Positions 1 through 64,000 of a stretch of DNA of 64,000 bases are shown here, in pieces; the stretch's first letter is position 1, and each line of letters opens with the position of its first letter. The translations under genes and the position numbers were made by a program. The notes beneath the pieces were generated by a model. The model was not told the DNA's origin. It did no database searches and was given only the letters and a program-made list of their open reading frames with translations. This DNA is from Cystobacter fuscus (lineage in GTDB: Bacteria > Myxococcota > Myxococcia > Myxococcales > Myxococcaceae): positions 7,750,001 through 7,814,000 of the forward strand of contig NZ_CP022098.1 of NCBI RefSeq assembly GCF_002305875.1, given 5' to 3'.

Positions 1-507
1 CAGGCACGGGAGCCCGCCTTCGTGGCCGAGCCCTCCCGTGTCACGGAGCCGCGACCCGTGCGGAAGGAAGGCCCGCTGCTGTCCGGTGCGAGCGTCGAGC
101 TCATCGACCGCGCGGATACGTTCTTCATCGCCACGGCGTCACCGGCCGCGCGCGGGGACGAGCCGGTCGAAGGTGTCGATGTCTCGCATCGCGGTGGCAA
201 GCCCGGCTTCGTGCGAGTGACGGAGGAGGACGGCCGCACCGTCCTGACGGCCCCGGACTTCAGCGGCAACTTTCATTTCAATACGTTTGGCAACCTGGTC
301 CTCAACCCGCGTGCGGGTCTGTTGTTCGTCGACTTCGCCACCGGTGGGCTCCTGTCGCTGACCGGTGAGACCGAGATCGTCTGGGATGGGCCCGAGGTCG
401 AGGCCTTCTCGGGGGCGGAGCGGCTGCTGCGCTTCCGCGTCACGGCAGGCACGTGGATCGAGGACGGCGTGCCGTTGCGATGGTCCGCGGCACAGCCCGC
501 TCCGTAA
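1..507 (+). CDS. Pyridoxamine 5'-phosphate oxidase-like FMN-binding protein (5' end missing)
   Basis: The frame is open from the first base of the window to the TAA at 507, so this is the C-terminal part of a longer gene. A GTG at 22 could serve as a start but is probably internal. The visible part reads like the split-barrel flavin-binding fold of pyridoxamine-phosphate-oxidase relatives: a region with ATASP and a DVSHRGGKPGF stretch (substrate/flavin side), then NFHFNTFGNLVLNPRAGLL, typical of the FMN-binding strand and helix, and a closing strand with TGETEIVW. Members of this family are often about 200-320 residues and reduce or oxidise small molecules with FMN; the substrate cannot be told from sequence. 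It stands alone relative to the next gene, with 114 bases between them. Confidence 0.7.
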   Translation, partial: QAREPAFVAEPSRVTEPRPVRKEGPLLSGASVELIDRADTFFIATASPAARGDEPVEGVDVSHRGGKPGFVRVTEEDGRTVLTAPDFSGNFHFNTFGNLVLNPRAGLLFVDFATGGLLSLTGETEIVWDGPEVEAFSGAERLLRFRVTAGTWIEDGVPLRWSAAQPAP

Positions 508-621
508 CCCTGCCACCCATTCGCGGAAAACGAGTACGTGGTGGGCCAGCCCTCCCCGGCCGCCTCCCGGGAGAGGGTCAAGTCTTGACCCCGGATGTGC
601 GCCTCGCGTACTGCGCGACAC

Positions 622-1224
622 ATGAAAACGCTGCCCCCTGCCAATGAGAACGCGGAAGCCAAGGCCTTGGTGGATCGCCTCGTCTCCAACCTCGAGCCAG
701 CTGCCGAGGCGTTCTGCTACCTCGAGAAGTACCTCGCGCTCCCGACGTTCGTGTACGAGCCGGGCGAGCGACCAGACTTCGAGCGAGAGGGCGTGCACCT
801 GGTGATGGGCGATCTCGAAGTCCCCGAGGCGGTGCTCCATGATCTCGAGAATCGCCAGTTCATCTTCGTGGCGGGAAACCTGCGCTGCAGCGAGCTGTGG
901 ACCTCGGGGTGGATCTTCGTCTCGGGAGCACTCCGTGCCAACCGCGTCGTCGGCCAGTCGGGCTGCAACAACATGCTGGTCTGCGACACCCTGGAAGTCA
1001 GGGAGCTGGTCGAGCGAGGCCACTCGATGACCGTCATCGGCGAGCTGAAGGCGGAGATCTTCTACAGCTCGCACGGCATGGTGACGTCCGAGAACGAGGA
1101 GACGCAACACCCGGAAACCCCCGACGGCGACGTCTTCCTTCAAGAGCTGCTCGACGAGGAGGGTCAGGTCGATTGGGACAAGTGGTACGAATTCGTCAAG
1201 AGCGAGCGCCGCTGGCATCGGTAA
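622..1224 (+). CDS. Protein of unknown function with a beta-helix-like central region
   Basis: 200 residues if translation starts at the ATG at 622; an in-frame ATG lies at 595 but has no better ribosome site. I do not recognise the family with certainty. The middle (about residues 50-150) has a run of short strand-like segments (HLVMGDLEVPEAVL, FIFVAGNLRCSEL, WIFVSGALRANRVV, MTVIGELKAEIFY) separated by turns. This is the stepped pattern seen in polymer-forming/bactofilin-like and other right-handed beta-helix proteins. The C-terminal part is acidic and Trp-rich, with WDKWYEFVKSERRW. No signal peptide or membrane segment is visible, so it is probably cytoplasmic. Similar stand-alone proteins are common in myxobacterial genomes (recollection, not checked). 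Confidence 0.55.
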   Translation: MKTLPPANENAEAKALVDRLVSNLEPAAEAFCYLEKYLALPTFVYEPGERPDFEREGVHLVMGDLEVPEAVLHDLENRQFIFVAGNLRCSELWTSGWIFVSGALRANRVVGQSGCNNMLVCDTLEVRELVERGHSMTVIGELKAEIFYSSHGMVTSENEETQHPETPDGDVFLQELLDEEGQVDWDKWYEFVKSERRWHR

Positions 1225-1469
1225 CTACACCATCCATTCCGGACGGAGCTCCTCCAATGACTCGGCCTCGCCAGAGCGACTCGGCTCCCTCTTGCTGGGT
1301 AGCGGCTCGTCCGGGCGGGGTGCCGGAGGGATAGCCGGGATGCATCAGGGGGCCTGGGCCTGGCGGGCAATGCCTCGGCTCCCGTGGTGGCTGGGCATGC
1401 GCACGTCCGCTTCGATGTGGCCGATGGCGCCGGGGCGCTCCAAGTTTGAGGGGTCAAGAGGAGACCGTC

Positions 1470-1946
1470 ATGATCCCGGAATCCATCCAACATTTCCTCC
1501 AGCAGCAGCATGTTCCCTTTTCGCGCCATGGACATCCGCGTGCGGTGACAGCGCAGGAATTGGCGCAGTCGGTGCACGTGACGGGCTACCGCGTAGCCAA
1601 GTCGGTCATCATCCAGGCAGAGCAGCACTTGTGGATCTGCCTGTTGCCTGCTTCGGAGACGTTGGATTTGGACAAGGTCCGGGAGGCCCTCGGGGCCCAG
1701 GAGGTTCGTCTGGCCACCGAGGCGGAGTTCTCGAATCGCTTTCCGGAATGCGAGCTGGGAGCGGAGCCCCCCTTCGGCACGCTGTATGGGTTGCCGGTGC
1801 TGCTGGATGAGGGGCTGAGGGGGACGGAGGACATGCTGCTGCGCGCCGGCTCGCACGAGGAGGCCCTGTCGGTGAGCGTCGAGGATTTCCTGGCGCTCGA
1901 ATCGCCCCAGGTCGTGTCCATCACCCAAGAGCGCACGAGACACTGA
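1470..1946 (+). CDS. YbaK/EbsC-family aminoacyl-tRNA deacylase-like protein
   Basis: 158 residues from the ATG at 1470, preceded by an AGGAGA ribosome site; an earlier in-frame ATG at 1446 is less well placed. The protein matches the YbaK/ProX editing-domain family, which hydrolyses mischarged aminoacyl-tRNAs in the cytoplasm. It has an N-terminal helix with FSRHGHPRAVTAQELAQ, the conserved lysine in GYRVAKSVII, and the glycine-rich GAEPPFGTLYGLPVLLDE segment that lines the substrate pocket, then the LLRAGSHEEALSVSVEDF end. Length is normal for the family (150-160). Which mischarged tRNA it edits cannot be inferred. It converges on the RluA-like gene with a 16-base gap. Confidence 0.85.
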   Translation: MIPESIQHFLQQQHVPFSRHGHPRAVTAQELAQSVHVTGYRVAKSVIIQAEQHLWICLLPASETLDLDKVREALGAQEVRLATEAEFSNRFPECELGAEPPFGTLYGLPVLLDEGLRGTEDMLLRAGSHEEALSVSVEDFLALESPQVVSITQERTRH

Positions 1947-1962
1947 CGGGCTTCCGCCAGTT

Positions 1963-2859
1963 CTACTGCACCCGCAGTTCTCGCGGGATGGAGGCGTGGA
2001 GTTCCAAGCGCTTTCCCGTGAGCGGATGCACGAAGCACAGCCGCTCCGCATGCAGCAGGTAGCCGGTATCCCCGAGCAGTCCCGGATGCTCGGCGCGCGG
2101 CACGCCTCCCTCGATGTAGACGGGATCTCCTTCGAGCGGATGCCCGATGAAGGCCAGGTGGATGCGGATCTGCTGGGAGCGGCCCGTCTGGATGTCCACC
2201 TCGAAGAGGGTGCTCGCCACGCGCCGCTGGAGCACGCGCGCCAGGCTTCGGGACGCCTTTCCGCCTGGAGTCGCCATGGGGACCATGCCCATGCCTGGAT
2301 GCACCGCCTCGCCGATGGGCGCGGTGATCTCGTAGAACTCCTGGGCGGCCACGTTGAGCGACAGGGCCCGGTAGCGCTTCTCCACCTCATGCTCGCGCCA
2401 GGCTCGGGACAGTTTCGCCGCCGCGTCGCGCGTGCGCGCGAAGAGCACGAGGCCCGAGGTGCCACGTCCCAGCCGATGCAGGGGGCTCGCCTCCGGGAAG
2501 CGCTCGCGCACGACGCTGAGCAGCGTGTTCACGAGGAAGCCTCCGCCCGGCACCGTGGGCAGGCCGCCCGGCTTGATGACCGCCAGGATCGCCTCGTCCT
2601 CGTGCACGAGCGAGTAGTCGCGCGGCGTCTCCTTTTCCTCCCAGGGCGGCCGGTTCCACACGAGCCACTGGCCGGCTTTCAGCAGCTCCTCGCCCGTCGC
2701 GGGGACGTCATCCAACAGGACCTCGCCCCGCGAGCACCGCTCCCGCCACACCTCCTCCGAGGAGTGACGGTAGGCGCCGACCAGATAGGAGAGCGTGCTC
2801 GCTCCCCGTACCCGCTCGCCCAGTTGTTCCCGGTAGGCATAGCCCGTATTGAGTGCCAT
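1963..2859 (-). CDS. RluA-family pseudouridine synthase-like protein with Gly at the catalytic Asp site
   Basis: 298 residues from the ATG at 2859; the frame stays open upstream to 2919 but the first residues there do not look like the family. The N-terminal part (about 20-65) resembles an S4-like RNA-binding segment, and the catalytic core follows with VIKPGGLPTVPGGG (about 94-107) and TGRSQQIRIHLAFIGHPLEGDP near the C-terminus, all standard RluA marks. RluA enzymes convert uridine to pseudouridine in rRNA or tRNA with an Asp in the motif HRLDxxTSG. Here the motif reads HRLGRGTSG (residues 128-136), so position 131 is Gly. The DNA supports this codon without ambiguity (CTG GGA CGT). The protein may be inactive, use another residue, or belong to a sub-family with this motif. 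It may be the last gene of the sulfate operon but is 207 bases from cysI, so more likely independent. Confidence 0.85.
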   Translation of the reverse strand: MALNTGYAYREQLGERVRGASTLSYLVGAYRHSSEEVWRERCSRGEVLLDDVPATGEELLKAGQWLVWNRPPWEEKETPRDYSLVHEDEAILAVIKPGGLPTVPGGGFLVNTLLSVVRERFPEASPLHRLGRGTSGLVLFARTRDAAAKLSRAWREHEVEKRYRALSLNVAAQEFYEITAPIGEAVHPGMGMVPMATPGGKASRSLARVLQRRVASTLFEVDIQTGRSQQIRIHLAFIGHPLEGDPVYIEGGVPRAEHPGLLGDTGYLLHAERLCFVHPLTGKRLELHASIPRELRVQ

Positions 2860-3066
2860 ACCGCTATCCCTCCCTCGAAGACGCGGAAGAAGCCGCGCCA
2901 GGCTCCATCCGCTCGGCACCTGCTTGCAACACCGTCACCTCGCACCGCCCTGGGGCTTGACCCGCGCACATCGGGCGCGCTGGGAATTGACGAAGCCCCA
3001 TGCCCGCGAATGCGTGCAATCGCAAGGTCTGCCCGGAGTTGGCCGTGCCATGCCGGGCGGCCCGCC

Positions 3067-4758
3067 CTACCCGCTCAACTCCCGGGAGGGGCTGGCGACG
3101 AGGCCCGAGCGCACGGTGAAGTCGCCGAAGCCTTCTCCCGGCCGCCTGTCCTTGGCGTACGCGGCGAACACCGGCTCGAGCGCCTCCAGCAGGCCCGCCT
3201 CGTCGATGTTCTCCCGGTACAGCCGGTTGAGGCGCTGCCCGCGCACGTCTCCGCCGAGGAAGAGGTTGTAGCGGCCCGGCGCCTTGCCCACGAGCGCGAT
3301 CTCCGCGAGGTAGGGCCGGGCACACCCGTTCGGGCAACCGGTGATGCGCAGGTGGATGTTGTCCTTCTCCAGCCCGTGCACCGCCATGCGTGCCTCCAGC
3401 AGGCCCACCAGGTCGGGCAGGTAGCGCTCGGCTTCCGCCATGGCCAGGGCGCACGTCGGCAGCGCCACGCAGGCCAGCGCGTTGCGGCGCAGGGGGCTCG
3501 CGCGCTGGTAGCCCGCGAGGCCATGCGCCTCCACCAGGGACTCGATGGCCGGCCGATCCTCGGAGGCGATGCCCGCGATGATGAGGTTCTGGTTGGGCGT
3601 GAGCCGGAAGTCACCCCGGTGCACCCGAGCGATCTCCCGCAGGCCCGTCAGGTGGTTGCTGCCGTCGCGGTCCGCCACCCGGCCGCTCTCGATGAAGAGC
3701 GTGAGGTTCCACTTGCCGTCGTACCCCTCGGTCCAGCCGAAGCGGTCCCCGTTGTGCTCGAACTTGAAGGGGCGCGCGGGCTCCAGCTTGAAGCCGAGCC
3801 GCTGCTCCAGCTCGCCCACGAACCAGGCGATGCCGCGATCCTCGATGGTGTACTTGAGCCGCGCGTGCTTGCGATTGGTCCGGTCGCCGTAATCACGCTG
3901 GACCTTCACCACGTTCTCGGCCACCACGAGCAGGCGCTCGGGCGGGATGAAGCCAATCACGTCCGCGAGCCGGGGGAAGGTCGCGTTGTCACCGTGGGTG
4001 GCTCCCATGCCACCGCCCACCGTGACGTTGAAGCCCACCAGTTCCCCGGCCTCCAGGATGGCGATGAAGCCCAGGTCCTGGGAAAAGACGTCCACGTCGT
4101 TGAGGGGCGGCACCACGACGGCCGCCTTGAACTTGCGCGGCAGATAGGTCGAGCCATAGATGGGCTCCTCCTCGCCGCCCGCGACCTTCTCCTCGTCCAG
4201 CCAGATCTCGTAGTAGGCGCGCGTCTTGGGCAGCAGGTGCTCGGAGAGACGCTGGGTCCACTCATGCACCAGCGCGTGCGCGCGCGAGTCCACCGGGTTG
4301 GGATTGCACATCACGTTGCGGTTGACGTCGCCGCAGGCGGCGATCGTGTCGAGCAGCGTGGCGTTGATGGCCGCGATGGTGGGCTTGAGATCGCCCTTGA
4401 GCACGCCGTGGAGCTGGAACGCCTGACGCGTGGTCACCCGCAGCGTCCCGTTGGCGTGGGTGCGCGCCAGCTCGTCCAGGACGAGCCACTGCTTGGGGGT
4501 GCACACCCCGCCGGGCAGGCGGGTACGGAGCATGAAGCTGTAGGCGGGCTCCAGTTTCTGCTGCCGGCGCTCCTCGCGGATGTCCCGGTCGTCCTGCTGG
4601 TAGCTGCCGTGGAACTTGATGAGCTGGGTGTCTGCCGGAGCGATGGCACCGGTGAGCGGATCGGCCAGGCTCTCCACCAGCGTGCCGCGCAGGTGGCGGC
4701 TGCGCGCCTTGATGTGCTCCACCTCGGCCAGGGGGGCGTTCGTCGGGTTCTTGCTCAT
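3067..4758 (-). CDS. cysI: Sulfite reductase hemoprotein subunit
   Basis: 563 residues from the ATG at 4758, the usual length for CysI. It binds siroheme and a 4Fe-4S cluster and reduces sulfite to sulfide with six electrons supplied by CysJ. Visible marks are the N-terminal ferrite-like half ([31 protein letters not shown]), the siroheme-contacting [12 protein letters not shown] stretch, and the C-terminal cluster ligands in [19 protein letters not shown] and [10 protein letters not shown]. It lies 13 bases after cysJ and is the last clear gene of the cysH-to-cysI operon, so it should share the promoter at 11535-11563. The 207 bases after it hold no clear U-rich terminator. A ferredoxin-dependent sulfite reductase is unlikely, given the neighbouring flavoprotein. 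Confidence 0.95.
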
Positions 4759-4771
4759 GGGAGATCTTCCC

Positions 4772-6595
4772 TCAGTAGACGTCGCGCAGGTAACGCTGCT
4801 GCTCGCGCAGGGTTTCGAGATGGGCCCGGGCATCCTCTCGGCTCTTGCCACCATGGGCCACGTAGATGTCGATCAACGCCTCGTGGACGTCCGGAGCCAT
4901 GCGCTGGGCCTCGCCACAGACGTAGAGGGAGGCGCCGCCTTCCAGCCAGGCGTGGACCTCGCGCCCCTTCTCGCGCAGGCGGTGCTGGACGTAGACCTTC
5001 TGGCCCTGGTCCCGCGAGAACGCCACGTCCAGACGGTGCAACACGCCCTTCTTCACCGCCTCCTGCCACTCCACCTGGTAGAGGAACTGGCTGCGGAAGT
5101 GCTGCTCGCCGAAGAAGAGCCAGTTGCGGCCGCTCGCTCCGGTCTCGGCGCGCTCCTGCACGAAGGCGCGGAACGGTGCCACGCCCGTGCCCGGGCCGAT
5201 CATCAGGATGTCCCGCGAGGGATCCGTCGGCAGGCGGAAGCGCTCGTTGGATTCGATGAACACCTCCACCACGTCCTTCTCCGCCGTACGCGTCGCGAGA
5301 TAGGAAGAGGCGGCGCCGAAGTGCCGGATGCCGAAGGCCTCGTAGTCCACCCGGGCCACCGTCAGGTGCACCTCGTCCCCCACCCGCTTCTGACTGGAGG
5401 CGATGGAGTAGAGCCGCGGCGTCAGGCGGCGCAGCGCGCCCACCAGTTCCTGCGCGCTCCACTCGGCGGGATGGGCCCGGAGCAGATCGATGACCTGATG
5501 GCTGTCGAGCAGCTTGCGCAGGCCCGCGGCGTTCTCGGGGGCGATCAGCCGCTCGAGTTCCTTGTCTCCGGAGCGCGAGGCGTGGCTCGTCAGGAAGGGC
5601 CGGCTCAGGCGGGTGATCTCCAGACCCTCGGACAACCAGCGGTGCAGCGGCAGCGCGCGGCCGTCACGCGACACCTCGGTGGCGCCGTCGAGCTTCAGCG
5701 TGGAGAGCACCGCGTCCACCAGCTCGGGCGGATTGCGCGGCACCACCCCGAGCGCGTCTCCCGGCTCGTAGCGCAGGCCCGAGCCCTCGAGCGACAGCTC
5801 CACGTGGCGCACGTCCTTGAGGGCGTCGCGGCCGGTGATGCGCTGGTTGGCCAGCACCTGGGCGGGATAGGGATTCTCCCGGCTGAAGGTGGGCGCGACG
5901 GACGCGGTGGGCAGATGCGTGACGGTGGCGACGGGAGCACCCAGCTCCGTGCGCGCGCGCTCCAGGGCCTGTCCCAGCCAGGGCTCGGCGACCGGCTCGA
6001 AGTCCACGTCGCAGTCGGCTCGCGAGAACAGCCGCGCGGCACCCAACTGCGCGAAGCGCTCGTCGAGCACCCGGCCGACCTCGCAGAACTTGGGGTAGCT
6101 CGAGTCCCCGAGCGACAGCACCGAGAACTGGAGCTGGTTGAGCGCCGGGGCGCGCTTGCCCATCACGAACTCGAAGAAGCCACGCGCGTCATCCGGGGGA
6201 TCGCCATCCCCCTGGGTGCTGATGACCACGTACAACACCCGCTCGTTCTTCAGCTCGCGCGTGGGGTACTCCCCGGCGCGGAAGACGCGCACGGCGACCC
6301 CGGCGGACTCCAGGCGCTGCTTGAGGCGCTCGGCCAGGAGCCGGCTGTTGCCCGTCTGGGTGCCATAGACCACGGTCGCCGGCGTCTGGGGGGAGGCCTG
6401 GGGCACGGCCGTCGGCTGGGACTGAGGCACGGACACCGGCAGGGACCGGGCGGCGAGCCCGGCGAAGTACCCGCTCAGCCAGTTGAGCGACGAGGCATCG
6501 AGCCCCTCGACGAGGCGCTGGAGCAGCGCGCCCTTGTCCGCGCCCAGCGGCGTGGCCAGGACGGCGACGGAGGATGCATTCACGGAGGCACTCAA
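4772..6595 (-). CDS. cysJ: Sulfite reductase [NADPH] flavoprotein alpha subunit
   Basis: 607 residues, normal for CysJ. It passes electrons from NADPH via FAD and FMN to CysI. Domains in order: an N-terminal extension of about 70 residues with a Pro/Gln/Ser-rich linker; a flavodoxin FMN domain ([18 protein letters not shown] near 75-92, [32 protein letters not shown]); an FAD-binding ferredoxin-reductase domain ([18 protein letters not shown]-type region); and an NADPH domain ([39 protein letters not shown]) ending in the aromatic residue Tyr (LRDVY), as in relatives where the aromatic stacks on the flavin. The ATG overlaps the end of cysN by 4 bases, implying translational coupling. Confidence 0.95.
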
Positions 6596-8250
6596 GGCGT
6601 CTTCTCCTGCGCGTCGAGGACGCGCTTGACCTGCGTGTCCACGTCCTCCGAGGGCTCCAACTCGAGCCAGGGGACGCCGGCGCCACGAAGCTGATCCCTC
6701 AAGACCAGACGCGCCTGGGGAACCGGGGTGTAGAGGATGGCGAGCAGGCCCGCCTCGGCCAGCGCGAGGGCGTTCTCCGCATCCCCACGCACGGTGGCGG
6801 TGTGCCGGCCCTGATCGAAGAGGGCGCGCTCCAGGCGGAGCGCGGCGTCACGCACCTCGGGGGTGCCCGTGAGCAGGAGGACCGCTCCGGACTGGCCCAG
6901 GCGCGCGCGCCGCTCGCCAGCGGAGACGAGGGAGCGCGCTTCCCCCTCCCCCTGCCCGCCCGCGCCGCCGAGGATCATCCCCGCGGCGACGGTGTCGTTG
7001 GTGAGCGGATCCACGACGATGAAGGCCCCGGTGCGGCGGTTGTCCCGGTAGGGATCGCACACCACCGGCCGCTTGCAGACGAGCCGCACCTTGGCGATGT
7101 CATTGAGCCCGAGCGTCGGGGTGGGCTGCTCGGACAGGTCCTCCAGTTCCTTGCGCCAGAGCACCTGCTCGATGTGGGCGGGGACGTACTTGGAGGTGTG
7201 CTTCACGAGGTAGCGGCGCGAGGTGTCCAGGCGCTCCTCGCCGAACCAGACCAGCATGGCCTCCATGTCCTGGAGTACCCGTGGCGGTTGCTCGGCGTGG
7301 GCAATCAGGTCTCCCCGGCTGATGTCCACCTCGTCCGTCAGGCGCAGCGTCACCGAGGCGGGCGCGCTGGCCTCCTCCAGGCGGCCGTCGAAGGTGTCGA
7401 TGGACGCGATGTGCGTGCGCCGCCGGGAGGGATACACGACGACCTCGTCCCCCAGGCGCACCTTGCCGGAGACGATCTGCCCGGCGAAGCCGCGGTAGTC
7501 CAGGTCCGGTCGCAGCACGTACTGCACGGGGAAGCGGAAGGCCGCGTCCTCCTGCCGGCGCTCGTGCGGCAGCGTCTCCAGCCACCCGAGCAGCGTCTCG
7601 CCGTCGTGCCACGGAGTGCGGGCGCTCGGCTGGGTGATGTTGTCGCCCGTGCGCGCGCTGATGGGGAAGAAGCGCACCTGCTCGAAGCCGAGCGTGCGGG
7701 CGAAGGCCTCGAACTCCGTGGACAGGCGCTCGAACACCGCCCGGTCGAAGTCCATCAAGTCCATCTTGTTGATGGCCACCGCCAGGTAGGGAATGCCCAG
7801 CAGCGAGGCGATGTACGCGTGCCGTCGCGTCTGCGGGAGGATGCCCAGGCGCGCGTCCACCAGGATGACGGCCGCGTCGGCCGTGGAGGCCCCGGTGGCC
7901 ATGTTGCGTGTGTATTGGAGGTGTCCCGGCGTGTCCGCGACGATCACCTTGCGCCGCTTCGTGGAGAAGTAGCGGTACGCCACGTCGATGGTGATGCCCT
8001 GCTCACGCTCGGCGCGCAGCCCGTCGGTGAAGAGCGAGAAGTCGATCTCACCGCCCGCGCTCGCGCGCTTCACCGCCGCCACCTGATCCTCGAAGAGCCC
8101 GTTGCACTCGTAGAGCAGCCGGCCAATGAGCGTGGACTTGCCATCGTCCACCGAGCCCACCACCGCCAGGCGCAACAATTCCTTCTCGGCGTGCTCGGCG
8201 AGGAAGCCCTGGACGTCCGTCCTGTCTTGAACCTGAGTCTCGGCGCTCAT
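6592..8250 (-). CDS. cysN: Sulfate adenylyltransferase GTPase subunit with a vestigial APS-kinase-like tail
   Basis: 552 residues from the ATG at 8250. CysN is the GTPase that drives CysD to make adenosine 5'-phosphosulfate (APS) from ATP and sulfate. Visible GTPase motifs: GSVDDGKSTL near residue 32, the switch region with REQGITIDVAYRYF, DTPGH and NKMD, followed by elongation-factor-like beta-barrel domains. CysN alone is usually about 430-475 residues and CysN-CysC fusions about 620-640, so this length is intermediate. The last 100 residues (about 452-552) follow the order of an APS kinase (a strand LLLTGTP, then RLERALFDQGRHTATVRGDAE), but the P-loop GLSGxGKST and the FISPYR region are gone. 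The tail is therefore probably catalytically dead. It follows cysD with one base between them. Confidence 0.93.
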   Translation of the reverse strand: MSAETQVQDRTDVQGFLAEHAEKELLRLAVVGSVDDGKSTLIGRLLYECNGLFEDQVAAVKRASAGGEIDFSLFTDGLRAEREQGITIDVAYRYFSTKRRKVIVADTPGHLQYTRNMATGASTADAAVILVDARLGILPQTRRHAYIASLLGIPYLAVAINKMDLMDFDRAVFERLSTEFEAFARTLGFEQVRFFPISARTGDNITQPSARTPWHDGETLLGWLETLPHERRQEDAAFRFPVQYVLRPDLDYRGFAGQIVSGKVRLGDEVVVYPSRRRTHIASIDTFDGRLEEASAPASVTLRLTDEVDISRGDLIAHAEQPPRVLQDMEAMLVWFGEERLDTSRRYLVKHTSKYVPAHIEQVLWRKELEDLSEQPTPTLGLNDIAKVRLVCKRPVVCDPYRDNRRTGAFIVVDPLTNDTVAAGMILGGAGGQGEGEARSLVSAGERRARLGQSGAVLLLTGTPEVRDAALRLERALFDQGRHTATVRGDAENALALAEAGLLAILYTPVPQARLVLRDQLRGAGVPWLELEPSEDVDTQVKRVLDAQEKTP

Positions 8251-8251
8251 C

Positions 8252-9169
8252 CTAGAAATACCCCTCGCGCTTCTTGAGCTCCATCGAGCCTTCCTCGTCG
8301 TGATCGATGAGCCGGCCCTGCCGCTCGGACACACGGGACTCCACCATCTCGGTGATGATGTCCTCGACGGACGCCGCCGAGGACTCCACGGCGCCGCTGA
8401 GCGGATAGCAACCCAGGGTGCGGAAGCGCACCCGCTTGAGCACGGGCTTCTCGCCCGGCCGCAGCCGCATGCGCTCGTCATCGACCATGATCCACTGGCC
8501 ATTGCGGCTCACCACCGGGCGCTCGGCGGCGAAGTACAGCGGGACCACGGGGATGCGCTCCTTGAGGATGTAATGCCACACGTCCAGCTCGGTCCAGTTG
8601 GACAGCGGGAAGACGCGCATGCTCTCGCCCGCGTCGATGCGGCCGTTGTAGAGGTTCCACAGCTCGGGCCGCTGCTTGCGCGGCTCCCACTGCCCGTGCC
8701 GGTCACGGAAGGAATACACGCGCTCCTTGGCCCGGGACTTCTCCTCGTCGCGGCGGGCGCCGCCGAAGGCCGCGTCGAAACCGTGCAGCGCGAGCGCCTC
8801 GAGCAGCGACTGCGTCTTCATGGCGTGCGTGTACTTCTGGCTGCCATGGTCGAAGGGGTTGATGCCCTCGGCGAGCGCCTTCTTGTTCTGGTGCACCAGG
8901 AGGTTCAACCCGTGGCGCGCCGTGAACTCGTCCCGGAACCTGTACATCTCCCGGAACTTCCACGTGGTGTCCACGTGGAGCAGGGGAAACGGCAGGGGCG
9001 CCGGATGGAACGCCTTGCGCGCCAGGTGCAAGAGCACCTGCGAGTCCTTGCCAATGCTGTAGAGCATCACCGGGCGGGCGAACTCCGCCGCCGTCTCCCG
9101 GAGGATGTGGATGCTCTCCGCCTCGAGCACCGCGAGGTGCGAGTGCCTCGCCGCCAACGTCTCACTCAT
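8252..9169 (-). CDS. cysD: Sulfate adenylyltransferase small (catalytic) subunit
   Basis: 305 residues from the ATG at 9169, the normal CysD length. It forms APS from ATP and sulfate as a heterodimer with CysN. Marks: the PP-loop type pyrophosphatase motif in [37 protein letters not shown], the [21 protein letters not shown] nucleotide-binding stretch, [15 protein letters not shown], and the C-terminal [16 protein letters not shown]. The start overlaps the end of cobA by 8 bases and the stop lies one base before cysN, so it sits firmly within one transcription unit. Confidence 0.96.
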
Positions 9170-9962
9170 GTCCCGCCTCGACCTTGAGAAATGGCTCCGG
9201 CCCGGCCCCGCCCGGCCGCGTCCTGGCCAGCGTGGGCAGCTGGGCCCGGAGGGAAACGACCTCGCCCACCACCAACAGGGCGGGAGAACCCACGGACTCC
9301 TCCCGGGCACGCGCGGCGATGGACGCCAGCGGCGCCTCGAGGACGCGCTGGTGCGCCCAGGTGCCCGCCTCCACGATCGCCGCCGGGGTGGACGGAGCGC
9401 GGCCCGCGGCGATGAGCGCGAGCGTCACCTCCTCCAGCCGGCGGCCCGCCATGAAGAGCACCAGCGTCTCCGCGCCGGCCAGGTGCGCCCAGTCCGGCGC
9501 CTGACCCGTGCGGTGCGCGGTGGCGAACGTCACCGAGCCCGACACGCCCCGGTGGGTGACGGGAATGGCCGCCGCCGCCGGCGCCGCCAGGCCACTGGAG
9601 ACACCCGGGACGACCTCGTAGGCGATGCCCGCCGCCTCCAGCGCGAGCGCTTCCTCCCCGCCCCGGCCGAACACGAAGGGGTCTCCCCCCTTGAGCCGCA
9701 CCACCGAGCGGCCCAGCCGTGCCTGGGCGATGAGCAGCGCGTGGATCTCCTCCTGCGCCACCGACTCGCCCCCACCCTCCTTGCCCACGAACACCAGCCG
9801 CGCGTGGGGCCGGGCATGCGTGAGGACTTCCGGGTGGATGAGTCGGTCGTACACCACCGTGTCCGCGCTCGCGAGCAGCCGGGCCGCGCGCAGCGTGAGC
9901 AGGCCGGGATCTCCCGGACCCGCGCCCACCAGGTACACGATGCCCTCGACGTGTTGGCTCAT
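9162..9962 (-). CDS. cobA: Uroporphyrinogen-III C-methyltransferase (siroheme branch)
   Basis: 266 residues. SUMT transfers two methyl groups from S-adenosylmethionine to uroporphyrinogen III to make precorrin-2. Visible family motifs: [18 protein letters not shown] at the N-terminus, [40 protein letters not shown], and the C-terminal [13 protein letters not shown]. Because it lies between met8-like and cysD genes, its product most likely feeds siroheme for CysI; a second SUMT is inside the cobalamin operon (40451-41779). Overlaps of 4 bases upstream and 8 bases downstream indicate coupled translation. Confidence 0.95.
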
Positions 9963-10600
9963 TTCTTCTCTCCAAGAGCCTCGATCGCGGCGCGCACCCG
10001 GGCCAAGGCGTCCCGGCGCTGCCCGCGCAGCAGCAACTTCCCCGCCTCACCCTCCACCAGCTCCTTGAGCAGCCGCATCCGCGCGGGCCCCTGCGGCAGA
10101 CGCCTGCGCAGCCACCCCATCAGCCGCGCGAGCCGCACGTGCCCGGGCAGCACCTGCTCCAGGAACTGTTGCCGCAGCAGCCGCGCCAGCGCGGGCGCCT
10201 GCCCCGAGGTCGACACCGCCACCACGATGGGCCCGCGCCGACCCACTGACGGCAACGTGAAGTCACACAGCTCCGGCACATCCGCCGTGTTGAGCCACAC
10301 GCCGCTCGCGCGGGCCTCCGCCGCCACGGCCTCGCTCACCCGCGAGTCATCCGTGGCCACGAACACCAGCTCCTGCCCCCGCGTATCCCCGGACCGCCAG
10401 GCGCGCTCGAGCAACTCCAGACGGCCCGCGTCCGCGAGCTGGCGGATGCCGCTGCTCACCACCGGCGCCACCACGCGCAGCCGGGCTCCCGCCTCGACGA
10501 GCTGCCGGCTCCGCTCCTCGGCGATGGTGCCGGCTCCGACCAGAAGCACCCGCCGGCCCTCCAGACGAAGGCAGATGGGAAAGTCCACGGGCGTGCTCAT
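9959..10600 (-). CDS. Precorrin-2 dehydrogenase / sirohydrochlorin ferrochelatase (Met8/CysG-N type)
   Basis: 213 residues from the ATG at 10600; the frame is open to 10684 but the added residues are not conserved-looking. This enzyme oxidises precorrin-2 with NAD and inserts iron to give siroheme. Motifs: PICLRLEGRRVLLVGAGTIA (a Rossmann fold near 8-27), LVFVATDDSRVSEAV, then LCDFTLPSVGRRGPIVVAVST, which holds the Asp used for both reactions, and SGQAPALARLLRQQFLEQVLP. In enterobacteria this activity is fused to SUMT as CysG; here the two are separate genes that overlap by 4 bases. It lies 32 bases after cysH in the sulfate operon. Confidence 0.92.
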   Translation of the reverse strand: MSTPVDFPICLRLEGRRVLLVGAGTIAEERSRQLVEAGARLRVVAPVVSSGIRQLADAGRLELLERAWRSGDTRGQELVFVATDDSRVSEAVAAEARASGVWLNTADVPELCDFTLPSVGRRGPIVVAVSTSGQAPALARLLRQQFLEQVLPGHVRLARLMGWLRRRLPQGPARMRLLKELVEGEAGKLLLRGQRRDALARVRAAIEALGEKK

Positions 10601-10632
10601 GAGACCACTCGAAGCTGGATCCTGGAATTCAT

Positions 10633-11370
10633 TCAGCGCTTCACGTGCAGACCGCACTCGCGGTTGTCGGGCGACTCCCACCACCAGCGGCCCGCACGCT
10701 CGTCCTCGTACGGCTTCACCGCGCGCGTACAGGGCGCGCAGCCGATGGAAGGGTAGCCGCGATCATGCAGCGCGTTGTAGGGGACTCCGTGGGCCTTGAT
10801 GTACGCCCACACTTCCCGGGACGTCCACCGGGCGAGCGGGTTCACCTTGAGCAGACCATGTGTCACGTCCGCCTCGATCGCCTGGACCTCCGTGCGCGTG
10901 ACGGACTGCTCGCGCCGCAACCCCGTCACCCACGCCTCCCGCCCCGTCAGCGCGCGCCTGAGCGGCTCCACCTTGCGCACGCCGCAGCACTCCTTGCGCT
11001 CCTCGATGCTCTGCTTGAACGAGAAGTACCCCTTGGTGGACTCCAGCGCCTCCACCCGCGCGCGCTCGGGAAAGAACGTCTCGATCTCCACGCCATAGCG
11101 GCGGCGCACCACGTCCATCACCTCGTAGGTCTCCGGCGGCAGCCGCCCCGTATCCAGCGTGAACAAACGCACGCTCGGTGCGTGGGCTCGTGCCAGATCG
11201 ATGAGGACCATGTCCTCCGCACCAAAGCTCGAGGCGATGACCGCACGGGCCCCGAAGCGCCGCTCCACCCACGCGAGCACCCGCTCGGCGGGGGCGTCGA
11301 GCAGCTCCTCGGAGGTGGCACGCAGCTCCTCGGGCGAGAACGCGGGCGATGACAAGGAAGACGCGGACAT
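10633..11370 (-). CDS. cysH: Assimilatory APS reductase (4Fe-4S type CysH)
   Basis: 245 residues. It reduces APS to sulfite using thioredoxin. The fold is the PAPS-reductase PP-loop type (VIASSFGAEDMVLIDLA, FTLDTGRLPPETYEVMD, VTGLRREQSVTR). It has the cysteine set of the iron-sulfur APS reductases: adjacent Cys128-Cys129 (KECCGVRKVEPL), Cys211 and Cys214 (GCAPCTR), plus the catalytic Cys239 in ECGLH. PAPS-only reductases lack the CC...CxxC set, so APS is the likely substrate. This agrees with the absence of an APS kinase gene and the dead kinase tail of CysN. It is the first gene of the operon, and the leader upstream carries a promoter and an attenuator-like hairpin pair. Confidence 0.95.
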   Translation of the reverse strand: MSASSLSSPAFSPEELRATSEELLDAPAERVLAWVERRFGARAVIASSFGAEDMVLIDLARAHAPSVRLFTLDTGRLPPETYEVMDVVRRRYGVEIETFFPERARVEALESTKGYFSFKQSIEERKECCGVRKVEPLRRALTGREAWVTGLRREQSVTRTEVQAIEADVTHGLLKVNPLARWTSREVWAYIKAHGVPYNALHDRGYPSIGCAPCTRAVKPYEDERAGRWWWESPDNRECGLHVKR

Positions 11371-11383
11371 GGCGGACCCCGAC

Positions 11384-11424
11384 GGAAAAAAGAACGGCCC
11401 GCCCCTCGAGCGAGGCCGGGCCGT
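11384..11424 (-). terminator. Intrinsic terminator in the cysH leader (attenuator)
   Basis: On the minus strand a stem ACGGCCCG pairs perfectly with CGGGCCGT (8 base pairs, extended inside by CTCG/CGAG) and is followed at once by a T-run (TTCTTTTTT, plus-strand A-run 11386-11391). It lies after the promoter and about 13 bases before the cysH start codon. It would stop transcription before cysH unless the upstream arm is taken by the competing hairpin at 11418-11446. A terminator of an upstream gene is excluded, because no minus-strand gene lies between it and the promoter. Confidence 0.75.
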
Positions 11425-11446
11425 ACGTGTCGCCGCACAACGGCCC
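11418..11446 (-). promoter_or_regulatory. Antiterminator hairpin competing with the cysH leader terminator
   Basis: In the RNA the segment GGGCCGT (plus coordinates 11440-11446) is fully complementary to ACGGCCC (11418-11424). The latter is the same arm that forms the 5' side of the terminator stem, so the two structures exclude each other, as in riboswitches and other attenuators. The RNA upstream, about 80 bases to the start site, could hold a sensor. I do not recognise it as a SAM, SAH or cobalamin riboswitch. The ligand or protein that decides between the two folds is unknown; sulfur compounds or S-adenosylmethionine are natural guesses only. Confidence 0.55.
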
Positions 11447-11510
11447 CGTGGACCGATGCCCTCGGCGATGATTCCCCACCCGCGCCCCTGAGCCTCGGCG
11501 GCCAGCGAAG

Positions 11511-11533
11511 CGCGCTACAGCAGGAGTAGCGCG
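11511..11533 (-). promoter_or_regulatory. Inverted repeat at the predicted cysH start site (operator or leader hairpin)
   Basis: A perfect 8-7-8 dyad, CGCGCTAC - seven bases - GTAGCGCG, starts one base after the -10 box and spans the expected transcription start near 11528. The position is typical of a repressor site that blocks RNA polymerase; alternatively it forms the first hairpin of the leader RNA. No regulator gene lies next to the operon. Confidence 0.5.
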
Positions 11534-11534
11534 G

Positions 11535-11563
11535 TAATTACCGCCCGGGCCTTTCTCCGTCAA
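11535..11563 (-). promoter_or_regulatory. Sigma-70 type promoter of the cysH-cysI operon
   Basis: Reading the minus strand, TTGACG (11558-11563) and TAATTA (11535-11540) are separated by exactly 17 bases, close to the consensus -35 and -10 elements with ideal spacing. AT-rich hexamers stand out in this GC-rich genome. The predicted start is near 11528, giving a leader of about 155 bases before the cysH ATG at 11370. Confidence 0.7.
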
Positions 11564-11661
11564 GGTGGAGGGAACGCCAATATGACGGACGGACGCCTCC
11601 TGCCCTCCTGGTAGGGAGGCATCCAGGTGCGTCTGGGCGTGAAATCGGGCACAAGGGGCAG

Positions 11662-12468
11662 GTGCTCACGCTCTCCTCCCTCTCCATCTACCCGCTCAAG
11701 TCCTGCGCGGAGCTGCCGCTGACCCAGGCCACGGTGGAGCCGCTCGGGCTGCAACAGGATCGCCGCTGGATGGCGGTGCGGTCGGATGGCTCCTGCATGA
11801 CGGGACGCGAGCTGCCCGGCTTCGTGCACCTGCGGGCCGTGCCGGTGCCCGAGGGACTCCACCTGTCGGCGCCCGGCATGCCCGAGCTCGTGGTGTCCGT
11901 GCCTCCGGCGGACGCGCCCCGCCTCGACATCACCGTCTGGGACGACACCTGCTCGGCCGCCTGGATCGGGGACGACGCGGACCGGTGGCTCTCCGCGTAC
12001 CTGCGCGAGCCCGCGCGGCTCGTGTACGTGGACACGCGCATGCAGCGTCCGGTGGATCCCAAGTACGCCGCGCCCGAGGACCGGGTCGGCTTCGCCGACG
12101 GCTTTCCGCTCCTGCTCGCCACCGAGGCCTCGCTCGCCGACCTCAACACGCGTCTGCCCCAGCCCGTGCAGATGAACCGCTTCCGCCCCAACCTCGTGGT
12201 GAGCGGCTGCGAGCCCTTCGCCGAGGATCGCTGGAAGCGGCTGCGCATCGGCGAGGTGGAGTTGGAGCTCGTCAAGCCGTGCGCCCGCTGCGTCTTCGTC
12301 AACGTGGATACGCGCACGGCCCGGCCCGACCCCGCCCAGCAGCCCCTGCGCACCCTCGCCACGTACCGCAAGGACGGCAACAAGGTGATGTTCGGCCAGA
12401 ACGTCATCGCGCGCCGCACGGGCGTGTTGCGCGTGGGCGATGCGGTCGAAGTGTTGGAAGAGGCCTGA
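11662..12468 (+). CDS. MOSC-domain protein (mARC/YcbX-like)
   Basis: 268 residues starting at GTG 11662. The N-terminal MOSC beta-barrel is visible in SIYPLKSCAELPLTQA (1-25 region) with LQQDRRWMAV and TGRELPGFVHL. The MOSC catalytic core follows with FRPNLVVSGCEPFAEDRW, whose Cys is the likely molybdenum-cofactor ligand, then KPCARCVFVNVD, LATYRKDGNKVMFGQN and the final RVGDAVEVLE. Relatives bind molybdenum cofactor and reduce N-hydroxylated compounds, taking electrons from a ferredoxin or cytochrome b5. Here no fused 2Fe-2S domain is present, so the electron donor is separate. The gene is divergent from cysH and independent of it. Confidence 0.88.
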   Translation: MLTLSSLSIYPLKSCAELPLTQATVEPLGLQQDRRWMAVRSDGSCMTGRELPGFVHLRAVPVPEGLHLSAPGMPELVVSVPPADAPRLDITVWDDTCSAAWIGDDADRWLSAYLREPARLVYVDTRMQRPVDPKYAAPEDRVGFADGFPLLLATEASLADLNTRLPQPVQMNRFRPNLVVSGCEPFAEDRWKRLRIGEVELELVKPCARCVFVNVDTRTARPDPAQQPLRTLATYRKDGNKVMFGQNVIARRTGVLRVGDAVEVLEEA

Positions 12469-12581
12469 AAGAATTACGACCTCGCGCGAGAGTCCTCGGA
12501 CCTGGGGGCGGGGCTTCCCTCGGACGCGAGGCACGAGCGGGACCACCGGGCGCTGGCACGCGACGTGCTGAACGCTCGGGC

Positions 12582-13505
12582 ATGACGATCGCGCATCGCG
12601 CCCGGAACATCTTCAAGCTCGGCAGGCAGGCGGTCTCGGAGTGGAGCGAGGACAACGCTCCGATGTTCGCCGCCTCGCTCTCCTACTACACCCTCTTCTC
12701 CATCGCCCCGCTGCTGGTCATCGCCGTGAGCGTGGCGGGCATGGTGTTTGGCGAGGAGGCGGCGCGGGGGCAGATCCAGGCGCAGTTGGAGGACCTGGTG
12801 GGCCGCGGCAGCGCCGAGGTCATCGGGCAGATGATGATCAGCGCGCGCAAGCCGGAAGCAGGCATCCTCGCCACCGCCATCGGCCTCGTCGCCCTCATCT
12901 TCGGCGCCACGGGCGTGTTCGTGCAGTTGCAGGACGCGCTCAACCACATCTGGAACGTGAAGCCCAAGCCGCGCAACGGTGTCATCGCCTTCCTGCGCAG
13001 CCGCTTCCTGTCCTTCGCCATGGTGCTGGTGATTGGCTTCCTGCTGCTGGTGTCGCTGGTGGTGAGCGCCGTGCTGGCGGCGCTGGGCGCGTGGTTCTCC
13101 AACCTGCTGCCTGGCTGGACGGTGATGTGGCAGGGCGTCAACCTGCTCATCTCCTTCGGTGTCATCACCGTGCTCTTCGCGATGATGTACAAGCTGCTCC
13201 CCGACACCCACGTGTCCTGGCGGGACGTGTGGCTGGGGGCCGCCGTGACGTCGCTGCTCTTCAGCCTGGGCAAGTTCCTCATCGGGCTGTACCTGGGCCG
13301 CAGCGCCGTGGCGTCGAGCTACGGCGCGGCGGGCTCGCTGGCGGTGGTGCTGCTCTGGGTCTACTACTCCGCGCAGATCCTCTTCCTCGGGGCCGAGTTC
13401 ACCCAGGTGTACGCCCGCAGCCACGGCAGCCACAGCCACCCGGCGCGGCAACAGACCCCGCGACCCGAGGAACGGGCCCCGGGGGCGGAGGCCCACCCGA
13501 TCTGA
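12582..13505 (+). CDS. YihY/BrkB-family inner membrane protein
   Basis: 307 residues from the ATG at 12582. The frame is open far upstream, but that part overlaps the MOSC gene and is a shadow. The family pattern is clear: an N-terminal amphipathic segment, SLSYYTLFSIAPLLVIAVSV, GLVALIFGATGVFVQLQDAL, then further hydrophobic segments near 135-165, 180-205, 215-240 and 245-270, about six membrane spans in all. A hydrophilic His/Pro-rich tail of about 35 residues follows. The molecular function of YihY proteins is unsettled; they have been named ribonuclease BN in error. It lies 113 bases after the MOSC gene with no sign of a shared job. Confidence 0.9.
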   Translation: MTIAHRARNIFKLGRQAVSEWSEDNAPMFAASLSYYTLFSIAPLLVIAVSVAGMVFGEEAARGQIQAQLEDLVGRGSAEVIGQMMISARKPEAGILATAIGLVALIFGATGVFVQLQDALNHIWNVKPKPRNGVIAFLRSRFLSFAMVLVIGFLLLVSLVVSAVLAALGAWFSNLLPGWTVMWQGVNLLISFGVITVLFAMMYKLLPDTHVSWRDVWLGAAVTSLLFSLGKFLIGLYLGRSAVASSYGAAGSLAVVLLWVYYSAQILFLGAEFTQVYARSHGSHSHPARQQTPRPEERAPGAEAHPI

Positions 13506-13580
13506 GGCAGCGTTTTCCTCCTGGCAATCCACCTGAACCGTGGTGCTTGGGGATGGGGGGTTTTGGTAGGCAGCAGCCCC

Positions 13581-16070
13581 ATGCTCCCTCTCCTCGCTGC
13601 TCTCTGGCTCACCGCGGCCCCGCTCCCCGCGGCTCCGCAATCACTCACGTCCGTCACCTCCTCCCGTGCCCTGTCCGATGGACTCGAGCTGCGCGCGGGA
13701 GAGGCGACCCTGCGCATCTCCGCCCTGCGTGACGACATCCTGCGCATCCGCGTCAGCCCGGGGGCGGCCCTGCCGGAAGACGCCTCGTGGGCCGTGCTCC
13801 GCGAGGCCCGTGCTCGGAGCGTCAAGGTGAAGGCGCTGCCGGAGAGCGAGGCTTCCGTGGGCTTCCGCACGGCGGCGCTGGAGGTCCGGGTCGAGAAGAA
13901 TCCCCTGCGGCTGCTCATCCTCGATCTCCAGGGCAACCTCCTCTCGGCCGACGCGGTGGGCCGTCCCACGCAGTTCCTCGGAGGAGGGTTCCAGCTCACC
14001 AGGCAGATGCCCGCGGACGAGCACTACTTCGGCCTGGGCGACAAGGCAGGCCCACTCGACCGCCGCGACCAGGCCTTCACCCTCTGGAACACCGACGCCT
14101 ACCGCCATCAGGAATCGACCGATCCCATCTACAAGAGCATTCCGTTCTTCATGGCCGTTCGCGCCGGCCGCGCCCACGGCATCCTGCTCGACAACACCTG
14201 GCGCACCCACTTCGACTTCGGCAAGCAGTGGCACGACGCCTACACCTTCGGCTCCGAGGGTGGCCCGCTCGAGTACTACTTCCTGCACGGGCCCGAGCCC
14301 AAGAAGGTGCTCGAGGGCTACACCTTCCTCACCGGGCCCGCGCCCCTGCCTCCACGCTGGGCGCTCGGCTTCCAGCAGTCCCGCTTCAGCTACGAGCCCG
14401 AGTCGCGCGTGCGGGAAATCGCCTCGCGCTTGAGGGCCGATCAGATCCCCTCGGACGTGCTCTTCCTGGACATCGACTACCTGGATCGCTTCCGCGCCTT
14501 CACCGCCGACAAGAGCAAGTTCCCGGATCTGCCCGGGCTCATCCGCGACCTGGGCCAGCAGAACTTCCGGGTGATCACCATCTCCGACATGCACATCGCG
14601 CGGGTGCCCGACGCCGGGTACGCGCCATATGACACGGGGGTCGCCGGCAACCACTTCGTCCACAACCCGGACGGCAGCCTCTTCGCCGGCCGTGTCTGGC
14701 CCGGCGACTCGGTGTTTCCCGACTTCACCCGCGCCCAGACGCGCGACTGGTGGGGCTCGCAGTACAAGGAGCTGGTGGCGCAGGGCGTGGCGGGCCACTG
14801 GAACGACATGAACGAGCCCTCGGTCTTCTCCCCTCTCAAGACCCTGCCGCTCGACTCGGTGCACCGCATCGAGGAGCCCGGCTTCGAGAGCCGGAACGCC
14901 ACCCACGCCGAGGTGCACAACGTCATCGGCCTGCTGAACGCGCGCGCCACCTATGAGGGACTGTCGAAGCTCCAGCCCGAGGAACGGCCGTATGTCCTCA
15001 CCCGCGCCACCTACGCGGGAGGCCACCGCTACGGCGCCACCTGGACGGGAGACAACAGCGCCACCTGGAACCACCTGCGCCTGAGCACGCCCATGCTCTT
15101 GAACCTGGGGCTCAGCGGCTTCTCGCTCGCGGGGGTCGACGTCGGGGGCTACTCGGGTACGCCCCCGGAAGAGCTGCTGACGCGCTGGTTTGAAGTCGGC
15201 GCCTTCAATCCCCTCTACCGCGGCCACGCCGAGAAGGGCACCGGCGACCACGAGGTCTGGGCCCACGGCCCCGCGCCCGAGGCCGTGCGCCGCCGCTACA
15301 TCGAGACGCGCTACCGGCTGCTGCCCTACCTCTACACCCTGGCGGAGGAGAACTCGCGCACGGGCCTGCCCATGATGCGTCCCCTCTTCCTCGAGTTCCC
15401 CACGGCCACCGAGGACAAACATCCGCTGGACCTCGATGCCGGCCACGAGTTCATGCTCGGCCGCGCCCTGCTGGTGGCGCCCCCGCCCTTCCCCGAGAAC
15501 CCGGATGTGTACCCGGTCACCCTGCCCCCCGGTGACTGGTTCGACTTCTGGACGGGCCACAAGGCCGAGGGCACCCGGAACGGCACCGCGCCGACCAATG
15601 CCTCCACGCCCTCGACGTTGAAGGTGACGCCCAAGCTGGACGAGCTGCCAGTGTTCGTCCGGGCCGGCAGCATCCTTCCCCTACAGCCGCTGGTGCAGCA
15701 CACGGCGCAGGTGCCCCAGGGCCCCCTGGAGCTGCGCGTCTACCCGGGGCCGGACTGCCAGGGCGACCTCTACCTCGATGACGGCCACAGCCTCGCCTAC
15801 AAGAAGGGCGCCTGGCTGCGGCAGCGCTTCTCCTGCCAGGTCGAGACGAGCGGGCTGAAGGTGACGCTGGCCAGGCCCACGGGCAGCTACCCGGCGTGGT
15901 GGAAGACCGTGGACATCGTGGTCCACGACTGGCCCGAGGCCCGCACCTCCGCGACCCTCGCCCGGGGAGGCTCCCCCTCCGTCCGCTACGACGCCGCGAC
16001 GCGCACCTTGCGCATCTCGATTCCCGCCGATCGCGCGGGCTCGGAGCTGCGGCTGACACGCGCCCCCTAG
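13581..16070 (+). CDS. Secreted glycoside hydrolase family 31 alpha-glucosidase
   Basis: 829 residues from the ATG at 13581; an in-frame TTG at 13563 is a weaker start. Residues 1-24 form a signal peptide (MLPLLAALWLTAAPLPAAPQ), so the enzyme is exported. An N-terminal beta-sandwich (to about 230) precedes the catalytic barrel. GH31 marks are WALGFQQSRFSY, DVLFLDIDYLD, the nucleophile Asp409 in WNDMNEPSVF and the acid/base Asp491 in TGDNSATWNHL, followed by LAGVDVGGYSG and the RYRLLPYLYTL segment. The C-terminal beta domains end the protein. It probably cuts alpha-linked glucose from maltose-, starch- or glycan-derived sugars; exact linkage is not predictable. A hairpin terminator follows the gene. 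Confidence 0.93.
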   Translation: MLPLLAALWLTAAPLPAAPQSLTSVTSSRALSDGLELRAGEATLRISALRDDILRIRVSPGAALPEDASWAVLREARARSVKVKALPESEASVGFRTAALEVRVEKNPLRLLILDLQGNLLSADAVGRPTQFLGGGFQLTRQMPADEHYFGLGDKAGPLDRRDQAFTLWNTDAYRHQESTDPIYKSIPFFMAVRAGRAHGILLDNTWRTHFDFGKQWHDAYTFGSEGGPLEYYFLHGPEPKKVLEGYTFLTGPAPLPPRWALGFQQSRFSYEPESRVREIASRLRADQIPSDVLFLDIDYLDRFRAFTADKSKFPDLPGLIRDLGQQNFRVITISDMHIARVPDAGYAPYDTGVAGNHFVHNPDGSLFAGRVWPGDSVFPDFTRAQTRDWWGSQYKELVAQGVAGHWNDMNEPSVFSPLKTLPLDSVHRIEEPGFESRNATHAEVHNVIGLLNARATYEGLSKLQPEERPYVLTRATYAGGHRYGATWTGDNSATWNHLRLSTPMLLNLGLSGFSLAGVDVGGYSGTPPEELLTRWFEVGAFNPLYRGHAEKGTGDHEVWAHGPAPEAVRRRYIETRYRLLPYLYTLAEENSRTGLPMMRPLFLEFPTATEDKHPLDLDAGHEFMLGRALLVAPPPFPENPDVYPVTLPPGDWFDFWTGHKAEGTRNGTAPTNASTPSTLKVTPKLDELPVFVRAGSILPLQPLVQHTAQVPQGPLELRVYPGPDCQGDLYLDDGHSLAYKKGAWLRQRFSCQVETSGLKVTLARPTGSYPAWWKTVDIVVHDWPEARTSATLARGGSPSVRYDAATRTLRISIPADRAGSELRLTRAP

Positions 16071-16105
16071 TCCTCCCGGCGAGCGACCAGCCCGTCCCCG
16101 GCCAG

Positions 16106-16142
16106 GAGAGAAGAACCGAGGCTTCGGCTCTTCTCTCGTTTC
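16106..16142 (+). terminator. Rho-independent terminator after the GH31 gene
   Basis: The arms GAGAGAAGA (16106-16114) and TCTTCTCTC (16129-16137) are exact complements around a GC-rich core with the stable CTTCGG-type turn, and CGTTT follows. It lies 35 bases after the glucosidase stop codon and before the cytochrome P450 gene, so it should separate the two transcripts. Confidence 0.7.
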
Positions 16143-16229
16143 AGGCAGCGGCCACCCACGTCCATACTGACGTCCCGAGACGAGCCCGGCTTTCTTCTCA
16201 TCCACGCCGGGCCGACCCCAGGAGAAGCC

Positions 16230-17492
16230 ATGAGTTCCCCGTCGTCCCCACGTCCAGAGGCCGCGAACGCATCCGGCTGCCCTTTCTCGGCCAGGTCCTT
16301 CAACCCCTTCGCGCCCCCCCAGCACGAGAACATGCAGGCCCTCTTCGCCCAGGCCCGGCGCGAGCAGCCCGTCTTCTTCAGTGAGGCCATGAACGCCTGG
16401 GTGGTGACGCGCCACGAGGACATCTGCGCCGCCGTAGAGGATACGCAGCGCTTCTCCTCGAAACTCGACTCGCAGATCTTCGAGGCACTCCTGCCCGAGC
16501 CCCGGGCGTACCTGGCGGACGCGGGCTACCGCAAGATGCCCATGATCTACGATGATCCCCCCGAGCACTCGCGCTCCCGGCAGATCGTCGCCCGGCTCTT
16601 CTCCAAGGAGAACCTCGCCGCGCTGGAGCCGCTCGTGCGCAGCATCACCGAGGAGCTGGTGGACGGCTTCGCCCAGGACCGGCAGGTGGAGCTGGTCAGC
16701 CGACTGGCCTACCCGCTGCCCATCCGGGTCATCTTCGCGTGGATGGGCCTGCCGCTGGAGCTGATGGACGACTTCAAGAAGTGGTCCCGCCATCTCACCC
16801 TGATGCTGTCGCTCCAGGCCCGGACGCTGGAGCTGCAGAACGAGTGCGTGCGCGGGGTGACGGACATGCAGCGCTGCGTGGCGGAGCTCATCTCCGAGCG
16901 CGTGGCGCACCCGCGCGAGGATGGCCTGACCGTGCTGGCCCAGTCGCTGAGGGAGGGCACCACCCTGGACGCGGCGGATCTGGCGGCCATGGTGATGCTG
17001 CTGATCTCCGCCGGCCACGAGACCACCTCCAGCCTGATGGGAATGGCGGTACGCGTCCTGCTGGAGCAGCCCGAGCGCTGGCGACAGCTCCGCGAGGAGC
17101 CGCACACCCTTCCGCGGGTGGTCGAGGAGGTGCTGCGCTACGAGACGCCGATGGCCATCCTGGCCCGCCATACCGCCACGCAGGCCGAGCTGGGAGGGGT
17201 GACGATCCCGGCCGGAGCGCGGGTGCTGCTGGTGGTGCTCTCGGGGAACCGGGACGAGCGGCGCTTCCCCGAGCCGGAGGGCTTCGACCCCAAGCGGCCC
17301 CAACTGGGGCAGCACCTGGCCTTCGGCCGGGGCATCCACGTCTGCGTGGGAGCGGGCCTGGCCCGGCTGGAGGCCCGGGTGATGCTGGAGGTGCTCGCCC
17401 GTAGACTGCCCGGGCTTCGGATCGTGGAACCGCCCCGGCTGGTCCCTGGCCCGGTGCGCCACCAAGAGCAGCTCCTGCTCGCCTGGGACTGA
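16230..17492 (+). CDS. Cytochrome P450
   Basis: 420 residues, typical of soluble bacterial class I P450s. The oxygen-binding I helix reads AGHETT (261-266), the ExxR motif is in EEVLRYETPM, and the heme thiolate is Cys372 in FGRGIHVCVGAGLARLE. No membrane anchor is present. It would insert one oxygen atom into an organic substrate with electrons from a ferredoxin; no ferredoxin or ferredoxin reductase is adjacent, so partners are supplied from elsewhere. It starts after a small gap with a AGGAG site at about 16221. It converges on the dienelactone hydrolase gene and is about 39 kb from the PKS-NRPS genes, so there is no reason to tie it to that product. Confidence 0.95.
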   Translation: MSSPSSPRPEAANASGCPFSARSFNPFAPPQHENMQALFAQARREQPVFFSEAMNAWVVTRHEDICAAVEDTQRFSSKLDSQIFEALLPEPRAYLADAGYRKMPMIYDDPPEHSRSRQIVARLFSKENLAALEPLVRSITEELVDGFAQDRQVELVSRLAYPLPIRVIFAWMGLPLELMDDFKKWSRHLTLMLSLQARTLELQNECVRGVTDMQRCVAELISERVAHPREDGLTVLAQSLREGTTLDAADLAAMVMLLISAGHETTSSLMGMAVRVLLEQPERWRQLREEPHTLPRVVEEVLRYETPMAILARHTATQAELGGVTIPAGARVLLVVLSGNRDERRFPEPEGFDPKRPQLGQHLAFGRGIHVCVGAGLARLEARVMLEVLARRLPGLRIVEPPRLVPGPVRHQEQLLLAWD

Positions 17493-17497
17493 GCGCC

Positions 17498-18244
17498 TCA
17501 GCCCTTGAGCGTCCGGCCGAACAACGAGAGCAGCGTCTGCCAGTGCCGCTCGGAGGCATCCTTGTCGTAGACGGGCATGCCCTCCACCGCGAAGCCATGG
17601 CGGGCACCGACGTAGAGCTCGGATTGATGCTTGACGCCCGCCGACTTCAGGGCCGCCTCCAGCCGCGCGATGGCCTCGGCGGGCATGAAGACGTCCTGAT
17701 CGGCATGGCCAAAATAGACCTCGCCCTTGAGCTTGCTGGCGAGGAGGTGGGGGCTGGAGGGCTCATCCGTGGCCAGCCGCCCGCCGTGGTACGAGGCCGC
17801 CGCGACGATCCGGTCCGGGAAGTCGGCCATCAAGCGCACGGCGATGGCGCCTCCCATGCAGTAGCCCACCACGCCCACGCGAGACCCCTTCACCTGGGAC
17901 TGTGCGGAGAGGAAGTCGAGCTGCGCGGCGGCATCCGTCTTGACGCGCTCGGGCGTGAGCGCGGAGATGAGCCCGAAGATGCGCTTGCGGACCGCCTCGT
18001 CCGTGAACGAGCCCTCCGCCAGGCCAGGCAGCGGCGCGCGACCTTCCCGGTAGTAGACGTTGGGCAGCAGCACGACGTAGCCCGCCGCCGCCAGCCGGTT
18101 CGCCATGGCCTCGAACGCGGGACGGATGCCCATGGCGTCCGTGATCAGGAGCACCGCCGGCCACTGTCCCTCTCCGTCAGGGTGATACAGCCTGGCGTCC
18201 AGCGTTCCCTCTGGGGTCTTGATGTCGACAGCTTGCACGGCCAC
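17498..18244 (-). CDS. Dienelactone hydrolase family protein
   Basis: 248 residues when started at the GTG at 18244, which has a GGAGG ribosome site 6 bases upstream; an ATG at 18298 would add 18 residues without family resemblance. The fold is an alpha/beta hydrolase with the dienelactone-hydrolase nucleophile Cys in VVGYCMGGAIAVRL, an Asp in GHADQDVFMP and His in GARHGFAVEGMP, completing a Cys-Asp-His triad. Members hydrolyse dienelactones from catechol breakdown and other small esters. No other aromatic degradation genes are present, so the true substrate is open. Confidence 0.9.
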   Translation of the reverse strand: MAVQAVDIKTPEGTLDARLYHPDGEGQWPAVLLITDAMGIRPAFEAMANRLAAAGYVVLLPNVYYREGRAPLPGLAEGSFTDEAVRKRIFGLISALTPERVKTDAAAQLDFLSAQSQVKGSRVGVVGYCMGGAIAVRLMADFPDRIVAAASYHGGRLATDEPSSPHLLASKLKGEVYFGHADQDVFMPAEAIARLEAALKSAGVKHQSELYVGARHGFAVEGMPVYDKDASERHWQTLLSLFGRTLKG

Positions 18245-18401
18245 GCGCCACCTCCAGTTCGAGCCGGAGGTGTCTAACGCACCGGGACGCGCCTTCAACA
18301 GAATCCAGGGGAAAAGGGGATGCAGGAGGACACTCGGCCCATGTCATGGTCTGGACCCCGCCTCGCGCGGCTGCCCCGCCTCCCACGCGCTGGAGTCGAA
18401 C

Positions 18402-19343
18402 ATGACCGTCGAAGACTGCCTGCCCACGCACCTCCGAGGATCCACCACCACCCTCACCCGGATCGCCGCGGGGCTCTCGGGCGCCGCCGTCTACCGCGTC
18501 GAGGCCTCCGGCCAGTCCTTCGTGCTCAAGATCGCCGGCGAGGCCGAGAACGAGGCCGACTGGCGCGGCGCGCTCCACATCCAGCGGCTCGCCGCCGACG
18601 CGGGGCTCGCACCCCGCATCGTCCACGTCGATGAGGCGCGACGCGCGGTCCTGACCGCTTTCGTCGCCGATCGTTCGTTCAGTACCTTCTACAGGGACCC
18701 GCGCACCCACGAGGCCGCGCTCACCCAGCTTGGCCGCACCGTGCGCCGCATCCACGCGCTCCCCCTGCCCGCCGACGCGATCGCGCGCGATCCCCGCGAC
18801 CTGCTCGCCCAGATCTGGGACGGCCTCCTGGCCGGCTTCGCCCTCCCGGGCTTCACGGTCGACGTGGTGCGGCTCGTGCTCGCCGAGGATCCATTGCTCC
18901 ACGAACGCGTCCTGGTCCTCGGCCACAACGACCTCAACCCCACCAACCTCATCTACGACGGCGAGGAGATCCTGATCCTCGATTGGGCCGCCGCCGGGAC
19001 GATGGACGCCTTCTACGATCTCGCGGTGCTCTCCGTCTTCCTGCGCATGGACGAGGGCACCAGCCTGCGCCTGCTGTCGGCCTACGAGGGCAAGGAGTTC
19101 GTCGAGCTGCCCAGGCGCTTCCTCTACACCCGCCGGCTGGCGGCGGCGCTCGCCGGAGCGTTCCAGCTCTACTTCGCCCGCCAGATGAAACACACGGGGG
19201 CCACCGGCACGGAGACGCTCGACTCCACGCCCTCGCTCGGCGAGTTCTATCAGCGGATGCAGGCCGGCGCGCTGAAGCTCGGCACGGCGGACGGCCACTG
19301 GGGGTTCGGCCTCGCCCTGCTCAAGGAAGGCCTCGCGCTGTGA
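18402..19343 (+). CDS. Phosphotransferase of the choline kinase/APH superfamily
   Basis: 313 residues from the ATG at 18402. The kinase-like fold shows an N-lobe with GLSGAAVYRVEASGQSFVLKIAG (ATP loop and the Lys), and the catalytic loop LGHNDLNPTNLIYDG with the metal-binding LDWAAAGTMDAFYDLA. The HNDLxPxN form (rather than HGDxxxxN) is closer to choline/ethanolamine and LicA kinases than to aminoglycoside resistance enzymes. The substrate is probably a small alcohol or amino alcohol; resistance is possible but not supported by context. It stands alone. Confidence 0.85.
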   Translation: MTVEDCLPTHLRGSTTTLTRIAAGLSGAAVYRVEASGQSFVLKIAGEAENEADWRGALHIQRLAADAGLAPRIVHVDEARRAVLTAFVADRSFSTFYRDPRTHEAALTQLGRTVRRIHALPLPADAIARDPRDLLAQIWDGLLAGFALPGFTVDVVRLVLAEDPLLHERVLVLGHNDLNPTNLIYDGEEILILDWAAAGTMDAFYDLAVLSVFLRMDEGTSLRLLSAYEGKEFVELPRRFLYTRRLAAALAGAFQLYFARQMKHTGATGTETLDSTPSLGEFYQRMQAGALKLGTADGHWGFGLALLKEGLAL

Positions 19344-19554
19344 ACCCGCTCTCCCACCATAAAGCCTCCCAGGGCCGGTGGTGAGGTCTTCGCGCCGTCA
19401 CGTAGGAGGCCACGGGAAGTCATTCCGAAGCCGGGGCCGGGTCGCGCTCTTTCGTTGAATTTCAAAATGAGCATCGCGTCGGGAGCGCACGACCCCACCC
19501 GGACAGGATGGAAAACGGCCGGGTGGTGGACCTCGTCCATTGGAAGAAGGCTCC

Positions 19555-20940
19555 ATGAACATGCCAGACAAAAGATGTGCTCCTTGGAAAACCACCCTGT
19601 TTGGAAACGGTCTCGTAACCCTGGCCCTCTCACTTCAGCTCTTGGGATGCTCTACCAATGAAGCGACGCAGTCCTCCAGTGGAGGGGATGACGAGAACGT
19701 GAGCGTGGAGCAGGGTCTCTCGATTGGACCCATCAAGTTTGGACCCTCCCTCAGCGTGGGTTACGCGCATAACTGTGCCGTCAAAATAGACGGCACTCCC
19801 ATTTGCTGGGGAGAAGATTATCAAGGACACACCCTACCGCCGGAAGGGTCGTTCATTCAGATCAGCACGGGTCAGATCCACTCGTGTGGGCTCAAGACCG
19901 ATGGGACTCTCTCCTGCTGGGGATCCAATGACGACGGCCAGGCCACACCTCCGACGGGCACGTTCACCCAGCTCAGCTCGGGCTGGAATTCCAACTGCGG
20001 AGTGAAGGCGGATGGGAGCCTGGCCTGCTGGGGAGCCAATTGGGAGGGCCAGGCTTCGCCACCCGCCGGGACCTTCACCCAGGTCAGTACGAACGGGTGG
20101 ACCAGCTGCGGAGTGAAGACGGATGGAACGCTGGCCTGTTGGGGAGCCAATTGGGAGGGCCAGGCTTCGCCTCCGACCGGCGTCTTCGCCCAGGTCAGCA
20201 TGGGCATCAATTACGGCTGTGGCGTGAAGGCGGATGGATCGCTGGTCTGCTGGGGAGACGATTCGAAGGGCCAGGCTTCGCCTCCGGCGGGCACGTTCAC
20301 GCAAGTCAGCACGGGCTACTCTCATACCTGTGGAGTGAAGACGGATGGGAGCCTGGCCTGCTGGGGAGACAACCTCTTTGGACAGGCCTCGCCCCCGAGC
20401 GGCTCCTTCACTCGGGTCAGTGCGGGCTGGGAGCGGACTTGCGGAGTGACGACCGACGGGATCATCGCCTGCTGGGGGAACTCCGGCCTGCACGGTATCT
20501 TCGACCCACCGAACCCCTTCATCCAGGTCAGCACCAGCTCCGGCTACACCTGTGGATTGAGGGTTGACGGAACCCTGACGTGCCGCGCCCCCTTCTCCAC
20601 CTGGAACTTTCCCGAGGACCGCTTCACCCAGGCCGCCAGCGGCGGCAGCGTCTTCTGCGCGGTGAAGACCGATGGAACCCTCACCTGCCGGGGGAACAGC
20701 GACTACGGTCAGCACTTGCCTCCCGCGGGCACCTTTACCCAGGTCAGCATGGCTGAACACCACGCCTGTGGCGTGAAGACCGATGGGAACCTGTCCTGCT
20801 GGGGGATGAACAATTACGGCGAGGCGTTGCCTCCCCCAGGGACTTTCCTCCACGTCAGCACGGGACAATTCCATACCTGTGGGGTCAAGCTCGACGGGAG
20901 CATCACCTGCTGGGGAGCCTACCAGGCCTCTCCCCTGTGA
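19555..20940 (+). CDS. Lipoprotein built of 11 RCC1-like repeats
   Basis: 461 residues from the ATG at 19555, with a GAAGAAGG ribosome site. The N-terminus is a lipoprotein signal: basic residues, a hydrophobic stretch LVTLALSLQ and the lipobox LLGC, so the mature protein is lipid-anchored after a Ser/Gly/Asp-rich linker. From about residue 65 to the end there are 11 copies of a unit of about 37 residues, with the pattern CGVKxDGxLxCWG followed by GxxxPPxGxFTQVSxG. This is the RCC1/beta-propeller repeat as found in myxobacterial surface proteins. Each unit holds two Cys, probably paired outside the cytoplasm. Function is unknown; binding to surfaces or other cells is plausible. Confidence 0.85.
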   Translation: MNMPDKRCAPWKTTLFGNGLVTLALSLQLLGCSTNEATQSSSGGDDENVSVEQGLSIGPIKFGPSLSVGYAHNCAVKIDGTPICWGEDYQGHTLPPEGSFIQISTGQIHSCGLKTDGTLSCWGSNDDGQATPPTGTFTQLSSGWNSNCGVKADGSLACWGANWEGQASPPAGTFTQVSTNGWTSCGVKTDGTLACWGANWEGQASPPTGVFAQVSMGINYGCGVKADGSLVCWGDDSKGQASPPAGTFTQVSTGYSHTCGVKTDGSLACWGDNLFGQASPPSGSFTRVSAGWERTCGVTTDGIIACWGNSGLHGIFDPPNPFIQVSTSSGYTCGLRVDGTLTCRAPFSTWNFPEDRFTQAASGGSVFCAVKTDGTLTCRGNSDYGQHLPPAGTFTQVSMAEHHACGVKTDGNLSCWGMNNYGEALPPPGTFLHVSTGQFHTCGVKLDGSITCWGAYQASPL

Positions 20941-21030
20941 GTGCAGCCGGGCAGACCCCCTCTCCCTCCATGGGGGACTCGTAGGCTATCTTCTCCGGTC
21001 CAACGGTGATGACGGAGGAGCTCCCAGGGG

Positions 21031-21633
21031 ATGCGCAGCGCTGCGGCGAAACGGCACCAGCCGCCGGGACGTGACAGGAAGCCACGCAAGGAGGACAGCG
21101 GACTGAACCGCGAGGTGCGTGCCCAGTTGCTGCGGCTCGACCGCATCGACAGCGTCCTGCGTTCCCAATGGGTCGCGACCGGCTTCAAGGATCGCGCACT
21201 CGAGCGCAAGCTCGAGGCGCTGAACACCACGGCGATCGACTGGCTGCGCGAGGTGATCGCGCTCCACGGGTGGCCTGGGCGAAGCCTGGTGGGGCGTGCG
21301 GCGGCGGATGCCGCGAGCCGGCTCATCCAGCATGCCGACTGCTCCCTGGCCTTCCAACAACGGTGTCTGCGTCTGCTCAAGGAGGCCGCGGCGAGAGGTG
21401 AGGTTCCCCCGCGGCACGTGGCCTATCTCACCGACGTGCTGCGCATGCGGACAGGCAGAAAACAGCTCTTCGGGACGAAGTTCCGCAAGCAGAGGGGCAG
21501 GCTCGTCCCGTACCCCATCGAGAGGGAGTCCGAGGTCGACGAGCGACGCAAACAGATGGAACTCGAGCCTCTGCGCGCATACGCTCGCCGACTCGAGCGC
21601 ACCTATCTGCCGTCGCCCACGAGGCAGCGATGA
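21031..21633 (+). CDS. DUF6624-like protein, first gene of the putative RiPP locus
   Basis: 200 residues; the ATG at 21031 follows a GGAGGAGCTCC ribosome site. A helical protein with the marks I associate with DUF6624: WLREVIALHGWPGRSLVG (about 69-86), a conserved LIQHADCSLAFQQRCL, and YLTDVLRMRTGRKQLFGTKF. The N-terminus is strongly basic. No catalytic motif is known for this family. The stop overlaps the start of the next gene (ATGA), so it is translated together with the JmjC-like proteins, and it probably acts in the same pathway. Confidence 0.65.
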   Translation: MRSAAAKRHQPPGRDRKPRKEDSGLNREVRAQLLRLDRIDSVLRSQWVATGFKDRALERKLEALNTTAIDWLREVIALHGWPGRSLVGRAAADAASRLIQHADCSLAFQQRCLRLLKEAAARGEVPPRHVAYLTDVLRMRTGRKQLFGTKFRKQRGRLVPYPIERESEVDERRKQMELEPLRAYARRLERTYLPSPTRQR

Positions 21634-22871
21634 GAAGCGGACCCGATTGGGAGACGTTCGTGCGGTGCAACTGGGAGAAGGCCCCCGCCCTCCTCTCCCT
21701 TGGTCATCCCGTCGTCCCGCCGGCGCAAGCCTTCCGAAGCCTCGTCACGGCGAGCGAGCCGTTCCGGCACGGCACGCGCTTCAGGGCCCTGCCCGACGTG
21801 CGGTTCTTCGTCGAGAACGCCCAACTGCGCGCCCCTGGCAAGCTCCTCCCCGGAGCTCGGGAGCGGGATGTGGAGCGCTACATCCGCCGCGCCTCCGCCC
21901 TGCTGGGGCACAAGGCGTTCCAGCTCCTCGTCGAGCAGCCGCTCCTGCTCGACTTCTCCCTCTGGAATGACGTCCGGGACTTCGTCCGGGGCCTGCTGGA
22001 GCGCGTCGGTGTCCCCGTGCTCCCCATCGTCAGTGACTTGCTCGTGGGCAACTTCGCCCGCTCACCGCAGGGCGTCGCGAAGCGACTCCATCACTCGGTC
22101 TTCATCCTGGTCCTCCACGGTCGGATGCGGATCCGTGTCTGGAAGAAGCTCTGGGGCGATCCACCGAACGAGACCGTCGGCTTCGACCGGCACCTCTCCG
22201 AAGCGACGACGCTGGAGGCCCAGGCGGGAGACATCCTGTATGTGCCCTCGCGCTCCTTCCATCTCGAGGAGTGCAGGGAGCCGTGCATGGCCTTGCGGTT
22301 GTGGATTCCCGCTCGGGGCAGCCGCCCGACCCTTGTGGTCAAGGAGCTGCTCACGAAGCTCATGGACCACCGGCTCGCGCATGATCACACGGTTCCCTAT
22401 CTCGAATACTCGGGACGCCGCCGGAAGGGGGCCCGCTCCCCGGTCGAGCCCCTGGAACGTGCGGCCCGTGCATTCGAGGAGGTGGCGCGGAGCCCGGATC
22501 TCCCGCAAGCGCTGCGCATCATCTGGGCCCGTCGCGTCAGCGCCTGTGGGCTAGAACCGGCTCCGCCTCCCCGGGAGCTCCAGCCCCTGGACGACTCCTC
22601 CCTCGTTCGAGGAGCGCCACGCGGTCACATCGTGCGGATGCTGGACAGCTCGGGGCAATGGATCTGGGCCGTCAACGGCCACGTGTTCCCCGGCTCGGGC
22701 AGCGCCGAGGCCGTCCAGGTGCTCGAGTCGCTGGAGTCTGGAGCCGCGCTGCGGGTGGGCGAACTCCGCCGGGTGGCGCGGCGAGGGGCCCGGCGTACGG
22801 AGATCCGCGAGCTTCTGGAGACGCTCCTCGCGCTCCGCGGAATCGAGCTCGTGTCCGAGAAAGGGGCCTGA
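21630..22871 (+). CDS. JmjC/cupin-like protein lacking the metal-binding HxD (probable pseudoenzyme)
   Basis: 413 residues. It aligns along its length with the next gene and with the gene at 26390-27697: an N-terminal DWETFVRCNWEKAPALL segment (about 6-22), a cupin barrel, and a C-terminal region with WIWAVNGHVFPGSG and a winged-helix-like end. In the two relatives the iron-binding HxD is GVHLD and GAHTD. Here the same place reads GVAKR (148-152), so two of the three ligands are missing, while the distal His211 (SRSFHLEE) is kept. It is therefore unlikely to be an active 2-oxoglutarate oxygenase and may be a partner subunit or peptide-binding protein. It is coupled to the DUF6624 gene (4-base overlap) and lies 3 bases before the next gene. 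Confidence 0.75.
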   Translation: MRSGPDWETFVRCNWEKAPALLSLGHPVVPPAQAFRSLVTASEPFRHGTRFRALPDVRFFVENAQLRAPGKLLPGARERDVERYIRRASALLGHKAFQLLVEQPLLLDFSLWNDVRDFVRGLLERVGVPVLPIVSDLLVGNFARSPQGVAKRLHHSVFILVLHGRMRIRVWKKLWGDPPNETVGFDRHLSEATTLEAQAGDILYVPSRSFHLEECREPCMALRLWIPARGSRPTLVVKELLTKLMDHRLAHDHTVPYLEYSGRRRKGARSPVEPLERAARAFEEVARSPDLPQALRIIWARRVSACGLEPAPPPRELQPLDDSSLVRGAPRGHIVRMLDSSGQWIWAVNGHVFPGSGSAEAVQVLESLESGAALRVGELRRVARRGARRTEIRELLETLLALRGIELVSEKGA

Positions 22872-22874
22872 CGG

Positions 22875-24221
22875 ATGCCGCGGATCGAGGTCGCGAAGAG
22901 GTTCGACTGGGATACCTTCGTGCGGCGTTATTGGAACAAGCGCCCGGTGCTCTACAAGGGGACGTCCGCGTCACCCTTCGAGCTCGCGGATGTCTTCGAC
23001 GCGGCGGCCGGTGCGACCCGGAGCTACTCGAAGCAGAGCTACTCCACGGACTCGCGCTCGAACCTCCAGTTCACGATCGACCGGGAGCAGCAGCTCTTCC
23101 TCGAGCCCTGGCTCCCGCGAGCGTCCGACGGTGCCCTGGAAGCCTATGAGGCCCGCGTCCTGGAGCGGTTGGGCTCGCGGAAGTATGCCCTCATCATCGC
23201 GAGCCTGTATTCCTCGGGATTCGGCCTCTGGTCCAAGGAGCGGGCCTTCTTCTCGGAGCTGTGGCGGCGCGTCGGCATGCCGCTGTCCGGAGCCATCACG
23301 ACGCTCTTCCACGGCAACTATGAGCACAGCCCGGTGGGCGTCCACCTGGACCGCTTCACGACCTTTCTCTTCGCGCTGAAGGGACGCAAGCGGATGCGGT
23401 TCTGGCCGAAGAAGCCCTGGAGCGCGCCGGTGAGCACGATCCTGGACTACGTGCCCTACCTGAAGGAGTCGTTCGTCGCCGAGGTGGAACCCGGGGACAT
23501 CCTGTATTGGCCCTCGAGCTACTACCACGTGGGGGAGAGCGCGGGGGAGGAGGTGGCCACCAGCGTGAACGTTGGCATCCCTCGCACGGAGCACCCCACG
23601 GTCTACTACGTCGACGACCTGCTGCGTGGCACCATCGACGAACTCTCGCTCTCCGAGCAGGAGTGGCGGAACACCCGTCTGGCGAAGGTGAGCGCCTCAC
23701 CCCTGGCGCGCGGCGTGCTCACGCGCGCGGGGCCCCTCTCTCCCGAGCTACCGCGCGCGCTCCTCGAGGCCGTGGACGCGTTTCGTGACGTGAGCCGGCC
23801 CCGGGAGACGCGCAGGCACATCCAGGCCATCTGGCTCAAGCGCCTCACCGCGGGCGGCTTCGAGCCCGTGCCTCTCCCTTCGCGCAGGCGACGGCTGGAG
23901 GATGAAGACCGCATCCGTGTGGACCCGCGGTTTCCGATCCTCTTCGAGCAGGTGGATGCAGGGCACTGGATCTGCTCCGGCAACGGGCATGCGCTGCTCG
24001 AGGCGGGAAGCGCGAGGACCGTGGCTCGGCTGTTCGAGACATTGAACTCGGGACACGAGGTTCGTGTCGGAGAGCTTCTGCGGCCGTTTCGTTCTCGCGC
24101 GCCGAGGGCACCAGGCGCGGGACGAGTGAGAGGCGTGACGCGCGATGACATGAGAGCCGTGCTGGAGAGGCTCCAGGGGTTTCGGGCGCTGATCCGACTT
24201 GGACGTGGCTCTCCGCCCTAG
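22875..24221 (+). CDS. JmjC-domain 2-oxoglutarate/Fe(II) oxygenase
   Basis: 448 residues. The N-terminus FDWDTFVRRYWNKRPVLYKG matches the RoxA/YcfD-like cupin-8 entry segment. The iron ligands are His157 and Asp159 (GVHLD) and His218 (YYHVGES); a Lys/Arg-rich strand ALKGRKRMRFWPKK after the first pair is suited to bind 2-oxoglutarate. A C-terminal domain shared with its neighbours (HWICSGNGHALLEAGS, then VRVGELLRPF) resembles a winged helix and may hold the substrate. Family members hydroxylate protein or peptide side chains. With the downstream peptide and dehydratase-like genes, a peptide substrate is the simplest idea. It lies 77 bases before the peptide gene. Confidence 0.82.
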   Translation: MPRIEVAKRFDWDTFVRRYWNKRPVLYKGTSASPFELADVFDAAAGATRSYSKQSYSTDSRSNLQFTIDREQQLFLEPWLPRASDGALEAYEARVLERLGSRKYALIIASLYSSGFGLWSKERAFFSELWRRVGMPLSGAITTLFHGNYEHSPVGVHLDRFTTFLFALKGRKRMRFWPKKPWSAPVSTILDYVPYLKESFVAEVEPGDILYWPSSYYHVGESAGEEVATSVNVGIPRTEHPTVYYVDDLLRGTIDELSLSEQEWRNTRLAKVSASPLARGVLTRAGPLSPELPRALLEAVDAFRDVSRPRETRRHIQAIWLKRLTAGGFEPVPLPSRRRRLEDEDRIRVDPRFPILFEQVDAGHWICSGNGHALLEAGSARTVARLFETLNSGHEVRVGELLRPFRSRAPRAPGAGRVRGVTRDDMRAVLERLQGFRALIRLGRGSPP

Positions 24222-24298
24222 CGGCGTGGCTCGCTTGACGGGGGTGCACGAAGGAGAACATGCTTGCTGCTCCAACTCGCGGTCCCACGGAGACTGTC

Positions 24299-24454
24299 AT
24301 GCCCAAGGCTCATGCGAAGGTAAAGGCCCCCCGGTCGTCGAAGCAGGCCAAGCAGAAGCTCGTCGCGATGATGCGCGAGGTGGAGAAGACGACGACGAAG
24401 CAGCCTTCGTCCAAGACGGCCCGTGGGTCCTGCGCTCGGATTTACTGCGTCTGA
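24299..24454 (+). CDS. Candidate RiPP precursor peptide, 51 residues
   Basis: The ATG at 24299 has GGAG six bases upstream; an in-frame ATG at 24260 (AAGGAG three bases away) would give 64 residues. The peptide has a basic, Ala/Lys/Gln-rich first part (MPKAHAKVKAP), a helical stretch with KLVAMMREVEK (residues about 21-31) and then a tail dense in modifiable residues. The tail runs TTTK, then SSKTARGSCARIYCV at the C-terminus, with seven Ser/Thr and two Cys in the last 20 or so residues. This is the build of a lanthipeptide-type precursor: leader helix, then a core with Ser/Thr and Cys. It lies 26 bases before a gene for a lanthipeptide-dehydratase-like protein in the same direction. The assignment is inference from composition and position. 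Confidence 0.6.
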   Translation: MPKAHAKVKAPRSSKQAKQKLVAMMREVEKTTTKQPSSKTARGSCARIYCV

Positions 24455-24480
24455 CACGGCTCGTGGAGCCCAGCCGCTCG

Positions 24481-26373
24481 ATGGCCCGGAAGGCTGACCT
24501 GCTGCTGGAGCTTCCGAAGTCGCATTCAGGGCCGGCCCCTTCCCTGCCTCCGCAATCCCACCGTCTGGTGGAGGCCGTGAGAAAGGGCCGTGCTTCTTCC
24601 TTCTTCCCTCCCGTGGCCCAACGCGGCCCCGGAGGGGTGCTTCGAGCCGCGAGGCTCCTTCAGGGCGAGGAGGACGCCCGGCTCCTCCGCTCCACGCTGG
24701 CACTGCCCCGCTTTCGTCCGCTGCGAGAGTTCCTCGAGGAACTCGGCGGCTGGTGTCGGCGCGCGGCGCGACGGCACCCGGAGTTGCTCTCGCCGCGCCT
24801 GCTCACCGTCACCAACGGGGAGCTGTTCGGTCCGCTGATCTCCGACGCCTTCCTCTTGTGCGCCGCGGCCGACGAAGGCCTTCCTCATCCGGGCCTGCGC
24901 ACGTTGCTGGAGGGCTTCCAGGCGTTCTTCTCGCTCTTCCTCGAGCGGCTCGCCCGCGACGAGCGCGCGGGAGTGTTTCGTCAGGAAGGCTTGCACGGGC
25001 CCCTTGTCGGCCTGTGGGCCCACCCCGAGGAGACGCACAACGGGCGGCAGAGCGTGCTGCGGCTGCGCTTTCGCAAGGGAGGCGCACTGGCCTACAAGCC
25101 CCGACCCGCCGGCGGGGAGGCCCTCTTCCTCCAGGAAGGCCGCGGTGGAGTCGCGCGCTCGCTCTTCGAGTGGCTCAACCGTCTGCCCGCCGCGTCCGGC
25201 ACCGTGCGCCTTCCCACGATGCGCATTCTCGAGGGCAAGGGCCGCGACCGGTCGGCCTATAGCTGGCAGGAATGGATTCCCCGGCCCCGCCAGTGGGGGA
25301 TCCTCCGACAGTCCGGGAGCGTTCGGCTCGAGGGCTGCCGGCTCACCCCCTCCGAAGCCGAACGCTTCTGGCACCACGCCGGTTCACTCACCGCCGCGTG
25401 CTTCGCCATGGGAGCCACGGATCTCCACGCGGGCAATGTCCTGGTGGGCACCCGGCGGGGGACACGACAGCCATTGCCCTACCCGGTGGACCTGGAACTC
25501 TTCTTCGCTCCGATCGGCAGGCTCCCGGAGACGGGGCTGATCTCGGACGAGAGAGAGCGTGGCAACCACCATGTGGGGTTCGAGCGTCTGGCGCGGTGGT
25601 GTACCGCCGGAGGCCCGCTGGCGTGCTTCTTCCCGTCGCGGGGTGGCGGGCTGAGCCTGCGACGACGGACACAGCCCTGGGCCCGCGAGGAGGCTCGCTC
25701 CGTCGTGGCCGATACGGAGGGAAACATTGGCTACGGCGCCTATCTCCTCCCCTACCTCCGCGGCATGTTCGACCTCTGGACGCTGCTGCTGCTCGAGCAG
25801 TCGAAGGTCGTCCGGTTCCTGAAGCGCACCTCCCGGCGGCGCTTCGTCCGCGTCCTGGTCAAGCCCACGGCCATGTACGTCGAGGAGTTGGATCGGCTGT
25901 TGCTGTCTCCCGGACGATCGCCGGCCGGGCATGCGCGAGGCCGGAGCCGGTTCAGCCGAGCGGAGTGGGAACAACTCCACCGGTTCGACGTGCCGTATTT
26001 CTTCCGGCAGGCGCAAGGGGGGCCCTTGCTCCACCTGGCACCACCTCCCGAGCCGTTCGGGCGGAAGCGAGCAGGACAGCAGCGGTTCCTCGAGCCCCAC
26101 CCTCCCCCTTCGAAGCGTGTGCTGGACGGGGGGCAGATCACCCTGGTCAACCTCGGCGTGGCCGTTCGCGACGCCGTCACCTTCGTCCTCCAGGATGTTC
26201 GCCATCGCGTCGCGGAGGATCCACGCCGGGGCGTCCGCATGGAGCTGCGGGACGCGCGGCGCGGAGCGGTGTCCTTCGATTGGAGGGAGGTGGGCCAGCG
26301 CCTGACGTACTCCTGGAGCCGCCGGGAACTGCGCGTGAGCATGGAGCCGCTGGCGGCACACGTCTCGGATTGA
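24481..26373 (+). CDS. Stand-alone LanM-type dehydratase/kinase domain (DUF4135) without LanC cyclase
   Basis: 630 residues from the ATG at 24481; a GTG at 24463 is an alternative. The protein matches the dehydratase half of class II lanthipeptide synthetases (DUF4135), which phosphorylates Ser/Thr in a precursor and eliminates phosphate. Family marks are HNGRQSVLRLRF, YKPR (205-208, Lys206), SWQEWI, then TDLHAGN (Asp314, His316, Asn319) and DLE (Asp337), the residues that form the kinase-like site. Full LanM proteins are about 900-1100 residues and end in a zinc-binding LanC domain; here the sequence ends with a short beta-rich tail and has no CHG zinc motif. So it may dehydrate or only phosphorylate, with ring closure spontaneous or done elsewhere. 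It stops 16 bases before the convergent JmjC gene. Confidence 0.82.
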   Translation: MARKADLLLELPKSHSGPAPSLPPQSHRLVEAVRKGRASSFFPPVAQRGPGGVLRAARLLQGEEDARLLRSTLALPRFRPLREFLEELGGWCRRAARRHPELLSPRLLTVTNGELFGPLISDAFLLCAAADEGLPHPGLRTLLEGFQAFFSLFLERLARDERAGVFRQEGLHGPLVGLWAHPEETHNGRQSVLRLRFRKGGALAYKPRPAGGEALFLQEGRGGVARSLFEWLNRLPAASGTVRLPTMRILEGKGRDRSAYSWQEWIPRPRQWGILRQSGSVRLEGCRLTPSEAERFWHHAGSLTAACFAMGATDLHAGNVLVGTRRGTRQPLPYPVDLELFFAPIGRLPETGLISDERERGNHHVGFERLARWCTAGGPLACFFPSRGGGLSLRRRTQPWAREEARSVVADTEGNIGYGAYLLPYLRGMFDLWTLLLLEQSKVVRFLKRTSRRRFVRVLVKPTAMYVEELDRLLLSPGRSPAGHARGRSRFSRAEWEQLHRFDVPYFFRQAQGGPLLHLAPPPEPFGRKRAGQQRFLEPHPPPSKRVLDGGQITLVNLGVAVRDAVTFVLQDVRHRVAEDPRRGVRMELRDARRGAVSFDWREVGQRLTYSWSRRELRVSMEPLAAHVSD

Positions 26374-26389
26374 GTGGCGGCTCGCGCGC

Positions 26390-27697
26390 TCATTCCCCGG
26401 CGGGCAGCTTCTCGATGGCGCGGAAGGCCATCAGCCTGCGCAGGAGCAGCCGCGTGATCGCGCGCGTCGGGCGCTCCGAGAAGCGCTCGATCGCATCCCC
26501 CACGGCGAGCGGCTTGCCTCGGTTCAGCGCGCGGATCAGCGCCGCGTGCCCCTTCGCGCCGGGGAGTGCCACCGAGAACCCGTTGGCGGCGACGTGCAGC
26601 TCGTCGCGCCAGGGGACACAGAGGATGGGGTGGGCCGCGTCCGCCCGCACCCGGTCGTTCTTCGCGAGCTCCGGGGCGGGACCTTCAGGCGGCGGCTTCA
26701 GCCCCAGGCCCGTCACCCATCCCAACCAGCGCAGGCGGAGCGCACGCTCGAGTCGAGGTGCCGCCTTCGGGCTCCGGGCGGCCTCGAGCGCCACGGAGAA
26801 GTCGCGTGGGAGCGCTCGTGCGGCCCTGGAGCGCTCGCTCTTCCGGAAGGGCAGCGGCGCGGTCTGTTCCTCCATGGACAGGGCTTCGCCGATGACCTCG
26901 GACAGGGCGGCCTCCACCCAGGAGGCCGCCGTCGAGCCGCGGTCCAGCCCCAGGGAGAGCGTCGTCACCAGCCCCTCATCCACCGACTCCGCGACGTGAC
27001 CGTACTCTCGGGGCCAGTAGAGGAGGTCCCCCGCCTTCCCTTCCAGGACACGCGCGCGCGAGCGGTAGCGCTGGTAGTCGTGAGGGTTCTCGCTCAGCGG
27101 CTGCTCCATCTGCTGGAAGACCTTCGGTGGCCAGGCCAGGAGCCTCTTGCGCCCTTCGATGATGACCGTGAAGACATCCTGGGCATCCGTGTGGGCACCG
27201 AACGGCGTCGCCCGGTAGTTCCCCGCGAACAGATTGCAGTCCGTGCCGCCCCGGAGGAAGCCGGTGCGCTCGAAGAGGCCACTGTAGAAGTCCCGCAGGC
27301 GGAACCAGAGCCCCGGCACGACCGTCTGGCAGTTGTTGAGCATCAGCGCGAAGCAGGTGTAGCCGTGCCGCGCGCGGAGCCGCTCCGCGTACCCTCCGAG
27401 CGAGCCATCCTCCGCCCGGGGCAGCAGCTCCCAGTACCTGTCTCCCAGGTATTCGGAGGTCTGCCGGTAGACCATCTTCGGGTCCCCGAGGTAGAGCCGG
27501 AGTTCATTCGGCCTCCCCGCGCGTGCATCCGCCGCGGCCAGGGTGAGGCCCTGGAAGAGCGCCTCCGGTGTCGTGAGGGGCTCGGGGAACGGACGCCGCA
27601 CCACCGCGGGCCTGCTCAGCGGGTGAGCGCGGAGGTAGCCATCCCAGAAGGTCCCCGGGACAGCGAAGCCGGTCGTTGCATGAGAAGAGTTCTTCAA
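26390..27697 (-). CDS. JmjC-domain 2-oxoglutarate/Fe(II) oxygenase, third paralogue
   Basis: About 435 residues if started at the TTG at 27697, which has a GGAGG site 5 bases before it and gives an N-terminus aligned with the paralogues; the frame stays open to 27874. Iron ligands are intact: His169 and Asp171 (FGAHTDAQD) and His234 (YGHVAESV), with EGRKRLLAWPPK as the likely 2-oxoglutarate strand. The C-terminal domain (HVAANGFSVALPG, then RLLLRRLMAFRAIEKL) corresponds to that of the other two proteins. It runs against the DUF4135 gene, end to end with a 16-base gap, which suggests one shared locus with separate promoters. Substrate unknown; the same peptide is likely. Confidence 0.78.
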   Translation of the reverse strand: MKNSSHATTGFAVPGTFWDGYLRAHPLSRPAVVRRPFPEPLTTPEALFQGLTLAAADARAGRPNELRLYLGDPKMVYRQTSEYLGDRYWELLPRAEDGSLGGYAERLRARHGYTCFALMLNNCQTVVPGLWFRLRDFYSGLFERTGFLRGGTDCNLFAGNYRATPFGAHTDAQDVFTVIIEGRKRLLAWPPKVFQQMEQPLSENPHDYQRYRSRARVLEGKAGDLLYWPREYGHVAESVDEGLVTTLSLGLDRGSTAASWVEAALSEVIGEALSMEEQTAPLPFRKSERSRAARALPRDFSVALEAARSPKAAPRLERALRLRWLGWVTGLGLKPPPEGPAPELAKNDRVRADAAHPILCVPWRDELHVAANGFSVALPGAKGHAALIRALNRGKPLAVGDAIERFSERPTRAITRLLLRRLMAFRAIEKLPAGE

Positions 27698-28203
27698 CTC
27701 CACCTCCCGTGGCCTGTACGCCGCGACGTGCTTTGCTACATCGCCCACGTGCGTTGGGGAAGTCCTCGAAGGGCCAGGGGGCAGCCAACTCGTAGTACCT
27801 GGAGATGTCTTCCACTCCAGCCTCAGTCTTGAGATTTCGTCGCCAGCCGGTGGAGCAGTGACCCCGGGGTACATACCTCTTCGGCGATCATCCTGAGCAC
27901 TCGGCGCCGGGCTGCCGGGGTTCGTTGTTGACGCAGCCGTCGACGGAGGCCAGCAGGCTCATCAGCAGCCACCGCGAGGTGGACGGGCGGAAGGAAGACA
28001 AGGGGGAGTTCATGCCCGCGGCGAGTATCGGACACTCATGGCGGCACCGTCGCAAAAAGGTGGAGTTCGTGTCCTGCCCTCACGGAAGCACGCGCTTAAA
28101 CCCGAAAAAATGCGCCGATGGCTCCTAGGCGGCATCGCGTCCCTGCTCGAAGCAGCGAGACCCGACCCACCCTGATTCCCGGTAGCAAGAGAGGAAGGCC
28201 CGT
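27698..28203. other. Intergenic region with small open frames only
   Basis: About 500 bases between the start of the third JmjC gene and the RlpA-like gene. The best small frame is on the plus strand, 28012-28128: 38 residues with a GGGGGAG site 4 bases before its ATG, ending in a Cys/Ser/Thr-bearing stretch (FVSCPHGST, then PKKCADGS). A 41-residue minus-strand frame (28013 to 27888) starts like a lipoprotein signal (WLLMSLLASVDGC) but ends at once. Both are weak, and they overlap antisense. The promoters of the two flanking genes must lie here; I cannot point to clear -35/-10 pairs. Confidence 0.4.
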
Positions 28204-28605
28204 ATGAACAAGAAGCTCGTTCGTCGAACCGCCGTCACCGCGACCGTCATGGGCCTGTTCGGCCTGGCGGGAACCCTGCTCGTGCCCTCCGCCAATGCCT
28301 CCCAGGCAAGTACCCTCGCCACCTGCAACGCCACCTGGTACGGAGCGGTGGGCGAAATCCCCGAGGGATGGCCGACCGCCAGCGGTGAGCCCTTCCACCG
28401 AATGGCGCTCAAGGCCGCGCACAACTCCCTGCCGTTCGGCACCCGGGTCAAGGTGTCCTACCAGGGCCGGTCCGTCACCGTGACCATCAATGATCGCGGA
28501 GGCTTTGGCGGCGCGACGTGCCTGGACCTCACCTACGGAGCGTTCACGCAGATCGCCAATACCGACCTCGGCGTCATCCCCGTGCAGTACGAGATCCTCA
28601 AGTGA
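28204..28605 (+). CDS. Small secreted RlpA-like double-psi beta-barrel protein
   Basis: 133 residues with a GAGAGGAAGG ribosome site. A signal peptide (KKLVRR, then a hydrophobic stretch, VPSANASQA) covers about residues 1-34. The mature part is a single double-psi barrel: ATWYGAVGE, TASGEPFHRMALKAAHNSLPFGTRVKVSY, then VTINDRGGFGG and LDLTYGAFTQIA, the RlpA/expansin-like pattern. RlpA proteins cleave or bind cell-wall glycan strands, while single-barrel relatives may loosen polysaccharide or inhibit proteases. The Asp in NDRGG is kept. Two Cys (in ATCNATW and GATCLD) could form a disulfide outside the cell. Confidence 0.85.
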   Translation: MNKKLVRRTAVTATVMGLFGLAGTLLVPSANASQASTLATCNATWYGAVGEIPEGWPTASGEPFHRMALKAAHNSLPFGTRVKVSYQGRSVTVTINDRGGFGGATCLDLTYGAFTQIANTDLGVIPVQYEILK

Positions 28606-28846
28606 GAGCATGCCCGTGCGCCGGTCCACGGTGTGACATGCCGTGCCCGTGAGTACCAACGCCCTGACGGGGTCCTCCTGCCCGGTGTGCGAGGTGCGCG
28701 AGGCCACCACCTGACGTCTCCTTCCCCAAGCTGGAGTTCGGACGCGGCTCCGTGTGCGGTGTGGTCTAGCGCACGGAGCTGTCCAAATCGAGGCCGGCCT
28801 CTGGTTGGGCATGGAGAGCGACGGGTGCGACATCTACCGGTGGCAC

Positions 28847-29485
28847 TCACACGACATCCACCATCCAGGAGCGCCACTCCGTGGGAGCATCCCAGCGTCG
28901 TAGGTATTGCTCCCGCTCCACCTCTGGCAAGTTCTTCCAGAACGGGGACCAGGCGTGAAGAAACCAATATTCTCCATTGCCCTGCCGCCATCCCGAAGAA
29001 GCGGGCTCATACCCAGGAAACGCCCGCCAGGGAGGGGGCATGTCCCCTCCCTGATTGAGGTTCCGAGTCTCCGAGAGGAAGACTTCATTCAGTCCAATCA
29101 GGGAGAGATGGCAGACCAGTTCACTCCAAGACGTCACCAGGACCAGGAGTCGCGCTTCGCCGCCATGCCCATGATCCTCACAATGAGGAATGCGCGTGAG
29201 AACTTGTTCTCGGCGGAGAAAACCCAGCCAGCCCGAATGGGCGTAGGCCGGAAGATACTGATGAGCGGTTCGTGTGCAGACGCAGCAGCCTGGTGGGAAT
29301 GAAAGCGTGCGCTCCGCCCGCCAACGCTCCAACACGGGGAGGGTCAAGAACAAGTCAGCCTGCCGCAGCATGGGATAGCCCGCGTAGGCCAGGGTTGTCT
29401 CGTCCTCGGCCAGGGGATGTTTCAGCGGAGGACCCGAGCGCTTCTTGAGTCCGAAGATACGCCGGATCTGGCGGTCCAGTTTCAT
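28847..29485 (-). CDS. Unknown protein paired with the LysM gene (possible immunity or partner protein)
   Basis: 212 residues, not recognised. It has no signal peptide. Features seen are a basic N-terminus (QIRRIFGLKKRS), a Cys cluster PPGCCVCTRTAHQYLPA, and an aromatic-rich C-terminal third (GEYWFLHAWSPFWKNLPE, then WDAPTEWRSWM). It follows the LysM gene by 21 bases on the same strand, in a tract of lower G+C than its surroundings. The pair layout (a LysM protein with a glycine-rich membrane-like tail, then a small soluble protein) is what one sees for secreted effectors with their immunity proteins, but nothing in this sequence proves that role. Confidence 0.5.
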   Translation of the reverse strand: MKLDRQIRRIFGLKKRSGPPLKHPLAEDETTLAYAGYPMLRQADLFLTLPVLERWRAERTLSFPPGCCVCTRTAHQYLPAYAHSGWLGFLRREQVLTRIPHCEDHGHGGEARLLVLVTSWSELVCHLSLIGLNEVFLSETRNLNQGGDMPPPWRAFPGYEPASSGWRQGNGEYWFLHAWSPFWKNLPEVEREQYLRRWDAPTEWRSWMVDVV

Positions 29486-29506
29486 GAGTCTCAGGAGTGA
29501 AAGCCG

Positions 29507-30526
29507 CTAATTTTCATCAATGAAGTCCGCGACCCAGTCCGCTCCAAAATAACCCGCCGTTCCAACGATGAGTGCGCCCGCGAACCCCGTGAGAATGGCT
29601 CCAGGTCCCGTTTCGACCCCCGCCGCAGCACCGAGCAGACCGCCAGCCTTCGCCCCCGCGACGGCCGCAGCCCACCCGCCGACTTGACGAATACCCTCCG
29701 CCGCTATGGGCTTGACGGAGCCCTGCTTCACGGATTTGGACGTGGCTTTTCCTATATCATAGACCGTGAATGCCATTCCAACGACCTGGACCCCTCGTAA
29801 GCTCCGAGTCATCATCATGGCATTTTTCGACTTGATGGCCGACGCGGGGATATTCCCCTCCAGCAGAACCTCCCCCTCTACGGAGGCAATGACGGTCTTG
29901 AGCTTCTCGATGCGAGGCTGGAGACTGGGGGTTGATTTCTGAATCCGTGCAAGGTCAGCGAGGATTGCCTCTGTCGAGTGGATCTTCACCCCGGCGGCCG
30001 TGGCTTTCTTGATGTCAATATAAACAGGACGGCCCGCGATATTGGGGGCTCCGCCTCTTCTGGTGCTCGCGGACAGGAACCTGCTCTGGTTTTGCCCCAG
30101 CGCATGCTCTCCCAATGAGAAGGTCGCCTTGGAATTGGGAGGCTTCATTCCAAAAATCTCTGGATTCGCTTGAATATATTGAGCTTGGCTGGGGCCTGGA
30201 AATTCCAGGACCTTTCTCACTAGCTTACCCGAAGGCAGAACCTCATCCGCCAGAACGAAGAGGAAGGCCCGCCATGGGTTGTCGTCAATGAGTGTGTTGC
30301 TGGAACTCATCTGCGGCCCCATCGCCCGCCCACCGCCATGTGCCGCGGGAATGAGGACCTTGTCTCCAAGCTTCAACCATCCATGGCGCGGATGTCCAAC
30401 TGGGAACCGGTTCATGATGAGCGAGTTCCGCTGCTTGAGGTCATCGAGCGAGACCCGGTAGTGCTTGGCGATGAGCCACAGGGAACTCAAACCATCTTTG
30501 TCATTAACCGTATGAGGATTGGGCAT
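29507..30526 (-). CDS. LysM-domain protein with glycine-rich membrane-active-like C-terminus
   Basis: 339 residues from the ATG at 30526; a GTG at 30532 is in frame. Residues 1-60 form a LysM-type unit: NPHTVNDKDGLSSLWLIAKH, LDDLKQRNSL, then LKLGDKVLIP. A middle region carries GQNQSRFLSASTRRGGAP and YIDIKKATAAGVKIHSTEAI. The C-terminal 60 residues are a glycine-zipper stretch (AGAKAGGLLGAAAGV, GFAGALIVGTAGYFGADW) able to enter membranes. There is no signal peptide, so export would need a dedicated system such as type VI secretion. Codon use and G+C differ from neighbours, which suggests transfer. Forms a two-gene unit with the next minus-strand gene. Confidence 0.6.
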   Translation of the reverse strand: MPNPHTVNDKDGLSSLWLIAKHYRVSLDDLKQRNSLIMNRFPVGHPRHGWLKLGDKVLIPAAHGGGRAMGPQMSSSNTLIDDNPWRAFLFVLADEVLPSGKLVRKVLEFPGPSQAQYIQANPEIFGMKPPNSKATFSLGEHALGQNQSRFLSASTRRGGAPNIAGRPVYIDIKKATAAGVKIHSTEAILADLARIQKSTPSLQPRIEKLKTVIASVEGEVLLEGNIPASAIKSKNAMMMTRSLRGVQVVGMAFTVYDIGKATSKSVKQGSVKPIAAEGIRQVGGWAAAVAGAKAGGLLGAAAGVETGPGAILTGFAGALIVGTAGYFGADWVADFIDEN

Positions 30527-30852
30527 GAGCACCTAGGCCGTGGCTTGGGCACGGAGGATAGGCGTGAGTTGAAAAGACCTGCAAGGCTAGGGCTACGTTC
30601 AGGACGCCACATGACAGTGAATTTTTCGCGCAGGAATAAACGAGGCTGCCGCGGCTGTCCGCCAGACGACAGGTCGATACCGCGTACACCTACCCCATCG
30701 TAGAGGTATGCACGACGCAAGGTGGCCTCCATCGCATCCGCCAGGAGGCCAGCCCATGCTGCCGACCATCGAGCACCCGCGCCGCCCTCCACTCACTCCT
30801 GTGGGGAAATCCGCGCGGCCCGTCGAACAAGCAGGAGACGTCCTCTCCTGCC
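30527..30852. other. Intergenic region upstream of the LysM gene
   Basis: About 325 bases between the LysM gene start and the end of the alpha/beta hydrolase gene. It should hold the promoter of the LysM pair on the minus strand. Open frames in it (for example minus 30792-30487) overlap the LysM start and show no domain. I see no RNA gene or terminator with a U-run. Confidence 0.4.
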
Positions 30853-31728
30853 CTACTCCTGGATGAAGGCCAGCAGGTCGCGGTTGATGACGTCCTTGTT
30901 GATCGAGCACATGCCGTGGCTGAAGCCCGGATAGCTCTTGAGCCGCGCGCCCTTGACCAGCGAGACCGTGAGCTTCGCCGCGCCGTCGATCGGCACGATC
31001 TGATCGTCGTCGCCGTGCATCACCAGGGTCGGTACGTCGAACTTGGCGAGATCGGCGCGGAAGTCGGTCTCCGAGAAGGCCTTGATGCAGTCGTACTCGG
31101 CCTTCAGCCCACCCATCATGCCCTGCATCCAGAAGCTGTCGCGCAGCCCTTCCGAGACCTTCACGCCCGGGCGGTTGAAGCCGTAGAACGCCACGCTCAG
31201 CTCCTTGAAGAAGCTCGAGCGGTCACCGAGCACTCCGGCGCGGATGCCATCGAACACGTCGATGGGCAGGCCGTTCGGGTGCCAGTCGGTCTTGAGCATG
31301 ATCGGTGGCACGGCGCCGATGAGCACGGCCTTGGCGACTCGCGAAGTCCCATGACGGCCGATATACCGCGTGACCTCGCCGCCTCCCGTCGAGTGGCCGA
31401 CATGGATGGCCTTCTCGAGGCCGAGCGCGGTGGTCAACTGGGCGAGATCATCCGCATAGGTGTCCATGTCGTGGCCGTCCCACGGCTGTGACGAGCGGCC
31501 GTGACCGCGGCGATCGTGGGCGATGGTGCGGTAGCCCCGCGCCGACAGGAACAGCATCTGATCCTCCCAGGCATCCGCGGTGAGCGGCCAGCCATGAGAG
31601 AAGACGATGGGCTTGCCATTCTTCGGGCCCCAGTCCTTGAAGTAGATCTGGGTGCCATCCCGGGTGGTGAGATAGCTGCCAGAAATCTTGCCAGCGCGCT
31701 CGGTGAGAGAGTCCGTCTGGGTATTCAT
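30853..31728 (-). CDS. Alpha/beta hydrolase of the non-heme chloroperoxidase/arylesterase type
   Basis: 291 residues. The chain shows [15 protein letters not shown], the oxyanion segment [16 protein letters not shown], the nucleophile elbow [14 protein letters not shown] with Ser in GHSTG, an acid in [10 protein letters not shown] and the His in [11 protein letters not shown]. The long match in order and spacing is to cofactor-free haloperoxidases, which are chiefly esterases with perhydrolase side activity. It is exported by no visible signal, so cytoplasmic. Single gene; the 239 bases upstream to the cobS end are its promoter region. Confidence 0.92.
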
Positions 31729-31967
31729 GGATGTTTCCTTTCAGCGTGTGAGGGAACAAGCAACCGTGATCCTGCACGTCTGGGCTTCGACCCTCCATCG
31801 TACCGGGGTTTGAAAGGCCCCATACCAAGGTTCAGGTCAATCGACCCATCTGTACAAAAGACGGTGCAAGCGGCAGCCACCCTAATCACCGCCGAGTCCT
31901 GCCGAATCACTCAAAGGAGTGAGCCATGGCTCCCCATCATCTTCATCGGTCCCTATAACGACCTCGC

Positions 31968-32744
31968 TCAGGCCACCTCGCCGCGTGCCAGCGCCAGGAC
32001 GAGCAGCAGGGCACACTCCCCCACCTGCTGCGTGGCCCCCAGGAAGTCCCCGGTGATGCCTCCCGCGCGCACCCAGAAGCGCCAGCCGCACACGAGCGCG
32101 GTGAGGCCAGCGGCCGCCAGGAGGGCCCACGCCGTGGTCGCCTCCAGCCCTCCCCGCCACAGCAGCGCGCCCATCAGCAGGACGGGACAGGCGGTGGCCA
32201 GCATCGCCTGGGCGCCAGAGACACGCACCATGCTCCGGCTGCGTGAGGTCGCATCGCTCGACACGTAGGGAAGGCTCACCATCAGCCAGATGGGAGGGGT
32301 GCGCGCCAGGCACTGGCTCAGCACGAGCGCCAGGGGTGCTGCCTCATCGAGTCTCGCCAGCAGCGCGATGCGCAGCACCAGCACGACGCACAGCGCCGCC
32401 GCGCCAAAGGTGCCAATGCGACTATCCTTGAGGATCTCGAAGAGGCGCGTGCGCTCGTACGCGCCCCCGAGCGCGTCGGCGGTGTCGGCCAGGCCGTCCT
32501 CGTGAAGGGCTCCCGTGAGCAGCATCCCCACGCCCACCACCAACGTGGCGGCCACCAGCGGCCCCGCGCGCTCGACGGCCAGCCAGATCAACGCCAGCAA
32601 CCCACCAAGGCTCGCGCCCACCAGCGGAAACCAGCCCGAGGCCCACTGCCAGTCCGCCGGGGCGTAGGGAAAGCCTCCCACGGGAATGCGGGTGTAGAAG
32701 GCGAAGGCCGCACGGGCGCCCCGAAGCACGGAAGGCAGCGGCAT
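31968..32744 (-). CDS. cobS: Adenosylcobinamide-GDP ribazoletransferase
   Basis: 258 residues from the ATG at 32744. An integral membrane enzyme that joins adenosylcobinamide-GDP with alpha-ribazole (phosphate) to give adenosylcobalamin (phosphate). Family marks: FYTRIPVG near residue 17, WFPLVGASLGGLLAL, LLTGALHEDGLADTADALGG with its metal-binding Asp residues, and LKDSRIGTFGAAALCVVLVLRI, plus several hydrophobic segments. It is the last gene of the 25-gene cobalamin operon; its ATG overlaps the cobT stop by one base. Confidence 0.95.
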   Translation of the reverse strand: MPLPSVLRGARAAFAFYTRIPVGGFPYAPADWQWASGWFPLVGASLGGLLALIWLAVERAGPLVAATLVVGVGMLLTGALHEDGLADTADALGGAYERTRLFEILKDSRIGTFGAAALCVVLVLRIALLARLDEAAPLALVLSQCLARTPPIWLMVSLPYVSSDATSRSRSMVRVSGAQAMLATACPVLLMGALLWRGGLEATTAWALLAAAGLTALVCGWRFWVRAGGITGDFLGATQQVGECALLLVLALARGEVA

Positions 32745-33844
32745 CAGCCCCGCCCCTTGTCTGGAACCCCGGCCTCCTCGAAGGTGGCCATGCCCGCGTG
32801 AAGCGCGCACGCGGCGTCCACCAGCGGCAGTGCCGTCAGCGCGCCACTGCCCTCCCCCAGCCGCATTCCCAGCTCGAGCAGCGGCCTCGCGCCCAGTGCC
32901 TCCAGCACGTGCCGGTGGCCCGCCTCCGCCGAGCGGTGGGCGAACAGCATCCACTCCCGCGCTCCCGGCACCATCCGCTCCAGCGCCAGCATGGCCACCG
33001 AGACGATGAAGCCGTCTACCAGCACGGCCTTGCGCCGCTCGATGGCTCGCGCCGCCGCGCCCACCAGGGCGGCGATGTCCCGTCCCCCCGCGGACCGCAC
33101 GGCATGCTCGGGACTCGCGCCCCGGAGCCGCCGCACCGCATCGCGCACCACCTCCACCTTGCGCGCCAGTCCCGCCTCGTCCACGCCCGTGCCCCGGCCC
33201 ACCACCTCCTCCGCCTCCCGCCCGAGCAGCAGCGCCGCCACCGCGGCCGCCACGGTGGTGTTGCCAATGCCCATCTCTCCCAGCACCACCAGGCGCACCT
33301 CGTCCGGGAGCGTGTCCACCTCCGCCGCTCCCGCCGCCAGCGCGCGCTCGAAGGTGGCCTCGCTCATCGCATCCTCCACCCGCAGGTCCCCTCCCGGCTC
33401 GTCCGCCACCGGGTCGCGCCGGAAGGAGACGCCCTCGACGGGACGGGGCGACAGCGGCCGCATCACCCCCACGTCCACCACGCGCAGCGGCACACCCAGA
33501 TGCCGGCACAGGACACTGGAGGCCGCGCCACCCCGAAGGAAGTTCTCCACCATCGCCCCGGTGACGGCCGACGGATAGGGTGAGACGCCGTGACGGGTGA
33601 CGGCGTGATCCGACGCGAAGAGCAGGGCCGCCGCGGGCCGGCTCCGAGGCAGGGTCGTGCCCTGCAACCCGGCCAGCTTCACCGCCACCTCCTCCAGTGC
33701 CCCCAGGCTGCCCGGGGGCTTGGTGAGGCGCGACTGTCTTTCCCGTGCGCGCTCGGCCGCCGCGAGGTCCGGCGCCGGAATGTTCCAACGTCCCCGCGCC
33801 GACTCCACCGCCCGCGCGCTCGTCTCGTTGTCCCGAGCGCTCAC
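32744..33844 (-). CDS. cobT: Nicotinate-nucleotide--dimethylbenzimidazole phosphoribosyltransferase
   Basis: 366 residues starting at GTG 33844, which overlaps the cbiP stop (GTGA). CobT makes alpha-ribazole phosphate from nicotinate mononucleotide and dimethylbenzimidazole. Motifs: RLTKPPGSLGALE near residue 39, LLFASDHAVTRHGVSPYP, FLRGGAASSVLC, LVVLGEMGIGNTTVAAA, and EPLLELGMRLGEGSGA-type C-terminal sequence with the catalytic Glu region (FEEAGVPDKG). The base donor is probably made by BluB, encoded at 53801-54454. Confidence 0.95.
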   Translation of the reverse strand: MSARDNETSARAVESARGRWNIPAPDLAAAERARERQSRLTKPPGSLGALEEVAVKLAGLQGTTLPRSRPAAALLFASDHAVTRHGVSPYPSAVTGAMVENFLRGGAASSVLCRHLGVPLRVVDVGVMRPLSPRPVEGVSFRRDPVADEPGGDLRVEDAMSEATFERALAAGAAEVDTLPDEVRLVVLGEMGIGNTTVAAAVAALLLGREAEEVVGRGTGVDEAGLARKVEVVRDAVRRLRGASPEHAVRSAGGRDIAALVGAAARAIERRKAVLVDGFIVSVAMLALERMVPGAREWMLFAHRSAEAGHRHVLEALGARPLLELGMRLGEGSGALTALPLVDAACALHAGMATFEEAGVPDKGRG

Positions 33845-35328
33845 AGCCCCACCATCTGGTCGAGGTGCGTGAGATCCAGTGCACTCGCGAAGTGATCGGC
33901 GAGCACCTCGTACGGGTCGGCCGGTGCGAGACCCGCCGTCGTCACGCCGAGCTCCGACAGCAGCGCCCGCCGCACCGGAACGTTCTCGAAGAGGCCGTGC
34001 ACGAGGGTGCCCGCCACCTTTCCTCCCCGTGCCACGCAGCCCTCGGGCACCTGGTTCGCCTGCTCGCCAGGCCGCACCCGCAGGCCAAAGGGTTGTGCGC
34101 CCGGCGCCACCGTCACCTGCCCACAATGGATTTCATAGCCCCGCACCTCGGCACCTCCCGCGGCGCGCATCCCGGGCAGCCCCTCCCCGAGCCGCAGGGA
34201 CACCGGCGCGGTGGACTTCTCCTTCTCGAAGCGCGTCACCACCGGCAGCAGGCCCAGCCCCGCCACATCCGGCTCCGGTGACTCCACGCCCAGCGGATCC
34301 AAAATGCGCTCGCCCATCATCTGGTAGCCACCGCAGATGCCCAGCACCGGTTGCCCCTCGTGCACCCGCCGCATCAGCGCTCCCGCCAACCCCGTGCGCC
34401 GCAGCCAGCCCAGATCGTTCGCCGTGCACTTGGTGCCCGGGATGATGACGAGCCGCGCTCCCTCCAGCTCCTCGGGCCGCTCGCACCAGCGCACCTCGAC
34501 TCCCGGCTCGCGCGCCAGTGGCTCGAACTCATCGAAGTTGGACAGGCGCGGCAGTCTCAGGATGCACACGAGCGCCTCTCCCCGCGCCTCCGGCTCACCC
34601 TTGCGCAGGTCCAGCGAGTCCTCACTGGCGATGCCCGTGTCTCCCAGGTGGGGAATGACGCCGGCCACGCGGATGCCGCACCGCTTCTCCAAGAAGCGCA
34701 CCCCGCCCTCGAAGAGGGTTGGATCTCCGCGGAACTTGTTCACCACCAGGGCTCGCACCCGCGCCCGCTCCGAGGGCTCGAGCAGCTCCAGCGTCCCCAC
34801 CAGCGCCGCCAGCGCCCCTCCCCGCTCGATGTCCGTCACCAGGGCCACCGGGGCGTCGGCTCGCTCGGCCACCCACATGTTCACGAGGTCGCGATCCTTG
34901 AGGTTCACCTCCGCCGGGCTGCCCGCCCCCTCGATGATGACCAGCTCATGGCGCTCGCGAAGCGAGTCCAACGCCTGCCCCACCACCTCGCGCAGCTCGG
35001 GCTTGTGCCGGTGGTAGTCCCGGAAGTGCATGCTCCCCAGCACCCGGCCCATCACCACCACCTGGGAGCCCGACGTCGTCTCGGGTTTGAGGAGGATGGG
35101 ATTCATCTCCGCGCACGGCACCGCTCGCGCCGCCTCGGCCTGGGCGTACTGGGCCCGGCCAATCTCCGCTCCATCCGGCGTCACCGCGGAGTTGAGCGCC
35201 ATGTTCTGCGACTTGAAGGGCGCCACCTTGAAACCCCGCCGCGCGTAGATGCGGCAGAGAGCCGTCACCAGCAGGCTCTTGCCCACGCTGGAGGCGGTGC
35301 CTTGGATCATCAGGGTACGGGCCTTCAT
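33841..35328 (-). CDS. cbiP: Cobyric acid synthase (glutamine-hydrolysing)
   Basis: 495 residues from the ATG at 35328 (CobQ in the aerobic naming). It amidates four side chains (b, d, e, g) of adenosylcobyrinic a,c-diamide. The N-terminal dethiobiotin-synthase-like ATP domain has GTASSVGKSLLVTALCRIY and PFKSQNMALNS; the C-terminal class I glutaminase domain has VIIPGTKCTANDL, GICGGYQMMG with the nucleophile Cys, and GYEIHCGQ with the His. The longer open frame upstream to 36351 is a shadow over cobD. It overlaps cobD by 4 bases (ATGA). Confidence 0.96.
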   Translation of the reverse strand: MKARTLMIQGTASSVGKSLLVTALCRIYARRGFKVAPFKSQNMALNSAVTPDGAEIGRAQYAQAEAARAVPCAEMNPILLKPETTSGSQVVVMGRVLGSMHFRDYHRHKPELREVVGQALDSLRERHELVIIEGAGSPAEVNLKDRDLVNMWVAERADAPVALVTDIERGGALAALVGTLELLEPSERARVRALVVNKFRGDPTLFEGGVRFLEKRCGIRVAGVIPHLGDTGIASEDSLDLRKGEPEARGEALVCILRLPRLSNFDEFEPLAREPGVEVRWCERPEELEGARLVIIPGTKCTANDLGWLRRTGLAGALMRRVHEGQPVLGICGGYQMMGERILDPLGVESPEPDVAGLGLLPVVTRFEKEKSTAPVSLRLGEGLPGMRAAGGAEVRGYEIHCGQVTVAPGAQPFGLRVRPGEQANQVPEGCVARGGKVAGTLVHGLFENVPVRRALLSELGVTTAGLAPADPYEVLADHFASALDLTHLDQMVGL

Positions 35329-36377
35329 TCGAGCGACTCCCGGGCGCGCCGCCAGGCAGCGCGCAGAAGGGGATGGTCCGCCTCGAGTCTCACGCCGAGG
35401 CGGATGTGATGCGGAAGGCCGAAGCTGGTGCAGTCCCGCACCCGGATGCCGGCCTGGGCCGCGGCCGTGGCGAAGGCGTGAGCCTCGGGCACCCGGCACA
35501 GGAGGAACGTGCCCCCGGAGGCGTCCACCCGGGCGCCGGCCTCGGCCAGGAGCAACTGCTGCGCGCCCCGCAGCCGGGACACCTCCGCCCTCACCGCGTC
35601 CACCTGCCCGAGACAGTCGAGCGCCACGCGGCCCGCCGCCAGCGCCGGCACCGACACGTTCCAGGGCGGAAGGGACGCCTGCACCGCGCGAAGCAGCCGT
35701 GGCTCTCCCAGCAGATAGCCGAGCCGCAGCCCCGGCAGGGCGAACACCTTGGTGAGCGAGCGCAGCACCACGACATTGCCGCCCGGGCTCATGGCGGGCA
35801 CGTCCTCGAAGAGCGGCTGGTAGGCCTCGTCCACCACCACCAGCGTCTCGGGCGAGGCCTCCGCCACGGCCCGCAGCGCCTCCATCGGGAAGACGGAGAG
35901 GCAGGGATTGCTCGGCCGGCACACGAAGAGCAGTGACGGCATGTGGCGGCGGAGCATGGCGAGCAACGCCTCGAGGTTCCACGCGAAGGGCGGCCCCTCG
36001 GCGGCCAGGGAGAGCACCGTGGCACCACTGGCGCGCACCGCCTGGGCGTACTCCGTGAAGGCGGGAGTGAGCACCACCGCGCTCCGTCCCGGTCCGGCGA
36101 AGGCGCGAGCCAGCGCCCAGATGAGCTCCACCGAGCCATTGCCCACCACCACCCCATCGAGCGGCAGCCCATGCAGCCCGGCCACGCGCTCGCGCAGGGG
36201 GAGCCCGGTGGGGTGCGGGTAGCGCCGCACGTCCGCGGCACGGACGGCCTCGAGCACCGCTTCCGGGGGAGGCAGCGGGGAGATGCCCGTGCTGAAGTCC
36301 ACGCACCCGGGCGCCGCGTCCCCGCCATGCGGAGAGGGCTCCAGGTGCCACAACTCAGGGCGAGGCGAGGGCAACAC
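35325..36377 (-). CDS. cobD: Threonine-phosphate decarboxylase-like PLP enzyme of B12 synthesis
   Basis: 350 residues if started at GTG 36377, which has a GGGGAGGGG ribosome site at ideal distance; ATGs at 36392 and 36398 are alternatives. A class I/II aminotransferase fold: DFSTGISPLPPP, VGNGSVELIWALARAF, VVDEAYQPLFED, and LRSLTKVFALPGLRLGYLLG with the PLP Lys. It supplies (R)-1-aminopropan-2-ol phosphate for the cobinamide side chain from threonine phosphate. Named CobC in the aerobic scheme. The start overlaps cbiB by 23 bases. A histidinol-phosphate aminotransferase is excluded by the cob context. Confidence 0.9.
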   Translation of the reverse strand: MLPSPRPELWHLEPSPHGGDAAPGCVDFSTGISPLPPPEAVLEAVRAADVRRYPHPTGLPLRERVAGLHGLPLDGVVVGNGSVELIWALARAFAGPGRSAVVLTPAFTEYAQAVRASGATVLSLAAEGPPFAWNLEALLAMLRRHMPSLLFVCRPSNPCLSVFPMEALRAVAEASPETLVVVDEAYQPLFEDVPAMSPGGNVVVLRSLTKVFALPGLRLGYLLGEPRLLRAVQASLPPWNVSVPALAAGRVALDCLGQVDAVRAEVSRLRGAQQLLLAEAGARVDASGGTFLLCRVPEAHAFATAAAQAGIRVRDCTSFGLPHHIRLGVRLEADHPLLRAAWRRARESLE

Positions 36378-37308
36378 GGAACCCCTCCCCATAGACATAG
36401 GCGGCCGTCAGCGTCGCGGCCAGCAACGAGGCCGCCACCATGAGGAAGACCGCCCGGCGGATGTCCTCCGCTCCCGGCTGGCGTCCTCCGGCTCCCAACC
36501 GGTAGTGCCCCACCTTCTCCAACTCCACTCCCAGTCCTCCGGCCACCGCGGCCATGGGGCGGCCCGCGTTGGGGCTCTCGGTGGCGGCGCCGTCGCGCCA
36601 CCAGGAAAGCACCGCCCGGGCCGGAGAGGCACCACACAGCGCGCACGCCAGCACGAGGAGCGCGGCGGACAAGCGCGCGGGCACCAGGTTGAGGACGTCG
36701 TCCAGCCGGGCGGCGGCCTTGCCCAACCACTCCAGCTCTCCGCGGTAGCCAATCATCGCATCCAGGGTGTTGGCCGCCCGGTACGCGAGCGCCCCGGGGA
36801 CTCCCGCCACCGCGTAGAAGAGCAGCGGTGCCACCACCGAGTCCGAGGTGTTCTCCGCCACCGACTCCACCGCCGCCGCCGCCAACAGCGGGGGCTCCAG
36901 GCCCGAGGTGTCGCGCGACACGAGGCTGCGCAAGGCGAAGCGAGCCGCGGGCGCATCCCCCTCGCGCAGCGCGCGGAAGACGGCCAGGCCCGCCTCGGCG
37001 AGGGCCCGCACCGCGAAGGCGCTCTTGAGGAGGTACACCTCGAGCGCCAGTTGCACGAGGGGCCAGGAGGAGACGAGGCGGAGCAGTGCCCACGCTCCGA
37101 GTCCGAAGAGCACGGGACCCGTCACCGCCATCACCAGGCCGTGGAGAAAGGCGGGAACGGGCGCACGGGGCGCCAGCCGGCGCAGGCGCCGTTGCAGGCG
37201 TCCCATCCACACCACGGGGTGCACCACCGTGGGGGGCTCGCCCCAGGCAAGGTCCACCACGAGCGCGGCCACCAGCACCAGGACCGCGTGCAGTCCCCCG
37301 TCCATCAT
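36355..37308 (-). CDS. cbiB: Adenosylcobinamide-phosphate synthase (membrane)
   Basis: 317 residues. It attaches aminopropanol phosphate to adenosylcobyric acid. Marks: DLAWGEPPTVVHPVVWMGRL at the N-terminus, RSLVSRDTSGL, AAAAVESVAENTSDSVVAPLLFYAVAGVPG and the NTLDAMIGYRGELEWLG motif, then SPNAGRPMAAVAGGLGVELEKVGHYRLG. Four to five hydrophobic segments show an inner-membrane protein. It overlaps cobU by 4 bases and cobD by 23. Confidence 0.95.
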   Translation of the reverse strand: MMDGGLHAVLVLVAALVVDLAWGEPPTVVHPVVWMGRLQRRLRRLAPRAPVPAFLHGLVMAVTGPVLFGLGAWALLRLVSSWPLVQLALEVYLLKSAFAVRALAEAGLAVFRALREGDAPAARFALRSLVSRDTSGLEPPLLAAAAVESVAENTSDSVVAPLLFYAVAGVPGALAYRAANTLDAMIGYRGELEWLGKAAARLDDVLNLVPARLSAALLVLACALCGASPARAVLSWWRDGAATESPNAGRPMAAVAGGLGVELEKVGHYRLGAGGRQPGAEDIRRAVFLMVAASLLAATLTAAYVYGEGFRVALASP

Positions 37309-37850
37309 CCGCCCGCCCCCACCACCCAGTCGCCCGGCTTGATCCGCAGCAACAGCCCGAGCGCGCCGAAGTACACCTCGTCCGCCGCGGCCGCCAGGCG
37401 CTGGTGCGCTCCACCACTCACGTCACGGAAGGTGCGTCCCAGCGGTGTCTCGGGGACGAGGCCCATGCCGACCTCGTTGGTCACCAGGATGGTGGCGCTC
37501 CGCCGCCGCTGGAGCACCCCCACCAGCCGATCCACCTCGCCGAGAATGGTCTCCGCGCCATCCCCCCGAAGCAGGAGGTTGGACAGCCACAGCGTCACGC
37601 AGTCCACCACCGCCACGTCCGCCGTGTCCTCTTCCAACACCTCGCACAGCCGGCGCGGCTCCTCCACCGTCTCGAAGAGCCCGACCCGCTCCTCCCGGTG
37701 GCGCCGCGCCCTCTCGCGCATCTCGTCGTCGAAGGGCTCGGAGGTGGCGACGAAGGTGCGCCGCGTGCCCAGCTTTTGTGCCAGCTCGAGCGCGAAGCGG
37801 CTCTTGCCACAGCGCACGCCGCCGCCCACCAGGACGATCTTCCCGCTCAC
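37305..37850 (-). CDS. cobU: Adenosylcobinamide kinase / phosphate guanylyltransferase
   Basis: 181 residues from GTG 37850 (overlaps the cbiZ stop). The bifunctional enzyme phosphorylates adenosylcobinamide and transfers GMP to it. Marks: the P-loop LVGGGVRCGKSRFALELA, FVATSEPFDDEMRERARRHR with the guanylylated His region, VVDCVTLWLSNLLLR, and LVTNEVGMGLVPETPLGRTFRD. Length is normal. With cbiZ next to it, it serves both the de novo and the salvage route. Confidence 0.95.
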   Translation of the reverse strand: MSGKIVLVGGGVRCGKSRFALELAQKLGTRRTFVATSEPFDDEMRERARRHREERVGLFETVEEPRRLCEVLEEDTADVAVVDCVTLWLSNLLLRGDGAETILGEVDRLVGVLQRRRSATILVTNEVGMGLVPETPLGRTFRDVSGGAHQRLAAAADEVYFGALGLLLRIKPGDWVVGAGG

Positions 37851-38536
37851 CGCGCACCTCGCTCTTCCAGCCAACGGCGCACCCCGCGCGCGGTGGCCTC
37901 TCGCACCGCGCCTCCCAGCAGGCTGCCGAGCCGGGTGTGCTTGCCCATGTACTCCTCTCCTCCAGGCCCTTCCGGAGCCGCCACCACGATGCAGTCGGTG
38001 CCCGTCCCGGTGGCCACTCGCAGCGAGCGGCGGCTGGGCACTCGCGCCTCCATGAGGGCCGCCGTCCGGGCCTCCGCCGCGAGCGCCATGGCCTCCACCA
38101 ACGCGCTCTCCGAGAGGGGCTGGGACACCTGGCACAGCAGGTTGATGGTGCCCACGCTCCGCAGGGGCCCGGGCTCATCCCCGGCCGCCAGCGCGTTGCC
38201 CAGCCCCACGGTGGCCACGCAGCGCGCCGAGAACGCACCGGACGCGAGGTGCACGTCATCGAAGGTGGACACGTCACGCGAGGTGAGCAGGCCCACCGTC
38301 TCCTCCGGCGACTCCTCCCCGAGGCTGGCCGTGAGGAGCGCCAGCGGATCCACGCCCGGGACGAGATCGTCGTCACGCACCTGCCGCCACACCACCGCCC
38401 GGGCGCGTCGGCGACCCCCGTTGAGGATGGCCCACGAGAGGACGGCGTGCGGACGGGCGAAGCGCACCACGAGCACCCGCCCGCCTCGCTCCAGGGAGGG
38501 CGCTTCCCCCTCCAGCGTGGCGAGGGCGGCCGTCAT
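37847..38536 (-). CDS. cbiZ: Adenosylcobinamide amidohydrolase
   Basis: 229 residues from the ATG at 38536. CbiZ cuts the amide bond of adenosyl-pseudocobalamin or adenosylcobinamide to give adenosylcobyric acid, which lets cells remodel foreign corrinoids. Motifs: LSWAILNGGRRRARAVVW, FDDVHLASGAFSARCVATVGLGNALAAG, and the conserved ATGTGTDCIVVAAPEGPG with KHTRLGSLLGGAVREA. It is unusual to see it inside a complete de novo operon. GTGA/ATGA overlaps with both neighbours tie it to the unit. Confidence 0.9.
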   Translation of the reverse strand: MTAALATLEGEAPSLERGGRVLVVRFARPHAVLSWAILNGGRRRARAVVWRQVRDDDLVPGVDPLALLTASLGEESPEETVGLLTSRDVSTFDDVHLASGAFSARCVATVGLGNALAAGDEPGPLRSVGTINLLCQVSQPLSESALVEAMALAAEARTAALMEARVPSRRSLRVATGTGTDCIVVAAPEGPGGEEYMGKHTRLGSLLGGAVREATARGVRRWLEERGAR

Positions 38537-39924
38537 GTCCCCTGCTCCTTGAAGGCGCGCGCAGAGGCCACGAGTCCCTCGGCGACCAGGGGGTTGGAGG
38601 CCCAGTGGGCGTGGACGTAGGAAGCCAGCACGTTGGGCGGGCCGAAGCCCTCGGTATGGATGGTGCCGCCGCGACGCTTGCGGATGCGCAGGACTCCACC
38701 CTGCTCGGGGACTCCCTCCAACGTGGAGTAGCGGAACTGGTGCCCACGGAAGCGCAGCCCCGCTCCGCCCAGCACGGTGCGCACCGTCGTCTCCACCTCC
38801 ACGTAGCCGAGCGCCTGGAGCTTGGGCGCCATCACCGCCACCCCGGGCACGAGCCCAACCATGGGGAAGTCCCGGCCCTCGAGGGTGCGGATGGCCTGGC
38901 TGAGGTACATCATCCCGCCGCACTCGGCGTAGATGGGGCCGCCGCGCGCGGCGAAGTCGGAGAGGGCGCGCCGCAGGGACTGGTTGTCGGCCAGCTTCTG
39001 TGCATGCAGCTCCGGGTAGCCGCCTCCGAGGTAGACGGCGTGCACGTCCGGAGGGAGCGCCGCGTCCGCGAGCGGCGAGAAGGGCACGCACTGGGCACCG
39101 AGCCGCTCGAGCCGCCGCAGGTTGTCCGCGTAATAGAAGTGGAAGGCGGCATCCTGGGCCACCGCGATGCGGCAGGTGACGGGGGCCTCGGAGCGATCCT
39201 CCTCCGGTGCCTCCGGCAGGGCCGGGGCCTCTCGCGCGAGGCGAAGGAAGGCCTCCGTGTCATTCCATTCGGAGAGGAGCGTGCCCCAGGCGTCGAAGTG
39301 CCCCGAGGGGATGCTCTCCTCGGAAGCGGTGAGCAGTCCCAGGTGGCGCTCGGGGAAGGCGAGTGCCTCCTGGGCGGGCAGTCCCCCCACCACGGGCACC
39401 GCCGTGCCACGAGCCGCGCGCTGGAGCAGCTCCAGGTGGCTGCGGCTGCCCACGCGGTTGGCGAAGAGGCCCGCCACCTTCAGCTCCGGATCGAAGGCCG
39501 CCAACCCGGTGCCGATGGCGGCGATGGTGCGCGCCATGCCCGAGACATCCACCACCGCGAGCACGGGCGCCGCCAGCCACTTGGCCACCTGCGCCGCCGA
39601 GCCCTCCTCCGAGTCCGGCGAGGCCCCGTCATAGAGCCCCATCACCCCCTCGATGAGCGCCACGTCGTGGCCCTGAGTGGCGTGCCGGAAGGTGGAGACG
39701 ACGGCATCGCGGCCCATCAGCCAGCCATCGAGGTTGTGGCACGGCGCCCCGGTGGTGCGCGCGTGGTAGCTCGGATCGAGGTAGTCCGGACCGCACTTGA
39801 AGGTGGCCACCTTCAGGCCGCGCGCCTGGAGCGCCCGGGTGAGGGCCACCATGACGGTCGTCTTGCCCACGCCGCTGGACGTGCCCGCCACCACCAGCCG
39901 GGGAATCAAGGGAGCTCCGTCCAT
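38533..39924 (-). CDS. cbiA: Cobyrinate a,c-diamide synthase
   Basis: 463 residues. It amidates side chains a and c of cobyrinate using glutamine and ATP. Marks: VVAGTSSGVGKTTVMVALTR, FKCGPDYLDPSYH, LIEGVMGLYDG and, in the C-terminal glutaminase domain, VYLGGGYPELHA, YAECGGMMYL with the nucleophile Cys, and FRGHQFRYST. Named CobB in the aerobic scheme. It is placed between cbiZ and btuR with 4-base and 1-base overlaps. Confidence 0.96.
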   Translation of the reverse strand: MDGAPLIPRLVVAGTSSGVGKTTVMVALTRALQARGLKVATFKCGPDYLDPSYHARTTGAPCHNLDGWLMGRDAVVSTFRHATQGHDVALIEGVMGLYDGASPDSEEGSAAQVAKWLAAPVLAVVDVSGMARTIAAIGTGLAAFDPELKVAGLFANRVGSRSHLELLQRAARGTAVPVVGGLPAQEALAFPERHLGLLTASEESIPSGHFDAWGTLLSEWNDTEAFLRLAREAPALPEAPEEDRSEAPVTCRIAVAQDAAFHFYYADNLRRLERLGAQCVPFSPLADAALPPDVHAVYLGGGYPELHAQKLADNQSLRRALSDFAARGGPIYAECGGMMYLSQAIRTLEGRDFPMVGLVPGVAVMAPKLQALGYVEVETTVRTVLGGAGLRFRGHQFRYSTLEGVPEQGGVLRIRKRRGGTIHTEGFGPPNVLASYVHAHWASNPLVAEGLVASARAFKEQGT

Positions 39925-40454
39925 CAGAAGTCGAGCCCCACCTGGGCGGGAATGCCCTTCTCGAAGGGATGGCGCACGTTGCGCATCTCGGTGACGAGCT
40001 CCGCCGCCGCCACCAGGGGCTCCGGAGCGGAGCGCCCGGTGATGATCACATGCACGTGGGCGGGCCGTGCCGCCAGCGCCTCCATCACCTCGTCCACGGG
40101 GACGAAGCCGTAGTTGAGCACGTACGTCAGCTCATCGAGCACCACCACCTCGTGCTCACCGCTCGTCATCAGCCGCCGGGCCTCGGCCCAGGCCTCCTGG
40201 GCGGCCCGCTTGTCCCGGGAGATGTCCTCGCTCTCCCAGGTGAAACCGCGTCCCATGGTGAGGAAGACGAGCCCGGGGATGGTCTCCGCGTAGGTGCGCT
40301 CGCCCGTCTTCCACTTGCCCTTGATGAACTGCACCACCGCGGGCTTCATCCCCCGGCCGAGCGCGCGGAACACCACGCCGAGCGCGGCGGTGGTCTTCCC
40401 CTTGCCATCTCCCGTGTAGACGACCAGCAGTCCCTTCGTCGGCCTCGCGTTCAC
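39924..40454 (-). CDS. btuR: Cob(I)yrinic acid a,c-diamide adenosyltransferase (BtuR/CobO type)
   Basis: 176 residues from GTG 40454 with an AGGAG site 8 bases upstream. It moves the adenosyl group of ATP to the reduced cobalt. Marks: VVYTGDGKGKTTAALGVVFRALGRG (an unusual P-loop), FIKGKWKTGER, VVLDELTYVLNYGFV and VIITGRSAPEPL. No flavin reductase for Co(II) to Co(I) is named nearby; the ferredoxin-reductase-like gene at 48666 could do this. Overlaps SUMT (GTGA) and cbiA. Confidence 0.95.
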   Translation of the reverse strand: MNARPTKGLLVVYTGDGKGKTTAALGVVFRALGRGMKPAVVQFIKGKWKTGERTYAETIPGLVFLTMGRGFTWESEDISRDKRAAQEAWAEARRLMTSGEHEVVVLDELTYVLNYGFVPVDEVMEALAARPAHVHVIITGRSAPEPLVAAAELVTEMRNVRHPFEKGIPAQVGLDF

Positions 40455-41779
40455 GTTCCACGCTCCTGTCGCTCGAACCACGCGAGGCGCTCGCGCAGCC
40501 GCACCACCTCGCCCACCACCACCAGGGCCGGCGGCCCCAGCACGTTGTGCTCCCGCACCCGCTCGGCGAGCGTCTCCAGGGTGCCCACCACCACCACCTG
40601 CTCGGACGAGGTGGCCGCGGCGATGTAGGCCGCGGGCGTCTGGGGGCTGCGTCCACACTCCACCAGCCGGGCCAGGTTGGCCTCCAGCTTCCGGGTGGCC
40701 ATGAAGAGCACCAGCGTGCCTCCGGCCGCGCCCAGCTTCTCCCAGTGCGTGAGGCTGCGAGGCCCCTCGATGTCGTGCCCCGTGACGAAGGAGACGTCGG
40801 AGGCGTACTGCCGGTGGGTGAGCGGGATGCCGGCGTAGGCGGCGGCGCCGAGCGCGGCCGAGATGCCGGGCACCACCTCGTAGGCGATGCCCGCCTCCAG
40901 CAACTCCTCCGCCTCCTCACCGCCTCGCCCGAAGATGAACGGATCTCCCTGCTTCAAGCGCACCACGTGCCGCCCGGCGCGGGCTCGCTCGAGCACCGCC
41001 GGGTGCAGCCGGTAGCCGGCCTGGGTGGAGCCCTGATTGCGGTGGCCCACGAGGATGCGTTCCGCCTGGGGGCCGATCTCCGCGAGCACCGCCGGGGGGA
41101 TGAGGGCGTCGTAGGCCACCACATCCGCCTGTTGCAGCAGGGTGCGCGCGCGCACGGTGAGCAGTCCCGGATCTCCCGGCCCCGCTCCCACCAGGGACAC
41201 GAAACCGCCCCGGCGTTCGTCCCGCCCACGCCCGAGGACCCCCTCGCAGAAGCGCACCCGCTCCTCCAGCGAGGCGCAGGCGTCCGGAACGAAGTGCAAC
41301 CGCGCGGCGGAGACGGAGCGGCGCAGGAGCGACTCGAGGACGAGCTGGTAGCGCATCTCGTCCATGGGGCTGTCACCGCGGACGCCGTCCCGCTCGTAGG
41401 GGATGACGCCCCGGGGGAGGACGAAGAGGGCGTCGTAGTGCCCCCCGAGCGCCGGAGTCTCGAAGAACTCCGGCACGAGCTCCGCGCACCCGTGCTGGAG
41501 CGCATGGGCGGCGAAGTCCGTGGCGCAGTTGTCCGCCACGAAGCCCTCGCTCCGCTCCGCCTCTCGCCGCTGGCGCACGGCCCACAGCTCCCGGAGCACC
41601 TGCGCGCGCTCGGGCACGGGCAACTCCGCCAGGCGCTTGCCGGTGCGCAGGACGAACTCCCGCGTCTCCTCGGGGACGATGGGCAGCCCGAGGCGGCTCG
41701 CCAGCGCGTTCACGAGCGTCGTCTTCCCCACCCCGGCCGCGCCGGTGATGGCAATGCGCAATGGCCGGTCAGCGCGCAT
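40451..41779 (-). CDS. Fusion of a NadR-like P-loop ATPase and uroporphyrinogen-III C-methyltransferase
   Basis: 442 residues. Residues 1 to about 190 form an AAA_28/NadR-kinase-like domain: IAITGAAGVGKTTLVNALASR (P-loop), VPEETREFVLRTGKRL, then VADNCATDFAAHALQHG and a ALFVLPRGVIPYERDGVR segment. Residues about 195-442 are a complete [54 protein letters not shown], and PPALVVVGEVVRL. The SUMT part makes precorrin-2 for B12. The N-terminal domain is not a usual part of SUMT; it could phosphorylate a nucleoside or small alcohol, or act as a regulator. There is no internal ribosome site or stop, so it is one chain. Confidence 0.9.
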   Translation of the reverse strand: MRADRPLRIAITGAAGVGKTTLVNALASRLGLPIVPEETREFVLRTGKRLAELPVPERAQVLRELWAVRQRREAERSEGFVADNCATDFAAHALQHGCAELVPEFFETPALGGHYDALFVLPRGVIPYERDGVRGDSPMDEMRYQLVLESLLRRSVSAARLHFVPDACASLEERVRFCEGVLGRGRDERRGGFVSLVGAGPGDPGLLTVRARTLLQQADVVAYDALIPPAVLAEIGPQAERILVGHRNQGSTQAGYRLHPAVLERARAGRHVVRLKQGDPFIFGRGGEEAEELLEAGIAYEVVPGISAALGAAAYAGIPLTHRQYASDVSFVTGHDIEGPRSLTHWEKLGAAGGTLVLFMATRKLEANLARLVECGRSPQTPAAYIAAATSSEQVVVVGTLETLAERVREHNVLGPPALVVVGEVVRLRERLAWFERQERGT

Positions 41780-42536
41780 CGTCCGTGCCCCTGCGGAAGC
41801 GGTGGGTGAAGGTCGGGTCGTACAGGCGCGAGTTGGCGAAGTCCTTCGCCTCCAGCACCTCGCCCACCAGGATCATCGCGGTCGCGTTGATGCGCTCGGC
41901 GCGCACCTTGTCTCCGATGTCCGCCAGGGTGCCACGCACCACCTTCTGATCCGGCCAGGTGGCCTTCTGCACCACCGCCACGGGGCAGTCCGGTCCGTAG
42001 GAGGGCAGCAGCTTCTCCACCACGTCGCGGATGAGGCCGGCGCTGAGGAAGAGCGCCAGGGTGGCACGGTGGCGCGCCAGATCCTCCAGCTTCTCTCCCT
42101 CCGGCATGAGGGTACGTCCCTCGGCGCGGGTGACGATGACCGTCTGCGACAGCTCGGGCAGCGTCAGCTCCTTGCCCAGCACCGCGGCCGCGGCGGTGAA
42201 GGAGGAGACGCCCGGGATGATCTCGTAGGGGATGCCGAGCTCGACGAGCCTGCGGATCTGCTCCGCGGTGGAGCCGAAGATGGACGGATCTCCCGTGTGC
42301 ACGCGGGCCACGTCCTGATCCGCGGCATGGGCCTCCTTGAGGACGTCGATGATCTGCTCGAGCGTCATGGACGAGGAGTCGAGCACCCGCGCATCCGGCC
42401 GGGCCCGGGCGATGACCGCCTGCGGGACGAGCGAGCCGGTGTAGAGCACCACGGGGCACTGCTCGACGAGCTCGGCTCCGCGCACGGTGATGAGCTTCGG
42501 ATCTCCGGGTCCGGCACCGATGATGTAGACCTTCAT
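41769..42536 (-). CDS. cbiF: Cobalt-precorrin-4 / precorrin-4 C11-methyltransferase
   Basis: 255 residues from the ATG at 42536. It methylates C-11 of the ring with S-adenosylmethionine. Marks: VYIIGAGPGDPKLITVRG, VLYTGSLVP, VARVHTGDPSIFGSTAEQI, IPYEIIPGVSSFTAAAAVLG, and VVQKATWPDQKVVRGTL. The ending overlaps the SUMT fusion by 11 bases. The oxygen-independent route is indicated by cbiG, cbiD and cbiX in the operon. Confidence 0.95.
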   Translation of the reverse strand: MKVYIIGAGPGDPKLITVRGAELVEQCPVVLYTGSLVPQAVIARARPDARVLDSSSMTLEQIIDVLKEAHAADQDVARVHTGDPSIFGSTAEQIRRLVELGIPYEIIPGVSSFTAAAAVLGKELTLPELSQTVIVTRAEGRTLMPEGEKLEDLARHRATLALFLSAGLIRDVVEKLLPSYGPDCPVAVVQKATWPDQKVVRGTLADIGDKVRAERINATAMILVGEVLEAKDFANSRLYDPTFTHRFRRGTDDAR

Positions 42537-42546
42537 TGTCTTCTCC

Positions 42547-42942
42547 TCACGAGCAGCGCAGGACGGAGTCGCGCACCAGATCCCAGACATGTCCGGGCAC
42601 CAGGCCGAGCCAGCGGGCGTCCGTCTCCGGCTTCGCCTCGTGCTCGGTCACCAGCCGCCACAGCCGCTCCGACACCGAGCCGTTGCGGCGGATGACCAGC
42701 CGCTCGAAGAGCAGCCGCGCCAGGGCCTCTCCCTCGAGTTCCATCACCAGCAGCGGCGCGGCCACCTCCACCGGGCGCACCGGCGAGAGCCGTACGAAGG
42801 GCAACTCCACGCCGGGAAGCTGGGCGGGAGGCTCGAAGCCCGCCGCGGCCCAGTCACACGGCTCCTTGAGATCTCCCACCAGGAAGAACGCCCCCTCGGT
42901 GGAAGCAAGCAACGCACCCGCCAGACGTCCCACACGCGCCAT
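42547..42942 (-). CDS. Unknown 131-residue protein inside the B12 operon
   Basis: The ATG has an AGGAGG ribosome site 8 bases upstream, and the gene sits 3 bases after cbiH and 10 before cbiF, so it is a true member of the operon. I do not recognise it. It starts MARVGRLAGALLASTEGAFFL, has a Pro-rich centre (EPPAQLPGVELPF, LSPVRPVEVAAPLLVMELEG) and ends WDLVRDSVLRCS. No signal peptide, metal motif or nucleotide site is visible; the first hydrophobic stretch is too short and broken for a clear membrane span. A helper of the methyltransferases or of ring reduction is possible by position only. Confidence 0.6.
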   Translation of the reverse strand: MARVGRLAGALLASTEGAFFLVGDLKEPCDWAAAGFEPPAQLPGVELPFVRLSPVRPVEVAAPLLVMELEGEALARLLFERLVIRRNGSVSERLWRLVTEHEAKPETDARWLGLVPGHVWDLVRDSVLRCS

Positions 42943-42945
42943 GGT

Positions 42946-43773
42946 TCAGACCTCCTCTTCGCGAACGACGAGTGAACGGCCCGGCTGCTGCCCCGGGAGC
43001 ACATCTCCCTCGAGGGTGTACTTCCGCGTGTAGCCACGGGGCGTCACCATGTAGCCCTCGAAGAAGAAGGTGTGGGAGTTGCCCACGATGACCGTGGTCA
43101 ACATGCCGATCTCGTAGTCGAGGAAGTGATCCAGGTCGGTCATCACCACCTTCTCCGCCTCGCGGTAGGCGCCCTTCACCAGCGCCACCGGGGTGGAGCC
43201 CTCGCGGTAGCGGCGGATGATGGAGTGGGCCTCCACGATCTGCCGGGTGCGCCGCCCGCTCGCGGGGTTGTAGAGCGAGATGACGAAGTCGGACGACGCG
43301 GCGGCCTCGATGCGTTTGGCGATGACGGCCCACGGCGTGAGCAGATCCGACAGGGAGATGGTGCAGCTGTCGTGGACCAGCGGAGCACCCACGCGCGAGG
43401 CGCAGGAGTTGGCCGCGGTGATGCCGGGCACCAGGTTGAGCGTGGGTGCATCCCCGCGCTTCCAACCGATCTCCCGCAACACCTCGAAGACGAGCCCCGC
43501 CATGCCGTAGACGCCCGCATCCCCGGAGGAGACGAGCGCCACGTTGGCACCGGCCCGGGCGCGTTCCACCGCGGCGCGGGCGCGGCCGATCTCCTCCGTC
43601 ATGCCCGTCTGCACCACTTCCTTGCCCTCGAGGAGGTGGCGCACGAGCTTGATATAGGTGCGGTAGCCCACCACCACCTGGGCATCGCGGATGGCCTCCA
43701 GGGCGGCGGGGGTGGCGTGAGCGCCATCGCCCGGCCCGATGCCAACGACGGACAGGATTCCTCCCTCAGCCAT
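42946..43773 (-). CDS. cbiH: Cobalt-precorrin-3 / precorrin-3B C17-methyltransferase
   Basis: 275 residues. It methylates C-17 and contracts the ring. Marks: LSVVGIGPGDGAHATPAALEAI, VVGYRTYIKLV, VALVSSGDAGVYGMAGLVFEV, LVPGITAANSCASRVGAPLVHDSC, DFVISLYNPASGRRTRQI, and VIVGNSHTFFFEGYMVTPRGY. The length is slightly more than the usual 240-250 because of a charged C-terminal tail. It overlaps cbiG by 8 bases. Confidence 0.95.
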   Translation of the reverse strand: MAEGGILSVVGIGPGDGAHATPAALEAIRDAQVVVGYRTYIKLVRHLLEGKEVVQTGMTEEIGRARAAVERARAGANVALVSSGDAGVYGMAGLVFEVLREIGWKRGDAPTLNLVPGITAANSCASRVGAPLVHDSCTISLSDLLTPWAVIAKRIEAAASSDFVISLYNPASGRRTRQIVEAHSIIRRYREGSTPVALVKGAYREAEKVVMTDLDHFLDYEIGMLTTVIVGNSHTFFFEGYMVTPRGYTRKYTLEGDVLPGQQPGRSLVVREEEV

Positions 43774-44905
43774 GGACGAGCTCCTTTCGAGGGGAATGGG
43801 GAATGCGCGCGACGGCGAACGTCATGGAGCGTCCGGCGCCGGGCTCGGTGTAGATCTGCTTGCGGACGAGCAACTCGGAGGCTCCGGAGGCGAGCAACGC
43901 CGAGGGCTCGGCCACCCCCCGGGTGCCCACGTGCTTCTTCACCGTCTCCGACGGCGTGGGCACGGGCACCGCGTCCAGCTCGGCGGCCGGGTACGTCTGG
44001 AGCGCCCAGCCATGCTTCTGGCACAACGCCAGCAGCGCGGGCTCATCGGCCTTCAAGTCCACGGTGGCCACCGCCTTCACCGAGGCGGGAGACAGCAGGG
44101 CCTGGGCGAGCATCTGGGCCACGCCCCGCTCCACCAGTTCCTCCGGGGTGCCCCGGTCACAGCCGATGCCCAACACCAGACTGCGGGGCCGGTAGATGAC
44201 GGCCTTCTCCCACTGGGAGCGGTGCGTCTCGCGGATGTCGCGATCGGTGGCGATGAGGAGCATCTCCCACGCCGCCGGGTCCACCCCATCGAGGGTACGC
44301 GTGTACCGCACGCCCGGAGGTAGCGGCTTGTCTTCCGGCCACCAGGAGGGCTCGCCCGCCTCCTGGACGAAGAGCACCGGAGCCTCGTTCACCACGGCGG
44401 CGCAGCCACGGGTGACGTTGCGCTCCAGATCATCCAGTCGCCAGCCCAGCTCCCGTCCGAGGATGTCCACCGTGAGGGTGCCCCGCACATCCGAGGCGGT
44501 GGTGACCACCGGGGTGGCGCCGAGCACGCTGGCCACCCGCTCGGTGAAGGCATTGCCCCGGCCCACGTGTCCCGACAGCACGCAGATGGAGAAGCGCGCG
44601 GCGTCATCGACGCACACCACCGCCGGGTCCACCTTCTTGTCCTCGAGCAGCGGGGCGATCATCCGCACCACCGCGCCCACGCTGATGATGAAGATGTGGC
44701 AGTCGTAGGCGGTGAAGGTGCGCGACAGGGTGGGCCCCATGGGCAGGGGCATCGGCAGGGCACCCGCGGGAGCCTTGGCCATGAGCTTCTCGGAGACATA
44801 CAGCTCCGCGCCCGGCAGCCCCGAGAGGAGCCGCTGGGCGATGCCCAGCCCGTGCAGGGTGATGGCGTAGACGGCGTAGGGCTTGCGTGCCGGGGGGAGG
44901 CTCAC
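43766..44905 (-). CDS. cbiG: Cobalt-precorrin-5A hydrolase
   Basis: 379 residues from GTG 44905, overlapping the cbiL stop. CbiG opens the delta-lactone and removes the C-20 fragment as acetaldehyde, a step found only in the oxygen-independent route. Marks: YAVYAITLHGLGIAQRL, FIISVGAVVRMIAPLLEDKKVDPAVVCVDD, ICVLSGHVGRGNAFTERVA, then LVLGIGCDRGTPEELVERGV and ATVDLKADEPALLALCQKH in the C-terminal domain. Full-length compared with the family. It follows cbiL by translation coupling (GTGA). Confidence 0.93.
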   Translation of the reverse strand: MSLPPARKPYAVYAITLHGLGIAQRLLSGLPGAELYVSEKLMAKAPAGALPMPLPMGPTLSRTFTAYDCHIFIISVGAVVRMIAPLLEDKKVDPAVVCVDDAARFSICVLSGHVGRGNAFTERVASVLGATPVVTTASDVRGTLTVDILGRELGWRLDDLERNVTRGCAAVVNEAPVLFVQEAGEPSWWPEDKPLPPGVRYTRTLDGVDPAAWEMLLIATDRDIRETHRSQWEKAVIYRPRSLVLGIGCDRGTPEELVERGVAQMLAQALLSPASVKAVATVDLKADEPALLALCQKHGWALQTYPAAELDAVPVPTPSETVKKHVGTRGVAEPSALLASGASELLVRKQIYTEPGAGRSMTFAVARIPHSPRKELVHG

Positions 44906-45666
44906 CGGGCCACCTCCGCCGCCTGGGCGAAGCGGCCGGCGAGCACGCCGCTGCGATCCTTCTTCGCCACCATCACCATGGAGAAGTAGTCGCACTTGTC
45001 ATTGCGGATGCTGCGCAGGTCACGCACCACCTTCTCCTGCCCGGTGGAGGCCCGCGACACGTAGACGGCGCGCTCGAGCAACCCCTCGCGCTCGAGCGCC
45101 TCCACCACCTGCGGCATGACCGAGCTCACCTTCATCAGCAGCACGGTGTCGAAGTCGCGCAGCACGCGGGTGAGGTCCTCCACCCCGTAGGTGGCCGGCA
45201 GGACGGCGATGCGCTCCTGCCCATCCGCCACGGGCACCTGCACCGCCGCGGGCACGGCGGTGATCGAGGAGACGGCGGGCACCACCTCGGTGCGCGTCCC
45301 GGGGAAGCGCTGGGGGACCTCGGCCAGCAGGTAGATGAAGGTGCTGTAGACGAGCGGATCCCCTTCCGTGATGAAGGCCACCTTCTTGCCCGCGGCCAGG
45401 CGAGGAGCCAGTTGCGCGTAGGCCTCCTCCCAGGCGGGCCGCAGCCGCTCGGGATCCTTCGTCATCGGGAAGGTGAGGAAGAGCCGCTCCTGACCGGGCA
45501 CCTCGCCCACGTTCTCCTTGGCGATGCGCCAGGCGAGCGACTCGTCATAGACGGAGCGCCGGGGAATGGCGATGACGTCCGCCGCGCGGAGCGTGTTCAC
45601 CGCCCGGAGCGTCATCAGATCCGGCGCCCCCGGCCCCACTCCCACGCCAATCAACACGCCACTCAT
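44902..45666 (-). CDS. cbiL: Precorrin-2 / cobalt-factor II C20-methyltransferase
   Basis: 254 residues from the ATG at 45666. It adds the methyl at C-20. Marks: GVLIGVGVGPGAPDLMTLRAV, IAIPRRSVYDESLAWRIA, KVAFITEGDPLVYSTFIYL, EVVPAVSSITAVPAAVQVPV and TVLLMKVSSVMPQVVEAL. Family length is normal. The 4-base overlap with cobL and GTGA with cbiG place it in the coupled series. Confidence 0.95.
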   Translation of the reverse strand: MSGVLIGVGVGPGAPDLMTLRAVNTLRAADVIAIPRRSVYDESLAWRIAKENVGEVPGQERLFLTFPMTKDPERLRPAWEEAYAQLAPRLAAGKKVAFITEGDPLVYSTFIYLLAEVPQRFPGTRTEVVPAVSSITAVPAAVQVPVADGQERIAVLPATYGVEDLTRVLRDFDTVLLMKVSSVMPQVVEALEREGLLERAVYVSRASTGQEKVVRDLRSIRNDKCDYFSMVMVAKKDRSGVLAGRFAQAAEVAR

Positions 45667-46913
45667 GTTGCTTCTCCCTGTGCTGCCGCCGGCCGGGTGG
45701 CCGCGAAGATGTGGATGGGGTTCTGCGCCTCGTAACGCAGGTAGTGCGCGAGCGGCTCGCCGCGAGACACGTTGAGCATCGTCACGTCCGGAGTGATTCC
45801 GTACGAGCGGAAGGCCGCGTAGGCCTCGGCCACGTTGTCCAGGGTGATGGCGTTGACCACCAGCCGGCCGCCCTCGCGCAGGCGGTTGAAGGCCACGTCG
45901 ATGATGTCGCGCATGCTGCCCTTGCTGCCGCCGACGAAGACGGCGTCCGGCGCATCCAGTCCCTCGAGGGCCTCCGGGGCGCGCCCCGCGATGACGCGCA
46001 CGTTGTCCACCCCATGGGCGAGCGCGTTTTCCCGGCACAAGCTCACGCCCTCCGGGTCCACCTCGATGGCGAAGACCCTCCCCTTGGGAGCGAGCATCGC
46101 CGCCTCGATGCCCACCGAGCCCGAGCCCGCGCCGATGTCCCACACCACGCTGTCGGGACGGATCTCCAGCTGGGCCAGGGACAGCAGACGCACCTCGCGC
46201 TTGGTGATGAGCCCCTTCTTGGGCATGCGCTTGGCGAAGGCGTCCTCGTGGAGGAAGGACATGCGCGGCGGTGGGCGCCAGCTCGGATCCGTGCGCAGGA
46301 GGACGAGGACGTTGAGGGGCCCGATGTCCGTGCACTCCGCGAGCGCGTCCAGCGAGAAGCAGCGGATGCGCTCCTCCGGGTTGCCGAGGCTCTCGCAGAC
46401 CCAGGCCGTGAAGCCGCGCACGCCGTGCTCCAGGAGGTGGCGGGCCAGCGCCGGGGGCGAGTTCTCACCATCGGTGAGCAGGGCCACCTTGGCCAGCAGG
46501 CGCAGCCGCGTGCACAACCCCTCGCGCGGGCGGCCGTGCACGGAGATGATCTCGGCATCGTCCCACGACACGCCGATGCGTCCGAAGGCGAGCTGCACCG
46601 AGGACGGATGGGGAATGAACTCCACGTGCTCGGCCCCTACCCTCCGGGCGACCTGCGCGCCGATGCCGAAGAAGAGCGGATCTCCCGAGGCGAGCACGCA
46701 CACCTGGTTCTCCAGGGCGAGCTCGGCCACCCGCTCCAGCGTCGGGCCGATGCCTCCACTGAAGGAGAGGCGCTCTCCGGAGAACTGGGGGAAGAACTCC
46801 AGGTGACGCTTGCCGCCGACCAGCACCCGGGCCTGCGCCACCGCGTTGGCCGCGCGCGCCGACAAACCCAGACAACCGTCGTCTCCGATGCCCACCACCA
46901 CCACCGGCTTCAT
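45663..46913 (-). CDS. cobL: Precorrin-6B/6Y C5,15-methyltransferase (decarboxylating), CbiE-CbiT fusion
   Basis: 416 residues. The N-terminal half is the CbiE methyltransferase (VVVVGIGDDGCLGLSARAANAV, VCVLASGDPLFFGIGAQVAR, FIPHPSSVQLAFGRIGVSWDDA). The C-terminal half is the CbiT methyltransferase/decarboxylase with a Rossmann motif VVWDIGAGSGSVGIEAAML and AVFVGGSKGSMRDIIDVA. Together they methylate C-5 and C-15 and remove the acetate carboxyl at C-12. Fused forms are common. It overlaps cbiC and cbiL by 4 bases each. Confidence 0.95.
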   Translation of the reverse strand: MKPVVVVGIGDDGCLGLSARAANAVAQARVLVGGKRHLEFFPQFSGERLSFSGGIGPTLERVAELALENQVCVLASGDPLFFGIGAQVARRVGAEHVEFIPHPSSVQLAFGRIGVSWDDAEIISVHGRPREGLCTRLRLLAKVALLTDGENSPPALARHLLEHGVRGFTAWVCESLGNPEERIRCFSLDALAECTDIGPLNVLVLLRTDPSWRPPPRMSFLHEDAFAKRMPKKGLITKREVRLLSLAQLEIRPDSVVWDIGAGSGSVGIEAAMLAPKGRVFAIEVDPEGVSLCRENALAHGVDNVRVIAGRAPEALEGLDAPDAVFVGGSKGSMRDIIDVAFNRLREGGRLVVNAITLDNVAEAYAAFRSYGITPDVTMLNVSRGEPLAHYLRYEAQNPIHIFAATRPAAAQGEAT

Positions 46914-47563
46914 GCCTTCACCCCATCCGCGCTGAGCATCAGCAGCGCGTGGATGATGGACACGGCGATGGTGCTGCCTCCCTTGCGGCCACGCACCGCG
47001 ATGTGCGGCACGGACAACTCGAGCACCGCCTCCTTGGACTCCGCCGCCGACACGAAGCCCACCGGCACACCGATCACCAGCGCCGGACGAGCCCCCTCCT
47101 CCTTCACCAGCCGGGCCACCTCCAGGAGCGCGGTGGGCGCGTTGCCCACCGCCACGATGGCGCCATTGAGCAGTCCCAGCCGATGCGCCTTGCGCATGGA
47201 CTCGATGGCCCGGGTGGAGCCCGCCTCGCGCGCCGCGGCGATGACGTCCTCATCCGAGATGAAGCAGTGCGTCCGGCAGCCATAGGAGGCGAGTCGCTCC
47301 TCGTTGAGGCCGGCGAGGATCATCTTCACGTCGGCCAGCACCGGGCTGCCGGCACGCAGGGCGCGGATGCCCTCGGCGATGGCATCGGGCGAGAAGCGGG
47401 CCAGCTCCTTGAACTCGAAGTCCGCGGTGGCGTGGATGATGCGCCGCACCACCTGCCACTCGCCCGGCGAGTAGGAATGCGGACCGGCCTCGTTGTCGAT
47501 GATGGAAAAGCTCTCGTCTTCGATGCGACGCCCGAGCGTCGTCATCTGACGCATGTCGTTCAT
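46910..47563 (-). CDS. cbiC: Cobalt-precorrin-8 methylmutase
   Basis: 217 residues from the ATG at 47563; the frame is open to 47908 but overlaps cbiD and is a shadow. It shifts the methyl from C-11 to C-12 to give cobyrinate. Marks: IEDESFSIIDNEAG, VVRRIIHATADFEFKELARFS with the catalytic His, ADVKMILAGLNEERLASYGC, IVAVGNAPTALLEVARLV, and VIGVPVGFVSAAESKEAV with VRGRKGGSTIAVSIIHALL. Normal length. Confidence 0.96.
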   Translation of the reverse strand: MNDMRQMTTLGRRIEDESFSIIDNEAGPHSYSPGEWQVVRRIIHATADFEFKELARFSPDAIAEGIRALRAGSPVLADVKMILAGLNEERLASYGCRTHCFISDEDVIAAAREAGSTRAIESMRKAHRLGLLNGAIVAVGNAPTALLEVARLVKEEGARPALVIGVPVGFVSAAESKEAVLELSVPHIAVRGRKGGSTIAVSIIHALLMLSADGVKA

Positions 47564-48669
47564 GCCGCGTGTCTCCTCTCGGGGTATTGCCCGAGCAAGG
47601 TGCCGTTGAAATCCACGAGGACGGCGCGAACCTCGAGCGGTCCCCCCGCGTGACGGGTGCACTGCTCGACGACGCGCTGGCACACCAGTCCGGTGATGTG
47701 GGTGAGGCCGTTGGCCGCGCACAGCTCGAGCACGTGGCGGGCGGTGTTGGCGCCCCGGATGTTGGCCACCAGTGTCTCCGGTGCTCCCGCCTCGGCGGCC
47801 AGGGTGGCCAGCAGCTCCATGTTCACCTCGGAGCCGGCCGCGTGCGTCTGCATGCGCCCATCGGCCATCTTGGACAGCTTGCCCATCATCCCCACGATGT
47901 GGACGCACGCCGCCTGGCGCCGGGCGGCATGGCGGATGGCCACGCCGATGAAGTCGCCCACCTGGATGAAGGTCTCCTCCGGCAGGTGGGGCAAGAGGCC
48001 CATGGCGTACTTCTCCGACTTGCCTCCCGTGGTGAAGACGAGCTCGGTGTTGCCGCGCGTGCGCGCCACGTCGATGGCCTGCACCACGCTCGCCTTGTAG
48101 GCGGACGTGGAATACGGCCGGACGATGCCGCTGGTGCCGAGGATGGAGATGCCGCCGAGGATGCCCAGGCGCGCGTTGAGCGTCTGCAGGGCCATCTCCT
48201 CGCCCCGGGGGACGTGGAGGGTGACGATGGCGCCCCGCCCCTCGGGCAGCTCCTCCAGCACCATGTCGGTGATGTTGCGGCGCGGCACCGGGTTGATGGC
48301 CGGACTGCCCACCTCGAGCCCCAGCCCCTCCTTGGTGACGATCCCCACGCCCTCGCCCCGCTCGAGCACCACCCGGCCGTCGTCGTCCGTCAACCGCACC
48401 TCGGCGACCATCTCCGCGCCGTGGGTGCAGTCCGGATCATCCCCGGCGTCCTTGATGACGCTGCACAGGGCCTTCTCCCCGTCCGACTCGCAGCGGTGCA
48501 GGGCGAACGTCACCGGCTGCCGGTTGGGCAGCGTCGTCTCCACGTGGGTGAGACGCTCGCCGCGCACCAGCACGCGAGTGGCCGCCTTGGCGGCCGCGGC
48601 GGCACAGGCCCCGGTGGTGAAACCGGTGCGTGAGCCGCGCTTGTCCCGGGGCGGAGGTGCCTCGCTCAT
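47560..48669 (-). CDS. cbiD: Cobalt-precorrin-5B C1-methyltransferase
   Basis: 369 residues from the ATG at 48669. It methylates C-1 and belongs only to the oxygen-independent route. Marks: SRTGFTTGACAAAAAKAATR, VIKDAGDDPDCTHGAEMVAEV, GVGIVTKEGLGLEVGSPAINP, LGILGGISILGTSGIVRPYS, then FIQVGDFIGVAIRHAARR and HIVGMMGKLSKMADGRMQTH. Overlaps the following cbiC and the preceding ferredoxin-reductase-like gene by 4 bases. Confidence 0.96.
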   Translation of the reverse strand: MSEAPPPRDKRGSRTGFTTGACAAAAAKAATRVLVRGERLTHVETTLPNRQPVTFALHRCESDGEKALCSVIKDAGDDPDCTHGAEMVAEVRLTDDDGRVVLERGEGVGIVTKEGLGLEVGSPAINPVPRRNITDMVLEELPEGRGAIVTLHVPRGEEMALQTLNARLGILGGISILGTSGIVRPYSTSAYKASVVQAIDVARTRGNTELVFTTGGKSEKYAMGLLPHLPEETFIQVGDFIGVAIRHAARRQAACVHIVGMMGKLSKMADGRMQTHAAGSEVNMELLATLAAEAGAPETLVANIRGANTARHVLELCAANGLTHITGLVCQRVVEQCTRHAGGPLEVRAVLVDFNGTLLGQYPERRHAA

Positions 48670-49403
48670 CCCGCGGCCTTCTTCGAGGGATTGTTGAAGA
48701 AGAACTCCATCCGGATGGCCTCCATCGCCAGTCCGGACTCCACCAGGGCCTGCCGCAGCGGGCTCAACACCGCCCCATCCCCGACGAGGTAGACGCGCTC
48801 GGGCACATGGGCTCGCGCGGCCTCCAGGGCCAGCGCCTGGATGTGCGCGATGCGTTCCGGATGACCCGGCGGCGGGCAATCCCGGTGCTGGAAGTGGCAG
48901 CCCAGCGCCTCCACCTCCTCGCGGGCCTTGTCGGCGGGCAGGAACACCGTGGGCGACTCGGAGAACCACAGCAGCCGGGTCCGCTCGCGCTGCGGGGCGA
49001 AGGCGCGGCCGTGCACCAGCCCCAGCGCGGCGGTGATGCCGCTGTCGGTGGCCACCACCAGCGTGCTCCGGGGCGTGGAGTCATCCGGAAGGAAGCTGCC
49101 CCACGGTCCGCTGAACGGCAGCTCCGCGCCCACCGGGGCCTCGTGCAACATCGCCGAGCCGGGGCCCCCGGCGAGCCGGTAGACACAGATGCGGAAGGTG
49201 CGCTGGTCCGCGTCGCTCGACACCAGCGAGTAGGCGCGCTTGTGCGCCTTGCCATCGGCGCGCGGCACGCCGGTGTTGAAGATGAGGTACTGGCCCCCGG
49301 TGAAGCCGAGTTCCTCCTCGCCCTGAAGTTGCAGGTGGAGGAGCCTCCCGCGCTCGCCCACGGGCGCGGAGGAGAGGATGCGAGCGGTGCGGGAGACGGC
49401 CAT
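48666..49403 (-). CDS. FAD-dependent ferredoxin/NAD(P)H reductase-like protein in the B12 operon
   Basis: 245 residues from the ATG at 49403. A ferredoxin-NADP reductase fold: FTGGQYLIFNTGV, the flavin motif KRAYSLVSS, then the NAD(P)-binding TLVVATDSGITAALGLVHG and YLVGDGAVLSPLRQAL. It lacks a fused iron-sulfur domain. Its job in B12 synthesis is not known to me. It may reduce Co(II) for BtuR, feed the ferredoxin-like domain of CbiX, or replace the precorrin-6A reductase, for which no CbiJ/CobK gene is visible here. It overlaps cbiD by 4 bases and is 4 bases from the DUF3209 gene. Confidence 0.8.
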   Translation of the reverse strand: MAVSRTARILSSAPVGERGRLLHLQLQGEEELGFTGGQYLIFNTGVPRADGKAHKRAYSLVSSDADQRTFRICVYRLAGGPGSAMLHEAPVGAELPFSGPWGSFLPDDSTPRSTLVVATDSGITAALGLVHGRAFAPQRERTRLLWFSESPTVFLPADKAREEVEALGCHFQHRDCPPPGHPERIAHIQALALEAARAHVPERVYLVGDGAVLSPLRQALVESGLAMEAIRMEFFFNNPSKKAAG

Positions 49404-49407
49404 GGTG

Positions 49408-49782
49408 CTAGTCCCTCGGGTAGATTTCGTGGGTGAAGTCGTGCACCTCCTCGAGGTCACGCCACAGCCGCTGGAGGGACTCGTTCTGGCGCCGCAGCTC
49501 CAGCTCCACCGACTTGGTCAGCACGAGCAGCGAGCGCAGGTAGGGCATCTTCGGATCATCCGCCCGGGTCGTGGAGACCTTCTCCTGCAGTTCCACCAGG
49601 GAGGCATCGAAGAAGCGCAGCATGTTCGCCATGTCGCGCGCCTGCATCAGCGAGCGCACCGGCCCTGGCTTCTCCGCCGCACTGCCCAGCTCGGCCAGCT
49701 CGTGCTGCCGCTCGGCGTCGTCTTCCACGCCCAGGATGTTCATCAGCGACAACCGCAACGCCGCCAGTTCATGACAGGCCAT
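49408..49782 (-). CDS. DUF3209-family protein
   Basis: 124 residues; GGAGA ribosome site at proper distance. The start MACHELAALRLSLMNILGV is what I recall as the signature of DUF3209, small helical proteins found beside cobalamin genes in haloarchaea and some bacteria. The protein is all-helical and acidic at the ends (EDDAERQHELAEL, then TKSVELELRRQNESLQRLWR). Only one Cys, one His and no known catalytic motif. Location between cbiX and the reductase-like gene suggests a role close to cobalt insertion or reduction; function unknown. Confidence 0.65.
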   Translation of the reverse strand: MACHELAALRLSLMNILGVEDDAERQHELAELGSAAEKPGPVRSLMQARDMANMLRFFDASLVELQEKVSTTRADDPKMPYLRSLLVLTKSVELELRRQNESLQRLWRDLEEVHDFTHEIYPRD

Positions 49783-49796
49783 GTGTGTTCTCCTCG

Positions 49797-51005
49797 CTAC
49801 TGCATGATGTTGTCGACCAGACGGGACACGAGGCGATCACCCACCAGGTGCTCTTCCACGAGCTCCCGGGCATCCGCCTCCGTGACGCCGCGATACCAGA
49901 TGCCATCCGGGTAGACGGCCACGGTGGGCCCCTCGCCACAGCGGCCCATGCAGGCCGTCCGGGTGATGCGCACCGTGCGCCCCTTGCCCACTTCCTTGAG
50001 CTTGCGGCGCAGCGCCTCGATCAGCGCCACGCTGCCGCGCTCGGCGCAGTCGGCGTTGCCGCAGACCAGCACGTGCTTCTCCATGGCGCGGTGGGCGTGC
50101 GGATGGGGCGCCGCCTGGGTGTGCGTCTCCCGGTGGCGGATGCTCCAGAGCAGCGCCTTGAGGCCTCCGACGTTCTCCTGGAGGCCCGTGAGCGGCACGC
50201 GGTACTGGCAGCCATCGCACGGCAGCGGCACCCCGCCCGCGAGGGCCTCCTCGATGCGCCGGTCCACGTGCTGGACGAGCGGCGACATGCTGCCATCCGC
50301 CAGGTGTGGTGCCACCTCGGCGCGCAACCAGGGATAGCGCTCGGCGAAGAGGGCCACCTGGGCGTGGATCTTCTGCAACAGCACCCCGGAGAAGAGCAGG
50401 TAGGGCGCCACCAGGATGCGCTCCGGTCGGGCCCGGGCCACCCACTCCAGCGCCTCCTCCAGCGAGGGCTTCGCGATGCCGACGAAGGCCGGCTGCACCT
50501 GGGCGAAGCCCCTGCCCTCCGCGTAGAGGCGGGTCAGCTTGCAGAAGTCACCGTTGGCGTCTGGATCCGACGAGCCACGCCCCAGCATCACCACCACCAT
50601 GCGCGCCGCCTCCTGGGGGGAGAGCGGTCCGGTGCGGGCCTGGGTGCGCTCGAAGGCCAGTTGCGCGAGATCCGGATGGACGCCAAAGGCCTTCACCGCG
50701 AGGAAGCGCACGCCCGGGTGATTCTTGCGCGCCGTGGCGAGCGCCAGCGGAATGTCGTTCTTCACGTGCTTCGCCGTGAAGAGGAAGAGCGGGACGACGA
50801 GCACCTCCGGCACCTCGGAGGCGATGGCATCCAGCGCCTCGGGGAGGGCCGGCTCGGTGAGCTCCACGAAGCCCAGGCCCACGCGCCGCTCCGGATGGGC
50901 CTCGCGGTAGGCGTCCACGAAGCGGTGCACCTCCGCGATGGCCTGCGCGTCGCGGCTGCCATGTCCGACGAAGAGGATGCCGTGGTTGGAACGAGGGGTG
51001 CTCAC
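49797..51005 (-). CDS. cbiX: Sirohydrochlorin cobaltochelatase fused to a 2Fe-2S ferredoxin-like domain
   Basis: 402 residues from GTG 51005. Two CbiX-type halves (ILFVGHGSRDAQAIAEV with the metal-binding His at about residue 15, VVPLFLFTAKHVKNDI, and a second half with VVVMLGRGSSDPDAN and ILVAPYLLFSGVLL) insert cobalt early, as in the anaerobic route. A His-rich linker (RHRETHTQ, then HPHAHR) follows. The last 100 residues form a thioredoxin-like 2Fe-2S domain with CGNADCAERG and ACMGRCGEGP. Long CbiX proteins with a cluster domain are known; its role may be redox sensing or electron transfer. Overlaps cbiO (GTGA). Confidence 0.9.
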   Translation of the reverse strand: MSTPRSNHGILFVGHGSRDAQAIAEVHRFVDAYREAHPERRVGLGFVELTEPALPEALDAIASEVPEVLVVPLFLFTAKHVKNDIPLALATARKNHPGVRFLAVKAFGVHPDLAQLAFERTQARTGPLSPQEAARMVVVMLGRGSSDPDANGDFCKLTRLYAEGRGFAQVQPAFVGIAKPSLEEALEWVARARPERILVAPYLLFSGVLLQKIHAQVALFAERYPWLRAEVAPHLADGSMSPLVQHVDRRIEEALAGGVPLPCDGCQYRVPLTGLQENVGGLKALLWSIRHRETHTQAAPHPHAHRAMEKHVLVCGNADCAERGSVALIEALRRKLKEVGKGRTVRITRTACMGRCGEGPTVAVYPDGIWYRGVTEADARELVEEHLVGDRLVSRLVDNIMQ

Positions 51006-51859
51006 GGGTGCACTTCCTGGCTTGTGGGGACGAGGAGAGGAAGGAGGCGCCGGGCGGCCTCGGCGACCGTGAGGGGCGGGGCTTCCCCCGACTCGGGAAG
51101 GAAGGGCGCGAGTTGGGCCCACAACTCGGCGACGGCCGGTGCGCGCAGATGCGCCCGCGCCAGCAGCGCCGCGTCCCGGAAGACCTCCGCGGGAGGACCG
51201 AAGGCGAGCAATCGCCCCTCGCCGAGAACGGCCGCCCGGTCGGCGAAGAAGGGCACTTCGTCGGTGGCATGGGTGGAGACGATCAGCGCCACGTCGCGCT
51301 CGCGCGCCAGACGCCGCAGCAGGGCCGCCGTCTCGCGCTCTCCCACCGGATCCAACCCGGCGGTGGGCTCATCGAGCAGCAACACCGCCGGATGCATCGC
51401 CAGCACGCCCGCCAGACAGGCCCGCTTCTTCTCCCCGAAGCTGAGCGCCTCGATGGGGCGCTCCGCCAGGTGCGCCAGGCCGGTGGCGGCGAGCGCCTCG
51501 TCCACCCGGGCCCGCACCGCGTCCGGAGCGAGCCCCTGATGCATCGGACCGATGGCCACGTCCTCCCCGACCGTGGTGCCGAACAACTGGTCATCCGGAT
51601 TCTGGAAGGCGAGCGCCAGGCCCGCTTCGGTCCGGGCCACCGCTCCGCGCGGAGCCACCTGTCCGCGCAGCCACACCTTGCCGGCGCGCTCCGGCACCAG
51701 CCCCGCGATGCCGCGCAGCAGCGTCGTCTTGCCGCACCCGTTGGCGCCGAGCAACGCGACCACCTCTCCCGACCGCACCTCGAGGGACAGGCCGGAGAGG
51801 ATGGCGGGGCCGCCGGGGGTTCCCACCGAGAGCGCCTCGAGTGCGAGCGCCGCCTTCAC
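51002..51859 (-). CDS. cbiO: Cobalt ECF transporter ATPase
   Basis: 285 residues from GTG 51859. ABC ATPase with VALLGANGCGKTTLLRGIAG (Walker A), LAFQNPDDQLFGTTVGEDVAIGP (Q-loop of the Cbi/Eco type), LSFGEKKRACLAGVLAM (signature), LLLDEPTAGLDP (Walker B) and STHATDEVP (switch His). A C-terminal extension of about 50 residues is present. It powers cobalt import together with CbiQ, CbiM and CbiN. Overlaps cbiX and cbiQ by 4 bases. Confidence 0.95.
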   Translation of the reverse strand: MKAALALEALSVGTPGGPAILSGLSLEVRSGEVVALLGANGCGKTTLLRGIAGLVPERAGKVWLRGQVAPRGAVARTEAGLALAFQNPDDQLFGTTVGEDVAIGPMHQGLAPDAVRARVDEALAATGLAHLAERPIEALSFGEKKRACLAGVLAMHPAVLLLDEPTAGLDPVGERETAALLRRLARERDVALIVSTHATDEVPFFADRAAVLGEGRLLAFGPPAEVFRDAALLARAHLRAPAVAELWAQLAPFLPESGEAPPLTVAEAARRLLPLLVPTSQEVHP

Positions 51860-52488
51860 GGCCGCTCTCCCGGGGGTGGGAGGTGGGCACCACGGCAGCC
51901 CCGGGCGGCCATCGCCTCGGCGGTGGCGTGGGCCTGATCGAAGGCGCGGACCAGGGTGAGCCCACCGAGCGCCCCGAGCGAATGCACGCCGCGGCGCACG
52001 CCCCGGTAGCCGAGGCGGAGGATCTGGGCCTCGCGCGCGGTGTGGGCCGCCCGCTCGAGGACCGTGGCGTAGCGCACCGCGAGCGCGAGCACCTCGGCGA
52101 GCGGGGCCGGCACCCGCCAGGCGCGCAGCGCCCCCACCAGCGCCCAGGGCGGAGTGAGCGCGATGAGGAGGCCGAAGACGGTGGCTCCCGCGGCGACCCG
52201 CGTCCCCAGCACCAGCCCGAGTCTCCAGGCTCCGCTCGCCTCCGGCCGCAGCAATCCGTGCAAGGCCCAGAGCGCCAGACCCGAGAAGAGCGCCACCCCG
52301 AGGCGACGCAGCAACACCCCCGCCCGCTCGCCCACCGCGAGCGAGGCGAGCAGGGCCAGCGCCGCCACCGTCGAGGCGGTATGCGGCGCGGGCCCGGCGA
52401 GCGCCACCAGCAGAGAGAGCAACGCGCCCCCCAGCTTGAGGCGGGCATCCAGCCCGGCCACCCGCTCGCGAAGGGCCGCGCGGCTCAC
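51856..52488 (-). CDS. cbiQ: Cobalt ECF transporter transmembrane coupling protein
   Basis: 210 residues from GTG 52488; the frame is open to 52563 over cbiN. Five or six hydrophobic segments (LKLGGALLSLLVALAG, LALWALHGLL, AAGATVFGLLIALTPPW). The paired Ala-Arg/Glu motifs that bind the ATPases are seen in HTAREAQILRLGYRG and QAHATAEAMAARGCRG. It is shorter than the usual 225-260 residues at the N-terminus but contains the core. Confidence 0.88.
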   Translation of the reverse strand: MSRAALRERVAGLDARLKLGGALLSLLVALAGPAPHTASTVAALALLASLAVGERAGVLLRRLGVALFSGLALWALHGLLRPEASGAWRLGLVLGTRVAAGATVFGLLIALTPPWALVGALRAWRVPAPLAEVLALAVRYATVLERAAHTAREAQILRLGYRGVRRGVHSLGALGGLTLVRAFDQAHATAEAMAARGCRGAHLPPPGERP

Positions 52489-52703
52489 GCCCGCTCTCCC
52501 GTCTCGACGAACAGGGAGCGGTAGAGGTAGCCGAGGAAGAAGCCCCCCACGAGCCCGGCACACAGGAAGGCGAAGAGGAGGACATCCCCCTCCAGCGGAA
52601 TCAGTGGCGGATGGGGGGAACGTCCCGCGGCCTCGACGAACGGGAGCACGACGTGCTCGTCGACACCCGGCCAGCCCGAGGCCTCGGCGAGGAGCGGCTT
52701 CAT
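52485..52703 (-). CDS. cbiN: Small membrane component of the cobalt transporter (CbiN-like)
   Basis: 72 residues from the ATG at 52703. One clear C-terminal membrane span (VLLFAFLCAGLVGGFFLGYLYRSLF) after a short Pro-rich hydrophilic part (WPGVDEHVVLPFVEAAGRS, then SPHPPLIPLEGD). CbiN normally has two spans with a periplasmic loop; here only one is convincing, so it may be a reduced version or a PDGLE-type partner. Position between cbiM and cbiQ with 4-base overlaps supports the name. Confidence 0.7.
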   Translation of the reverse strand: MKPLLAEASGWPGVDEHVVLPFVEAAGRSPHPPLIPLEGDVLLFAFLCAGLVGGFFLGYLYRSLFVETGERA

Positions 52704-53512
52704 GGCGTGGCGGGTGCGGCGGGAAGCGCGTGGAACTTCAGGAGGGCGGGCCGGCGGCGGGAGATGAAGACGACGGCGCCGGCGGTGAAGGCCCCCTCGA
52801 GCAGTCCGAGCGGAAGCTGGGTGGGGAGGAAGGAGAGCAGCAGGGTGCCCAGCGTGGAGCCCAGCGGTTGGGCGCCGTGCAGCGCCGAGGCCAGCTCGAA
52901 GGACGTCATGGCGTAGGTGGCCCAATCCGACAACATGCCCGCGGCGAAGGCCGCCACCCCGAGCGAGGCGCGCACCGAGCGCAGTGCGTGGAAGATGGCA
53001 TAGCCGACGAAGCCGCCCACCACGCCCATGGACCAGATGTCGGCGCCCAGGGTGGTGAGCCCCCCGTGGGCGAGGAAGAGCGCTTGCAGCAGCAGCGCCA
53101 CGAACGTCACCAGCACGGTCATCACCGGACCGATGAGCACGGCGGCGAGCCCCGTGCCACACGGGTGCGAGCAGGTGCCGATGATGGGAACCGGCACGGG
53201 CATGCAGGAGACGACGAAGACCGCGGCGGCGAGCATCGCCACGAAGGGCGAATAGAGCGGGCTCTGCGCCATGCGCTGGCGCAACCGCGTGACGCCCAGC
53301 GCGAGCAGTGGCAGCACGGAAAGCGTCCAGCCCGCGGCCCACCCGAAGGGAAGGATGCCTTCCGCCAGGTGCATGGCATGCGCGGGATGAGGCAGCAGCA
53401 ACAGGACGAGTGCCGCGAGCCCCGCGCTCGGAGGGAGAGGCGCTGATTGGAGACAGGCCTGGACGCAATGCCGGAGGACGGCACCACACCCACGCCCGGA
53501 GAAACCCGGCAT
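52700..53512 (-). CDS. cbiM: Cobalt-binding membrane subunit of the ECF transporter
   Basis: 270 residues from the ATG at 53512, the first gene after the riboswitch. Residues 1-47 are a signal peptide (hydrophobic LAALVLLLLPHPAHA), whose cleavage would expose the mature N-terminus AMHLAEG, whose His and neighbours bind Co(II). The rest has about seven spans with CbiM marks: HLAEGILPFGWAAGWT, PVPIIGTCSHPCGTGLAAVLIGP, LLQALFLAHGGLTTLGAD and LLEGAFTAGAVVFI. It should select cobalt over nickel by its loop, but this cannot be read with certainty. Confidence 0.92.
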   Translation of the reverse strand: MPGFSGRGCGAVLRHCVQACLQSAPLPPSAGLAALVLLLLPHPAHAMHLAEGILPFGWAAGWTLSVLPLLALGVTRLRQRMAQSPLYSPFVAMLAAAVFVVSCMPVPVPIIGTCSHPCGTGLAAVLIGPVMTVLVTFVALLLQALFLAHGGLTTLGADIWSMGVVGGFVGYAIFHALRSVRASLGVAAFAAGMLSDWATYAMTSFELASALHGAQPLGSTLGTLLLSFLPTQLPLGLLEGAFTAGAVVFISRRRPALLKFHALPAAPATP

Positions 53513-53555
53513 GGCAACCTCGCTCTCAATCCACGGAGAGATGGGTCGAACAGCC

Positions 53556-53735
53556 CTGGGTAGGTCTCCTGGCTCGTGGGTTCAGAGCGCCTGACGGCGT
53601 TCCGCGCCACCTCCACCTTCCCCGACGAATCGAGTGGTGACTTCGGAGGTAGCTCCCCACTTACAGTGGCGGGTCCGCGCCGGACTCACACCGGCTTCCC
53701 CGTTATGCCCTTGCTAGCGGGCACCCCTGGCTAAT
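53556..53735 (-). promoter_or_regulatory. Cobalamin riboswitch upstream of the 25-gene B12 operon
   Basis: On the minus strand the conserved order of the AdoCbl-riboswitch core is readable: AACGGGGAAGCCGGTG, then TCCGGCGCGGACCCGCC with ACTGTAAG, a loop with TCACCAC, GGGAAGGTGG, and the B12 box GAGCCAGGAGACCT at 53563-53576. It lies about 45 bases before the cbiM ATG. Between them a short hairpin CTCTC/GAGAG sits just before the CGAGG ribosome site and there is no U-run, so control is probably at translation start. High adenosylcobalamin should turn the operon off. Confidence 0.93.
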
Positions 53736-53800
53736 GGAATCAAATTGTCGGGGCCAAGTATCGGAGGCGGCGCGCTTCTGTCAACGGAATGCGCTCGCGC

Positions 53801-54454
53801 CTACCCCTCGGCACTCCGCCACCGGTTCTCCCAGATCAGCTCTTCCAGCGGCCGGCGTGAGTCCCAGCCTTCCAGCTCCAGCATCGGCCGCTCATAGAAG
53901 GCCTCGACATGGCCCAGGCACAGGATGGCGATGGGCTCACTACCCGTTGGTGCTCCCAACAACTCCGCCAGCCGGGTGGGCTCGAAGAGCGACACCCAAC
54001 CCATGCCAATCCCCTCGGCCCTCGCGGCGAGCCAGAGGTTCTGGATGGCGCAACTGGCGGAGGCGAGGTCCATGTTCGGCAGGGTGCGCCTGCCAAACAC
54101 GTAGCGCTCGCGTTGCTCCATCAGCGCCACGACCCAGAGCTCGGGACATTCCTTGATGCCCTCGACCTTGAGGCGCATGAACTCCTCGCCCCGCGGGCCC
54201 AGCGCCTCGGCGGTACGCGCGCGCTCCTGCTCGACCAGTTCCGCGATGTCACCGCGCAGCCTTGCATCCGTGATGCGAATGAACCGCCACGGCTGCATGA
54301 AGCCGACGCTCGGCCCGAGATGCGCCGCATGGAGCAGCCGCGCCATGATCTCCTGATCGATGGGATCGGACCGGAAGTGGCGCATGTCCCGGCGTTCGCT
54401 GATCGCTCGGTAGACAGCTTCTCGCTCCGCGGGAGAAAAGCGGTGTTTCGTCAT
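53801..54454 (-). CDS. bluB: 5,6-Dimethylbenzimidazole synthase
   Basis: 217 residues from the ATG at 54454. BluB breaks reduced FMN with oxygen to form dimethylbenzimidazole, the lower ligand of B12. It is a nitroreductase fold with the BluB signature: RRDMRHFRSDPIDQEIMARLL, AAHLGPSVGFMQPWRFI, ERYVFGRRTLPNMDLASASCAIQNLWLAARAEGIGMGWVS, and LCLGHVEAFYERPMLE. The oxygen need contrasts with the oxygen-independent ring pathway, which is a known combination. Upstream of the riboswitch on the same strand; it follows cobC by 68 bases. Confidence 0.92.
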   Translation of the reverse strand: MTKHRFSPAEREAVYRAISERRDMRHFRSDPIDQEIMARLLHAAHLGPSVGFMQPWRFIRITDARLRGDIAELVEQERARTAEALGPRGEEFMRLKVEGIKECPELWVVALMEQRERYVFGRRTLPNMDLASASCAIQNLWLAARAEGIGMGWVSLFEPTRLAELLGAPTGSEPIAILCLGHVEAFYERPMLELEGWDSRRPLEELIWENRWRSAEG

Positions 54455-54522
54455 GGATCGTCGAGCCCCTGGCAAGCCCTCTCTCGAGTCGCTCCATACC
54501 ACCGCTCGCCCTGCCCGGCGGC

Positions 54523-55146
54523 TCAGCCGAACGTCAGGTTCATCAACTTCACGACGGGCTCGTCCCCGTGGAAGTCGATGATGTTCACCGCCGAGTACCC
54601 CTGCTCCAGCCGGAACAGGTGGGCGTCCGGCAAGCCCAGCGCCTCGGCCAGCAGCGTCCGGTTCACGCCGCCGTGCGAGACCAGCACGAACGTCTCTCCC
54701 GAGTGCCGCGAGCGCAGCGCCCGGGCCGCCGACGACACCCGCTCGCGCAGCTCCGGGTAGCTCTCTCCCTCCGGGAAGCGCACCCGCGTGGGCCGTGCCA
54801 TCCACTCCGCGAACACCTCGGGGTAGCGCTTCTCCACCTCCGCATACGTGAGGCCCTCGCAGAGACCGAAGTCGAGTTCCTGGAACGCCGCCTCCGTGTC
54901 CACCGCCATCCCCTTGAGCTGCGCCAGCGGGGCCGCGCTCTCCACCGCGCGCCGGAGTGGACTCGCGTAGACGCGTGACAGGGGCGCCTCGGCCAGGAAA
55001 CGCGCGGCGTGCTCGGCCTGCACCCGGCCCGAGGAGGACAGCCCCACGTCCAGCCGCCCGTAACACCGGCCCCGCGCCTCCTCCACCGGCTGCCCGTGCC
55101 GCACCAGCACCATGCGCGTCACGCCCTTCGACAGTCGCCAGTCCAT
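54523..55146 (-). CDS. cobC: Alpha-ribazole phosphatase-like histidine phosphatase
   Basis: 207 residues from the ATG at 55146; the frame is open to 55257 without family resemblance. Histidine phosphatase with the catalytic LVRHGQPVEEARGRCYGRLD, SPLRRAVESAAPLAQ, QELDFGLCEGLTYAEVEKRYPE, FPEGESYPELRERV and LVSHGGVNRTLL. CobC removes phosphate from alpha-ribazole phosphate or cobalamin phosphate in the last step. Gene order cobC-bluB-riboswitch-cbiM supports this job; a general phosphoglycerate-mutase-like enzyme is the alternative. Confidence 0.87.
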   Translation of the reverse strand: MDWRLSKGVTRMVLVRHGQPVEEARGRCYGRLDVGLSSSGRVQAEHAARFLAEAPLSRVYASPLRRAVESAAPLAQLKGMAVDTEAAFQELDFGLCEGLTYAEVEKRYPEVFAEWMARPTRVRFPEGESYPELRERVSSAARALRSRHSGETFVLVSHGGVNRTLLAEALGLPDAHLFRLEQGYSAVNIIDFHGDEPVVKLMNLTFG

Positions 55147-55518
55147 TGCACACCTCGTTCGCACCCGGTTCGCCGCCAGGCCAACTGTATGCCATTGAAG
55201 CGGGCCCGCCCAACCCGCATGCGCTGGAGGGACAACCCCAGGCCACGGTACTCGCACACTGGCTGGCGGTGCGGCAAGCAGCTACTCCAGGCAATCAAAT
55301 ACATGAGCCAGCGGGGGCGCAGCCGGCGGGGGACCGAGGTGCTGGCACGCAGGGTGAGCATCTACGGTATCGCGTTATGAGACAGGGCTGATACACTCTT
55401 CCACCGCATGGGGACAGTGTTTCCCCCCACCGCGGGGGACCAGGAGACGTGCGGGGCCTTGCCCTGGACGTCCCCCCCTGAATTGGCCAGCAGCGCTGCT
55501 CGATCAAGGAGTCGTTCC
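55147..55518. other. Divergent intergenic region between cobC and the methyltransferase gene
   Basis: 372 bases that must hold the promoters of cobC (minus) and the methyltransferase (plus). No B12 box is present, so cobC and bluB are not obviously under a riboswitch. I see no convincing -35/-10 pair and no hairpin with a T-run. Small open frames on both strands here have no domain. Confidence 0.4.
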
Positions 55519-56409
55519 ATGAGTGAAGTCCAGTACACGGCAGAAGGCGTTGGCCGCTATTACGATGTGATGGCTCAGTTTTATCAAACGGTCTGGGGCG
55601 ACAGCATCCACATGGGGTTCTGGCCCGACCCCACCGATGCGACCGTCTCGATGTCCCAGGCCCAGAAGAACTTCACCGACCTCATGATCTCGCACATGGG
55701 GCTTCAGCCAGGCCAACGCGCGTTGGATGTGGGCTGTGGCACGGGCCGACCCGCCATTCAGCTGGCCCGCGCCACCAACACGCATGTCACCGCCATCAGC
55801 ATCAGCCAATCGCAGATCGCCACCGCCACCGGATATGCCCGCGAGAGCGGTGTGGCACCACGAGCACAGGCGCAAGGGACGGGCGCGGGCTCCGCGAACG
55901 CGACGGATGACGCCCCCACGGCGCGGTTCGAGTTGGTGGACGCGATGGCCATGCCCTACCGCGACGGAACGTTTGATGCCGCCTGGGCATTCGAGTCCAT
56001 CTTCCACATGCCCTCGCGGCTACAGGTGTTTCGTGAAATGGCCCGCGTCGTGCGCCCCGGCGGGCGCGTCGTCGTGGCGGACTTCGTGACGCTGCGCCCC
56101 CTCACCTCCGAGGAGAGCGCGATCGCGTATCCAGCCTTCGCGGCGAACGACCTGGCCTCGCTGGAGGACTACGTCCGCGATCTGAAACAGGTTGGCCTTA
56201 CGAATATCAGCTGCCGGGATGTGACGGCGAATACCTTCCGGCCAAGCAACCGGGCGACGTACAGGGAACTCCAAACGGAAGCCGCGCTGGGGCAGCTCCG
56301 GAAGGCGTATGGCCACGAACAGGCCGACGCGTTCCGCAACGGGTGGAGTGCCATTGAGAAGGTCAACGAGACACTGGGCTACGTCCTGATTCAGGCCGAC
56401 AAGCCGTAG
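55519..56409 (+). CDS. S-adenosylmethionine-dependent methyltransferase (class I)
   Basis: 296 residues, with an AAGGAG site 7 bases before the ATG at 55519. Marks: GRYYDVMAQFYQTVWGDSIHMGFWP, the SAM motif ALDVGCGTGRPAIQLARATN, ISISQSQIATATGYARESGV, FELVDAMAMPYRDGTFDAAWAFESIFHM and VRPGGRVVVADFV. The pattern fits the sterol/tocopherol/RebM-like group of C-, N- or O-methyltransferases of small natural products. An insert of about 20 residues rich in Ala/Gly/Gln follows the second motif. It converges on the NRPS gene, so it may tailor that product, but this is only by position. Confidence 0.88.
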   Translation: MSEVQYTAEGVGRYYDVMAQFYQTVWGDSIHMGFWPDPTDATVSMSQAQKNFTDLMISHMGLQPGQRALDVGCGTGRPAIQLARATNTHVTAISISQSQIATATGYARESGVAPRAQAQGTGAGSANATDDAPTARFELVDAMAMPYRDGTFDAAWAFESIFHMPSRLQVFREMARVVRPGGRVVVADFVTLRPLTSEESAIAYPAFAANDLASLEDYVRDLKQVGLTNISCRDVTANTFRPSNRATYRELQTEAALGQLRKAYGHEQADAFRNGWSAIEKVNETLGYVLIQADKP

Positions 56410-56427
56410 CCGCCCGCATGGGGAGGT

Positions 56428-56456
56428 CTGGCTGCGCCCTCGTCAGGCGCAGCCAG
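56428..56456. terminator. Hairpin between convergent genes (possible bidirectional terminator)
   Basis: CTGGCTGCGCC (56428-56438) and GGCGCAGCCAG (56446-56456) are perfect complements, an 11-base-pair stem with a 7-base loop. It lies 18 bases after the methyltransferase stop and 19 bases before the NRPS stop, but has no T-run on either side. So it may work as a terminator only with help or protect the transcript ends. Confidence 0.5.
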
Positions 56457-56475
56457 GCGGGAGCCCGGGGCCACG

Positions 56476-59400
56476 TCACCCGGCGGACGTCGCGGCGCCT
56501 CGTCCAGGAGCGGCATCGCGTCCCGGTGCATCGAGGAAGCCGCGGCGCACGAGCGCTGAGAGGTAGGTCGAAATCAGCGCGGTGTCCACCGGCGGGCAGG
56601 ACGTCCCCGTTGCCGCCAGGGCCTCGAGCGTGTGGCCACAATCGCAGACCACCATCCGCGGCCCTCCGACGCTCCGGTCCTCGGGCGGAACCTGCTGGAG
56701 GAACATGAGCAGATCTCCCAGCTCGCTGTCGGACGCGGCGGCCGAGGCGAGCCCGGCGAGCCATTCGTCATACGGGAGGACACGCAACCCGTATCCAAAA
56801 GCCCGCATGTGGCTCCACATCTCATCAGCGCGCACGAGCCGCGGATTGACGAGGTGATAGGTCTGGCCGATCGACTCCGGGCGCAAGGACAGGTCCAAAA
56901 TGGCACTGCTGACGTAGTCGACGGGCGTCAGGTCGAGCAGGGCATCGATGTTGGGCGCCATCCCCATCCGGACGCACCCCTTGAGGGTCCTGCACACCAG
57001 ATCGTCCGTGTTCCAGGCTCCCGTCCGGGTGTGGCCCGTCACCCTCCCCGGCCGGAAAATGGTCACCGGAAGCCCGCGCCGCGAGGCCTCCCGCACGAGC
57101 TTCTCGGCGACCCACTTGCTCTGGGCATAGCCTCCCACCAGGTTCGCGGGCCCCGCCAGGGGCTCGTCCTCCCGGATCGGATCCTCGCGTCCCAGGGGCA
57201 GGACCGAGACCGTCGAGACATAGTGCAGCGTCTTGACGCGCGTCCGCGTGGCGAGCCGGAGGATCTCCCGCGTGCCGAGCACGTTGGCCGCCCGCAGGGA
57301 CTCGTAGGGGTAGAGGAAATTGACGAGCGCGCCGTTGTGATAGATGGCGTCGACCTCTTCCGCGAGCCGCTGGAACTCCGTCTCGGAGAGCCCCAGCAGG
57401 GGCTGGCCGATATCCCCGCGGACAGGGACGATGCGAGACGCCAGGGCCTCGCTCCAGAGCGAGTAGCTCTCCAGGTTCTTGCGAATCCTGTGCATCCCCT
57501 CCTGCTCCGTCGCGGAGCGCACGAGGCAATAGACGCGCGCCTGCGTCTGGCGGCAGAGCTGCTCCAGCAGGAAGGCACCGAGGAAGCCGGTGGCGCCCGT
57601 CAGCAGCAGGGTGCGCGCGACCCCCGCCACCGGCGGAGCCACCTTGCCCGGATCGATCCCGGCATCCAGCACGGCATCCGCTTCCATCTCCACCGTCACG
57701 TCATGGTGGGGCAGTGAGCCCGTCCTCGCGGCCTCGATGGCCCGTGCCATCTCTTCCAGGGTCGGCGCCCTCAGCAGGGCACGCAGCGGGAGGTCCATTC
57801 CAGACGCCGAGCGCACGAGGACGAGCACCCGGTAGAGCAGGATCGAGTGCCCCCCGAGCTCGAAGAAGTTGTCGTGGACGCCGACCCGCTCCACGCCCAG
57901 GACCTGGCGCCAGATGGCGGCCAGGGCCTCTTCCCCGGGAGTCCTCGGCGCGACGTGCTCCTTCGCCACTCCCGAGCCCCCGCTCTCCGGTGCCGGCAGC
58001 GCGGCACGATCCACCTTGCCGTTCGGCGTGAGCGGCATCGCGTCGAGGCGCACGAACGTGAGGGGGACCATGTACTCGGGCAGCTTGGACTTCAGGTAGT
58101 CACGCAGCTCGGCGGGCTCGGGCGCCGTCTCTCCACGCGCGACCAGATAGGCGACGAGCCGCGGGTCCCCTCCCTGTCCCTCCCGCACCACCACCACCGC
58201 CTCGCGGACCCCGGGGTGCTCCAACATCACCGCGCTGATCTCCCCGAGCTCGATGCGGAAGCCACGCAGCTTCACCTGGTGGTCCATCCGGCCCAGGTAC
58301 TCGAGCTGCCCGTCCGGGAGCCACCGCGCCAGGTCTCCCGTCCTGTACATGCGGGCATCGGGCTCCCCACCGAAGGGGCAGTGGACGAACCGCTCCGCCG
58401 TGAGCTCCGGCCGGCCCAGGTACCCGCGCGCGACTCCGGCGCCGCCGATGTAGACCTCGCCCGGCACACCGAGGGGCATCAGTTCCCGGTTCGGATCCAA
58501 CACGTACACCTGGGTGTTTCCGACGGGGCGCCCGATGGTGGGCGTCTGCCCGCGGTCCACCCGGGTGAACGTCGAGTAGGTCGTGGTCTCGCTCGGACCA
58601 TAGAGGTTGAACACGTCGCGCACGTGGTCGAGCCGGTGGAGCTGCTCGACCAGCGAACCCGCGAGCGCTTCACCCGCCAGGTTCACGATGGCCACCGAGG
58701 GTGGCACGGCGCCCGCTCGCAGCAGCGCGCCCATGGCCGAGGGAACGGTGTTGATGAGCGTCACATCCCGGGCCGCGGGCAGTTCCGGCAGCTCCAGCGC
58801 GTTCTTCGCGACGATCACCTTCGCGCCACAGGACAGGGGCGTGAAGAGCTCGAAGACCGACAGGTCGAAGCAGATCGACGTCGAGGCCAGTGTCCCCGCC
58901 AGCTCGCGCGGAGAGAAGACACGCAGGGCCCACACCAGGAAGGCCACGGCGTTGCGGTGCTCGATCATCACGCCCTTGGGCTTGCCGGTGGAGCCCGAGG
59001 TGTAGATGAGATAGGCGAGCGCTTCGGGGGCCGTGGTGCGCTCGAGGTTCCCGTCGCTCTCGGCTCCGATGGTCGGCCAGTCCGTGTCCAGGCACACCAC
59101 ACGCGCCTGGGTGGAGGGGAGCTCCGAGACGAGGCGCTGCTGCGTGAGCAGCACCGGCACCTGGGCATCCTCGAGGATCAGCGCCAGTCGCTCCTTCGGA
59201 TAGGCGGGATCCAACGGGACATAGGCGCCCCCGGCCTTCAGGATGGCCAGCAGTCCGATGACGATCTCTTCCGTGCGCTCGACGCAGAGGCCGACACGCA
59301 CCTCGGACCGTACGCCGAGCCGCCGCAGATGATGGGCGAGCTGGTTCGCCCGGCGATTGAGTTCGGCGTAGGTGAGGGTTCGCTGCCCGCTCACCACGGC

Positions 59401-61059
59401 CACCGCCTGGGGAGTCCGCTCCACCTGGGCCTGCACGAGCTCGTGCATGCACACCGCCGGGACGTCGATCACCGGACCGTGCCACTCGGCGAGGAGCATT
59501 CCGCGCTCGTCCGCGGTCAACAGCGGCAACGTCGACAGCGGCGCCTCGGGGTGGGCCACGATGGACTCGAGCAGTTGCTGGAAGTGCCCCACCATCCGCT
59601 CCGCCGTCGAGGCCTCGAAGAGCTCCTTCGAGTACTCGAGCATGCCGACCAGGCCCTTGTCTCCCGCGGCCATGATCAGCGAGAGCTCGAACTTGGCCGT
59701 CCCCTCCACGCTGCCGTCCGGGGCTCCCTTCAGGAAGGACCAGCTCGTCCCCGGCAGCTCGAGGGCCGGCGCCGGAATGTTCTCCAGCGTGAAGCAGGCC
59801 CGCACCAGCGGGTTGAGCCCACCATCGCGCGGCGCGCCCACCGCCTGCACCACCTCGCTGAACGGCAGCGCCTGGTGATCCAGTGCCTCGAGCACCACGC
59901 CGCGGGCACGTGCCAGCCATTGACTGAAGGACGGCCCACCCGAGAAATCACACCGGAGCACGAGGGTATTGGCGATGAAGCCCAGCAGCTCCGAGGGCAC
60001 GCGCCCCCGGTTGGCGATCACCGTCCCCACACCGAAGTCCACCTGCCCGGAGTAGCGATGCAGGAGTGCCGAGAACGCGGCGAAGAGCACCATGAACAGG
60101 CTGCATCCCTCCCGGCTGGCCAGCTCCCGCAGGGCCTCGCTGAGCGCTGGCGACAGGGAGAGGGGCACGGTGGCGCCGCGATGGCTCGTGGCGGTGGAGA
60201 CCGCATGATCCACGGGGAGCTGGAGCGGGAGCAGACCCGTGAGCCGCTGCTTCCAGTACGCGCGCTCGCGCGCTCCCGAGTCCCCGGCCAGCCACGCACG
60301 CTCGCGCAAGGCCGCCTCGGCGAACTGCATCGACACGGGCGGCAACGCGGCCGGCTGTCCCCGGACGAAGCCCGCGTACAGCGCCGACAACTCCCGGACG
60401 AAGACCCCCAGGGACCAGCCATCCGTGATGATGTGGTGCTTCGTCACGAAGAGGGCGAAGTCGTCGGCGCCCAGGACCACGAGCGTGACACGAAGAAGCG
60501 GACCCTTCGCCAGCTCGAAGCAATGCCGCGCCAGTGCGTCCGAGCGCCGCTGGAGCTCCTCCTCGCGCTCCTGCTCCGTGAGTCCCGGCAGCTCCACGAG
60601 CGTCAGTTCCACTCCGGTGTCGGGGGGCGCGATGACCTGCCGGGGACTGCCCTCCACCTCCGGGAAGCTCGTCCGGAGCACCTCGTGCCTGCGCACGAGC
60701 TCGTCCAGGCTCCGGCGCAGGGCCTTGCCCTCGAGCGTGCCGCGTACCCGGATGCCGAGATGAACGTTGTACTGGGGCGAGCCGGGCGAGAGACGATCGA
60801 GGAACCAGAGCCGCTCCTGCCCGCTGGACAGCGGGATGACCTCGGGCCTCGCGAGGGCCTGTGCCGACGCGCTCCCCGCCTCGTCCCTCGGGGAGTGCTT
60901 GCGCAGGAACGCCAGGATGTCCCCCTTGCGCGCCGACAGCTCGGCGCGCAGCTCCGGGGTGAGGACGGCCTTGCCCGCCTCGACCCGGAGCGAGTCTCCG
61001 TCAACACGCAGGCGCACACCCTTCGCCGCGAGGGTGCCCAACAGCTCACGTACACTCAT
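56476..61059 (-). CDS. NRPS module with terminal thioester reductase (alanine-type, myxalamid-synthetase-like)
   Basis: 1527 residues: TubC-type N-terminal docking domain (1 to about 55), condensation domain (about 75-515, HHIITDG at 208-214), adenylation domain (about 535-1020, YTSGSTGKPKG at 686-696), carrier protein (FELGGHS, Ser1072) and a reductase (GATGFLG at 1155-1161, with YAQSK later). The ten pocket residues read D-L-F-N-N-A-L-T-Y-K (from FDLSVF, LINTV, NLAG, FNLYG, TTTYS and the A10 Lys in NGKVDR). I recall this code for Ala, as in the MxaA protein of myxalamid synthesis. The line would add alanine to a polyketide and release it as an aldehyde or alaninol. Its ATG overlaps the PKS stop (ATGA). 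Confidence 0.9.
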   Translation of the reverse strand: MSVRELLGTLAAKGVRLRVDGDSLRVEAGKAVLTPELRAELSARKGDILAFLRKHSPRDEAGSASAQALARPEVIPLSSGQERLWFLDRLSPGSPQYNVHLGIRVRGTLEGKALRRSLDELVRRHEVLRTSFPEVEGSPRQVIAPPDTGVELTLVELPGLTEQEREEELQRRSDALARHCFELAKGPLLRVTLVVLGADDFALFVTKHHIITDGWSLGVFVRELSALYAGFVRGQPAALPPVSMQFAEAALRERAWLAGDSGARERAYWKQRLTGLLPLQLPVDHAVSTATSHRGATVPLSLSPALSEALRELASREGCSLFMVLFAAFSALLHRYSGQVDFGVGTVIANRGRVPSELLGFIANTLVLRCDFSGGPSFSQWLARARGVVLEALDHQALPFSEVVQAVGAPRDGGLNPLVRACFTLENIPAPALELPGTSWSFLKGAPDGSVEGTAKFELSLIMAAGDKGLVGMLEYSKELFEASTAERMVGHFQQLLESIVAHPEAPLSTLPLLTADERGMLLAEWHGPVIDVPAVCMHELVQAQVERTPQAVAVVSGQRTLTYAELNRRANQLAHHLRRLGVRSEVRVGLCVERTEEIVIGLLAILKAGGAYVPLDPAYPKERLALILEDAQVPVLLTQQRLVSELPSTQARVVCLDTDWPTIGAESDGNLERTTAPEALAYLIYTSGSTGKPKGVMIEHRNAVAFLVWALRVFSPRELAGTLASTSICFDLSVFELFTPLSCGAKVIVAKNALELPELPAARDVTLINTVPSAMGALLRAGAVPPSVAIVNLAGEALAGSLVEQLHRLDHVRDVFNLYGPSETTTYSTFTRVDRGQTPTIGRPVGNTQVYVLDPNRELMPLGVPGEVYIGGAGVARGYLGRPELTAERFVHCPFGGEPDARMYRTGDLARWLPDGQLEYLGRMDHQVKLRGFRIELGEISAVMLEHPGVREAVVVVREGQGGDPRLVAYLVARGETAPEPAELRDYLKSKLPEYMVPLTFVRLDAMPLTPNGKVDRAALPAPESGGSGVAKEHVAPRTPGEEALAAIWRQVLGVERVGVHDNFFELGGHSILLYRVLVLVRSASGMDLPLRALLRAPTLEEMARAIEAARTGSLPHHDVTVEMEADAVLDAGIDPGKVAPPVAGVARTLLLTGATGFLGAFLLEQLCRQTQARVYCLVRSATEQEGMHRIRKNLESYSLWSEALASRIVPVRGDIGQPLLGLSETEFQRLAEEVDAIYHNGALVNFLYPYESLRAANVLGTREILRLATRTRVKTLHYVSTVSVLPLGREDPIREDEPLAGPANLVGGYAQSKWVAEKLVREASRRGLPVTIFRPGRVTGHTRTGAWNTDDLVCRTLKGCVRMGMAPNIDALLDLTPVDYVSSAILDLSLRPESIGQTYHLVNPRLVRADEMWSHMRAFGYGLRVLPYDEWLAGLASAAASDSELGDLLMFLQQVPPEDRSVGGPRMVVCDCGHTLEALAATGTSCPPVDTALISTYLSALVRRGFLDAPGRDAAPGRGAATSAG

Positions 61060-64000
61060 AGGACAAGAACCTCGTTGTCGTCGGCGGCGGTCTCATCCGC
61101 CACCGGTCCAGCACCCTCACCCGCTCGTGCGAGCGTCTCGGCCAGGGTGCGATCCATGACTTCGCCCAGGAGGTGCTCGCAGAGCGCCGCCAGCGTCGGG
61201 TGCTTCCAGATCAACGAGACCGGCAGCGACAGCCCCAGCCCCGACTCCAGACGGTTGCGCAGCTCGAGCCCCATCAGGGAGTCGAGGCCAAAGCCCTGCA
61301 GCGGCGCCTCCGGATCGATGCGCGCGGAGCCCAGGCGGAGCACCCGGGCGAGCTGCTCGCGAACGAACCGCTCCAGGGTCTCCCGCGCCTCCTGCCGGGT
61401 CGCCGTCCGCAGCGTCTCGAGCAGGGCCACGTCCCTCGCTCCACCTGGCTCCGCGCCCGGGCCGGCCGGGACCAGCTCCGAGAGCCAGGGGGAGGACCTC
61501 GCGCGGGGATAGAACTCCACCCACTTGCGGAGCTCGAGCGGCATGACCGCCATCTGGGTCACCCCGCCATCGAGCAGCCGTCCCAGGAGCGCGTTGCCCT
61601 CCGCGGGGGTCAGGCTGTCCGAGCCCCGCTGAGCGAGGCGCGCTCCCCGATTGGCCTGGGCCGCGGCCAGACCGACCTCCGAGAAGGGTCCCCAGTTGAT
61701 GCTCAGGCCAGGCAGCCCAAGCGCCCGGCGATGGTGGGCGAGCGCGTCGAGGAAGGCATTGGCGGCCACGTAGTTGCCCTGTCCCGGTGCGCCGAACAGA
61801 GAGGCCGCCGACGAGTACAGGACGAAGAAGTCGAGCGGCGCCTCGCGCGTCAGCACATGCAGGTTCCAGCCACCGAGGACCTTGGGAGCCATCACCCGGC
61901 GGAACCGCTCCACCGTCTGCTGCGCCAGGACACCATCGTCCAGCACGCCAGCGGCGTGGAGGACGCCTCGCAGCGGGGGACCGCCCTCCGCGATCTCCGA
62001 GAGCACCCGGGCGAGTTGTGCCCGGTCCGACACGTCCGCCCCGGCCACCCGCACGCGAGCCCCGGTGGCCTCGAGCGCCGCCACCGCCTCCCGCTGCTCC
62101 GGTGTCAGGGAGGTGTCACGCCCGACGAGCACGAGGTGGCCCGCGCCCTGCTCCGCCATCCACTTCGCCACCGCGAGGCCCAGTCCACCCAGCCCGCCGG
62201 TGACGAGGTACGTCCCATCGGAGCGAAGCCGGCGTGCCTCCGCCGCGGGTACCACGACGCGCGCCTCCGGATCGTTCAGGGCGAGGGTGAGCGCATCCAC
62301 CGCTCCGCCCTCGGACGGAGAGGCGAAGACACTCCGCACCACTGGCGGTGGCAGACCCCCCGCCTCGACGGTGTCCCTCACCTCCCGCCAGAGGTGGGCG
62401 AACCGCCCGGGCTTGCGGCGGACGAGCTCCGGCACGTCGACCACGCACCATGCGACGTTCGCATCACCGGCACGGGCCGGCGCTCCCGACGCGCGCAGAT
62501 CGAGGACACGCGCCCCCTCGCTCAGCACGGACAGGCTTCGCTCGAGCTCGACCGCGCCCGGCGCGATGACGGCCAGCTCCACCCCGCGTGCCCCCGTCAT
62601 GTCCAGGAGCCGGTGGGTGAACGAGGCCTCGCCCGGATCCAGCACCTGCTCGACCCCGAGCTCCCGCAGGGGCGCCCGCTGCCCGGCCGTCGTGGCGGTG
62701 GCGAAGACCTCCGCCCCCACCCGCCTCGCCAGCTTGACCGCGGCCCGCCCGAGCCCGCTCGCGGCCCCGAGGATCAGCACGCGGCCCCCCTTCTCGAGCC
62801 GTCCCAGGTGGAACAGCGCGTACCAGGCGGGCAGGACGGTCGCCGCGAGCACCGCGGCTTCCCCATGCGAAGAGGAGAGCTTGCATGGGGCCGTGCAGGC
62901 GGCGGGAACGAGCACGTGGGAGCCCAGGCCCGACGTCACCAGGGCGATCCGCTCCTCGCCCACCGCGACGTCCTCCACGCCCTCGCCACGGGCCACGACC
63001 CGCCCACGGCATCCGACGACGCCTCCCTCCCACCGCTCCGGCCCGGCACCCTCGCCGGAAGCCCCCAGCGAGGCCACCTCGAGCTCGATTTCCCCCGGCC
63101 CGGGCGGGCGCCGCGCGCTGGCCCTGAGCGCCAGCCCGCCTCGCGCGTCGTGCTCCAGACGGAAGGGCCGGCCTCCCACCGGAACCACGGCCTCGTCGGG
63201 CGCCCCGCCGGGAGTGCCGCGCGCGATGCGACCAACATGGCGGCCATCCGCGCGAAGGGAGATCTCCTCCTCCGCGTCGGCCACGAGCAACTCGCGCACC
63301 AGCGCCGCTCCGGCGTGCCCGGGGCCCATCGCGGTGGACACGTCCACGCGCGTGCACTTGAGCTCGGGGTGCTCGTGCGCGAGCGTGCGGCCCAGGCCCC
63401 ACAGCGGGGCCTGCACCACGTCGGAGGCCGACCCGCTCGCGGAGCCGTGGTGCACGCCCCGCGTGACGAGCCACAACCGGGGCGGGCTCGTCAGGCTCGC
63501 CCGGGAGAGGGCCTGGACGAGATGCAGCACGCCTCCACACCCCATCAGCGGCTCCACCTCGCGCGCTCCCAGCCCGGCCAGGTGGATCACCCCACGGGCA
63601 GCCGCGCCCGCGCCAAACGCCTCCGCCAGCACACCGTCGAAGGCCTGGGGAGAAGCCGCATCCACGACGCGGCGCCCCTGCCCCGCCCCCGCGAGGTCGA
63701 CGCGGAAGACCTCTCCATGGCGCGCCCGCAGCAGGGACTCGACCGCGTCGGCCAGCTCGCCGCCGTCGGCGACGAGCAACCAGCGCCCATTCGCCTCGGG
63801 CGGGGCCGGCGAAACGGTGGGTTGATGCCGCCACTCGGGCGAGAAGAAGAGATCCTTCCCCGCCGCGGCCGGGGCCTCCAACTGCTGGATGCGCAGCCCG
63901 AGTGCCTCCGCCACGAGCCGGCCGGACGCGTCGCGCAGCACGAGATCGAACTCGTACACGCCGCTCCGCGCGCCCTCCCGAGCCCGCGTCCGCACGTGGC
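61056..64000 (-). CDS. Type I polyketide synthase, C-terminal part (DH end, pseudo-KR, ER, KR, ACP)
   Basis: The frame is open to the window edge, so the start lies beyond 64000; 981 residues are visible. Order: DH end (about 1-40, FDLVLRDASGRLVAE), structural KR part (about 50-220), ER region (about 270-560), catalytic KR (YLVTGGLGGLGLAV; active-site SSAAS and YVAAN) and ACP (GFGLDSLMGLELRNRL). The KR has the LDD motif (HAAGVLDDG), a B-type KR. The ER region is divergent: the NADPH loop is LILGAASGLGRAAV, and the usual VVLNSL motif is ELAVIAP, so it may be inactive. It ends with an acidic tail (ADETAADDNEVLVL), suited to dock to the TubC domain of the NRPS. KS and AT are not in the window. 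Confidence 0.93.
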   Translation of the reverse strand, partial: HVRTRAREGARSGVYEFDLVLRDASGRLVAEALGLRIQQLEAPAAAGKDLFFSPEWRHQPTVSPAPPEANGRWLLVADGGELADAVESLLRARHGEVFRVDLAGAGQGRRVVDAASPQAFDGVLAEAFGAGAAARGVIHLAGLGAREVEPLMGCGGVLHLVQALSRASLTSPPRLWLVTRGVHHGSASGSASDVVQAPLWGLGRTLAHEHPELKCTRVDVSTAMGPGHAGAALVRELLVADAEEEISLRADGRHVGRIARGTPGGAPDEAVVPVGGRPFRLEHDARGGLALRASARRPPGPGEIELEVASLGASGEGAGPERWEGGVVGCRGRVVARGEGVEDVAVGEERIALVTSGLGSHVLVPAACTAPCKLSSSHGEAAVLAATVLPAWYALFHLGRLEKGGRVLILGAASGLGRAAVKLARRVGAEVFATATTAGQRAPLRELGVEQVLDPGEASFTHRLLDMTGARGVELAVIAPGAVELERSLSVLSEGARVLDLRASGAPARAGDANVAWCVVDVPELVRRKPGRFAHLWREVRDTVEAGGLPPPVVRSVFASPSEGGAVDALTLALNDPEARVVVPAAEARRLRSDGTYLVTGGLGGLGLAVAKWMAEQGAGHLVLVGRDTSLTPEQREAVAALEATGARVRVAGADVSDRAQLARVLSEIAEGGPPLRGVLHAAGVLDDGVLAQQTVERFRRVMAPKVLGGWNLHVLTREAPLDFFVLYSSAASLFGAPGQGNYVAANAFLDALAHHRRALGLPGLSINWGPFSEVGLAAAQANRGARLAQRGSDSLTPAEGNALLGRLLDGGVTQMAVMPLELRKWVEFYPRARSSPWLSELVPAGPGAEPGGARDVALLETLRTATRQEARETLERFVREQLARVLRLGSARIDPEAPLQGFGLDSLMGLELRNRLESGLGLSLPVSLIWKHPTLAALCEHLLGEVMDRTLAETLARAGEGAGPVADETAADDNEVLVL

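Follow-up and report, generated by a model that had tools for sequence, protein, structure and literature searches.

A LanC-less LanM-type dehydratase, a JmjC pair and DUF6624 beside a small precursor: a gene cassette that suggests a modified-peptide family not yet described

The locus and its precursor peptides

The locus lies in a stretch of 64,000 nucleotides from Cystobacter fuscus (the window) and represents a cassette of four to five genes that occurs in three bacterial phyla; its features are collected in Table 1. The window frames and their Pfam matches agree with the open frames as they had been placed in the original prediction, which was made from the DNA sequence. The DUF6624 frame overlaps the P0003 frame by 4 bases, P0003 and P0004 are separated by 3 bases, and 26 bases lie between the stop codon of the peptide and the dehydratase ATG at 24481; the stop codon of the convergent P0005 gene is at its low end, 26390, 16 bases beyond the dehydratase gene.

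Table 1. Features of the locus, in window coordinates.
Feature	Position	Strand	Evidence
DUF6624 protein, 200 aa	21031..21633	+	Pfam PF20329, 63 bits
Pseudo-JmjC protein P0003, 413 aa	21630..22871	+	JmjC_2, 24.6 bits (cut-off 22)
JmjC oxygenase P0004, 448 aa	22875..24221	+	JmjC_2, 32.6 bits (cut-off 22)
Precursor peptide, 51 aa, MPKAHAKVKAPRSSKQAKQKLVAMMREVEKTTTKQPSSKTARGSCARIYCV	24299..24454	+	Homologues at the corresponding place in 28/28 loci
Predicted core SCARIYCV, residues 44-51	24428..24451	+	Motif [ST]-C-x(3-4)-Y-C-x(1-3)
LanM-type dehydratase-like protein, 630 aa, PI3-kinase-like fold, without LanC	24481..26373	+	DUF4135, 71 bits
Third JmjC protein P0005, convergent, start codon uncertain	26390..27874	-	JmjC_2, 37.7 bits (cut-off 22)

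We read the surroundings of dehydratase relatives in 28 genomes of Myxococcota, Lysobacteraceae and Actinomycetes. In all 28 loci a short peptide that ends in the motif given for the core in Table 1 is encoded upstream of the dehydratase (39 peptides); seven further precursors in second loci bring the total to 46 peptides from 35 loci, with 35 distinct cores. The search pattern demanded all four of Ser/Thr, both Cys and Tyr; it matched 46 of 10,154 frames in 607 kb, every one at the expected place and none elsewhere, and it was found in 15 of the 15 loci that were fetched after the pattern had been fixed. Arg or Lys is located between the two Cys in 42 of the 46 cores, and ten loci encode two or three precursors whose cores differ. 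A conserved short precursor with a leader and a variable core lies beside predicted modifying enzymes, as in a RiPP system (46 precursors, 35 loci). The 51-residue frame that had been proposed as a precursor is thus real and not a chance frame, and the observation that had been named in advance as counting against the prediction, a peptide that is not conserved beside the same neighbors, was not made at any of the 28 loci.

In the window, a GGAG stretch resembling a ribosome-binding site (24289-24292) precedes the precursor start; an alternative in-frame ATG upstream, at 24260, would give a precursor of 64 aa. When five precursors were searched, no NCBIfam family matched, and the single Pfam match was that of the window precursor to DUF6243, below threshold (12.6 bits vs 25). 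When codons were compared between closely related precursors, the signs of purifying selection were not uniform: synonymous and non-synonymous codons numbered, for example, 5 and 1 for L033/L034 but 3 and 14 for L029/L013.

The dehydratase and the JmjC proteins occur together. The dehydratase is present in 10 of 297 Lysobacteraceae genomes, and the same 10 (of 294) have the system JmjC; it is present in 12 of 195 Myxococcota genomes, the host included, and the system JmjC is found in the same 12 plus one distant match (G016), of 189. Pairwise distances for the dehydratase and both JmjC proteins correlate with r of 0.96-0.97 (325 pairs from 26 loci; L007 and L015 omitted). The second loci in Myxococcus contain DUF6624, both JmjC proteins and a precursor; a dehydratase gene was not found within the 10-11 kb read. 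With crude gene calling on stretches of 9-22 kb, no peptidase or transporter common to all three phyla was found.

The proteins of the cassette

A class II lanthipeptide synthetase (LanM) is a single protein with a DUF4135 dehydratase and a C-terminal LANC cyclase. The DUF4135 match of the window dehydratase spans residues 151-360 of the 640 scanned (Pfam cut-off 29 bits), no LANC domain is matched by Pfam, and the score with TIGR03897 is 44.9 bits vs a cut-off of 304. A profile of the dehydratase found nothing in the PDB by sequence at an E of 0.01, so we compared folds instead; the model (pLDDT 80) matches LicM2 (Z 17.6), CylM (Z 16.5) and PI3-kinases (Z of approximately 14). The original assignment as a LanM-type dehydratase that lacks LanC is therefore upheld by the domain match, the fold and the missing LANC match; membership in the class II lanthipeptides as such was considered and rejected, because there is no LanC domain.

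CylM residues were transferred by motif and spacing using profiles of the host's four LanM enzymes, and the dehydratase residues are numbered from the ATG at 24481. The CylM kinase residues K274, D347, N352 and D364 correspond to K206, D314, N319 and D337; CylM D252, H254, R506 and T512 correspond to E184, H186, R457 and T463. Among 18 aligned dehydratases, K206, D314, N319, D337, E184, H186 and R457 are invariant, position 463 is always Thr or Ser, and CylM Asp252 is always replaced by Glu. The kinase site had been described as intact with His316 as one of its residues; four of its residues hold in every aligned sequence, but position 316 is His in the window only, and CylM His349 has no counterpart in the other 17. 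Given these two departures from CylM, at His349 and Asp252, dehydratase activity is not assured.

Within the limits of the contigs, 27 of the 28 loci have no LANC_like match less than 20 kb away; the exception, L069, is adjoined by a broken LanC-like gene. Elsewhere in the genome LANC_like is found in 25 of the 28 genomes (all except G146, G150 and G694), including partial or full matches in G025 and G068, at distances from the locus of 23 and 26 kb, respectively, and a LanC that works in trans is possible for most genomes. G146 and G150, the source of L008 and L012, are metagenome-assembled.

The DUF6624 protein is part of the system. Its gene lies upstream of the JmjC genes in the window, as noted originally, but it is not a bystander: in 16 of the 28 loci, in phyla other than that of the window, the dehydratase and DUF6624 form one fusion protein, with DUF6624 at the C-terminal position that LanC occupies in LanM enzymes. 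Pfam confirmed the dehydratase and DUF6624 domains, with no LANC match, in all nine of the 16 fusion proteins that were submitted. DUF6624 is a separate gene in five loci, including that of the window; seven loci lack it, and in each of the seven genomes concerned a second locus encodes a system-type DUF6624. Structure comparison of the DUF6624 model (pLDDT 89) gave no clear relative that would point to its role (best Z 7.9; best Foldseek E 1.7), and the two PDB matches of DUF6624 by sequence (E 0.075 and 1.8) were taken as chance. The lanthipeptide synthetase CuvL was dropped as a candidate relative, its match (Z 7.2, 143 aligned residues, 5.4 Å) being at the level of unrelated helical proteins.

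Three JmjC proteins had been assigned to the locus. Three such frames are present in the window, but the conserved set has two, of which one retains the iron ligands. The same two genes, P0003-type (upstream) and P0004-type (downstream), are found in 28 of 28 loci; the P0004-type protein keeps its HxD...H iron triad in every locus (H157, D159 and H218 in P0004, invariant in 16 of 16 aligned sequences), and the P0003-type protein has lost HxD in every locus, so that it looks catalytically dead and may be a substrate-binding partner. P0005 retains HTD...H; none of the other 27 loci has an orthologue of it in the stretch that was read, so it was dropped as a member and is probably outside the conserved system. 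With a RiPP recognition element (a PqqD-like winged-helix domain) in mind, the C-terminal parts of all three JmjC proteins were scanned against Pfam, and no model matched. Among solved structures, the nearest sequence relatives of P0004 are L16 arginine hydroxylases (4lit, 4.9e-07); it is related in sequence to YcfD/RoxA, an L16 arginine hydroxylase, and to NO66, ribosomal oxygenases named for acting on ribosomal proteins, and we know of no link of these enzymes to a precursor peptide.

Proposed pathway and competing explanations

Judged from the sequence and fold comparisons, the locus is rather probably a RiPP cassette of a new family; dehydration would affect the Ser/Thr that precedes the first Cys, and the core would be oxygenated. 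The RiPP-type reading of the original prediction is largely borne out, with a real precursor, a LanM-type dehydratase and JmjC proteins. In the proposed pathway, a precursor of approximately 42-64 residues would be presented via its leader. The dehydratase, as its fold and residues suggest, would phosphorylate the Ser/Thr directly before the first core Cys and then eliminate the phosphate to give Dha/Dhb; DUF6624, whether fused, separate or supplied from a second locus, may work with it in the place of LanC. A side chain of the core would be oxygenated by the active JmjC protein, with its dead partner serving as a peptide-binding subunit. The fusion and co-location of DUF6624 with the dehydratase and the pairing of the JmjC proteins are observed; the subsequent ring closure is speculative, that is, the second Cys and the dehydroamino acid might be joined into a thioether ring of 7 or 8 residues, with DUF6624, a LanC in trans or a spontaneous reaction responsible. 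The most specific version, in which DUF6624 replaces LanC and closes this ring with the dehydratase while the ring is oxygenated by an obligate JmjC pair, one member live and the other dead, is tentative and rather unlikely.

The product had been predicted to be phosphorylated or dehydrated, and the former seems the less likely outcome. In a phosphopeptide RiPP the phosphate would stay on the core Ser/Thr, as in phospeptin; a LanM-type domain without LanC would suit this, and EmbM is a known LanM-type enzyme that is kinase-only and is described as missing the elimination residues (PMC9505594). R457 and Thr/Ser463 (CylM Arg506 and Thr512) are retained in 18 of 18 dehydratases here and H186 is invariant, so we favor dehydration over lasting phosphorylation; also, two Cys occur in 46 of 46 precursor motifs vs none in the EmbA precursor (PMC9505594). 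We consequently regard a phosphopeptide as improbable.

A main role for oxidative chemistry, in which the JmjC pair and DUF6624 modify the core Tyr-Cys or Arg while the kinase-fold protein activates or binds the peptide, is somewhat less improbable, although still unlikely. It would account for Tyr and both Cys that are as constant as Ser/Thr (in a pattern that demanded all four), for the Myxococcus second loci with no dehydratase gene in the stretch read, and for an active JmjC nearest to arginine hydroxylases beside cores that usually have Arg or Lys between the Cys; in addition, DUF6624 occurs in graspetide clusters (PMC13097080). However, apart from G016 with its distant JmjC, every Myxococcota and Lysobacteraceae genome with the system JmjC has the dehydratase, and most catalytic residues of the latter are invariant. 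Finally, the peptide might be an unmodified small regulator or metal-binding peptide, with the enzymes acting on another substrate. The missing common transporter or protease would fit, but the position of the precursor upstream of every dehydratase, the multiple precursors with differing cores, and shared proteins of RiPP-enzyme types make this very improbable.

Relation to known systems

The RiPP cassette that we favor is minimal, self-contained and experimentally tractable, and it is common to myxobacteria, Lysobacter relatives and actinomycetes. DUF6624, a family to which no function is assigned, stands in the usual place of LanC, so its role is directly testable; the conserved JmjC pair, with one live and one dead member, suggests a possible way in which enzymes of this type are directed to peptides. 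Among the papers listed in searches of the open-licence PMC library (in one case the first 20 of 1,072), none describes this gene set.

Several described systems share parts of it. A LanM dehydratase domain without LanC is also found in EmbM and in PoyF of the polytheonamide cluster, which in addition encodes the Fe(II)/alpha-ketoglutarate hydroxylase PoyI, so a LanC-less dehydratase with such a hydroxylase is not unheard of; the polytheonamide precursor has an NHLP leader, radical SAM methyltransferases are encoded with it, and neither JmjC nor DUF6624 is mentioned in the passages on PoyF and EmbM (PMC9505594). Unlike EmbM and EmbA, the dehydratases here retain the elimination residues and the precursors hold two Cys. 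In class V lanthipeptides (LanK/LanY/LanX) the dehydration machinery is likewise separate; LanK is PF01636 and LanY is PF17914, and class Va lacks LanC and has a kinase-fold cyclase (PMC12291118). Here, in contrast, the dehydratase matches DUF4135 only, and the core Cys does not stand at the C-terminus, unlike that of AviCys peptides. Neither PF01636 nor PF17914 matched the five locus proteins, and no PF01636-type neighbor shared across loci was found in the stretches read, despite a PF01636 gene approximately 2 kb upstream in the window (18399-19343). A JmjC protein that acts on a RiPP precursor, as is proposed here, is known from biphenomycin clusters, namely the gamma-ornithine hydroxylase BipG (PMC12707348); their chemistry uses MNIO and B12 radical SAM enzymes, and no LanM-type enzyme is among the cluster genes listed there. 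Graspetides, unlike this cassette, are defined by an ATP-grasp ligase, for which no match was found in the five locus proteins or the seven window neighbors scanned.

The closest comparison is with LanM itself (CylM, LicM2), with which the cassette shares the dehydratase fold, most catalytic and elimination residues, and Ser/Thr and Cys in the core, and from which it differs in lacking LanC, in having DUF6624 in the place of LanC and in its JmjC pair. This combination of genes suggests a modified-peptide family that has not been described; if DUF6624 does replace LanC in the way outlined above, the cassette would define a further lanthipeptide-like class.

Gene set and its conservation

All of the open frames in the original prediction were found in the window at the positions it had assigned to them, and the dehydratase start listed below is the one consistent with the closest relatives. 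The host genome, of which the window is a segment, is a single contig of 12.35 Mb.

Genes of the putative RiPP locus in the window
Gene product	Position	Strand	Basis
DUF6624 protein	21031-21633	+	open frame, Pfam
JmjC_2 protein, upstream member of tandem pair	21630-22871	+	open frame, Pfam
JmjC_2 protein, downstream member of tandem pair	22875-24221	+	open frame, Pfam
Precursor peptide, 51 residues	24299-24454	+	open frame
LanM-type dehydratase	ATG 24481 to 26373	+	open frame, Pfam DUF4135
Third JmjC_2 protein, convergent	26390-27874	minus	open frame, Pfam

Nine RCC1-type repeats are matched in a protein encoded immediately upstream of the locus (19540-20940); an APH-type phosphotransferase gene (PF01636; 18399-19343), also upstream, was not seen among the shared neighbors.

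A scan of genome contigs yielded 10 relatives of the dehydratase. In overlapping genome sets, relatives were found in 11 of 144 host-related genomes (whole-genome search, E 1e-20; host included) and, with the dehydratase profile A2, in 12/195 Myxococcota genomes (host included), 10/297 genomes in the family of Luteimonas huabeiensis, and 3/394 genomes in the class of Streptomyces palmae. We read the neighborhoods of 28 loci in 28 genomes (the window, L006-L015, L027-L035, and L064-L071; a place fetched more than once is counted once), of which 12 are from Myxococcota, 11 from Lysobacteraceae, and 5 from Actinomycetes; the stretches span 9-22 kb, with L006, L007, L013, L014, and L069 shortened by contig ends.

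Orthologues of both tandem JmjC genes are present in 28/28 loci, the downstream protein always retaining the HxD...H motif and the upstream protein always lacking HxD. Of the three JmjC-like proteins originally proposed for the locus, the tandem pair is thus conserved; no orthologue of the third, which keeps its iron triad, turned up in the regions read around the other 27 loci. The dehydratase and both JmjC families have correlated pairwise distances (r 0.96-0.97; 325 pairs from 26 loci, that is, without L007 and L015, in which a gene is split over frames). When the called frames were compared all against all, the clusters of dehydratase/DUF6624 and of JmjC proteins were the only ones present in all three groups; two other clusters span two groups, one of minus-strand frames that lie at least partly opposite JmjC genes and one from five Lysobacter-type loci and L028. 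The gene calling was crude, and the JmjC frames that it missed in 5 loci were recovered by tblastn.

Co-occurrence was followed in the Lysobacteraceae and Myxococcota samples: at E 1e-60 the JmjC proteins of the system are found in 10/294 Lysobacteraceae genomes, the same 10 that have the dehydratase, and in 13/189 Myxococcota genomes, that is, the 12 with the dehydratase and G016, the JmjC proteins of which are distant (215 and 237 bits vs 635 or more). The G016 cluster (G016:C11:163000-182500) is another RiPP-like cluster, in which three JmjC_2-like proteins neighbor YcaO, TfuA, an MvdD-type ATP-grasp protein, and a LanB-type dehydratase.

Precursor peptides

Among the first 20 loci, a plain listing of frames identified short frames with a common C-terminal pattern upstream of the dehydratase in 18, all but L009 and L010, in which the precursor frames sit further upstream. 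The pattern was then fixed as [ST]C and YC separated by one to five residues, with no more than six residues between YC and the stop, and all stop-to-stop frames 20 codons or longer on both strands were scanned in 35 loci (the 28 and seven second loci, described below; 606,568 bases). Among 10,154 frames, 46 match, all of them on the coding strand: 39 precede the dehydratase by no more than about 2 kb, and the seven in the second loci follow the active JmjC gene. There are no matches elsewhere on either strand. Every locus (35/35) has at least one precursor, so the small peptide of the original prediction has a counterpart by pattern throughout; because the pattern was derived from the earlier loci, only the 15 fetched after it was fixed (L064-L071 and L084-L090; 15/15) are an independent test. 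The L070 precursor was missed when a start codon and a maximum of 150 residues were required and was found with stop-to-stop frames.

The 46 peptides, two or three of which occur in each of ten loci, have 35 distinct cores (e.g., SCARIYCV in the window, SCSRFIYCV, TCIRVYCMV, TCEKVYCV, and SCMAGGYCLP). The residue before the first Cys is Thr 31 times and Ser 15 times. Between this Cys and the Tyr there are 3 residues in 21 peptides and 4 in 25, and 42 of the 46 spacers include Arg or Lys.

Dehydratase, DUF6624, and LanC

The only Pfam domain in the dehydratase is DUF4135 (71 bits, in the middle part of the protein); the NCBIfam LanM model scores 44.9 bits, below its cut-off of 304. The AlphaFold2 model (built from 18 relatives; pLDDT 80) best matches LicM2 (Z 17.6, 384 residues, 3.3 A) and CylM (Z 16.5, 380 residues, 3.6 A), followed by PI3-kinase-type domains (about Z 14). 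When its profile is compared with that of the four DUF4135 proteins encoded elsewhere in the host genome (hhalign, 98.8 per cent, E 1.3e-16), the motifs known from work on CylM fall into register; the CylM paper assigns K274, D347, H349, N352, and D364 to phosphorylation and D252, H254, R506, and T512 to elimination. The counterparts, assigned from LanM motifs and spacing (DxH, YKPR, DxHxxN, VDxE, and R-x5-T) and not from CylM's own sequence, are K206, D314, position 316, N319, and D337 and E184, H186, R457, and T463, respectively. K206, D314, N319, D337, E184 (for Asp), H186, and R457 are invariant in 18/18 aligned proteins, and position 463 is Thr or Ser in all; with these residues kept, phosphorylation and elimination both look possible. 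The kinase site had been predicted to include His316, but this His is present in the window only (1/18); the loss of the counterpart of CylM His349 leaves a doubt about activity, and the CylM paper reports that H349A retained slight activity.

The Streptomyces palmae dehydratase (L007, 4532-6989) is in two frames (sequencing error or broken gene), and in L027 (G030:C2:17874-19751) the similarity continues a few residues beyond a TAG stop near the C-terminus. Outside the window, another four DUF4135 matches occur in the host, of which two fall in open frames about 1,130 residues long.

DUF6624 shares one open frame with the dehydratase, at its C-terminus, in 16/28 loci (in L007 it is joined to the second piece of the split dehydratase); this fusion says only that DUF6624 works with the dehydratase. 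It is a separate gene in five loci (the window, L027, L028, L032, and L035) and is missing from seven (in G025, G043, G055, G067, G068, G074, and G174). These seven genomes, all of one genus (g23), have a second locus elsewhere (L084-L090) with a system-type DUF6624 (254-268 bits by the system-specific profile vs 133-152 for eight other DUF6624 proteins), the JmjC gene pair, and a precursor, for example with the core TCIRIYCSPY; no dehydratase gene was found in the 10-11 kb read, so the two loci complement each other. The DUF6624 model (pLDDT 89) gave no convincing relative in a structure search. Next in the second loci is a protein of 496-509 aa, with a sub-threshold squalene/phytoene synthase match for the L084 copy; L084, L086, L088, and L089 have a 262-aa frame further on, a thioesterase by Pfam in L084, the sole one scanned.

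The absence of LanC from the locus, as originally predicted, is borne out by Pfam: the window dehydratase has DUF4135 only, and 9/9 fused proteins scanned have both domains and no LANC. No LANC_like match was found within 20 kb for 27/28 loci, as far as the contigs extend; the sole match is a broken gene right behind the active JmjC in L069 (G835:C245:3934-4676). LANC_like matches occur elsewhere in 25/28 genomes, so a LanC in trans is possible for most; G146, G150, and G694, for which completeness is not stated, have none, and a LanC in trans does not look required. The host has six matches outside the window.

Proposed maturation and known systems

The gene set, its conservation, the fusions, the residues, and the predicted fold are results of the analysis. 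In the pathway that we propose, the conserved Ser/Thr of the core would be phosphorylated and then dehydrated, the active JmjC would oxygenate the core, and its dead partner and DUF6624 might help binding or cyclization; more speculatively, joining the second Cys to the Ser/Thr position would give a ring of 7 or 8 residues. By sequence the active JmjC is nearest to the L16 arginine hydroxylases (4lit, 4.9e-07), and in biphenomycin an ornithine is described as hydroxylated by a JmjC protein (PMC12707348). PF08007 JmjC proteins with RRE-like domains, and bacterial homologues in RiPP-like contexts, have been noted (PMC12710340); as to an RRE here, the C-terminal parts of the JmjC proteins have no Pfam match.

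We found no description of the set of precursor motif, DUF6624 fusion, and live/dead JmjC pair in searches of an open-licence paper collection that lacks most subscription papers, and we rate the system as a new RiPP family. Lanthipeptides of class Va lack LanC (PMC12291118). PoyF and EmbM are already known as LanM-type enzymes without LanC, and the polytheonamide cluster also has an Fe(II)/alpha-ketoglutarate hydroxylase (PMC9505594).
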